From contig MNZA01000162.1 in the NCBI GenBank assembly GCA_001873375.1, positions 5,822-40,281 of the forward strand: a stretch of DNA of 34,460 bases, written 5' to 3'. The translations under genes were made by a program, and so were the position numbers. Shown piece by piece: positions 1-34,460 of the stretch (position 1 is its first letter; the number at the start of each line of letters is the position of its first letter). The stretch comes from Oscillatoriales cyanobacterium CG2_30_44_21. GTDB taxonomy: Bacteria > Cyanobacteriota > Cyanobacteriia > Pseudanabaenales > Pseudanabaenaceae. The notes under the pieces were generated by a model. It was given only the letters and a program-made list of their open reading frames with translations, searched no databases and was not told where the DNA came from.

Positions 1-199
1 GCGCGAAGCGCCACAACACCAATTCTTCGCCGAGAAAGGAGTATGTCATTGCTTCTGCCATATTTGCCAAATCACAATACTTCAAGCTTGTGCCAAAAAA
101 ATAAGTAAAAATAATACTGGTAAGTGATACCACAGATCGTCCATTAGCGCCATGCTTTTGATCATATTTTATTAGTACAGCGCCGCTTTCCTTAAAAAA

Positions 200-232
200 T
201 TAGTGCATCGCGGCAGGGCTGCAATGCACTAA
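200..232. repeat. Decayed hairpin
   Basis: The arms TTAGTGCAT (200-208) and ATGCACTAA (224-232) flank a damaged GC-rich core, CGCGGCAGGGCTGCA. It looks like an older member of the intergenic hairpin family. Confidence 0.5.
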
Positions 233-242
233 AAACAAGAAC

Positions 243-261
243 GGCGCGGCTTCGCCGCGCC
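243..261. repeat. Hairpin, TTC loop
   Basis: GGCGCGGC-TTC-GCCGCGCC is a perfect 8-bp stem. It lies 20 bases beyond the stop codon of the DUF1517 gene and could terminate it. The flanks do not pair, so this is nearly the bare core of the family. Confidence 0.75.
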
Positions 262-281
262 ATTAAAAATCGGTTCTAGCC

Positions 282-1220
282 CTAAATTCTGACTAGATCA
301 GGATAAATAGTTAGGGCTTCGTCACTGGTCAAAGTATACTCATCGGACTGAGGTTCCCATAGTACTTCGACAGCCAATAGGCTATCGGTGGGAATAGAGC
401 CGATCGCTGAGAGAGCCGACTGCAAATCTGCGGAAGAACGCAGAACGGGTAACTTGCTGAGGCTGTCACCAGACACCGCCAGCAGCATTGTGACAATAAT
501 GTATTCGCTGGGGTCTTCCATAGCTGCGCTTTCGCTCGGTAAGGTGGCGGTGGTCTTGCCTTGAGTTAAGCGCCCACCCACATTCCGCAATACTTCTTCA
601 TTGAGCTTGCTGCGTTCGGACATCACCAAGCCGTTAAACTTCTGCTCAGCAAGGGCAAAAGTAGTATTTTCCTTGGCACTGCTCACATAAACCCAGTACT
701 CGGGATGACGCATCAACGAGATCGCCGTTTCACGGGCTACAACGGCGATTCCTTCAGAAGTTGAGGTGTCCGACTCTAGCGCCAGTCTGGTTAGTTCCTG
801 CTGTAGCGATCGCGCCGAAGCGAGTAAGCCAACTTGAACTTTGGTGACGCTAACTTTGCTATTCATGCCTGTGATGCCTTCGCCATCACCCCTGCCACGA
901 AATGCTTGCATAATCGCACCCGCCACAATCACCAAGAGCAGCAAGGTAAACAAACCACTACCGCCGCCACCAAAGAACATCGGCAAGAAGAAGAAACCAC
1001 CGCCACCACCGCCGCCGTAATAGCCGCTATTGCCGCCATAGGTAGAGCCACTTCGGGAGGGAGCCGAGCGAGTAGGAGCCGAGAACCGACTACCACCAAA
1101 ACTACCACCACCACGTCTAGCAAAAGCTTCGTGGGCATTGCCAAAGACGGCTGCTGCTACTAGCGAAGCCGCTAGCATCACACTTGTCCATGCTTTGACA
1201 TTGCGTTTGACTTTTTTCAT
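282..1220 (-). CDS. DUF1517 family membrane protein
   Basis: This protein of about 312 residues matches the cyanobacterial/plastid DUF1517 family, whose biochemical role is not established. From the chosen start the order is: a basic N-terminus (MKKVKRNVKAW), a hydrophobic signal or anchor segment, an ARRGGG.FGGSRF low-complexity stretch rich in Gly, Ser and Arg, a glycine run before a short Phe-rich patch, a transmembrane segment (LFTLLLLVIVAGAIMQAF), and a soluble C-terminal domain of about 190 residues. I chose the ATG at 1220 because it places the basic residues right before the signal-like segment. The frame stays open to 1271 with ATGs at 1244 and 1253, and no start has a clear ribosome site. 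It probably sits in a thylakoid or plasma membrane with a soluble domain. The family call is good; the function is unknown. Confidence 0.85.
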   Translation of the reverse strand: MKKVKRNVKAWTSVMLAASLVAAAVFGNAHEAFARRGGGSFGGSRFSAPTRSAPSRSGSTYGGNSGYYGGGGGGGFFFLPMFFGGGGSGLFTLLLLVIVAGAIMQAFRGRGDGEGITGMNSKVSVTKVQVGLLASARSLQQELTRLALESDTSTSEGIAVVARETAISLMRHPEYWVYVSSAKENTTFALAEQKFNGLVMSERSKLNEEVLRNVGGRLTQGKTTATLPSESAAMEDPSEYIIVTMLLAVSGDSLSKLPVLRSSADLQSALSAIGSIPTDSLLAVEVLWEPQSDEYTLTSDEALTIYPDLVRI

Positions 1221-1331
1221 AAATTCTGTACTAAAAAATTTCATAGAAAGCATTACTAGAAAAAAATACAAGTGATCTACCTCAATTCTATTCCAAGCAA
1301 GATGTACCTATTCCCTTCCTAGTGAGAAATC

Positions 1332-1360
1332 AGCATTGCGGCGCGAAGCGCCGCAATGCT
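1332..1360. repeat. Hairpin, GAA loop
   Basis: This perfect 13-bp stem around a GAA loop has a core reading GCGGCGC-GAA-GCGCCGC. It lies between pyrG and the DUF1517 gene. Confidence 0.85.
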
Positions 1361-1365
1361 AATTA

Positions 1366-1402
1366 CCAAACAAAGAAACGGCGTAGCCGTTTCTTTGTTT
1401 GG
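1366..1402. repeat. Hairpin, GTA loop (GGC-GTA-GCC type)
   Basis: The stem is a perfect 17 bp around GTA, with arm CCAAACAAAGAAACGGC. It resembles the hairpins at 3225, 27397, 29707 and 32098 in having an AAAGAAAYGGC arm. It lies 38 bases past the pyrG stop. A piece at about 1415-1436 (GGTTTTCAATTTACAAAAGTG) resembles one side of the repeats at 27336 and 29646. Confidence 0.85.
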
Positions 1403-1439
1403 GACAACTGGCTTTGGTTTTCAATTTACAAAAGTGATA

Positions 1440-3146
<1,707 letters not shown>

Positions 3147-3164
3147 TTATAAGGTGACAGAGTG

Positions 3165-3193
3165 ATTATATAGCAGTGGCTAGTGACAGTCAT
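3165..3193 (-). promoter_or_regulatory. Predicted sigma70-type promoter of pyrG
   Basis: Read on the minus strand, ATGACT (3188-3193, four of six matches to TTGACA) is followed 17 bases later by a perfect TATAAT (3165-3170). The -10 box lies 27 bases before the pyrG ATG, which leaves a leader of about 20 bases. This is a sequence match only. Confidence 0.5.
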
Positions 3194-3224
3194 TTTCTAT
3201 ACAGTGCTTTGTGATTATTTATAC

Positions 3225-3259
3225 CAAATAAAGAAATGGCATAGCCATTTCTTTATTTG
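3225..3259. repeat. Hairpin, ATA loop (GGC-ATA-GCC type)
   Basis: The stem is a perfect 16 bp, CAAATAAAGAAATGGC, around ATA. It lies between the divergent genes pyrG and cysE, so it is not at a gene end here. Confidence 0.85.
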
Positions 3260-3280
3260 AAAATCTTTACCTAATTGAAA

Positions 3281-3297
3281 GCGCGGCGCAGCCGCGC
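3281..3297. repeat. Short core hairpin, GCA loop
   Basis: GCGCGGC-GCA-GCCGCGC is a perfect 7-bp core without extended arms. It lies in the same pyrG-cysE gap. Confidence 0.7.
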
Positions 3298-3436
3298 CAT
3301 CAAATATTTATTGGCGTAGCCTTAAAGATTCGTCCTAAAAGTAGTTTCCTTTGATACAAAATATCCGCTAGGATTTTATAGCTAGCAGTTGCGTATAAAA
3401 AAGGTTTTAAAACCGTTGAAAAGTATCATCAAAACC

Positions 3437-4183
3437 ATGCGAGCAGACTTCGCAATAATTTTTGAGCGCGATCCTGCTGCGCGTAACTGGCTAGAAGTGC
3501 TGTTATGCTACCCAGGACTTCATGCTATTTGGCTCTATCGCTTTGCCCATTGGCTGCACCACCTCAATTTACCTGTGATTCCCCGCATGATCTCGCAGTT
3601 TGCCAGATTTTGGACGGGCATCGAGATTCATCCAGGTGCAAGGATCGGGATGGGCGCATTCATTGATCATGGTATGGGTGTGGTCATCGGTGAGACGGCG
3701 ATCGTCGGCGAATATGTGCTGATTTATCAAGGCGTAACCCTTGGCGGTACTGGCAAGCAATCAGGCAAGCGCCATCCCACCCTCGGCGACAATGTGGTGA
3801 TCGGTGCGGGCGCGAAGGTACTGGGAAATATTGAAATTGGGAGTAATTGTCGCATTGGTGCTGGCTCGGTGGTGTTAAAGGCAGTGCCGCCAGACTGTAC
3901 TGTTGTGGGTATCCCTGGGCGAATTGTGCATCGTCATGGCGTAAAGGTTTCGGCGCTTGATCATAGCCAAACTCCTGACCCTGAAGGCGATGTAATTCGT
4001 TCTTTGATTGGTCGAGTTGAGCAGTTAGAACGCTTTAGCGAAGCCCATGCCTTGCATCCACTCAACGGCTACTTGGTCGATCCTGAACTACTGAAAAATG
4101 TGCGCCCTCGCCATCTCACACCCTCTGACAAGTTTGAACGGGCTGAAGGTTATGACGGTTTTTCGGAAGGCGGCGGTATCTAA
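3437..4183 (+). CDS. cysE: Serine O-acetyltransferase
   Basis: The enzyme transfers acetyl from acetyl-CoA to L-serine, giving O-acetylserine for cysteine synthesis in the cytosol. The conserved N-terminal helical part ([41 protein letters not shown]) is followed by a left-handed beta-helix of hexapeptide repeats, with [42 protein letters not shown] and the catalytic His in IDHG. A C-terminal extension of about 60 residues beyond the hexapeptide domain is usual in cyanobacteria. The frame is open further upstream with TTG codons at 3389 and 3416. I prefer the ATG at 3437, but the family alignment would allow a start a few codons earlier, so the TTG at 3416 remains possible. A family hairpin follows the stop codon. 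Confidence 0.95.
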
Positions 4184-4187
4184 AAAA

Positions 4188-4218
4188 ATTGAAAGCGTTG
4201 CAAAGCAACGCTTTCAAT
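4188..4218. repeat. Hairpin after cysE, AAA loop
   Basis: This perfect 14-bp stem around AAA has a core AAGCGTTGC-AAA-GCAACGCTT and starts 5 bases past the cysE stop. It is preceded by an A-run and followed by AATAAAATAAG rather than a T-run, so it is a weak classical terminator. Confidence 0.85.
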
Positions 4219-4293
4219 AAAATAAGATCAGGCAGAGCGCGGTAATATTGGGATAGTTGTCAGTAATCAAATTTAAGAATCAAATTTAACAAT

Positions 4294-4761
4294 ATGGCTT
4301 TGAGTATTGGCGATCGCGCTCCCGATTTTAGTGTGTCCGACACTAATGGCAATCTAGTCACGCTCTCCGCACTGAAAGGAAAACGGGTAATTATTTATTT
4401 TTATCCCCGCGACAATACCTCTGGATGCACCAAAGAAGCCTGTGGTTTTCGCGATCGCTATGAGCAGTTTCAAGCCCACAACACCCTTGTTTTTGGGGTT
4501 AGCACCGATGATGCTAAGTCCCATCAAAAATTTACGGAAAAATTTGAATTGAACTTTCCTTTGCTCTGCGATGTGGATGCAACCGTTGCTACAGCCTACG
4601 AAAGCTATGGCAAAAAGCAAATGATGGGCAAAGAATATATGGGTATTTTTCGGAATACCTTTGTAATTGGGGCTGATGGCAATGTCGAAAAAATTTATCG
4701 ATTGGTTAAAGCCGAACTGCATCCTGCTCAAGTTTTGGAAGATATTTTAAGCGGTGGTTAA
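4294..4761 (+). CDS. bcp: Thioredoxin-dependent peroxiredoxin, Bcp/PrxQ type
   Basis: Bcp/PrxQ peroxiredoxins reduce hydrogen peroxide and organic peroxides with electrons from thioredoxin. This 155-residue protein has the usual length. The peroxidatic Cys45 and the resolving Cys50 sit in DNTSGCTKEAC, five residues apart as in atypical two-Cys PrxQ proteins. The N-terminus reads IGDRAPDFSVSDTNGN, and the later FRNTFVIGADGNVEKIY is the typical strand region. Its stop codon lies 7 bases before the preferred ATG of folP, and a GTG in the folP frame even overlaps it, so the two genes are probably cotranscribed. It is not clear that they share a pathway. Confidence 0.95.
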   Translation: MALSIGDRAPDFSVSDTNGNLVTLSALKGKRVIIYFYPRDNTSGCTKEACGFRDRYEQFQAHNTLVFGVSTDDAKSHQKFTEKFELNFPLLCDVDATVATAYESYGKKQMMGKEYMGIFRNTFVIGADGNVEKIYRLVKAELHPAQVLEDILSGG

Positions 4762-4765
4762 GCCG

Positions 4766-5626
4766 ATGATAATTGAGCCAATAACAAAGCTAACACCTTG
4801 GCAAATCCGCGATCGCCAATTTGTGTGGGGCGATCGCACTCACATCATGGGCGTTTTGAATATTACTCCCGATAGTTTTAGTGATGGCGGACGATTTAAC
4901 TCCCTTGATGCAGCAAGGCAACAGGTCGCCCAAATGCTACCCTATATCGACATTTTGGATATTGGCGGCGAGTCCACACGCCCTAATGCTGAGCCTGTGA
5001 GCATTGCTGAAGAGTGCGATCGCGTCTTGCCGATCATCGCTACCCTTCGCGCCGAATATCCGCACTTGTCGATCTCGGTGGATACGATGAAATCGGCGGT
5101 GGCAAAAGAGGCGATCGCCACAGGTGCAGATATGATCAACGATGTTTCCGCAGGACGCTTTGACTCAGCAATGCTCTCCCTCGCTGGCAAATTGCAAGTG
5201 CCAATTTTTTTGATGCATATGCAGGGCAAACCCCAAACGATGCAAACCAACCCCCAATATAAAAATGTGGTGCGCGAGGTGCTGCAATTTTTGAGCGATG
5301 CGATCCAGATGGCTAAGGCTTGTGGTGTGCCTTCTCATTTAGTGGCGATCGACCCTGGCATTGGCTTCGGCAAAACCCTTGACCACAATTTAGAACTAAT
5401 TAAAAATCTATCAACATTCAAAAATATTAAAGCGCCTTTATTAATGGGTGTATCCCGTAAGAGTTTTATTGGTACGATTTGCGATCGCCCTAATCCGAGC
5501 GATCGCCTGTTTGGGACAATTGCTGCCTGTACTGCCTGTATTGCTGGCGGAGCCGATATTTTGCGAGTGCATGACCCTAAAGAAATTTTTGATGCTTGCC
5601 GCATCAGTGATGCAATTTTTCGATAA
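4766..5626 (+). CDS. folP: Dihydropteroate synthase
   Basis: The enzyme joins p-aminobenzoate to 6-hydroxymethyl-dihydropterin pyrophosphate in folate synthesis. The signature motif near the N-terminus is MGVLNITPDSFSDGG. It is followed by DIGGESTRPNAEPVS, SVDTMKSAVA, MINDVSAG, FLMHMQGKPQTMQ, AIDPGIGFGKTLDHN and LMGVSRKSFIG, covering the whole TIM barrel. I chose the ATG at 4766 because GGTGG lies 8 bases upstream. The GTG at 4754 would overlap bcp and has no such site. The final codon and stop lie inside the left arm of the hairpin at 5621. folE, another pterin gene, is the convergent neighbour. Confidence 0.97.
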   Translation: MIIEPITKLTPWQIRDRQFVWGDRTHIMGVLNITPDSFSDGGRFNSLDAARQQVAQMLPYIDILDIGGESTRPNAEPVSIAEECDRVLPIIATLRAEYPHLSISVDTMKSAVAKEAIATGADMINDVSAGRFDSAMLSLAGKLQVPIFLMHMQGKPQTMQTNPQYKNVVREVLQFLSDAIQMAKACGVPSHLVAIDPGIGFGKTLDHNLELIKNLSTFKNIKAPLLMGVSRKSFIGTICDRPNPSDRLFGTIAACTACIAGGADILRVHDPKEIFDACRISDAIFR

Positions 5627-5657
5627 AAAAGAGCAGCTTAGCTGCTCTTTTTTATCG
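5621..5657. terminator. Bidirectional terminator hairpin overlapping the folP stop
   Basis: This perfect 17-bp stem around TTA has a GC-rich inner part (GAGCAGC-TTA-GCTGCTC) followed by six T on the plus strand, and by six T on the minus strand from the A-run. It is therefore a good intrinsic terminator both ways. The left arm contains the folP stop TAA (5624-5626). It shares its last G with the next hairpin. Confidence 0.85.
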
Positions 5658-5707
5658 TTAAAGATTAAACGTTGTGGCGCTTCGCGCCACAACGTTTAAT
5701 CTTTAAC
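5657..5707. repeat. Long perfect hairpin between folP and folE
   Basis: Two perfect 24-base arms (5657-5680 and 5684-5707) surround a TTC loop. The core is TGGCGC-TTC-GCGCCA and the outer parts are AT-rich (GTTAAAGATTAAAC). It abuts the folP terminator and ends 17 bases before the folE stop codon, so the convergent gap is made almost entirely of hairpins. Confidence 0.92.
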
Positions 5708-5724
5708 TGAGAAGGGTGTAAGAT

Positions 5725-6489
5725 TTAATCGCCAAAACCGTGGGCGCGGATTAAATCGAAGAACTCTTTTTTCATGTATGGGTCGTTCCTGAAGGAGCCA
5801 CGCACAATCGAATTAACCATCTTGGTTTCAGGCTCTTTGACTCCTCGCCATGTCATACACATATGCTGCGCCTTGATCACAAAAGCTAAACCTTTGGGCT
5901 TGATCAGGTTCTCGATGGTATCGGCGACCATGATCGCGGCTTCTTCTTGAATGTGGGGGCGACTCATCACCCAATCGACAATGCGATTAAATTTGGAAAT
6001 GCCGATCACGCGATCGCTAGGGACAATACCGATCCAAGCCTGTCCAACAATTGGCACAAAGTGGTGAGAACAGGCGGAGCGCACCGTGATCGGACCAAGG
6101 GTATAGATTTCGTCAAGTTCTTTGGCATTGGGGAAGTCAGTCACCTTGGGCATTGGGTGATAGCGCCCCTTAAAAACTTCATCAACGTACATTTTGGCAA
6201 CACGGCGGGCGGTATCTTTGGTGTTGTGATCATTGGCAGTATCAATTACCAAAGAGTCAAACATGCTTTGCAATTTGCCTTCAATCTCTTTCTTTAGCTC
6301 CTCCCGTTCGGTATCGCTGATGTGATGAGCGATCGAGTCATTGGCAAAAAAGGGATCTCCGGAGGCAACTAGGCGATCGCGAATAATTTGGGAGATCGCT
6401 TTGCGAGTTGGTAAAGTCTCGATGACCTTGGAAGACTTGGAATCGTTGTCAGAAAGGTTGTTAACAGGGCGAGAGATGCTGATCGTCAT
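5725..6489 (-). CDS. folE: GTP cyclohydrolase I
   Basis: The enzyme opens GTP and forms 7,8-dihydroneopterin triphosphate, the first step of folate and pterin synthesis. The protein has 254 residues. About 55 polar N-terminal residues precede the catalytic domain. Visible signatures are DTARRVAKMYVDEVFKGRY, TVRSACSHHFVPIVGQAWIGIVPSDRVIGISKFNRIVDW with the zinc-binding Cys and His, and AQHMCMTWRGVKEPETKMVNS with the second Cys. The start is the ATG at 6489 and no better in-frame site is nearby. It faces folP across two hairpins, which suggests separate transcripts from opposite promoters that meet at a shared terminator region. Confidence 0.97.
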   Translation of the reverse strand: MTISISRPVNNLSDNDSKSSKVIETLPTRKAISQIIRDRLVASGDPFFANDSIAHHISDTEREELKKEIEGKLQSMFDSLVIDTANDHNTKDTARRVAKMYVDEVFKGRYHPMPKVTDFPNAKELDEIYTLGPITVRSACSHHFVPIVGQAWIGIVPSDRVIGISKFNRIVDWVMSRPHIQEEAAIMVADTIENLIKPKGLAFVIKAQHMCMTWRGVKEPETKMVNSIVRGSFRNDPYMKKEFFDLIRAHGFGD

Positions 6490-6619
6490 AGTGTGATACT
6501 TACTAGATATCTAGTGGGTTAGCTTAAAACTAAGAAAGCAAAAAATACTGAGAAAACTGCAATTAGACATCAAAATTTTTTGTTTGACGATTTCCAAACA
6601 GCCAGCATTGAGAAATCAA

Positions 6620-6650
6620 GTTAGAGAATATGGCTTTGCCGTTATCTAAC
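6620..6650. repeat. Decayed hairpin with GGC-TTT-GCC core
   Basis: The outer GTTAGA/TCTAAC arms and the GGC-TTT-GCC core are kept. The middle differs by a two-base insertion on one side, as expected for an ageing palindrome. Confidence 0.5.
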
Positions 6651-6758
6651 TCGAAAATTCCCACTGGATTTGGTTTTCTAGAAAATTTTGCGTATTATCC
6701 CTTATGCACAAATCTCTGGGAGCGATTGCTTCTCTCAGCAGCAGTTCTCATTATAAAA

Positions 6759-6814
6759 GTTGATTTTTTGAAAGCTAGCTCCCTATTGGCTGCACTAGCT
6801 TTCAAAAAATCAAC
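6759..6814. repeat. Inverted repeat with 20-bp arms and long loop
   Basis: The arms GTTGATTTTTTGAAAGCTAG (6759-6778) and its exact complement (6795-6814) surround a 16-base loop with no GC core. It may be a member that lost its core or a separate type. Confidence 0.8.
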
Positions 6815-6815
6815 C

Positions 6816-6852
6816 TTGTTGGTTCTAATCCCTACGGTGTCAGAACCAACAA
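6816..6852. repeat. Inverted repeat with 11-bp arms
   Basis: TTGTTGGTTCT (6816-6826) and AGAACCAACAA (6842-6852) enclose a 15-base loop. It follows the previous inverted repeat by one base, giving two hairpins in tandem. Confidence 0.75.
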
Positions 6853-7002
6853 AGTTAATCTCATAATCAAAAATGCTAATTTCTCAGTAATTGATAATTT
6901 TGGGTTCGTAGTTTTGGTGGTCTTATTAAATTTTAGACTATTCCCAGTTGCCTTAGTCGTTTCAGGGTTAAGGTTCAGTTAATTCCATCTGGAGATATAG
7001 TT

Positions 7003-7015
7003 ACGGCTGCGCCGT
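7003..7015. repeat. Short core hairpin, TGC loop
   Basis: ACGGC-TGC-GCCGT is a 5-bp stem. It is part of a 40-base sequence (7007-7046) that recurs at 32999-33038. Confidence 0.55.
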
Positions 7016-7023
7016 GAAACACG

Positions 7024-7072
7024 GAAGCAATTTTTGGTGGCGCGGCGAAGCCGCGCCACCAAAAATTGCTTC
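7024..7072. repeat. Long perfect hairpin, GAA loop
   Basis: Perfect 23-base arms (7024-7046 and 7050-7072) surround GAA, with core GGCGCGGC-GAA-GCCGCGCC. Its left arm is homologous to the flank of the hairpin at 33026, whose own arms are only 13 bp. This makes it informative about how arms lengthen. Confidence 0.92.
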
Positions 7073-7109
7073 TTTAACCCCGATCGCACGAACTACCACA
7101 ATTCTTTGC

Positions 7110-7146
7110 TTTCAGAGGTGAGCGGCTGCGCCGCTCACCTCTGAAA
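7110..7146. repeat. Hairpin at the end of the SDR gene, TGC loop
   Basis: A perfect 17-bp stem, TTTCAGAGGTGAGCGGC, surrounds TGC. It starts one base after the SDR stop codon (7148-7150, minus strand). Confidence 0.9.
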
Positions 7147-7147
7147 A

Positions 7148-7891
7148 TTAGAAAGTACCTGCGTTGGGCATCAGTACTAAGTCACTAATTACTGCGTCAG
7201 AGGGAAGATTGATTAAGGTCATGATTGCTTCGGCGACGGTGCTGGGGCGCAACATTGCCGAACGGTCAAAACTGGGTGGTACTTTATCGCCAAGGGTATC
7301 CCACAGTGGGGTATCCACTGACCCAGGGCAGATGGACATGATCTTGATGCCGCGGGGTTGTTCTTCGGCGGCGATCGCCTGAGTTAGTCCTAGCAGTGCA
7401 AACTTGCTGGCACAGTATGCTGCCCAGTTGGGAAAGCCTTGCTTAGCGGCAACGGAGGCGACATTGATGATCGTCCCGCTTTTTTGCGATCGCATTGTGG
7501 GTAATACCGCTTGCAGACATTGAAATACACTGGTCAAATTGAGATCAAATAGCTTTTGCCATTCCGTAAGTGGCATCTCAATCAGTTCGCCAATGTAAGC
7601 CATGCCCGCATTGTTGATCAAGATATCGACTCCATTCATATCAGAGGCGATCGCCTTAATTTGGCTGGCGACCTCTTCAATATTGCCCAAATCGATGGCA
7701 TAGCCCTTGGCATTGCTGCCTGCGGGGAGTTTGCTGAGTAAGCGATCGGGGTTACGGCTAATCACGCTGACCTGTGCGCCTGATTGCAATAGTCGTAGCG
7801 CTACTTCTTTGCCAATGCCGCTACTTGCCCCAGTCACGATCGCTTTTTTACCCATTAATTTCTCTGTTGATTTGGCTACTGTGTCTATCAT
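7148..7891 (-). CDS. Short-chain dehydrogenase/reductase
   Basis: This 247-residue classical SDR probably acts as an NAD(P)(H)-dependent oxidoreductase in the cytosol. The cofactor loop is TGASSGIG near residue 20, NNAG follows in ILINNAGMAYIGEL, and the catalytic Ser and Tyr-x3-Lys are in INVASVAAKQGFPNWAAYCASKFALLGL. The Rossmann residue after strand 2 (ISRNPDRL) is basic, which suggests NADPH preference. The C-terminal VISDLVLMPNAGTF is common in the sepiapterin-reductase-like subgroup of cyanobacterial SDRs, but the substrate cannot be read from sequence. The pterin enzymes nearby are suggestive only. The start is the ATG at 7891. Confidence 0.9.
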   Translation of the reverse strand: MIDTVAKSTEKLMGKKAIVTGASSGIGKEVALRLLQSGAQVSVISRNPDRLLSKLPAGSNAKGYAIDLGNIEEVASQIKAIASDMNGVDILINNAGMAYIGELIEMPLTEWQKLFDLNLTSVFQCLQAVLPTMRSQKSGTIINVASVAAKQGFPNWAAYCASKFALLGLTQAIAAEEQPRGIKIMSICPGSVDTPLWDTLGDKVPPSFDRSAMLRPSTVAEAIMTLINLPSDAVISDLVLMPNAGTF

Positions 7892-7901
7892 GGTTTTTTG
7901 A

Positions 7902-7946
7902 AAAATAAGGAACTAGATTTTTAATAGCGCGGCGCAGCCCTGCTAT
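7902..7946. repeat. Decayed hairpin with a shared flank
   Basis: The stem ATAGCGCGGC-GCA-GCCCTGCTAT (7924-7946) has two mismatches. The flank at 7902-7923 (AAAATAAGGAACTAGATTTTT) resembles the flanks at 7015-7038 and 33008-33028, so these three are related copies. Confidence 0.6.
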
Positions 7947-7965
7947 CAGAATGATTTTGGTGAAA

Positions 7966-8000
7966 GCCCTATAATTGTGGCGTGGGCGCAATTATAGGGC
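7966..8000. repeat. Inverted repeat upstream of the membrane protein gene
   Basis: The arms GCCCTATAATTG (7966-7977) and CAATTATAGGGC (7989-8000) surround an 11-base loop. It ends 19 bases before the ATG at 8020, so it lies in the gene's leader or promoter. It could act on expression or be a family hairpin with an altered loop. Confidence 0.7.
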
Positions 8001-8019
8001 GACTTGCCTTATAGAGTTT

Positions 8020-8595
8020 ATGTCAAAAAAAGTAGGGCGAAGCTTTTGGGTGCTGTGGCTAATGGCTAATGTCACTGGCAGTATGCTTTTGCCGCTCATG
8101 GTCTGGCAAGACCCTTATAATGTGCAATCGCGTATTTTCTTAAACGAAATTCTTCAAAGCATTGGTATTGCAGTTGCTCAAACTCTGGTATTGCGCGATC
8201 GCTTTGTTAAAGAAAATTGGTGGTTTCCCTTAACGATCATCGGTTGGGTGAGTGGGCTAACTATTGTTTATTTTGTGCCTGCTTTGTCCTTACGCTTTCA
8301 AAAGCAAGATTTGCCATCTTTACCTGTGCTACTAGCGGATTTTGCGATCATTGGCTTGATGGCGGGTATCGGTCAGTGGCAGTTGCTGCGCCGATTTCGG
8401 GCTGGGGGGCTGTGGCTATTTGCTAGTGCGATCGCCTTGTCGGTGAGTACTTTGGGCTTATATCTGGGGTATAAGCTCAATTCTCCTGCTCTTGCTAGTT
8501 GCTTGCAGGGCGCGACGTATGGGGCAATTACGGGCTTGGCAATGGTCAAAATTTTGCGATCGCCTAAGTTATTACCCAAGCCTAAGTTGCGATGA
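8020..8595 (+). CDS. Small hydrophobic membrane protein, function unknown
   Basis: This protein of about 191 residues is mostly hydrophobic. Five or six probable transmembrane segments can be seen: around FWVLWLMANVTGSMLLPLMVW, the segment with ILQSIGIAVAQTLVL, WWFPLTIIGWVSGLTIVYFV, LADFAIIGLMAGIGQWQLL, LWLFASAIALSVSTLGLYLGY and the last with GATYGAITGLAMVKIL. The pattern of W, G and Q around IGQWQLLRR and GATYGAITG resembles a cyanobacterial family of integral membrane proteins with repeated 'QWxxL..' and 'GAxxGxxTG' motifs, of unknown role. I chose the ATG at 8020, since the frame upstream comes from an inverted repeat and begins with TTG. A hairpin follows 5 bases after the stop. Confidence 0.75.
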   Translation: MSKKVGRSFWVLWLMANVTGSMLLPLMVWQDPYNVQSRIFLNEILQSIGIAVAQTLVLRDRFVKENWWFPLTIIGWVSGLTIVYFVPALSLRFQKQDLPSLPVLLADFAIIGLMAGIGQWQLLRRFRAGGLWLFASAIALSVSTLGLYLGYKLNSPALASCLQGATYGAITGLAMVKILRSPKLLPKPKLR

Positions 8596-8599
8596 GATG

Positions 8600-8632
8600 G
8601 TTAAAAAGCGCGGCATCGCCGCACTTTTTAAC
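8600..8632. repeat. Hairpin shared by two convergent genes, ATC loop
   Basis: A 15-bp stem around ATC has one C-A mismatch (8609/8623) and core GCGGC-ATC-GCCGC. The right arm contains the stop codon (8628-8630) of the minus-strand gene, and the left arm starts 5 bases past the stop of the plus-strand gene. Confidence 0.85.
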
Positions 8633-9146
8633 TTTCAGAATTGACAAATCTCAGATCTCGTTTTAAAAAGGTTTTTTCGCCTGTGTCTGTTTCTACAGTT
8701 GCTCTAATCAAACTCGTTCGCACTACTAATAATTTCGCCATGTAGTAGGGACTGTCTGGCTCCAAAACCAAAACGCGATCGCCCACTTGTAAGGCGCGAA
8801 TGGTTGGTAAGGGCATGATCTTTTGTGGAAATAGATCTAGGGCGCGATCGCTTGGAGATTCTATAGTTGGATTGGGTTTTAGTTGAGCAGGGGCTAATTG
8901 CTGTTCCGCAAAAAGCTTATCAATATACTGTTTGAGCTTTATTTCTAGTGTTGTCTCTATTATGGAAAGTTGATCGAGAGAGGTGAGGCGATCGCCTGAA
9001 AGTTTAAAAATATTTTCTAATCCCTGCTCAACTAACTGTGACTCGGTTTTGCCTGTAGCTTTTACCTCGGCGATTAGCGCCTCATAGATTTGACTCGATA
9101 GCTCAATGGTCAGAGTTTTGGCGGCAAAAATATCAGCGCGTTCCAT
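8628..9146 (-). CDS. Hypothetical protein with RHH-like N-terminus and SH3-like C-terminus
   Basis: I do not recognise a named family for this 172-residue protein. The first 50 residues (KTLTIELSSQIYEALIAEVKATGKTESQLVEQGLENIF) have the spacing of a ribbon-helix-helix domain: a short strand then two helices with TESQLVEQGL. A helical, charged middle follows, then a Pro-rich linker. The last 55 residues (LQVGDRVLVLEPDSPYYMAKLLVVRTSLIRATVETDTGEKTFLKRDLRFV) look like a small beta-barrel of the KOW/SH3 or Tudor type. A role in DNA binding or regulation is only inferred. I chose the ATG at 9146. The frame extends to a TTG at 9182 with nothing to favour it. Confidence 0.65.
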   Translation of the reverse strand: MERADIFAAKTLTIELSSQIYEALIAEVKATGKTESQLVEQGLENIFKLSGDRLTSLDQLSIIETTLEIKLKQYIDKLFAEQQLAPAQLKPNPTIESPSDRALDLFPQKIMPLPTIRALQVGDRVLVLEPDSPYYMAKLLVVRTSLIRATVETDTGEKTFLKRDLRFVNSES

Positions 9147-9205
9147 GGTGGGGATTGTTGATAAGATTATGAGTGACTGCAAAACATCATATAGCTGTCA
9201 TCAGT

Positions 9206-9262
9206 TTATGTAGCGCGGTGCGCTTTCTTAAAAAATACCTAGAAATGCGCGACGGCGCTCAT
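9206..9262. repeat. Degenerate GC-core remnants
   Basis: AGCGCGGTGCGCT and GCGCGACGGCGC lie on either side of a TTAAAAAAT stretch that matches 188-200. They look like remains of one or two hairpins in the gap before the peroxiredoxin gene. Confidence 0.4.
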
Positions 9263-9298
9263 CTTAGCTAAAAATCACAAGGTAATACAGGAATCTCT

Positions 9299-9751
9299 AT
9301 GTCTGTCGAAGTCGGTCAAAAAGCTCCAGATTTTACTTTGCCCAGCGATCGCGGTGATATTACCCTCAGTCGCTATGTGGGTAGATCCAATGTCGTGCTT
9401 GCCTTTTACCCAGGCGATTTTTCTCCTGTCTGTACTAATGAAATGCAATGCTTTGCCGATGATTGGACAAAGTTTCGCGAGTCAGGAGCAGAGATCCTTG
9501 GCATCAGCACCGATCCTATTGAAAAGCACATTGAGTTTTCTAAGAAATTAGGTTTGCAGTTTCCATTGCTCAGCGACCGCAACCAAGAGGTTTCCCAAAA
9601 ATACGGTGTTGCGGGTTTGTTTGGTAGCAAACGCGCCTATTGCATTGTGGATATTCAGGGAATTGTGCGATATAAGCACATTGAGTTTTTACCTGTATTT
9701 AAGCGCGAAGACAGCGAGCTTTTGGTTGTACTGCGTAAACTGAAGAGCTAA
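9299..9751 (+). CDS. Peroxiredoxin, AhpE/Bcp-like
   Basis: This 150-residue thiol peroxidase should reduce hydroperoxides in the cytosol. The N-terminus VGQKAPDFTLPSDRGDITLSRY is typical. The peroxidatic Cys45 sits in FYPGDFSPVCTNEM and Cys51 follows six residues later. That spacing differs from the five-residue spacing of the PrxQ protein encoded at 4294. The motif GDFSPVCT is typical of the AhpE-like branch, in which the reductant may be thioredoxin or a glutathione/mycoredoxin-like partner. Whether Cys51 resolves the reaction is an inference. The gene stands alone and ends 8 bases before a family hairpin. Confidence 0.88.
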   Translation: MSVEVGQKAPDFTLPSDRGDITLSRYVGRSNVVLAFYPGDFSPVCTNEMQCFADDWTKFRESGAEILGISTDPIEKHIEFSKKLGLQFPLLSDRNQEVSQKYGVAGLFGSKRAYCIVDIQGIVRYKHIEFLPVFKREDSELLVVLRKLKS

Positions 9752-9759
9752 GAGCAGAA

Positions 9760-9784
9760 AGCAGTGGCGCATTGCGCCACTGCT
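9760..9784. repeat. Hairpin after the peroxiredoxin gene, ATT loop
   Basis: A perfect 11-bp stem, AGCAGTGGCGC, surrounds ATT 8 bases past the stop. A second, scrambled GC core (AGCAGTACGCCGCAGCGCT) at 9806-9824 may be an older copy. Confidence 0.85.
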
Positions 9785-9844
9785 GTTTAGTTTTAAGTAA
9801 AGAACTAGCAGTACGCCGCAGCGCTAATTGTTGGTTTTTGATGT

Positions 9845-9997
9845 CTAATTATTTGGTGGGAAGAGAGTAACATACTTGACGAACACCTTATCCCCCAACC
9901 CATTCACCCCACAAACTAATGATCGCCCCTTCATCCCATCATATTCAAAAAAAATAGCGCTCTCACACAACCAAAAAGGAACTAGCTTTCTTTGACG
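9845..9997 (-). pseudogene. In-frame tail after the stop of the ZorA-like fragment
   Basis: After the TAA at 9998-10000 the same frame stays open for 50 codons on the minus strand, down to a TAG at 9845-9847. It encodes a peptide containing EYDGMKGRSLVCGVNGLGDK and VFVKYVTLFPPNN. This does not look like a channel protein, and I cannot assign it. It is probably a piece of another gene or mobile element joined here, and may not be expressed. Confidence 0.3.
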
Positions 9998-10387
9998 TTA
10001 AATCCCCTGTTTCTCTATAAGATTGTTCGGATCGATTTTCATCCCGATTAGTCCAACTGTCATACCCCAAAAAGTACCTAGCACACCAAAAGCAGTCAGA
10101 ATTGGTGGTACGAACCGCAATAAACTTTTAGGTACAACAGCAATTTCTTGTGGGTACTGATGTAAGCGAAACTTTTTGTCAGAATTATTAACTATCCTCT
10201 CTGCAAGATACTCGTCAAACCATTTATCTCTAGCTGTTAAATTGCCTTTACTGTCTTTGAGTGTTTGAAATCTTTTGCCTAAATTCTTGAACTTTTTCAT
10301 AATTTCGGAGAGAGTCCAGAATTCATAACCGACTCCAAAAACAAATAGTTCAACTGTTGCCACATAAAATGGCAAGCCATCAATCAA
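9998..10387 (-). pseudogene. Fragment of a MotA/TolQ/ExbB-like channel protein, possibly ZorA
   Basis: The 129-codon frame ends in LLRFVPPILTAFGVLGTFWGMTVGLIG, which strongly resembles the first pore-domain helix of the ZorA-type branch of proton channel proteins. ZorA is the membrane channel part of Zorya anti-phage systems. An N-terminal membrane segment (FYVATVELFVFGVGYEFW) and a basic soluble stretch precede it. Full-length relatives continue with further helices and often a long cytoplasmic tail. Here the frame stops after IEKQGI. The only possible starts are weak, such as the TTG at 10387, and a TAG lies just upstream. No partner gene is present. I read it as a decayed gene. The ZorA label is a motif-based inference. 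Confidence 0.45.
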
Positions 10388-10509
10388 AATTTGCTAAAAA
10401 TTCCACTGAATAAAAAATCCTCTATTTACTGATAAACTCTACAAGTAAGTTGAACTGCTATGTTCAATCCTATTTAATCCAGCCATTGACTTCTAAATTT
10501 GTCACCAAA

Positions 10510-10576
10510 ACCAAATATAAATCCCGAATCAGTGGAGCGGCTTTGCCGCCCCACTGATTCGGGATTTATATTTGGT
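10510..10576. repeat. Longest hairpin of the window, TTT loop
   Basis: Arms of 32 bases (10510-10541 and 10545-10576) surround TTT with a single A-C mismatch (10536/10550). The core is GCGGC-TTT-GCCGC and the outer arm begins ACCAAATATAAATCCCGAAT. It lies 6 bases from the stop of the coiled-coil remnant. Confidence 0.93.
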
Positions 10577-10582
10577 ACTTTA

Positions 10583-10792
10583 TTAAATCGCAAGTCCCTT
10601 ATTTGTTTGCGCGACAATTTTTTTGAGATTAGCCATTTCTTGCTCAGAAGTTTTTCTATATTCTTGCAAAGATTTCTGCAAAGACTGTTCAAATTCTTGC
10701 TGTTGTTCTTTGCGTTGTCGTTCGCTTTCACGAAACAACTCGAAAATATCGTCTATGGTGACAGGGCGTTGGGCTATAGCTTTGCACTCGCG
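10583..10792 (-). pseudogene. Coiled-coil gene remnant without a good start
   Basis: The 69-codon open frame encodes RPVTIDDIFELFRESERQ followed by a highly charged coiled coil (RKEQQQEFEQSLQKSLQEYRK, then EQEMANLKKIVAQTNKGLAI). The IDDIFELFRESERQ opening resembles the start of cyanobacterial coiled-coil proteins of the DUF3782 type, which usually begin with Met a few residues before this point and go on to a nuclease-like domain. Here there is no ATG, GTG or TTG before the conserved part, the first TTG being at 10738, and the frame stops before any second domain. It is probably a truncated relic beside the long hairpin. Frames annotated on the other strand here are shadows. Confidence 0.4.
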
Positions 10793-10829
10793 TCATGTTC
10801 TATCTGTAATTATAGCTGTCGCCTACATA

Positions 10830-10872
10830 AAAACCGAAAGAGGCAGCGCAAAGCGCTGCCTCTTTCGGTTTT
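10830..10872. repeat. Hairpin containing the OYE gene end, AAA loop
   Basis: A perfect 20-bp stem, AAAACCGAAAGAGGCAGCGC, surrounds AAA. The right arm ends inside the stop codon (10871-10873) of the old yellow enzyme gene. Confidence 0.93.
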
Positions 10873-11953
10873 ACATCGTCGGATAGTCGGTATAACCCTT
10901 CTCATCGCCACCATAGAAAGTATTGCGATCAGGCTTGTTCAGAGGCGCATTTGCCGCAAATCGTTCTACTAGGTCAGGGTTGGCAATGTAAAGACGACCA
11001 AAAGCAACTAGATCAGCATTTCCTGAGGCGATCGCGGCATTGCCAGTCTCAAGGTCATAACCACCCGCCGTCACAATCGTACCCTTGTAAATTGGACGGA
11101 AGAAGTCAGCACCAAGTTCAGCTTGATCTTCCGCAGTTCCAAATCCCTCCACTCGGGGCGCAACTAAATGCAAATAGGCAAGCTCAAAGCGATTGAGTTC
11201 TTTGACCGCATAGCCAAAGGTAACCGCCCGATTGGAGTCATACATACTGTTAAATGTGCCACTAGGAGACAGTCTCACGCCAACGCGATCGCCTCCCCAG
11301 ATTTCCGCAACTGCTTCTATTACTTCCAAAAGTAACCTTGCGCGATTTTCCACCGATCCACCATAGATATCATCGCGGTGATTGGTGTTATCTTGCAAAA
11401 ACTGGTCTAGCAAATATCCATTTGCGGAGTGAATTTCGACACCATCAAAGCCAGCTTCGAGGGCATTTTTTGCGCCTAATCGATACTGTTCAATAATTTG
11501 CGGGATTTCTGATAATTCTAGGGCGCGAGGGGTGACAAAGGGCTTCAGTCCTGTATATGTTGCCGATTCCCCTTCAGGGGCGATCGCGGATGGTGCGACA
11601 GGCAATTGACCATTAGGCTGCAAGTCTGGATGTGAGATTCTGCCAACGTGCCAAAGCTGCAAAAAGATCTTTCCGCCCTTAGCATGGACAGCTTCTGTAA
11701 CTAACTTCCATCCTGCCACCTGCTCCGCCGAATAAATACCTGGAGTATTGGGATATCCCAATCCTTCAGGAGATACTTGCGATGCTTCGGTAATCAACAA
11801 GCCAGCAGAAGCGCGTTGAGCATAATACAAGGCATTTAATGTGTGGGGAACATTGCCAGCCGCCGCACGGTTGCGGGTGAGGGGAGCCATTACGACCCGA
11901 TTGGGAATTGTATAACGTCCAAGCTTAATTGGTGAGAGAAGAGAAACGCTCAT
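10871..11953 (-). CDS. Old yellow enzyme family alkene reductase
   Basis: FMN-dependent OYE proteins reduce activated C=C bonds (enones, N-ethylmaleimide, nitro compounds) with NAD(P)H in the cytosol. This protein of about 360 residues begins SLLSPIKLGRYTIPNRVVMAPLTRNRA, which is the usual start. It contains QLWHVGRISHPDLQPNG, the substrate-binding His-x2-Asn in EIHSANGYLLDQFLQDNTNHRDDIYGGSVENRARLLLEV, and FMN-binding parts near the end (TAGGYDLETGNAAIASGNADLVAFGRLYIANPDLVERF). I chose the ATG at 11953 by family alignment. The frame runs up to 11995, but that extension enters a palindrome. The divergent ArsR gene next door suggests control by an electrophile or metal. Closest relatives are annotated NemA or alkene reductase. 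Confidence 0.95.
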   Translation of the reverse strand: MSVSLLSPIKLGRYTIPNRVVMAPLTRNRAAAGNVPHTLNALYYAQRASAGLLITEASQVSPEGLGYPNTPGIYSAEQVAGWKLVTEAVHAKGGKIFLQLWHVGRISHPDLQPNGQLPVAPSAIAPEGESATYTGLKPFVTPRALELSEIPQIIEQYRLGAKNALEAGFDGVEIHSANGYLLDQFLQDNTNHRDDIYGGSVENRARLLLEVIEAVAEIWGGDRVGVRLSPSGTFNSMYDSNRAVTFGYAVKELNRFELAYLHLVAPRVEGFGTAEDQAELGADFFRPIYKGTIVTAGGYDLETGNAAIASGNADLVAFGRLYIANPDLVERFAANAPLNKPDRNTFYGGDEKGYTDYPTM

Positions 11954-11970
11954 AAATTTTGTCATCAATA

Positions 11971-12029
11971 ATAATCGAACAATCTGAGTAGACATCTCTT
12001 TGCGCCGCCTACTCAGATTGTTCGATTAT
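11971..12029. promoter_or_regulatory. 21-bp inverted repeat between OYE and ArsR genes
   Basis: Perfect 21-base arms (11971-11991 and 12009-12029; ATAATCGAACAATCTGAGTA plus one G) surround a 17-base loop that contains TTGCGCCGC. It lies just upstream of the OYE start codon. It may be an operator for the divergent ArsR protein, or a hairpin-family member with a broken core. The arms are longer than a usual ArsR site. Confidence 0.5.
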
Positions 12030-12080
12030 ACGCGAACTATAAAATTTTGTGCAATAGTAGTAATGTACTCCCAAAAAATT

Positions 12081-12097
12081 ACAGCGATTCGCGCTGT
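12081..12097. repeat. Small imperfect palindrome
   Basis: ACAGCGATTCGCGCTGT pairs as ACAGCG/CGCTGT around ATTCG. It is in the divergent promoter region and may be a short operator or a degenerate core. Confidence 0.35.
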
Positions 12098-12106
12098 AAA
12101 ATCAAA

Positions 12107-12152
12107 CCTAGGGGCTATTGAGAACTTTGCAAGTTTCTCAATAGCCCCTAGG
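12107..12152. repeat. Inverted repeat before the arsR-type gene
   Basis: Perfect 18-base arms (CCTAGGGGCTATTGAGAA, 12107-12124, and its complement at 12135-12152) surround a loop that can pair a little further (CTT/AAG). It ends 32 bases before the regulator's ATG. It may regulate that gene or attenuate its leader. Confidence 0.7.
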
Positions 12153-12184
12153 CGCAAACTTCATTAAGTTTTCGGCAGTTCCAA

Positions 12185-12493
12185 ATGCGCCAGTATCTAC
12201 ATCCCGATCGCAACAATATTTCTTTAACAGGAGTACTCTACGCACTCAGCGACCCCACGCGCTTACAGATTGTCAAAATGTTGTCTGTGAAGTCAGAAAT
12301 TACCTGTAGTGAGTTCTGTTTAGAAATTAGTAAATCCACTCAATCGCATCATTTCAAAGTTTTGCGCGAAACAGGAATTATGTATACGCGGCTAGAAGGA
12401 ACTCAGCATTACAATTCCTTGCGCCGACAGGATCTCGATGCACGTTTTCCTAATTTATTAGACGCGGTTTTAAATAGCACTGCACTAGACTGA
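12185..12493 (+). CDS. ArsR/SmtB-family transcriptional regulator
   Basis: This 102-residue winged-helix repressor has the typical LYALSDPTRLQIVKMLS start helices and the recognition helix region SKSTQSHHFKVLRETGIMYTRLEGTQHYNSLR. ArsR proteins usually leave DNA on binding metal or after thiol modification. The classical ELCVCDL metal site is absent, but Cys41 and Cys45 (TCSEFC) lie on the helix before the recognition helix, so a thiol or metal sensor there is possible. It is divergent from an alkene reductase gene, and palindromes fill the gap, so regulation of that enzyme is the simplest guess. The start is the ATG at 12185. Confidence 0.88.
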   Translation: MRQYLHPDRNNISLTGVLYALSDPTRLQIVKMLSVKSEITCSEFCLEISKSTQSHHFKVLRETGIMYTRLEGTQHYNSLRRQDLDARFPNLLDAVLNSTALD

Positions 12494-12509
12494 GCAAGTC
12501 CTAAATATT

Positions 12510-12526
12510 CAGGCATAAGTAAGCTA
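12510..12526. repeat. Dispersed flank motif AGGCATAAG
   Basis: AGGCATAAGTAAGCTA here resembles 21137-21152 (AGGCATAAGCAAACTA) and, inverted, about 27203-27214. At the other two sites it borders a hairpin with the CCGCCCGC core. Here no hairpin is next to it. Confidence 0.4.
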
Positions 12527-12596
12527 ATTGTATATTTTAGGGTTGTATATCTCTAATTTTTTTGTGGGTTTGGTATCTCTTTCCTGAAAACATTAC

Positions 12597-12623
12597 AAAT
12601 GGTGGTGCAAAGCGCCACCATTT
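12597..12623. repeat. Hairpin after the radical SAM gene, AAA loop
   Basis: The 12-bp stem AAATGGTGGTGC-AAA-GCGCCACCATTT has one T-G wobble (12606/12614). It lies 15 bases past the stop of the minus-strand gene. Confidence 0.8.
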
Positions 12624-12637
12624 TGTCTTAGATATGA

Positions 12638-14224
12638 CTAATTTGCAAGGTTAAGCTCTCTTTCGGGTGAGGGCTGAAGTTTTTTCATCCGTTCTTCTTC
12701 TTCCCAATAATCAGCTAACTGCGCTTCAATCTCGCGGCGGACGATATCGCGGTACTCCATGAAGTGTTCATTGTGAGCGCAGACAATTAGGTAATGTTCC
12801 CACACCGCAGGATTTTTCTTGATCATGCTAAATAGATGATGCCAGAACTTGAAGCGGGTATCACGCTTGATACCTTGCCGCCAGACAATAATCGCTAGAG
12901 CTTTGAGGTCGGTAAGAGTTGGTAATTTGGCTTCAGCTTTGATTCTCGGTGCGCCTAGTTTTAAGAAATAACTGTAAACGCGATCGAGGTAAGCATGAGG
13001 CTCGTACAAAGCACAGAAAGCTTCTACATATTCGCGGGCGATTTCTTCAACGGGGCGAGTCGGCTCGAAATTCATCAAGGTAGTTTGGTTCAAGTTCCCA
13101 TTTTGAGTTCTGAGCCTTCCTTCTTTTTCGAGACGATGCCAAAGCGCAGTATGGGGTAGAGCTTGCAACATCGCGAAAGTAGTTGTGGGAATACCTGTTA
13201 ATTCCGCAAATCTGACAATGCGATCGCCTGCTCCTTTTTTCTCACCATCAAAGCCAATGATGAATCCCGCCATGACACGAATCCCTGTTTTGGTAATCGC
13301 TTCCACAGCATCGAGCAAAGATGATCTTGTATTTTGAAACTTCTTAGTCATCTGCAAGCTATCTTCATCGGGAGTTTCAATGCCAAGGAATACCGCATCG
13401 AAATAACATTCCACCATCAGATCCATGAGTTCTTGATCGGCGGCTAAATCGATGGAGGCTTCGGTGTTAAAGCGGAAAGGATAGCCATGTTCTTTTTGCC
13501 ATTCCTTTAGCTCAATCAAGAGCAAGCGCACATTGCGTTTGTTGCCGATGAAGTTGTCATCGACCATGAATACGCCCCGCCGCCAGCCAAGACTGTACAA
13601 ATAGTCGAGTTCGGCTAGTAACTGAGCAGGAGTTTTGGTGCGGGGCTTGCGTCCATACAGCACAATAATGTCGCAAAATTCGCACTGGAAAGGACAACCG
13701 CGCGAGAACTGCACTGACATTGAGTCATAAGCATCAAAATCTAATAAATCATAGCGTGGCACAGGTGTATTGGTAACATCGGGCTTTTCGCTAGTGCGGA
13801 AAGTACCACTGGTTTCACCCTTAGCGATCGCCTCAACAAACATCGGCAAAGTAATTTCGCCTTCATCCAAAATTAGATAATCCACACCCGCCGCTTGCGG
13901 ATCTTCAGGCATTGAGGTGGGATAAGGACCTCCGCAAGCAACTTTTTTACCGCGTTGTTTTGCTTCTTTAATCAGAGACAGCAAGTCATCTTTTTGGACA
14001 ATCATCGCCGATAAGATCACCATATCCGCCCATTGCCATTCAGCCTCAGTAATTGAACGCACATTGCGATCGACTAACTTAAAGTTCCATTCTTGGGGCA
14101 GAATTGCCGCAACTGTAATCAAGCCTAGAGGCGGTAGTAAAACTTTCCGATTTACTAGCTCTAGGATTTTTTCGTAAGACCAAAATGTTTTCGGAAACAG
14201 TGGGTAAACCAGTAGAACGTTCAT
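12638..14224 (-). CDS. B12-binding radical SAM protein, DUF4070 type
   Basis: This 528-residue protein combines an N-terminal cobalamin-binding-like domain (about 1-140: VLLVYPLFPKTFWSYEKI, then ADMVILSAMIVQKDDLLSLIKEAKQRGKKVACGGPYPT), a radical SAM domain with the cluster motif SRGCPFQCEFCDI, and a C-terminal DUF4070-like region with the long FEPTRPVEEIAREYVEAFCALYEP stretch. Members of this group include the hopanoid C-2 methylase HpnP. Many cyanobacterial paralogs with the same layout have no known product, so I do not assign hpnP. Expected chemistry is methylation or another radical reaction on a lipid-like substrate. The start ATG at 14224 is followed at once by the domain's first strand. 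Confidence 0.88.
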   Translation of the reverse strand: MNVLLVYPLFPKTFWSYEKILELVNRKVLLPPLGLITVAAILPQEWNFKLVDRNVRSITEAEWQWADMVILSAMIVQKDDLLSLIKEAKQRGKKVACGGPYPTSMPEDPQAAGVDYLILDEGEITLPMFVEAIAKGETSGTFRTSEKPDVTNTPVPRYDLLDFDAYDSMSVQFSRGCPFQCEFCDIIVLYGRKPRTKTPAQLLAELDYLYSLGWRRGVFMVDDNFIGNKRNVRLLLIELKEWQKEHGYPFRFNTEASIDLAADQELMDLMVECYFDAVFLGIETPDEDSLQMTKKFQNTRSSLLDAVEAITKTGIRVMAGFIIGFDGEKKGAGDRIVRFAELTGIPTTTFAMLQALPHTALWHRLEKEGRLRTQNGNLNQTTLMNFEPTRPVEEIAREYVEAFCALYEPHAYLDRVYSYFLKLGAPRIKAEAKLPTLTDLKALAIIVWRQGIKRDTRFKFWHHLFSMIKKNPAVWEHYLIVCAHNEHFMEYRDIVRREIEAQLADYWEEEERMKKLQPSPERELNLAN

Positions 14225-14263
14225 GTTGTTGTGGGATTAATATGGGCGGATACTTTGCGCTCC

Positions 14264-14340
14264 CCTCTTCTCCCGTAGGAGAAGAGGAGAAAGAAAATAC
14301 TCTTTCTCCCTCTCCTGCGGGAGAGGGCTGGGGTGAGGGG
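14264..14340. repeat. GGAGA-type double hairpin repeat
   Basis: Three small hairpins nest here: CCTCTTCTCC/GGAGAAGAGG (14264-14287), GGAGAAAG/CTTTCTCC (14286-14309) and CCCTCTCC/GGAGAGGG (14308-14327), followed by GGGGTGAGGGG. This CTCTCC...GGTGAGGGG style of intergenic repeat is widespread in bacteria and differs from the GC-core family of this window. It lies between ylqD and the radical SAM gene, which are on the same strand. Confidence 0.75.
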
Positions 14341-14342
14341 AT

Positions 14343-14807
14343 TTAAACAGCAGGAAAACCAGTGCGAATATCTTCAACAATGCCATCGCGCAACACAATT
14401 TCAACGCGCATTTGAGCGATCAAGTTATCGCCTTTGCTCGCAGGGAAATAACTGTCAAGTTGACCTTGAGAGACTTCTTGCTCTAGTTCTAGGGTCTGGA
14501 CTTGGGTTAGCTGCGTCAGCAATTGATTCTTTTGATCGAGCATTTCTGCCTTGACTCGGTTCATCTCGGCGCGAATGCCTTCGATCGCATTAGAAACTTC
14601 AGCAGAGAAGGGCTTGATGCTTTGACGCTCAATTTCATTGATTTGGCGAGAGCCTTGGGCATCAACCTGTTGCACTTGGGCATCAATTTGAGCAATTTGC
14701 TGTTGCAATTGTTGCTGCATTTCCTCTTTCCAGCGTTGCGTCACGATTACTTGAATGTTGGCGGTACGACGCAATAAAAGCTGATTAGAAAAATCAATCG
14801 AATTCAC
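14343..14807 (-). CDS. YlqD family protein
   Basis: This 154-residue protein matches the YlqD family, known in cyanobacteria and Firmicutes but with no proven function. The N-terminal part (LLLRRTANIQVIVTQRWKEEMQQQLQQQIAQIDAQVQQVDAQG) begins a long coiled coil running to about residue 110. The C-terminal strand region (NLIAQMRVEIVLRDGIVEDIRTG) is the conserved end of the family. The start is a GTG at 14807 with GGAG 8 bases upstream on the minus strand, so it needs no ATG. It follows the acyl-activating enzyme gene on the same strand, but a hairpin lies between them. Confidence 0.85.
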   Translation of the reverse strand: MNSIDFSNQLLLRRTANIQVIVTQRWKEEMQQQLQQQIAQIDAQVQQVDAQGSRQINEIERQSIKPFSAEVSNAIEGIRAEMNRVKAEMLDQKNQLLTQLTQVQTLELEQEVSQGQLDSYFPASKGDNLIAQMRVEIVLRDGIVEDIRTGFPAV

Positions 14808-14832
14808 ACTTATCTCCAGTTGTAGTAGTTTT

Positions 14833-14865
14833 TAATGTGAAAGCGGCGAAGCTGCTTTCACATTA
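14833..14865. repeat. Hairpin containing the acyl-ligase stop, GAA loop
   Basis: A 15-bp stem around GAA has one G-T wobble (14845/14853) and core AAAGCGGC-GAA-GCTGCTTT. The right arm ends in the stop codon (14863-14865) of the minus-strand ligase gene. Confidence 0.88.
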
Positions 14866-16740
14866 TGAAGTAAACATTTTGTCAATAATATCTTGATAAC
14901 GCTCAAATACAATGTTGCGCCGAATCTTGAATGTTTGCGTCAAAAAACCATTGTCGATGGTAAAGGGTCCAGGTAAGAACTCAAAAACGCCAATGCGATC
15001 GTTAATGCTATACCCTGGGCGATTTTTAACCTCACGGTTTAATTCATCACGGTAAAGATTACGAATTTCGGGTTTGTTTAACTCGGACAATATTTCGGTC
15101 AACTTCGACTCAGCAGGGATTAAGCCTGCGGCTTCGAGGGCAGATAAATTCGGCACAATCAAAACGCCTAGATGCTTTTGGTCTTGTCCCACTAGCACGA
15201 CTTGATCAATATACGGACTGCGGATACAAGCATCTTCGATGGGCTGCGGTTCGATATTTTCGCCATTGCTTAAAACAATCGTATCTTTTGCCCGACCTGT
15301 GATTACGAGGTCATCCCACTTGCTGACATAGCCCAGATCGCCTGTATCAAACCAACCCTGTGGGTCGATCGCCTTTGCCGTGGCTTCAGGGTTTTTGTAA
15401 TAGCCCTGCATTACTTGAGGCCCGCGAATTAACACTAAGCCCTGTTGACCAACAGGCACGTCGGCGCGAGTGGACAGATCGACAATGCGAGTTTCAGTTT
15501 GAGGAAAGGGCTGCCCATCACCACCACGAATATTGCGATCGGGGCGACGCACATGGGTAATCGGTGAGGTTTCGGTCAAGCCATAGCCCCCCAAAATCTC
15601 AATGCCGACAATTTCGTAAAAGTCTTCCAGATGTTCGGCGATCGAGCCGCCGCCACTGACAACATATTTAAGTTGTCCGCCCGTTGCTTCGCGTACTTTT
15701 TGATAAACCAATTTGTCGCCAAGTTTGTGAAGTCCCCAAAATGCTATGAGAAAGGGTAGTGCAAGTAATTTGTCAATAAAGGAAGGATAAAAATTTTCGA
15801 CATTCAAGCCTTGGAAAATGCGCTTGGCAACTATATATTTGTGGCTGACTTTGAAGAAGAAATTGACTAGGCTCTGTTTATTGGCAGGCTGATCGCGAAA
15901 ATTTTTCTGTGCGCCTTCATAAATTGACTCCCACAGTCGCGGCACCGCGACCATGTAATGAGGCTTTTGTTCCTTGAGATCTTTTTTGATCATACGAAGA
16001 TTGGTGTAAATCTCAGTGCAACCTTGTGAAAACACGAAATACTCAAAGGTGCGTTCGTAAGAATGCCATGTCGGCAAGATATTCAGTACTTTTTCATTAA
16101 TCTTGAGTTGCAACACCGATTGGGCAGCTTCCACTTCAAACAAAAAGTTGCCGTGAGTGAGCATGACTCCCTTGGGACGGGCAGTTGTGCCTGATGTATA
16201 GATCAATGTGGCGAGGGTATCACGCTGAATTGGTGGATTGCCTAAGTCTTTGCCGTTGCCTAGAGCTAGTAATTGCTGAAAGTTATAGGCTCCTTCGGGC
16301 GGCGTTTCGTCAGACATCAAAATAATTTGCCTGACAGGAAGGCTATGTAACTCAGGCTCTAACTTTTGCAGCGTAGCAAGATTTTCGACCACGATCACTA
16401 CGCTATCACTATGCTCAATGATGTATAACAACTCACTGCGATCAGCTTGAGAGCTACGCGTTGCATTGGCTGCGCCAATCGCCAAAATCCCTTGATCAGC
16501 AATTAACCAGCGCGGTGAGTTATCGGCGATCAGCGCAACTTTGTCACCAAAATTTATGCCTAGCGATCGCAATCCTGCCCCAAATGCGTTAATTTGCTCA
16601 AAAGTATCACGGTAAGAAATTCGCACGGGCGGCTTGGCATGAGGATCGTAAAGGGCGATCGCATCGGGATGAGTTTGTGCGCCCTGTTCCCAGAGTTGCC
16701 AAAGGCTATTGGCTTGAGAAACCGAAAAAGTTTTAGACAT
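14863..16740 (-). CDS. aas: Long-chain fatty acid ligase, acyl-ACP synthetase type
   Basis: This AMP-forming enzyme activates free fatty acids. In cyanobacteria the single enzyme of this type acts as acyl-ACP synthetase and recycles fatty acids released from membranes. The 625-residue length fits. Adenylate-forming motifs are visible: ATLIYTSGTTARPKGVMLTHGN, then GGYGLTETSPITHVRRPD, GWFDTGDLGYV, and VITGRAKDTIVLSNGENIEPQPIE near the C-terminal domain. The N-terminus (SLWQLWEQGAQTHPDAIALYD) matches relatives. Acyl-CoA rather than acyl-ACP as product cannot be excluded from sequence. A hydrophobic stretch near LLALPFLIAFWGLHKLG suggests membrane association. Confidence 0.9.
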   Translation of the reverse strand: MSKTFSVSQANSLWQLWEQGAQTHPDAIALYDPHAKPPVRISYRDTFEQINAFGAGLRSLGINFGDKVALIADNSPRWLIADQGILAIGAANATRSSQADRSELLYIIEHSDSVVIVVENLATLQKLEPELHSLPVRQIILMSDETPPEGAYNFQQLLALGNGKDLGNPPIQRDTLATLIYTSGTTARPKGVMLTHGNFLFEVEAAQSVLQLKINEKVLNILPTWHSYERTFEYFVFSQGCTEIYTNLRMIKKDLKEQKPHYMVAVPRLWESIYEGAQKNFRDQPANKQSLVNFFFKVSHKYIVAKRIFQGLNVENFYPSFIDKLLALPFLIAFWGLHKLGDKLVYQKVREATGGQLKYVVSGGGSIAEHLEDFYEIVGIEILGGYGLTETSPITHVRRPDRNIRGGDGQPFPQTETRIVDLSTRADVPVGQQGLVLIRGPQVMQGYYKNPEATAKAIDPQGWFDTGDLGYVSKWDDLVITGRAKDTIVLSNGENIEPQPIEDACIRSPYIDQVVLVGQDQKHLGVLIVPNLSALEAAGLIPAESKLTEILSELNKPEIRNLYRDELNREVKNRPGYSINDRIGVFEFLPGPFTIDNGFLTQTFKIRRNIVFERYQDIIDKMFTS

Positions 16741-16772
16741 AGGAATTAGATTTTTACTATTTACCCTGCTAG

Positions 16773-16801
16773 TTATTGTAGAAGTGCCGCTTCTACAATA
16801 A
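16773..16801. repeat. Inverted repeat upstream of the acyl-ligase gene
   Basis: TTATTGTAGAAG (16773-16784) and its complement (16790-16801) enclose TGCCG. It lies 33 bases upstream of the ligase start on the minus strand, so it would sit in the promoter or leader. Confidence 0.65.
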
Positions 16802-16896
16802 TTAAACCTGTAATTGTGTCTTTGGGCGCAGTTCTCACTCGATTCTCATTCTTTCACGATTTAATTAACTAATGCCTCGAAGTCAGTAAGACTTTG

Positions 16897-16957
16897 AACC
16901 CCAGAGAAATTTTTGAAAGCGCGGCTTCGCCGCGCTTTCAAAAATTTCTCTGGGGTT
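16897..16957. repeat. Long perfect hairpin, TTC loop
   Basis: Perfect 29-base arms (16897-16925 and 16929-16957) surround TTC, with core GAAAGCGCGGC-TTC-GCCGCGCTTTC and outer ends AACCCCAGAG. Its right flank, TCTCTGGGGTTTAAG, also follows the hairpins at 23229 and 29819. Confidence 0.93.
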
Positions 16958-16963
16958 TAAGTA

Positions 16964-16976
16964 AGCGCAAAGCGCT
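16964..16976. repeat. Short core hairpin AGCGC-AAA-GCGCT
   Basis: A 5-bp stem 24 bases past the DUF2079 stop. It belongs to the conserved flank that follows the neighbouring long hairpin and recurs near 23290. Confidence 0.6.
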
Positions 16977-17000
16977 GTACAACAAAGCGAAAGTGCTACA

Positions 17001-18407
17001 TCACAAATCATTTTTGCTGAATAGGAAAACATCATCTTTTTGGTATTTGAGTTTTAAGCTAGGTATTTTTTTTGCTTTTTCAACTAAGTTAAGAGCGTAA
17101 TCGCGATTACTTTGATAACCAAAATGTCTCGTATTCAATAAAATATAATCAAATTCCTCAAGATTAGGCTCGGAATTAGAAAAAGCTAATTTAACTAAAG
17201 GTCGATGAGTAACATGGGGGGCAATTTCGTGAGTAGTAAGGATACTGCCTTGATTCTTCACTAAAGCGATCGCTTCATTATTAGCTTGCCAAGTATCTAA
17301 AGATTGTAAGTATTCACCCATAAATAGATTTAAACGTGACATAGTTACAAATGCTAATACTGTCCAGAATAAAATAAACCGATAACTCCATTTTTTCTCT
17401 TTGACAAATTCATTGATGCCAGAGATTACCATCACAATTAAAATCGGTAAAATAGGCAAAGGATAATGATTGGCTAAATATCTCTGCTGAGGATCATCAG
17501 ACAATATACTCATTATTACAGTTGGAAATATAATTAATAATAGTTTTTTGTCCGCATATTTCAAGCACCAGATAACTGGTATAAATAATAGCAATAAATA
17601 TAACAAGCTATCAATCGAGAAAATTTTGCTTAAAATCAAATTGGGCTTTATAAATAGATTGATTAATATTTCTAAGTAAGAGCTTCCGAGAGAGCCATAT
17701 CTAGCTGCGAAACGCCCTGCTCCAGCATCAAAAGCAGGCATTACTAATTGAATCGCAATTAAAAGCCATACTATTCCAAAAGTAATGGCAATACTTCCCA
17801 TTAACTTTTTCTTTTTGAAAATAAGCCATATTCCTATAGACACTGCTGTCAATAAAAAAACAGCTTTAGCACTAACTAGGACGAATAGTGTAGATAAAAA
17901 ATGAGCTAACTTATTTTCTTCTGCATATAAAATGCCCCACAGTAGACATGGAACAGCAAATATATCGGGATGAAAATCATAGGTTGAATTAGCATTAAAT
18001 AAAATCGGAGAAAAAAGATATATTAGCAAGATTAAGTAAATTTGTTTGCTATCTAATCCATTTCTTTTAGACAAAATTACTATAGGAAATATACCGACCG
18101 AGATGGTAGTAGCGTGAACTAAAAAAAGCCAATGAATATCTGGATTGATTTTATATAAAAGGCTTAATGGATAAAGGATAAAAGCAGCGTGATCTCCTAA
18201 AAGATGAATATCTATTAAAGATGACTTTGGAATCATTCCCTGACTCAATAACCAGATACCTTGATCAAAAAAACCTAAATCTAAAGCCCCCGATTGAAAT
18301 AGAGAATGTCTTAAACTACTAAAAAAGAATAAAACCAAAGTGCTTATGCAGAATATAACAATGACAGGTTTATGAGAATGGTGATCAATCTTTTCGTTAA
18401 GAATCAT
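17001..18407 (-). CDS. DUF2079 multi-pass membrane protein
   Basis: This 468-residue integral membrane protein matches DUF2079, which has a distant link to GT-C-type glycosyltransferases. About ten hydrophobic segments can be seen, starting with VIVIFCISTLVLFFFSSLRHS. The early loop ALDLGFFDQGIWLLSQG, followed by HLLGDHAAFILYPLSLLYKI, has the acidic and His residues conserved in the family. The short C-terminal soluble part (about 80 residues) contains ILTTHEIAPHVTHRP and FDYILLNTRHFG. The gene is AT-rich with only one HIP1 site (near 17266), unlike its neighbours, so it may have been acquired later. The start is the ATG at 18407. Substrate and function are unknown. Confidence 0.85.
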   Translation of the reverse strand: MILNEKIDHHSHKPVIVIFCISTLVLFFFSSLRHSLFQSGALDLGFFDQGIWLLSQGMIPKSSLIDIHLLGDHAAFILYPLSLLYKINPDIHWLFLVHATTISVGIFPIVILSKRNGLDSKQIYLILLIYLFSPILFNANSTYDFHPDIFAVPCLLWGILYAEENKLAHFLSTLFVLVSAKAVFLLTAVSIGIWLIFKKKKLMGSIAITFGIVWLLIAIQLVMPAFDAGAGRFAARYGSLGSSYLEILINLFIKPNLILSKIFSIDSLLYLLLLFIPVIWCLKYADKKLLLIIFPTVIMSILSDDPQQRYLANHYPLPILPILIVMVISGINEFVKEKKWSYRFILFWTVLAFVTMSRLNLFMGEYLQSLDTWQANNEAIALVKNQGSILTTHEIAPHVTHRPLVKLAFSNSEPNLEEFDYILLNTRHFGYQSNRDYALNLVEKAKKIPSLKLKYQKDDVFLFSKNDL

Positions 18408-18477
18408 TTTTCTGGAAAATTTGTAGAGATTAACTTACGGTGAGACAGCGAAGGCAAGAAATTTTTTAAGGATATCG

Positions 18478-20118
18478 CTAGACATTAGTGTTATGTCCAA
18501 CGTATCTGACTTCTGACAGAAGTCCATACTCTAGCCCTTCGCCAAGGGCTTTACAGGACGCATCGATAATGTTGTCAGAGACTCCTGCCGTTGACCAGCG
18601 CCGTTGACCGTTACTAAATTCGATGAGAACTCTGGTCGTTGCTTGAGTGCCTGAATCACTATTGAGAATGCGAACTTTATAGTCGGTGAGATAGAAGTTA
18701 GCTATTTCAGGATAGAAGTTAATTAAGGCTTTGCGAAGAGCGCGATCCAGCGCCGCAACGGGGCCATTGCCCTCGGCGGCAGTGAGATATTCTTCACCCT
18801 TGACGATTACTTTGACCGTGGCTTGGGAGTTGACCATCCCATCGGTGCGATGGGTGTCAGTGTGGCAGTAGACATAAAAATTACTAATCGCAAAAAATTG
18901 AGGGCGATCGCCTAGGGCTTCACGGACTAATAACTCAAAACTTGCCTCCGCCGACTCAAACTGATAGCCAATCTTTTCTAGTTCTTTGGTTTTTTGCAAA
19001 ATTTGCCGACATGCTGAATCTTCTTTGCGTAGACAAATGCCAAAGGTTTCTACTTTGGAAATGACATTGCTTAGCCCTGCTTGCTCAGAAATAACGATAC
19101 GGCGCAGATTACCGATACTTTCAGGGGCAATATGCTCGTAAGTAAATGGGTTGCGCTGTACAGCACTGACATGGATGCCGCCTTTGTGGGCAAAGGCGGA
19201 AGATCCCACAAAAGGTGCATGATCATCGGGGGCAAGATTAACAATCTCGCTGACTTGACGCGAGACTTGGGTGAGTTGCGTGGGATTAGCGATGCAGTCG
19301 TAGCCCATTTTGAGTTGCAAGTTGGGGATCACCGTGCAGAGATTGGCATTGCCACAGCGTTCGCCATAGCCATTGATTGTGCCTTGCACCATCGTTGCCC
19401 CATGCTGGACGGCAGCGATCGCATTGGCAACCGCCAAGCCAGCATCATTGTGGGTATGGATGCCGATTTGAGGAGACTCGCAGCCCCACTGTCGGAGTTG
19501 GTCATAGACAATCTGGGTAATTTTGCCAACTTGATCGGGCAATGTCCCGCCATTGGTGTCGCAGAGGACAAACCATTCGGCTCCTGCGCTGAAGGCGGAC
19601 TTTAAAGTTTGCAGGGCATAGTCAGGATTTTTTTGGTAGCCATCAAACCAATGTTCGGCATCATATAAAACGCGGCGATTTTGGCTTTTGAGATAAGTTA
19701 CGGTGTCGTTGATCATTGCCAAGTTTTCATCAAGGCTAGTGCGTAAACCCTCAATCACATGGAGATCCCAAGATTTCCCAAAAATAGTGACCCAACTAGT
19801 TTTTGCGCCCAAAATTGGGATCAACATAGGATCTTCTTTAGCTTGTATCCCCGCTCGTCTGGTCGAACAAAATACTACTAATTCGGTTTTATTTGGCTTT
19901 TCACTATGCGATCGCGCTCCCATTTGTTGAAAAAAAAGATCATCCTTAGGATTTGCCCCAGCCCAGCCGCCCTCAATAAAAGCCACTCCCAACTGCTCAA
20001 GGCGATCGGCAATTCGCAGCTTATCGGCTACTGACAGCGATAACCCTTCGCGCTGTGTACCATCACGAAGGGTCGTATCGTAAATGATAATTTTGGGATT
20101 AATTTTCTGCTGGCTCAT
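18478..20118 (-). CDS. cimA: Citramalate synthase
   Basis: The enzyme condenses pyruvate and acetyl-CoA to (R)-citramalate, the entry to threonine-independent isoleucine synthesis. At 546 residues it has the length of the CimA/LeuA-like branch rather than true isopropylmalate synthase. The N-terminal TIM barrel has [26 protein letters not shown], the metal-binding [12 protein letters not shown], and [24 protein letters not shown]-terminal regulatory domain of about 130 residues follows ([12 protein letters not shown]...[19 protein letters not shown]...[30 protein letters not shown]). Sequence alone separates CimA from homologs fairly well here. Its ATG overlaps the tatC stop by four bases (ATGA), so it is probably translated after tatC on one mRNA. 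Confidence 0.93.
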
Positions 20119-20951
20119 TTACCCATAGCCTTAACAAGAAAAATCCCGCCAAAGTACAAGATGCCGACTGCGCCCGCCAGCAAACTTTGCGTCATCGGGT
20201 CAGTGGAAGGGGTAAGCACTGCACCCAAAATCACGGCTCCAAGGACAACATAGCGCCAACCAGCCAGCATTTTGTCGGAGTTGACGATCCCCGTCATCGC
20301 TAGCAAGGCTTGAATTACAGGTATCTGAAAAGCTAGCCCCGTACTAAATAGCAATAGCAACACAAATTCAAAGTAACGATCAATTGACCAAAACTGCTCA
20401 ACGACATCGCCGCCATAGCTAATGAAGAAATTAAGAGCCGCAGGGATCAACAACTCGTAGGCAAACACAATGCCCAAAACAAACAAAATACTAGAGCCAA
20501 AAACTATGGGCGCGATCGCCTTCTTTTCGTTGCGGGTCAGCCCTGGCAAGATAAATCGCACAATTTGATAGAGGATCATCGGACTAGCGACCAATATGCC
20601 ACTGTAGCCAGCCACCTTGATCGATACAAAAAAGTATTCCCCTGGGGCGAGTTGCAAAAACTTCACTCCCTGAGCAGGAATTTCCAGCAAAGCCACAATT
20701 TTATTAACCAAAACAAAGCAGCCAACTACGCCACCAAAAATTGCGATTAAAACGTAAAAAATACGCGATCGCAGTTCTTCGAGGTGGTCAAATAAAGACA
20801 TTTCCACATCATCTATTTGATCGAGTTCATCTTCCGCAAGATCATCGTCCCCCTCAACCAAGGGATCGGCGATCGCCTCAGTTTGGTTCAGGCTTCTCGA
20901 TGCGGTTTGAAGATCCTGCGGTGTTTCTGCTTCGTTTACCGTCTCTAGCAT
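20115..20951 (-). CDS. tatC: Sec-independent translocase subunit TatC
   Basis: TatC is the membrane core of the twin-arginine pathway, which exports folded proteins across the plasma and thylakoid membranes. The protein has about 278 residues from the ATG at 20951. A GTG at 20972 would add seven residues. The N-terminal 55 residues are acidic and polar. The family signature [17 protein letters not shown] follows, then six membrane segments with [30 protein letters not shown] and the [12 protein letters not shown] loop. The cargo of this system likely includes the Tat-signal-bearing protein encoded at 32166. The 3' end overlaps cimA. The pairing with an amino acid enzyme seems to be positional, not functional. 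Confidence 0.95.
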
Positions 20952-21014
20952 GGTGTAGTCACTAAAACCCACTTAATCAAAGTATATCGATACTATAACG
21001 CTTTCCTGATAGCA

Positions 21015-21045
21015 ATGAATTGTGTTGCGAAGCAACACAATTCAT
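21015..21045. repeat. Hairpin between tatC and acs, GAA loop
   Basis: A perfect 14-bp stem, ATGAATTGTGTTGC, surrounds GAA. It lies in a divergent gap, so it is not at a gene end here. Confidence 0.88.
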
Positions 21046-21136
21046 CATCTAGCTCTGCGCCGCCTCATCCTAATTTTTGGCTTTTGAGTCTGCGATGTCC
21101 CTTGATCTGGGAAAATTGGAAATTTAATATGTAGTT

Positions 21137-21204
21137 AGGCATAAGCAAACTAAAAAACCATAAGGTTGTTCCGCCCGCATAGCGGGCGGAACAACCTTAT
21201 GGTT
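21137..21204. repeat. Hairpin upstream of acs, ATA loop, CCGCCCGC core
   Basis: Perfect 23-base arms (21156-21178 and 21182-21204) surround ATA. The core is GTTGTTCCGCCCGC-ATA, shared with the hairpin at 27158. A flank motif, AGGCATAAGCAAACTA, precedes it at 21137. The upstream extension of the acs frame (TTG at 21166) is just translation of this hairpin. Confidence 0.9.
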
Positions 21205-21222
21205 CTAATTGAGCCGAGCTAC

Positions 21223-21250
21223 TTACCAATTCACAAAATTGTAGTCACTA
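21223..21250 (+). repeat. Partial copy of the CAATTCACAAAA repeat at the acs start
   Basis: CCAATTCACAAAATTGTAGTCAC ends 1 base before the acs ATG and matches the left half and loop of the hairpins at 27336 and 29646, so the acs leader has incorporated half of a repeat. The right half is missing. Confidence 0.6.
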
Positions 21251-23220
21251 TGTCCCAGCCCACGATTGAATCGGTTTTAAATGAAAAGCGCCTCTTCGCG
21301 CCGTCAGCAGAATTTTCGCAATCTGCCCAGATTAAAAGTTTAGAAGAATATCAACAAATATACGATCGCGCCAAAGCTGACCCTGCTGCATTCTGGGCGG
21401 AACTTGCCACCACTGAACTCGATTGGTTTGAGAAATGGCATACGGTGCTAGACTGGCAACCGCCCAATGCCAAATGGTTTGATGGCGGCAAGATTAATAT
21501 TTCTTACAATTGCCTCGATCGCCACCTCAAAACTTGGCGCAAAAACAAGGCGGCGCTGATTTGGGAAGGGGAAAATGGCGACTCACGCACCCTGACATAT
21601 TCTCAATTGCATCGGGAAGTTTGTCAGTTTGCCAATGCTCTGAAGCAATTAGGAATCACCAAGGGCGATCGCGTCGGTATCTATATGCCGATGATTCCTG
21701 AAGCGGCGATCGCGATGCTTGCCTGTGCCAGAATTGGCGCAGTGCATGGTGTTGTTTTTGGTGGATTTAGTGCCGAAGCTTTGCGCGATCGCCTTGTCGA
21801 TGCTGAAGCCAAATTAGTAATCACCGCCGATGGTGGATGGCGCAAGGATGCGATCGTGCCGCTCAAGGAGCAAGTTGATAAAGCGATCGCCAATGGAGCC
21901 GTGCCTTCCGTAACCGATGTGTTAGTCGTCAAACGGACAGGGCAGAATGTCCACATGAGCGCAGGGCGTGACCATTGGTGGCATGATCTCCAGCAAGGTG
22001 TTTCTGCTAAATGCGAAGCCGAACCAATGGATAGCGAAGACCTGCTGTTCGTTCTCTATACTTCGGGCAGCACTGGCAAACCGAAGGGTGTTGTCCATAC
22101 CACGGCAGGCTATAACCTCTATAGCCATATCACCACCAAATGGATTTTTGATCTCAAGGATACCGATGCCTATTGGTGTACTGCTGATGTGGGATGGATT
22201 ACAGGACATAGTTACATTGTTTATGGTCCATTATCCAATGGCGCGACAACCCTAATGTATGAAGGAGCGCCGAGAGCTTCTAATTGGGGCTGTTTTTGGG
22301 ATGTGATTGAGAAGTATCAAGTCACTATCTTCTATACCGCACCTACGGCGATTCGTGCCTTTATCAAAATGGGTGAGCATCATCCTAACTCTCGCGATTT
22401 AACTTCCCTGAGACTATTAGGAACCGTTGGTGAACCGATTAATCCTGAAGCTTGGATGTGGTATCACCGCGTCATCGGCGGCGGTCGTTGCCCGATTGTC
22501 GATACATGGTGGCAGACCGAAACAGGCGGGATCATGATTACGGCACTCCCTGGTGCAGTTCCCACTAAACCCGGTTCGGCAACCCTGCCCTTCCCCGGAA
22601 TTATTCCCGATATTGTCGATCTCGATGGCAATCCTGCCCATGACAATGAAGGCGGCTATCTAATTGTGCGTCACCCTTGGCCAGGGATGATGCGAACGGT
22701 GTACGGCGATCCTGACCGCTTCCGTAAGAGCTATTGGGAACATATTCCCCCCAAGGATGGCAACTATGTCTATTTCGCAGGGGATGGTGCGCGTAAGGAT
22801 GAAGATGGCTATTACTGGGTGATGGGTCGTGTCGATGATGTGATCAATGTGGCGGGGCATCGTTTGGGAACGATGGAAATTGAATCGGCGCTAGTTTCCC
22901 ATCCTGCGGTCGCTGAAGCGGCTGTAATTGGCAAGCCCGATGAGGTCAGGGGTGAGGATATCTTTGCTTTTGTAATTCTTGAAGGCGATCGCCAACCGAG
23001 TGAAGAGCTATCTAAGGAACTAAAAACGCACGTTGTCAGCGAAATTGGCGCGATCGCTCGTCCGAGTGAAATTCGCTTTGCGGAAGCTCTGCCCAAAACG
23101 AGATCGGGTAAAATCATGCGCCGCCTATTGCGATCGCTCGCCTCTGGTCAAGAAATCACCAGCGACACTTCCACCTTAGAAGATCGTTCGATTTTGGATA
23201 AATTGCGCGAAGGCGCATAA
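21250..23220 (+). CDS. acs: Acetyl-CoA synthetase
   Basis: The enzyme makes acetyl-CoA from acetate, ATP and CoA through acetyl-AMP. The 656 residues from the ATG at 21250 ([16 protein letters not shown]) match the standard length. A TTG-initiated upstream extension was rejected. Visible parts are the ACS N-terminal domain ([44 protein letters not shown]), the P-loop [52 protein letters not shown], and the C-terminal [14 protein letters not shown] with the conserved Lys that is acetylated in regulated Acs proteins. It is monocistronic and followed after 8 bases by a hairpin. Citramalate synthase, encoded nearby, uses acetyl-CoA. Confidence 0.97.
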
Positions 23221-23228
23221 CCTAACAG

Positions 23229-23267
23229 AAACTTTAAAAGTGTTGCATTGCAACACTTTTAAAGTTT
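23229..23267. repeat. Hairpin between acs and the methyltransferase gene, ATT loop
   Basis: A perfect 18-bp stem, AAACTTTAAAAGTGTTGC, surrounds ATT. The right flank, TTCTGGAGTTTAAATC, is related to those at 16948 and 29863, and it supplies the last codons and stop of the methyltransferase gene. Confidence 0.9.
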
Positions 23268-23276
23268 TTCTGGAGT

Positions 23277-24473
23277 TTAAATCAGAACAAAGCGCTGCAT
23301 CAAACTCTTAGTTTGTAATTCAAGTGATTTTATGATCGTTACATCAGATTCAAAGCCAAAAAGACGACTTACTCCTGTCTCTCTAGTTTGGATTAAAATT
23401 TTCATTCTATAGTCTTTACCTAATGAGGCGTTTTCTAGTTTTTCAATTGCGTCTTCAACTGTCTCATATTCTCCTTGGATTTTGATAGGAACTGGCATAC
23501 CTGCGAAATGTTCTTTCAAAAAGCCATCAATTCCGCTATTTCTCTGGACAGGGAAAGCACCAATATTTTGTAAAATTGCTAGTTCTTTTGGCGTTTTTTC
23601 TTGATATTCATTTGTTCCTTTATTTAGTAAATTTGATTCAGAAATGATCATTTCTGCTAGTCGTGAATTTGCAAGTTTAACTGCATCTATGGAAACATCA
23701 ATTCCAATAAATTTTCTTTTTAAATATTTCGCTGAAACACAAGTTGTCCCACTGCCACAAAATGGATCAAGCACTAAATCGCCTTCGTCAGTCACTATAT
23801 TTAAAATTTGGTTTAGTAATAAAACAGGCTTTTGAGTGGGATAGCCAGTTCTTTCTCTGGCTTTTGGGTTCAAATATGGAATCTCCCATACATCAGACAG
23901 AGGAACGCCTTTCTTCTCTTTACCTAAAATCACATTTCCATTTTCATCTTTTTTATAAACGGACTTACCATTTTCATTACGCTCTCTATCTTGTAAAATC
24001 TGATCGAGATTTGTTGTGGCAGAATAATTTGTATAAAGAGTATTGAATTTAAAATCCTGTGTTTTTGAATAAAAGAAAATTACTTGATGAGCATTTAAAA
24101 GCCCTTTTTTAGCATTAGACCATCTTTTATATGACCAAATAATTTCACTTTGAAAGTTTTCACGTCCGAAAACCTGATCCATTACTACCCTGATATTATG
24201 CGATGCAGTTTTATCGCAATGAAGAAATACACTTCCTGTACCTTTTAAAATTCTCTTTGATTGCTCTAAAACATTTTTAATAAGTGTTAGATACTCTGCA
24301 ATAGAGGCATATTTATCATCAAACTCGTAAGTTTTAGAATTATTTTTATTAGTTAAACTATGTTTGCGTTGAGTAAAAAAAGGTGGGTCAAAGTAAATCA
24401 AGTCAACTTTACTATCTTCAATTTCTTTAAGCTTCTCAACACAGTTTCCGTGATAGATCTTATTAACTTCCAT
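23277..24473 (-). CDS. Type II DNA methyltransferase of a restriction-modification pair
   Basis: This 398-residue beta-class amino-methyltransferase has the catalytic DPPF (residues 29-32, LIYFDPPFFTQRKH) before the SAM-binding DPFCGSGT (236-243, LVLDPFCGSGTTCVSAKYLKRKFIGIDVS). The order IV then I is the beta arrangement, for N6-adenine or N4-cytosine. I chose the ATG at 24473, since the longer frame starts with a TTG. It overlaps the endonuclease gene by 11 bases and should protect the same site, possibly GTGCAC. The last 137 residues form an extra domain with a GIDGFL motif and a later PIKIQGEYETVEDAIEKLENA, which resembles a decayed PD-(D/E)XK fold. The DNA is AT-rich with no HIP1 octamer, as expected for transferred DNA. 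Confidence 0.9.
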   Translation of the reverse strand: MEVNKIYHGNCVEKLKEIEDSKVDLIYFDPPFFTQRKHSLTNKNNSKTYEFDDKYASIAEYLTLIKNVLEQSKRILKGTGSVFLHCDKTASHNIRVVMDQVFGRENFQSEIIWSYKRWSNAKKGLLNAHQVIFFYSKTQDFKFNTLYTNYSATTNLDQILQDRERNENGKSVYKKDENGNVILGKEKKGVPLSDVWEIPYLNPKARERTGYPTQKPVLLLNQILNIVTDEGDLVLDPFCGSGTTCVSAKYLKRKFIGIDVSIDAVKLANSRLAEMIISESNLLNKGTNEYQEKTPKELAILQNIGAFPVQRNSGIDGFLKEHFAGMPVPIKIQGEYETVEDAIEKLENASLGKDYRMKILIQTRETGVSRLFGFESDVTIIKSLELQTKSLMQRFVLI

Positions 24474-25098
24474 TTTCGGGTGTCCTTTCGTTAGCAATCT
24501 GTGTCAATATATTTTTTAGGTCAACGCCTGAATATGCTTTTAGATATTCCCAAGCTTCATCACTGCCATAGTATTCCCCCCCCAGCTTTTCATAAAATAA
24601 TTTTAATTTTTTCTGAATTTCAATAGCCTGCTTTCTTTGAGGATAATAAAACATTACTCTTATCGGTTTGTAACCATGTTCTCTTATAACTTCAACTCTT
24701 CTCTCTTCCTTTGCTTTATGATCGCCGTCAGTTGTAGCATCTTTCCATTTTACTTCAATCGCATCATTTCCATTAAGAAAATCAATTTCAAAGGTTTTTG
24801 GGCTTTGTCCAGTTGTATTTCTGATTCTGGTTTTTTTGCCTTCGGGAAATTTGAATTTCAAACATAGAGTTGCGGCGGCTTCAAGAAATGAACCTGCATA
24901 TTTGTAGAGAAATCGTCCTGCGTTTTGATATTGGTCAATGAACTGTCCTTGTTCTAACGAAATGCCTAAAACACGATAAACGAGATAATGAGAGTTGTCA
25001 TCAGCTTTCATTTCCTCTGCCCTAGCTTCAATTTGTTTTTCCAATCTTGCATAGTAAACTTCAGCTAAATTCTTTATATTTTGTATTAATTCGTCCAT
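24463..25098 (-). CDS. ApaLI-like type II restriction endonuclease
   Basis: This 211-residue protein resembles the ApaLI family of restriction enzymes (cut site GTGCAC). The catalytic PD-(D/E)XK elements are Asp106 in FEIDFLNGNDAIEVKWKDATTDGDH and Glu115-Val-Lys117, eight residues later. The following KEERRVEVIREHGYKPIRVMFYYPQRKQAIEIQ is also conserved in the family as I recall it. The recognition site is an inference. I saw no GTGCAC in this window, whereas ATGCAC, CTGCAC and TTGCAC are common. The gene precedes and overlaps the methyltransferase gene, lacks HIP1 octamers and has no visible controller gene, so methyltransferase protection is probably ensured by coupling. Confidence 0.8.
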   Translation of the reverse strand: MDELIQNIKNLAEVYYARLEKQIEARAEEMKADDNSHYLVYRVLGISLEQGQFIDQYQNAGRFLYKYAGSFLEAAATLCLKFKFPEGKKTRIRNTTGQSPKTFEIDFLNGNDAIEVKWKDATTDGDHKAKEERRVEVIREHGYKPIRVMFYYPQRKQAIEIQKKLKLFYEKLGGEYYGSDEAWEYLKAYSGVDLKNILTQIANERTPENGS

Positions 25099-25140
25099 TT
25101 GTTTTTAATGTATGCAGACTGTTAAAGCTTTGAGTAATAC

Positions 25141-25189
25141 AGATAGATATTGAAAAGCGGCGCATTGCGCCGCTTTTCAATATCTATCT
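25141..25189. repeat. Long perfect hairpin upstream of the R-M genes, ATT loop
   Basis: Perfect 23-base arms (25141-25163 and 25167-25189) surround ATT, with core GCGGCGC-ATT-GCGCCGC. It begins 42 bases upstream of the endonuclease start codon. Confidence 0.92.
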
Positions 25190-25210
25190 AGCATTTAAGT
25201 TTGTCGTGTC

Positions 25211-25354
25211 TAATTAACCCAAGTTGCTACCTATATAAAATCAGCTTCAAACTAGCGCTATTATCTCAAGAATGCATTTGTTTTCGTGCAAATATCTAAC
25301 ATTATTTAGCCTAAACTGGGTTTTGAGCTGATAGGTAGCAACTTGGGTTAATTA
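25211..25354. mobile_element. Possible MITE-like element with 24-bp terminal inverted repeats
   Basis: Perfect 24-base inverted repeats (25211-25234, TAATTAACCCAAGTTGCTAC plus CTAT, and 25331-25354) bound a 96-base interior with no open frame and no GC core. The length and layout fit a small non-autonomous element. The right end covers the stop codon (25348-25350) of the ABC1 kinase gene, so insertion at that gene's end is likely. No clear target duplication is visible beyond short AT-rich sequence, and no transposase is present to confirm mobility. Confidence 0.5.
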
Positions 25355-27042
25355 ATATTCTGAAAAGCAGCGAAGGGTAGTGCGGCTGCGATCGCTTTCG
25401 GAACCGCTCCCGTTAGCGCATTAACCGCCATCCCCCAGAGTTTGGCAGGTTCCAGATCGGAGCCGATCATTTGCCAGATTCGCATCACTTCCTCTGTGTG
25501 CAAGCGATTGTCTTCAGTGAGCGCCAACAAAATACGGCGGCGGATATACTCACCATCCTTGGAACTCAGGAACTTCAGCCCCATACTTGCCGTTGGAATA
25601 ATGTCAAACTGACCGTCGGATTTGGCGATCGCCAACAAATTCTCCAGCCTTGTCCATTGGAACTTCTCATCTTTAAATAGAACTTCCAAAAGACGTGACC
25701 GCAAGCTATCGGACTCATCGGTAAGCAAACGCCTTGCCACATAAGGATAGGCAACCTGCACGATCCTAAATTCAGGATTAAGGCTCAGAGCCACACCTTC
25801 TTGAGTAATTACCGAACGAATAATTAGCGCAAACTTGGCAGGTAAGCAGAAAGGATAGTCATACATCACCTTAGAAAAGCGATCGGTCACCACCTTAAAG
25901 TTAAAGTCCTTTACCTTTTCCGACATAATGTCACCTAGCACTGACTCCAGCGCATTCACAATTGGCTTCATCTCAATGTCTGGTTGCAAAAATCCCAATC
26001 TCACATAGTCTTGACCAAGTTCGTCGTAGTCCTTGTTCAGCAAATGCACAACTGAATCAACCAACTGCTCTTTAGTTTGCAGATCTAGCTGATCCATCAT
26101 TCCAAAGTCGATGTATGCCATCTTGCCATCGTAGGTAGCAAAGAGATTGCCTGGGTGAGGATCAGCATGGAAGAAACCAAATTCTAACAATTGACGCAGT
26201 CCCGACATCACACCGATACGAACTAAGTTGTCTGTATTGAGTCCTGCGGACTTGATTTGCTCAATTTCATTTAGCTTAATGCCATTGATCCATTCTAAGG
26301 TCAATACCCGATGGCTGCTGACCTGCCGATGAATACAAGGGACTTTGACATTTGGATCATCCTTAAAGTAACCCGCAAAGCGCTCGGCGTTGGTCGCTTC
26401 ATGCTCATAATCGATCTCTTCAAATAGCTTCAGCCCGAACTCATCCACGATCGCCTCTAAGCTATTGCCAAGATTGAGAGGCAGAAGTGGACCTAGCCAT
26501 CCTGCAATCCAACGCAAAATAAATAGGTCGAGCGTCAAGGTGGGAACTAATCGAGGTCGCTGCACTTTAACCGCAACTTCTTCGCCAGTGTAAAGGGTTG
26601 CTTTGTAAACTTGACCGAGACTAGCCGCCGCGACAGGATCTTCGGAAATATTTTTGTAAACCAGACTAACGGGCTTACCTAGCTCTCTTTGAATAATTTC
26701 AAAGGCTTCCGAGTTGGAGAAAGGCGGTAGCTGATCTTGAAGTCTGGTTAACTCTTCCAAGAAATCGACGCGCACCAAGTCGGGGCGAGTCGAGAGAGCC
26801 TGACCAACCTTGATATAGGTAGGACCTAAAGATGTGATAATGCGGCGCAGCTTTTCGGCTAGTTTGGGTTGGCTTGATGTGTTGCCAGTCAAAACATCCC
26901 AGCCAAAAGCTAGTCCAAAACTCAAAGCAAAATAAATTATTTTAAAAATCCGACTAATCGCTAGCCAAGGGCGACGACCGTAATATTCGGCATTAGCTTT
27001 GGCATCGTAACGATTTAGCTGTTCAAGGGGATGTTGACTCAC
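25348..27042 (-). CDS. ABC1/AarF/UbiB family atypical kinase
   Basis: ABC1 kinases (UbiB/Coq8 relatives) are ATPase-like proteins linked to quinone and lipid metabolism. In cyanobacteria they likely affect plastoquinone or tocopherol handling. The protein has 564 residues. The family KxGQ motif is at 78-81 (YIKVGQALSTRPD), the alanine-rich loop at 138-146 (AAASLGQVY), the ATP-binding Lys at 159 (EVAVKVQRPRL), the catalytic HADPHPGN at 292-299 and the metal-binding IDFG at 311-314. The C-terminus after about 490 is membrane-associated (LWGMAVNALTGAVPKAIAAALPFAAF). The start is a GTG at 27042 (GTG AGT CAA). The gene end lies in the terminal repeat of the element at 25211. Confidence 0.92.
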   Translation of the reverse strand: MSQHPLEQLNRYDAKANAEYYGRRPWLAISRIFKIIYFALSFGLAFGWDVLTGNTSSQPKLAEKLRRIITSLGPTYIKVGQALSTRPDLVRVDFLEELTRLQDQLPPFSNSEAFEIIQRELGKPVSLVYKNISEDPVAAASLGQVYKATLYTGEEVAVKVQRPRLVPTLTLDLFILRWIAGWLGPLLPLNLGNSLEAIVDEFGLKLFEEIDYEHEATNAERFAGYFKDDPNVKVPCIHRQVSSHRVLTLEWINGIKLNEIEQIKSAGLNTDNLVRIGVMSGLRQLLEFGFFHADPHPGNLFATYDGKMAYIDFGMMDQLDLQTKEQLVDSVVHLLNKDYDELGQDYVRLGFLQPDIEMKPIVNALESVLGDIMSEKVKDFNFKVVTDRFSKVMYDYPFCLPAKFALIIRSVITQEGVALSLNPEFRIVQVAYPYVARRLLTDESDSLRSRLLEVLFKDEKFQWTRLENLLAIAKSDGQFDIIPTASMGLKFLSSKDGEYIRRRILLALTEDNRLHTEEVMRIWQMIGSDLEPAKLWGMAVNALTGAVPKAIAAALPFAAFQNIN

Positions 27043-27091
27043 GCTTATTAATTACCGTTTTCTATGTCCGTCTAATCTATTAGTATACAAA

Positions 27092-27106
27092 ACTACATAA
27101 TGTAGT
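27092..27106. promoter_or_regulatory. Small palindrome upstream of the ABC1 kinase gene
   Basis: ACTACATAATGTAGT is a perfect 7-bp palindrome around one base, 50 bases upstream of the GTG start. An operator is possible. No partner protein is suggested. Confidence 0.25.
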
Positions 27107-27157
27107 GGTTAGAAATTTTAAAGAGTTGTAAGTAGCTCAACATAATTAAAACCCAAG

Positions 27158-27205
27158 ACCAAACGTTGTTCCGCCCGCTACGCGGGCGGAACAACGTTTT
27201 TGGTT
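27158..27205. repeat. Hairpin, TAC loop, CCGCCCGC core
   Basis: A perfect 18-bp inner stem (27161-27178 and 27182-27199) surrounds TAC, with further pairing after a two-base bulge. The core GTTGTTCCGCCCGC is shared with 21156. TTATGCCTA follows at about 27204, an inverted version of the flank motif seen before the 21156 hairpin. Confidence 0.88.
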
Positions 27206-27335
27206 ATGCCTAGCTGCTTAATAATACTTTGCCATAAAGCGTGGCTCTGACGCGCTTTCAAATATACAGCCGTAGTAACCCAAGAGGCTAGTGGGTTTTA
27301 GGTTCTAACAAAACTGACTTTTCCAGAAATTATAC

Positions 27336-27371
27336 CAATTCACAAAAGTGTAGTCACACTTTTGTGAATTG
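27336..27371. repeat. CAATTCACAAAAGTGT hairpin, AGTC loop
   Basis: A perfect 16-bp stem surrounds AGTC. The copy at 29646-29681 has identical arms but loop GACT, the reverse complement, while the flanks on both sides are in the same orientation. It lacks the GC core, so it is a second repeat type. Confidence 0.9.
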
Positions 27372-27377
27372 AAAACT

Positions 27378-27429
27378 AAACCCAGTATGGGTTTTAAAAC
27401 AAAGAAATGGCATAGCCATCTCTTTGTTT
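27378..27429. repeat. Two more inverted repeats in the array
   Basis: AAACCCA-GTA-TGGGTTT (27378-27394) is followed by a 15-bp stem around ATA (27397-27429, AAACAAAGAAATGGC) with one A-C mismatch (27406/27420). The same order recurs at 29688-29739. Confidence 0.8.
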
Positions 27430-27432
27430 GGT

Positions 27433-27462
27433 ATTAGAGGCGCTTCGCACCGCACCTCTAAT
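27433..27462. repeat. Decayed hairpin with damaged core
   Basis: The outer arms ATTAGAGG and CCTCTAAT pair. The centre, CGCTTCGCACCGCA, has lost perfect symmetry. It lies 22 bases past the stop of the kinase gene. Confidence 0.55.
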
Positions 27463-27484
27463 TTCTAAGTGGGAACGGAGTAGC

Positions 27485-29575
27485 TTATTTTCTTTCAGGC
27501 ACGCGCCAGACTTTTACCTTGCCATCCAGACTGCCACTAATTAAAAATTTGCCATCTTTGCTGAAGTCTACAGAAGATACTCCATTCTCATGGGCTGACA
27601 AAACTTGTAATAGGCTCTTAGCATTGACATCCCAGACTCGAATAGTCTTGTCAGTACTGCCACTTGCCAGCAAGGAATTATCTTCGCTGAAGGCGACTGT
27701 GTGAACTTGGTTGGTATGTCCTGTCAAGACTTCCACAAACTGCCCTGTTTCTCCATTCCAGAGCCGTACTGTGCTGTCTTCCATCGCCGCTGCGATCAGT
27801 TTGCCATCCTTGGTATAAACAATGGAACGAACGGGAGTACCTTTCTCTACTATGGTTTTAATGGGCTTACCTGTTTCCACATTCCATAGGCGAATAGCTC
27901 CATTTTTAGCTGCACTAACCAAGGTCTTCCCGTCAGGCGTAAAGGAGGCATCATAAACATAGGACTTTTCTTGAAATGTTCTAATCTGTTTTCCAGTTTT
28001 GACATCCCAGATTCTAATCGTGCGATCGCCACTGCAACTGACGACGGTTTGACCATCGGGGCTAAATATACTTGTGTAGATACGTTCCTGCTGCCCGCTT
28101 AAATTATGAATAATTTTGCCTGAAGCGACATCCCAAATGATCACTTCACCGTTATCACTGCCACTGACTAGCTTGGTTCCATCGGGACTGAAATAGATGT
28201 CATAAACTCGACCTTTATGTCCTTGGAGAACTCTTGGGCTAGTGGTAGCCTCAAAGTCCCATAACTCGATACTTCTATTGGAGCTAGCCGCCGCCAATAG
28301 CTTACTATCAGGGCTGATCGCAATTCCGTAGATAATGTCATTACTTTCAGAATTACTAACTAAATCTCTAACAAAGCTAATGTCAAAGCTGGAGGTTGGC
28401 GCGGGAGTGAGATTAAGTTCGGAAGAATTTTCTTGACGAGGGGATTTAGGAGTAGGACTGGAAAATAAAAATACTGAAGTGACCGCGATCGCGGCAATTG
28501 TAACCACACCTAAGCCCAAGTGCCAAGGCTGAAGGTATTGCTTCAAAAATGACTGAGTGGGTTGAGGCGCTTGAGCATTGGTGCTTTCGTCTTTACTTTT
28601 CGCGCTGATAGGAATATTAGGAATTTCTTCAAGGAGCGAAGTGAGGCTGCGTTCCTGTGGGTTTACAAAATTATCTGAGTTCGCGCCACTATTAATTAAA
28701 GTTGGCAAACTATGGTTGACGTCGGAAGTGGGATAGCGATCGCAAAATTCTCTGATGGCAGTACTGGCGGCGATCGCCGTTCCATAACGTTGCCGAAAGT
28801 CGAACTTGACCATCTGCGACAAGATATCAGCAAACTCTGGATAAACCTTTGGGGCGTGCTGCCGCCACAGTATTTCCAGATTGTCGTCCTTACCCAAGTG
28901 ACTCGGGTTAATTCCTGTAAGCGCCTGAATGCCAATCATGCCGATCGCATAGATATCGCTGGCAAATTTAGGTTCGCCATGTGCCTGCTCGCTAGGCATA
29001 TAGCCAGGAGTGCCAATGCCGACCGTATAGTTGGAGGCGATCGGTTGATCGATGACGATCGTGCTAGAAGTGGCGATTTCTTTGACCACGCCAAAATCAA
29101 TTAAAAACAGTTGTCCATCGCGCCGCCGAATAATATTTTCAGGCTTAATATCCCGATGGATGACATTGTTTTGATGCACAAAATCCAGCACCAGCAGCAG
29201 GCTTTGCAACAGGCTCGCCACGGTGAACTGTTCCCATATTTTTCCCCGCAGCAGTTCGTGACCCAGATCTTTACCATCTATAAATTCTTGAACTAAATAA
29301 AATTCTGATAATTCTTCAAAGTGGGCAAATAACTGAGGGATTTGCGGATGGGTACCCAAACGGTATAAAACCTGAGCTTCCGTTTCAAATAATCGCCGCG
29401 AGATCTGCAAAACACTGGCTTCTTGGATGCGCGGACTTAGTCTTTTGATCACCCGTTTGGGGCGATCGGGCAAATGCAAATCTTGGGAAAGATAGGTTTC
29501 GCCAAAGCCACCTCCTCCCAATCGGTCGATGACTTGATAATGACCACCGATTATTTGCCCTGTTGTCAGACTCAT
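27485..29575 (-). CDS. Serine/threonine protein kinase with C-terminal WD40 repeats
   Basis: This membrane-anchored Hanks-type kinase probably phosphorylates Ser/Thr on unknown targets. From the chosen start it has 696 residues. The kinase domain at about 12-280 has the Gly loop LGGGGFGETY (19-28), Lys44 in VIKR, HRDIKPEN (140-147), DFG (160-162) and GTPGYMPSEQ. A Pro/Ser-rich linker and one transmembrane segment (352-372, LGLGVVTIAAIAVTSVFLF) follow. Seven WD40 repeats fill 405-696, each ending in WD or WN (e.g. GDRTIRIWDVKTG), which makes one full propeller outside the membrane. I chose the ATG at 29575 because GGTGG lies 6 bases upstream; a GTG at 29584 is in frame. This architecture is common in cyanobacteria. 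Confidence 0.93.
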   Translation of the reverse strand: MSLTTGQIIGGHYQVIDRLGGGGFGETYLSQDLHLPDRPKRVIKRLSPRIQEASVLQISRRLFETEAQVLYRLGTHPQIPQLFAHFEELSEFYLVQEFIDGKDLGHELLRGKIWEQFTVASLLQSLLLVLDFVHQNNVIHRDIKPENIIRRRDGQLFLIDFGVVKEIATSSTIVIDQPIASNYTVGIGTPGYMPSEQAHGEPKFASDIYAIGMIGIQALTGINPSHLGKDDNLEILWRQHAPKVYPEFADILSQMVKFDFRQRYGTAIAASTAIREFCDRYPTSDVNHSLPTLINSGANSDNFVNPQERSLTSLLEEIPNIPISAKSKDESTNAQAPQPTQSFLKQYLQPWHLGLGVVTIAAIAVTSVFLFSSPTPKSPRQENSSELNLTPAPTSSFDISFVRDLVSNSESNDIIYGIAISPDSKLLAAASSNRSIELWDFEATTSPRVLQGHKGRVYDIYFSPDGTKLVSGSDNGEVIIWDVASGKIIHNLSGQQERIYTSIFSPDGQTVVSCSGDRTIRIWDVKTGKQIRTFQEKSYVYDASFTPDGKTLVSAAKNGAIRLWNVETGKPIKTIVEKGTPVRSIVYTKDGKLIAAAMEDSTVRLWNGETGQFVEVLTGHTNQVHTVAFSEDNSLLASGSTDKTIRVWDVNAKSLLQVLSAHENGVSSVDFSKDGKFLISGSLDGKVKVWRVPERK

Positions 29576-29645
29576 AAGTTCCACCTAAGTTGCCATCCAT
29601 AAATTAACACTTACTCCTTTCCCACTCAAGGAACCGCTTTTATAC

Positions 29646-29681
29646 CAATTCACAAAAGTGTGACTACACTTTTGTGAATTG
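29646..29681. repeat. CAATTCACAAAAGTGT hairpin, GACT loop
   Basis: A perfect 16-bp stem, second copy of the repeat at 27336 with the central loop inverted. The flanks (TATACC before, AAAACCAAACCCAGTA after) match those of the first copy. Confidence 0.9.
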
Positions 29682-29706
29682 AAAACCAAACCCAGTAAGG
29701 GTTTTT

Positions 29707-29739
29707 AAATAAATAAATGGCGTAGCCATTTATTTATTT
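29707..29739. repeat. Hairpin, GTA loop
   Basis: A perfect 15-bp stem, AAATAAATAAATGGC, surrounds GTA. The preceding AAACCCAGTAAGGGTTT has one mismatch relative to the copy at 27378. Confidence 0.88.
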
Positions 29740-29740
29740 G

Positions 29741-29777
29741 CTATTAGATGGTGCGGCGAAGCCGCACCATCTAATAG
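29741..29777. repeat. Hairpin, GAA loop
   Basis: A perfect 17-bp stem, CTATTAGATGGTGCGGC, surrounds GAA, directly after the previous hairpin. Confidence 0.9.
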
Positions 29778-29779
29778 CA

Positions 29780-29804
29780 AGTGGCGGCGTTTTGCGCCGC
29801 CACT
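29780..29804. repeat. Hairpin with GTGGCGGCG arm
   Basis: AGTGGCGGCG (29780-29789) pairs with CGCCGCCACT (29795-29804) around TTTTG, and a T-G pair would leave a TTT loop. Confidence 0.8.
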
Positions 29805-29818
29805 CGCTTTTTGGGCTT

Positions 29819-29869
29819 CAGAGATACTTTTGAAAGCATTGCGAAGCAACGCTTTCAAAAGTATCTCTG
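29819..29869. repeat. Long hairpin, GAA loop
   Basis: 24-base arms (29819-29842 and 29846-29869) surround GAA with a single A-C mismatch (29838/29850). The core is GCATTGC-GAA-GCAACGC. The right flank, TCTCTGGATTTTCAGCCAGCGCC, is related to those after 16957 and 23267. Confidence 0.9.
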
Positions 29870-30002
29870 GATTTTCAGCCAGCGCCAAGCCTCATATATA
29901 ACTTATGTATAACTTTGTATTGCTGCTTACCAACATACCAATACGACTTTTAATGCATAATGATCTGTAATTGAGTAAATTAAGGCTCAAGCAAGTTATA
30001 TT

Positions 30003-30031
30003 TTGTCAGGTTTACATTTGCTTGGTATAGT
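30003..30031 (+). promoter_or_regulatory. Predicted sigma70-type promoter of clpP-clpX
   Basis: TTGTCA (30003-30008) and TATAGT (30026-30031) each match the consensus at five of six bases, with a 17-base spacer. Transcription would start near 30038, only about 5 bases before the ATG at 30043 and 23 bases before the ATG at 30061. Confidence 0.6.
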
Positions 30032-30042
30032 GCATCAAAATT

Positions 30043-30741
30043 ATGGTGAATTCAAAACGAATGTTTTCTTTATCTAGTCAACTAAATTTAGATCGACTGG
30101 CGATCACCTCAACTCATCGACAATCCCTACACAATCAAGTTGTGCCGATGGTGGTCGAACAGTCAGGTAAAGGGGAGAGAGCATTTGATATTTTCTCTCG
30201 TTTATTGCGCGAACGGATTGTCTTTTTAGGTTCGCAAGTAGACGACACCAGCGCTAACCTGATTATGTCCCAGCTCTTATTTTTAGAAGCAGAAGATCCT
30301 GAAAAAGACATTTATCTATATATAAACTCCCCAGGCGGTTCGGTGTATTCAGGAATGGCGATTTTAGACACGATGAATCATGTTCGCCCCGATGTCTGCA
30401 CCATTTGTATGGGGCTAGCCGCCAGCATGGGAGCCTTTTTACTTGCGGCAGGCGCTAAGGGTAAGCGGATGTCTCTGCCCAATGCCAGAATTATGATCCA
30501 CCAACCTTTGGGCGGCGCTCAGGGACAAGCTGTCGATATCGAAATTCAAGCGCGAGAAATTTTGTATATCAAGCGATCGCTTAATGAAATGTTAGCTGCC
30601 AATACAGGCAAGCCTCTCGAACAGATCGAGCAAGATACAGAACGAGATTTCTTCATGTCTCCCGCCGAAGCTCAACAATATGGTTTAATCGATTGCGTTT
30701 TAAGCAATTCTGATAGCCTTCGTTCCCCTGCTCTCGCCTAA
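30043..30741 (+). CDS. clpP: ATP-dependent Clp protease proteolytic subunit
   Basis: ClpP is the serine protease chamber that degrades proteins unfolded by ClpX or ClpC. This copy has 232 residues from the ATG at 30043, a rather long N-terminal region (about 35 residues) before [36 protein letters not shown]. The catalytic triad is Ser128 ([10 protein letters not shown]), His153 (MIHQPLGG) and Asp202 (DTERDFFMS). Given the promoter at 30003, translation may start at the second ATG, 30061. It is followed after 19 bases by clpX, which fits the clpP2-clpX arrangement of cyanobacteria. Confidence 0.95.
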
Positions 30742-30760
30742 CCACAACTTGAGATAGCTT

Positions 30761-32095
30761 ATGCCCAGTAAATATGACTCTCATCTGAAATGTTCCTTCT
30801 GTGGCAAATCGCAGGAACAGGTTCGCAAGCTAATTGCGGGACCAGGGGTATACATTTGTGATGAGTGTGTTGACTTGTGTAATGAAATCCTTGATGAAGA
30901 GCTTTTTAGTAGCCCTCCACCCCAAGCGTCTCAGCGTAAAGATCCTAACGAAAAGCGGAAAACTAAAACTGCGGCGAATCTAAACCTAAATCAGATTCCC
31001 AAGCCCCGTGACATCAAGCGCTACCTTGATGAAAATGTAGTTGGTCAAGACGAAGCCAAAAAAGTCTTGTCAGTCGCTGTCTACAATCATTACAAGCGCC
31101 TCAGCTTCATTGAATCGGCGGCGAAAGGTCAAACTGAAGACGGGATTGAGTTACAAAAGTCCAACATTTTACTGATTGGTCCCACAGGTTGTGGCAAGAC
31201 GCTCCTAGCGCAAACCCTAGCCGAGATGTTAGATGTTCCCTTTGCAGTTGCCGATGCCACGACCCTAACGGAAGCAGGCTATGTGGGCGAAGATGTGGAA
31301 AACATTTTGTTAAGGCTGTTACAGGTTGCCGATCTGGATGTTGAGGAGGCGCAGCGCGGCATTATCTACATTGATGAAATTGATAAAATTGCCCGCAAGA
31401 GTGAAAACACCTCAATTACCCGCGATGTGTCAGGGGAAGGTGTGCAGCAAGCATTATTAAAAATGCTTGAAGGCACAATCGCCAATGTCCCGCCCCAAGG
31501 CGGACGCAAACATCCTTATCAAGACTGCATCCAAATCGATACTAAAAATATTTTGTTCATCTGCGGCGGCGCTTTTGGTGGTCTAGAAAAGTCGATCGAG
31601 CAACGCATCGGCAAAAAGTCGATGGGTTTTGTGCAGCAGGGCGAAGCTATGCCCCGTGAAAAGCGGACTTCTGAGATTCTTAAAAATGTTCAGCCTGATG
31701 ATCTCGTTAAGTTTGGGATGATTCCTGAGTTTATTGGGCGCGTGCCTGTAAGTGCGGTACTTGATCCTCTGGATGAAAAAGCATTGATGGCGATTTTGAC
31801 TGAGCCGCGTAGTGCCTTGATCAAGCAGTATCAAAAGCTTCTAAAGATGGACAATGTGCAGCTTGAGTTTCAAATGGATGCAGTTCAGGCGATCGCCAAG
31901 GAAGCTTACCGCCGTAAAACAGGGGCAAGAGCATTGCGCGGTATTGTCGAGCAGTTGATGCTAGACATGATGTACGAGTTGCCTTCTCGCAAAGATGTCA
32001 CCAAATGTCTGATTACTCGCGACATGGTGGAGAAGCTCTCCACAGCCGAAATTTTGAGACATCCTACATCCATACCCAAACCAGAATCTGCATAA
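30761..32095 (+). CDS. clpX: ATP-dependent Clp protease ATP-binding subunit ClpX
   Basis: ClpX is the hexameric AAA+ unfoldase that feeds substrates to ClpP. The 444 residues begin with a zinc-binding domain (Cys11, Cys14, Cys33 and Cys36 in [10 protein letters not shown] and [10 protein letters not shown]). An acidic linker follows, then the AAA+ core with Walker A GPTGCGKT (140-147), Walker [16 protein letters not shown], the sensor region [20 protein letters not shown] and the C-terminal part [24 protein letters not shown]. The 18-residue tail ends in [12 protein letters not shown]. The gene is linked to clpP and followed 2 bases later by a hairpin. Confidence 0.98.
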
Positions 32096-32097
32096 AA

Positions 32098-32130
32098 AAA
32101 GTAGAAAATGGCGTAGCCATTTTCTACTTT
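32098..32130. repeat. Hairpin after clpX, GTA loop
   Basis: A perfect 15-bp stem, AAAGTAGAAAATGGC, surrounds GTA, starting 2 bases past the clpX stop. Confidence 0.9.
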
Positions 32131-32137
32131 CACAAAT

Positions 32138-32166
32138 AAAAAAGCGGTGCTTAGCACCGCTTTTTT
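32138..32166. terminator. Bidirectional terminator between clpX and the MBL-fold gene
   Basis: A perfect 13-bp stem around TTA has inner GCGGTGC-TTA-GCACCGC and A/T runs on either side, so both strands give a GC stem with a T-run. The stop codon of the minus-strand gene (32166-32168) lies at the edge of the right arm. Confidence 0.88.
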
Positions 32167-32948
32167 TATACTTTTAAAACTCTGACAACGGTACTTTGAG
32201 GAAGGCTATCGGCTCTCAACTCCAAAATATTTCCGCCCATTTTTTGAACAGTATCCTTAGGCATCAGATCTAAAAATTGATCAACTTCTGTCAACTTACA
32301 GGACGCTGCTGCCTTATCAGTCAAATAAGCGACAGGAATAACAATGCGTGGATTTAACTCCTGCACGATCGCCCTCGCTTCAGCAGATGAATAAACCTTA
32401 GCCAGCATCGGATCATTCGAGTCAACATTACCGCCAATCGGCAAAATCAGCACATCGGGACGACCCATGAGAATACGCTGTGAAGGTGTAATTGGTGCCG
32501 CCGCACCGCCCAAATGTAAGATAAAAATCCCCGCCTGTTTCCATTTCCAAGCCACATTGCGCCCAAATCGACGACCACCAAGGCGATCGTGATCCATCGA
32601 AATACCTTGCAGATTAATTCCCTTTAAGTTATATGACCCTGGCTCAGACAAAACTCGCCTGTCCTTAGGTAAACCGTCCAAATACCCCTCATCAAGTAAC
32701 CGAGAGCTAATCAATATATAGTCGGAAGCGGCTTTTGGGGAAGGTAACTTAGCCGTACAACCCACAGGACGAAAAGGATGTGTCAGAAATCTTACTCCCT
32801 CGCCTGAAGCCATAAATGACATATGCCCTAGCCATTGCAGCTTCAATGTTGACTTGGTTTGAGAATTGGCAGCATCAGCGACAATCCCTGCTGTAAATGC
32901 CGATATCAGTCCACCTTGGGCGAGTCTAAGTATTTGTCTGCGACGCAT
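32166..32948 (-). CDS. Exported metallo-beta-lactamase-fold protein lacking the usual metal ligands
   Basis: This 260-residue protein starts with a twin-arginine-type signal (MRRRQILRLAQGGLISAFTAGIVADAANSQ), so Tat export is likely. The rest follows the UlaG-like MBL fold: LQWLGHMSF, THPFRP, GISMDHDRLGG, IFILHLGG and DVLILPIGGN. Where the fold normally has the HxHxDH zinc motif, residues 78-94 read ILISSRLLDEGYLDGLP with no His. The His near LHLGG is kept. A standard two-zinc hydrolase is therefore unlikely, and the protein may bind rather than cleave. The start is the ATG at 32948. It is convergent with clpX across two hairpins. The family has many unstudied cyanobacterial members. Confidence 0.8.
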   Translation of the reverse strand: MRRRQILRLAQGGLISAFTAGIVADAANSQTKSTLKLQWLGHMSFMASGEGVRFLTHPFRPVGCTAKLPSPKAASDYILISSRLLDEGYLDGLPKDRRVLSEPGSYNLKGINLQGISMDHDRLGGRRFGRNVAWKWKQAGIFILHLGGAAAPITPSQRILMGRPDVLILPIGGNVDSNDPMLAKVYSSAEARAIVQELNPRIVIPVAYLTDKAAASCKLTEVDQFLDLMPKDTVQKMGGNILELRADSLPQSTVVRVLKV

Positions 32949-32998
32949 ATTGTTGAGTTGATACTAATTTGGTAAATATAGCGTTTCCTAGTTTAGGA

Positions 32999-33054
32999 CT
33001 GCGCCGTAAAATAAGGAACCAATTTTTGATAGTGCGGCTACGCCGCGCTATCAA
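32999..33054. repeat. Hairpin, TAC loop, with flank shared with 7007
   Basis: A 13-bp stem (33026-33038 and 33042-33054) around TAC has one T-G wobble (33033/33047). The preceding sequence from 32999 (CTGCGCCGTAAAATAAGGAA...) is about 80 percent identical to 7007-7046. The arms there extend to 23 bp while here they stop at 13. Confidence 0.85.
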
Positions 33055-33057
33055 ACC

Positions 33058-33102
33058 CCAATGATTGCAGTACGGCGCTTTGCGCCGTACTGCAATCATT
33101 GG
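33058..33102. repeat. Long perfect hairpin, TTT loop
   Basis: Perfect 21-base arms (33058-33078 and 33082-33102) surround TTT, with core ACGGCGC-TTT-GCGCCGT, 30 bases past the trpG stop codon (minus strand). Confidence 0.92.
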
Positions 33103-33109
33103 CTTGCTC

Positions 33110-33122
33110 AGCCGAAGGCTGG
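33110..33122. repeat. Short core hairpin, GAA loop
   Basis: CAGCC-GAA-GGCTG is a 5-bp stem, 10 bases from the trpG stop. Confidence 0.6.
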
Positions 33123-33132
33123 GAAAACATAC

Positions 33133-33732
33133 TTAGGGCTGGACGTTCAATCCTTTTAAGAAGTTTCTAAGTAAGTCTTTGCCTGCTTCCGTGAGAATGC
33201 TCTCAGGATGAAACTGCACTCCTTGAACATGGGGATATTGCTTATGGCGAACCCCCATAATTATGTCATCTTCAGTCCATGCTGTGACTTCGAGTGCGTC
33301 GGGGCAATTATTAGGATCAATGACGAGGCTGTGATAGCGCGTTGCTGTGAACGGATTGGCTAAACCAGCCAAAACTCCGACTCCAGTATGATAAATTTGT
33401 GATGTCTTGCCATGCATTAGATATGGTGCTGACACTACTTTGCCACCATACATCAGTCCCATACTCTGATGTCCAAGGCATACACCAAGTATGGGCGTAC
33501 TTGAGTCCATTGCTCTAATAATGTCTAGGGATACTCCTGCTTCTTCAGGGCGACCAGGACCTGGGGAGATGACAATCCCTGCGGGTGAAAGTTGTTTGAC
33601 TTCATTAATATTAATTTCGTCGTTTCTTTTAACTAATATTTCGCCCAAGTCTGGAAATTCGGGTAGTAACTCTCCGAGGTACTGGACGAGGTTATAGGTA
33701 AAGCTGTCGTAGTTATCAATAACGAGAATCAT
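33133..33732 (-). CDS. trpG: Glutamine amidotransferase of anthranilate or aminodeoxychorismate synthase
   Basis: This 199-residue amidotransferase supplies ammonia from glutamine to TrpE (tryptophan) or PabB (folate). Sequence does not separate the two roles, so pabA is the alternative name. Class I GATase motifs: [32 protein letters not shown], nucleophile Cys85 in [19 protein letters not shown], and His175/Glu177 in [10 protein letters not shown]. The start is the ATG at 33732. No trpE lies in the window, and folate genes (folP, folE) are far away at 4.8-6.5 kb. Confidence 0.93.
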
Positions 33733-33888
33733 GATGACGAATTTAACTTAATTACTAATTTTAGCAGTATGCATCAAGAGGGTAGATGAAACAATAAGGT
33801 ACAACTTGTCTACTTAATTACAGTGCTTTCAAAAATTTATCTACACTACTCAAATCATCGATGGTCTGAAACCACAATTAAGTTTAGG

Positions 33889-34257
33889 TTAATTTGAGCT
33901 TTTGTATTTAAGATTTTTAAAATATCTCAAAACTGGTTTCTCAACAAATTTATACATAATGTAAGAAGCTAGACAAGAAAGTAGTAAGGCAAAAAACAGA
34001 ATTAATATTTGTGTGTAAATATTGCTATTTAGCCTAGTACCAATATTTATTATCCTACCTCCTATGGGAATATGCAGAAGGTAAAGCGAATATGATAGCT
34101 CTCCTAAAAGGCTGAAGAAAAATATCTTTGGAAATTTTACAAAAGCAATAATCAGAGCTGTTGCTAAGCCAACAAAAGAGATTAACCAACCACTTCTAAA
34201 GTAGGAGGCTACCAAGGTAATCATAACCATAAATATCAGAAGTGTTGAATCAGACAT
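33889..34257 (-). pseudogene. C-terminal part of an acyltransferase-3 (OafA-like) membrane protein
   Basis: These 122 codons resemble the end of the OafA/acyltransferase-3 family: FFFSLLGELSYSLYLLHIPIGGRI, then a last membrane helix and the VEKPVLRYFK tail. Three or four hydrophobic segments are visible. Whole members have about 350 residues and ten helices, with catalytic His-containing motifs near the N-terminus, and none of that lies upstream. A TAG stops the frame four codons before the ATG at 34257. The gene is AT-rich with no HIP1 site. It is best read as a truncated relic, although translation from 34257 is possible. Confidence 0.55.
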
Positions 34258-34304
34258 GAAGTTATCCTAAAAGTAGACACAGTATTCCTGTAGAAAGCAT
34301 GATT

Positions 34305-34460
34305 TCAGCTTAAAGTCACTATCTTCCTAAACCAATGTACATAACTGATATTCTCACTCATGAATGCTTGTAAATACCTCAGTTTATCTAACATCTTACA
34401 GCCAAACTCTTTTGGTATCTCTACTAGTTCTAATAAAACATATGCTATTAAGCAAGTGTA
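34305..34460 (-). CDS. Partial unidentified open frame at the right edge
   Basis: On the minus strand a frame enters from beyond the window and runs 51 codons to the TGA at 34305-34307. The residues include LLELVEIPKEFGCKMLDKLR and SYVHWFRKIVTL. I do not recognise the family, and it may be chance or a relic. It is upstream of the acyltransferase fragment in a different frame, so the acyltransferase N-terminus is not simply displaced by a stop codon. Confidence 0.3.
   Translation of the reverse strand, partial: YTCLIAYVLLELVEIPKEFGCKMLDKLRYLQAFMSENISYVHWFRKIVTLS

Follow-up and report, generated by a model that had tools for sequence, protein, structure and literature searches.

How can the loop of a hairpin come to lie in opposite orientations between flanks that keep the same orientation? 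The question is posed by two hairpins in the stretch of DNA analyzed here, hereafter the window: 34,460 nt of contig MNZA01000162.1, from a genome of the genus Pseudanabaena (G000). The two have an identical 16-bp stem and loops that are exact reverse complements—one reads CAATTCACAAAAGTGT-AGTC-ACACTTTTGTGAATTG, the other CAATTCACAAAAGTGT-GACT-ACACTTTTGTGAATTG—and their flanks run the same way (TTATAC on the 5′ side, AAAAC[T/C]AAACCCAGTA on the 3′ side), just as a sequence-only reading of the window had described them. The stem is matched six times in the window at three or fewer mismatches, against 0.57 matches expected, and six was never reached in shuffles. The two loci are alike over 109 bp, and each hairpin thus belongs to a longer repeat of 101 bp (TACCAATTC...TTTGGTA or a near variant) that has a TTA duplication at either side. 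Both copies have the same orientation, and hairpin 1 makes up the left half of each (Table 1). The AGTC-oriented half copy mentioned in the same reading is present, and the related piece that it had placed at 1415-1436 belongs to a longer reverse-strand fragment of this element in which hairpin 1 is truncated. The two full copies flank a protein kinase/WD40 gene (27485-29584), while a UbiB/ABC1-type kinase gene and clpP-clpX lie outside them.

Table 1. Copies and fragments of the 101-bp element in the window, with the hairpins that they carry
Feature	Position	Strand	Description
MITE-like element, copy 1	27333-27433	+	101 bp, TACC...GGTA; TTA at 27330-27332 and 27434-27436; 109-nt direct repeat
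Hairpin 1, copy 1	27336-27371	+	Perfect 16-bp stem; loop AGTC at 27352-27355
Hairpin 2, copy 1	27397-27429	+	AAACAAAGAAATGGC-ATA-GCCATCTCTTTGTTT, one mismatch
MITE-like element, copy 2	29643-29743	+	101 bp; TTA at 29640-29642 and 29744-29746
Hairpin 1, copy 2	29646-29681	+	16-bp stem of copy 1; loop GACT at 29662-29665, inverted relative to copy 1
Hairpin 2, copy 2	29707-29739	+	15-bp stem; loop GTA
Truncated MITE copy	21224-21249	+	Left end, left arm (CAATTCACAAAATTGT), and loop AGTC; abuts ATG at 21250
Truncated MITE copy	1364-1437	-	Right-end hairpin 1366-1402, loop GTA, and one hairpin-1 arm; adjoins CTP synthase gene end
Lone right-end hairpin fragment	3223-3260	-	Loop ATA

The 101-bp repeat is a MITE-like mobile repeat. 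It has the ends TACCAA/TTGGTA, a short target duplication, and no ORF, and its palindrome occurs 91 times (three or fewer mismatches) in the 3.5-Mb genome, 63 of these occurrences being anchored by both element flanks. Among the 34 copies with intact ends, 101 bp is the modal length (26 copies) and equal 3-bp TNA duplications border 22, compared with 9.7 in shuffled data (maximum 18 in 10,000 shuffles); the duplicated triplets are TAA, TTA, and rarely TCA or GTA. The element is spread over 21 of the 26 Pseudanabaena genomes searched. Its length, its non-coding sequence, its end repeats, its TNA duplications, and a copy number in the tens or more are all shared with known MITEs. It differs from them in that a parent transposase did not turn up: between the end pairs of the loci examined, a search for an autonomous element recovered no transposase, only host-type genes, and two long end-to-end intervals considered as candidates were rejected for the MOSC-type and RimM-like proteins, judged by eye, that they contain. 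It differs also in that the element is here a mere carrier of hairpins whose flipping is independent of the MITE. REP-type palindromic repeats (e.g., PMC3733652) are alike in being short palindromes dispersed between genes; the property at issue here is the flipping of the loop.

Scored against the element's own right flank, hairpin 1 could be oriented in 74 copies, with the loop GACT in 37 and AGTC in 21; the loop of hairpin 2 is likewise found both ways in other copies (GTA 21, TAC 16). AGTC shares none of its four positions with GACT, yet its 21 copies stand against a total of six one-step variants of GACT (GACG 2, GATT 2, GGCT 1, AACT 1), and we rejected stepwise point mutation as its source. 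Other species have reverse-complement loop pairs of their own—GACA (16) and TGTC (10) in G001, GACG and CGTC among others—and the flips are therefore of independent origin. On a copy tree built without either loop, and weak at ~60 columns, orientation changes 13 times for hairpin 1 (14.3 when shuffled) and 14 times for hairpin 2 (12.3 when shuffled); loop orientation looks random relative to this tree. Opposite loops occur even in near-identical copies (L015/L031 and L008/L032), the latter two of which share a rare CATCTCTTT variant.

The stem bases around the loop delimit what is inverted. An arm marker moves with the loop, one copy (L029) reading AATTGT-AGTC-ACACTT and another (L027) AAGTGT-GACT-ACAATT; the arm change is on opposite sides, which indicates that inner arm bases invert together with the loop. 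At the outermost pair of the stem, the A that often replaces the right-hand base is found on the right in either loop orientation, and the inversion must therefore end inside the stem. The center of the hairpin—the loop, sometimes with inner arm bases—has been inverted many times between fixed outer arms. In G001, a dominant and apparently young subfamily has CGAAAG in the left arm only, with the loop GACA; the copy at C194:9715 is a fully flipped form of this subfamily, with TGTC and with CTTTCG on the right.

Orthologous hairpins allow such events to be observed directly. The alignment of G006 (the MAG M53BS1SP1A06MG) with G007 covers 309 kb at 99.36% identity (0.64% divergence) and contains 59 orthologous hairpins with a stem of at least 13 bp and a loop of 3-7 nt. 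The loop is exactly inverted in 24 (41%, interval 28-54%), unchanged in 32, and otherwise different in three. At this divergence, three independent substitutions that happened to reverse a loop exactly would be expected at about 3e-7 per hairpin. For eight of the 24 flipped hairpins, the stem has no other copy in 340 kb, and the flip can be explained without conversion from elsewhere. Long hairpins in general flip in these genomes, whatever their sequence and also where no second copy occurs in 340 kb. These exact inversions between near-identical genomes, together with the abundance of both orientations among copies and strains, bear out the inversion of the inner palindrome relative to its flanks that the sequence-only reading had proposed. 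It had suggested that both orientations be sought in other copies and strains, where they are now found (37 GACT and 21 AGTC, with further pairs in other species), and it had named as contrary to its proposal a single orientation elsewhere combined with point changes here, whereas AGTC outnumbers the one-step neighbors of GACT by 21 to 6.

Flipping depends on stem length, not on stem sequence. None of 27 hairpins with stems of 8-12 bp was inverted, and at stems of 2-5 bp the frequency was about 1 in 10,000; among 3-nt loops alone, 23 of 51 flipped on long stems as against none of nine on short ones. The threshold is not absolute, since inversions with 7- and 11-bp arms also occur. The flipped hairpins have unrelated stems, with no border sequence of the kind specific to a recombinase. 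Hairpins of repeated families flip more often than unique ones (16/26 vs 8/33, p = 0.007; loci L335-L384). Over the same loci in G006 and G007, flipped stems seem to have a higher G+C content next to the loop (0.80 vs 0.69).

Among the ungapped clusters of at least three substitutions that separate G006 from G007, 31 of 94 are exact inversions centered on a hairpin; four of the 31 span 7, 9, 11, or 13 bp and include arm mismatches, as where TTGCTTTGCCC has become GGGCAAAGCAA in an 18-bp arm. When clusters of at least two substitutions are taken (n = 180), the 31 exact inversions are joined by four asymmetric candidates, each explicable by one reverse-complement copy of nearby sequence. In one cluster the loop is inverted and a mismatched arm has been corrected as well (TCGCTTCA to GCGTGAAG, or aaaagtgTCGCTTCAcgccactttt to aaaagtgGCGTGAAGcgccactttt); another cluster would fit loop inversion plus arm correction.

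Flips recur in other genome pairs. P. biceps PCC 7429, an isolate (G001), is 95.7% identical to G008, and intergenic DNA is much rearranged by repeats between the two; of 10 comparable long hairpins, two are clean flips and some others combine a flip with substitution. The same MITE insertion, with ~180 bp of identical flank, has hairpin 2 as GTA in G001 (L202) and as TAC in G008 (L313); the 245-bp alignment of the two has four substitutions, of which the flip explains three. In another orthologous pair (L206/L306), the hairpin-1 loops TGTC and GGCA differ by a flip and one substitution. The window genome and its nearest relative, G012, are 84-90% identical in the genes tried and have hardly any insertions in common; their comparison yielded no orthologous MITEs that differ in loop orientation. 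Copy 1 itself is absent from this relative, in which the interval corresponding to 27132-27492 of the window (361 bp) measures 102 bp (G012:C16). Outside the genus, the sole flip is an orthologous change from TAG to CTA in a palindrome with a 15-bp stem in a Hormoscilla pair (L286/L295); a longer comparison of that pair, with 64 kb aligned, contained zero scorable hairpins with stems of at least 13 bp. The Hormoscilla palindrome, AGAAACCCGGTTTTTnnnAAAAACCGGGTTTCT, is common, with 64 copies in one genome and 83 in the other, and has many loops. Fifty kb compared between E. coli K-12 and BL21 held a single hairpin with a stem of at least 13 bp, and it was unchanged (n = 1).

We consider it probable that the hairpin center is inverted by strand switching at the palindrome during DNA synthesis, with no dedicated recombinase. 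A replication fork or a repair synthesis would stall at the palindrome, and the nascent strand would anneal to the complementary arm of the other strand and copy the loop backwards, along with whatever mismatches the inner arms contain, until it switched back in the second arm. The sequence between the switch points would emerge reverse-complemented, with the stem sequence and the outer flanks intact, and a switch point falling inside a mismatch would correct that arm to match the other. The MITE would only distribute a good substrate throughout the genome, with neither a recombinase nor a recognition sequence involved. The strongest competitor, possible but on balance unlikely, is that the palindrome extrudes as a cruciform whose arms exchange strands, by Holliday junction-like resolution or short-homology recombination, and so conservatively invert the segment between them. 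Most events are clean inversions of a whole segment that carry arm mismatches along, and the strong dependence on arm length (0/27 at 8-12 bp, 24/59 at 13 bp or more) also speaks for such an exchange; papers on small plastid inversions call the same products flip-flop recombination at stem-loops. At perfect hairpins, conservative arm exchange gives the same product as switching. The usual minimum length for RecA-type exchange exceeds the 13-20 bp of the arms seen here, and inversion with correction of one arm would require an extra step. Strand switching is favored over cruciform exchange, but only the arm corrections that accompany loop inversion, in one or two cases, lean that way; simple switching does not predict the higher flip rate of repeated as compared with unique hairpin families.

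That same excess, and the repeat nature of the element, would suit a history in which two old subfamilies, AGTC and GACT, are exchanged by gene conversion or re-insertion without any inversion in situ. We regard this as very improbable: orientation does not follow the copy tree, near-identical copies differ, unique hairpins flip, and flips occur at orthologous sites with unchanged flanks. For hairpins in general, the orthologous flips in unique hairpins largely refute it. Because the orientation calls rest on genome assemblies, artefact must also be weighed; a de Bruijn assembly with k shorter than the stem cannot distinguish the loop orientations, random resolution would yield ~50% flips, which is near the proportion seen, and several of the genomes are drafts, G006 of the key pair being a MAG. 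Such ambiguity requires k no greater than the stem plus one, however, and stems of 14-19 bp account for 17 of the 24 flips, while the smallest assembler k in common use is about 21. No step appears at 20 bp (17/38 at 13-19 bp, 7/21 at 20 bp or more), and flips are also seen when one member of the pair is the isolate genome PCC 7429; artefact is accordingly just as improbable an account. Least credible of all, to the point that we give it almost no weight, is a dedicated invertase acting as in phase-variable switches. It would account for inversion between inverted repeats that is frequent and reversible; the inverted hairpins, though, are without a common stem sequence, and the inverted segment is usually 3-5 bp and gene-free, which is too short for the core site of any known invertase.

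Loop inversion itself is a kind of event that is already known. Minute or small inversions of hairpin loops have been described in chloroplasts (Kelchner & Wendel, 1996; Kim & Lee, 2005; cited in PMC2903610, PMC6824564, and PMC12928735), and a survey of Laureae recorded 11 sites among 20 plastomes (PMC6824564). As in plastids, the loop is exactly reverse-complemented between unchanged arms, recurrently and with homoplasy, mostly in non-coding DNA and without sequence specificity, and the plastid inversions occur within species. The Pseudanabaena events show exact reversal at orthologous sites, recurrence with poor phylogenetic signal, and a need for a stem. They differ in setting, a free-living cyanobacterial chromosome that lies outside the plastid set; in number, MITEs and other palindromic repeats having distributed dozens to hundreds of hairpins; and in pace, with ~40% of long hairpins differing at 0.64% divergence. 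Loop inversions in rRNA genes, bacterial ones included, have been attributed to template switching, typically with 4-nt loops; Monttinen and Loytynoja (2022) inferred 69 on rRNA trees, with selection for RNA structure (PMC8794818). The patterns are the same, loop inversion alone or with a compensatory change, whereas the present hairpins are mostly dispersed repeats, whose inversions are observed at orthologous sites themselves, occur at a far higher rate, and take in inner-arm mismatches as well. Among open-licence papers, we found no report of genome-wide or equally fast loop inversion in a bacterial chromosome. The novelty lies in how fast the loops flip, in the reach across the whole genome, and in the host being a bacterium.

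Provided that flips are reversible and neutral (neutrality of loop orientation is probable), the 41% of hairpins flipped would imply ~0.84 events each, ~130-fold the substitution distance per site, an estimate drawn mostly from one genome pair (G006/G007) of which one member is a MAG. We tentatively suggest, as a reading that is more doubtful than the strand switching itself, that long Pseudanabaena hairpins flip between two states near equilibrium, ~130 times faster per hairpin than substitution per site, and that they may do so through a lineage-specific trait of replication or repair that tolerates palindromes and switches strands at them. Loss of SbcCD was considered as the reason for palindrome tolerance and rejected, SbcD being found in all four genomes searched. 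Were this suggestion true, loop orientation would, in a living bacterium, be readable as a fast clock of template switching, and these genomes would offer a free-living model for plastid minute inversions. Should the rate hold, three-base loop flips would make up a large share of all multi-base differences between close strains, as the 31 of 94 clusters indicate; taken for substitutions, they would make divergence look greater than it is and misguide phylogeny at a fine scale. Flips also offer a direct assay of how bacteria handle palindromes, by strand switching or by cruciform exchange, a question left open for plastids; the mechanism becomes testable in a cyanobacterium that can be cultured and whose genome naturally contains many substrates.

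Several smaller observations concern the hairpins and elements themselves. Perfect hairpins with a stem of at least 13 bp and a loop of 3-4 nt number 18 in the 34 kb of the window, or 0.52 per kb; G006 has 0.17 per kb, and a pair of E. coli segments of 50 kb each has 0.02 per kb. In four copies (L078, L081, G012:C47:1941, and G012:C19:42563), hairpin 1 ends in GAATTGGTAT, not GAATTGAAAAC, and the left end appears to have been mirrored into a near-perfect palindrome. Finally, the ATG of an acetyl-CoA synthetase-like gene directly follows the AGTC-oriented half copy in the window, which probably supplies the leader of that gene.
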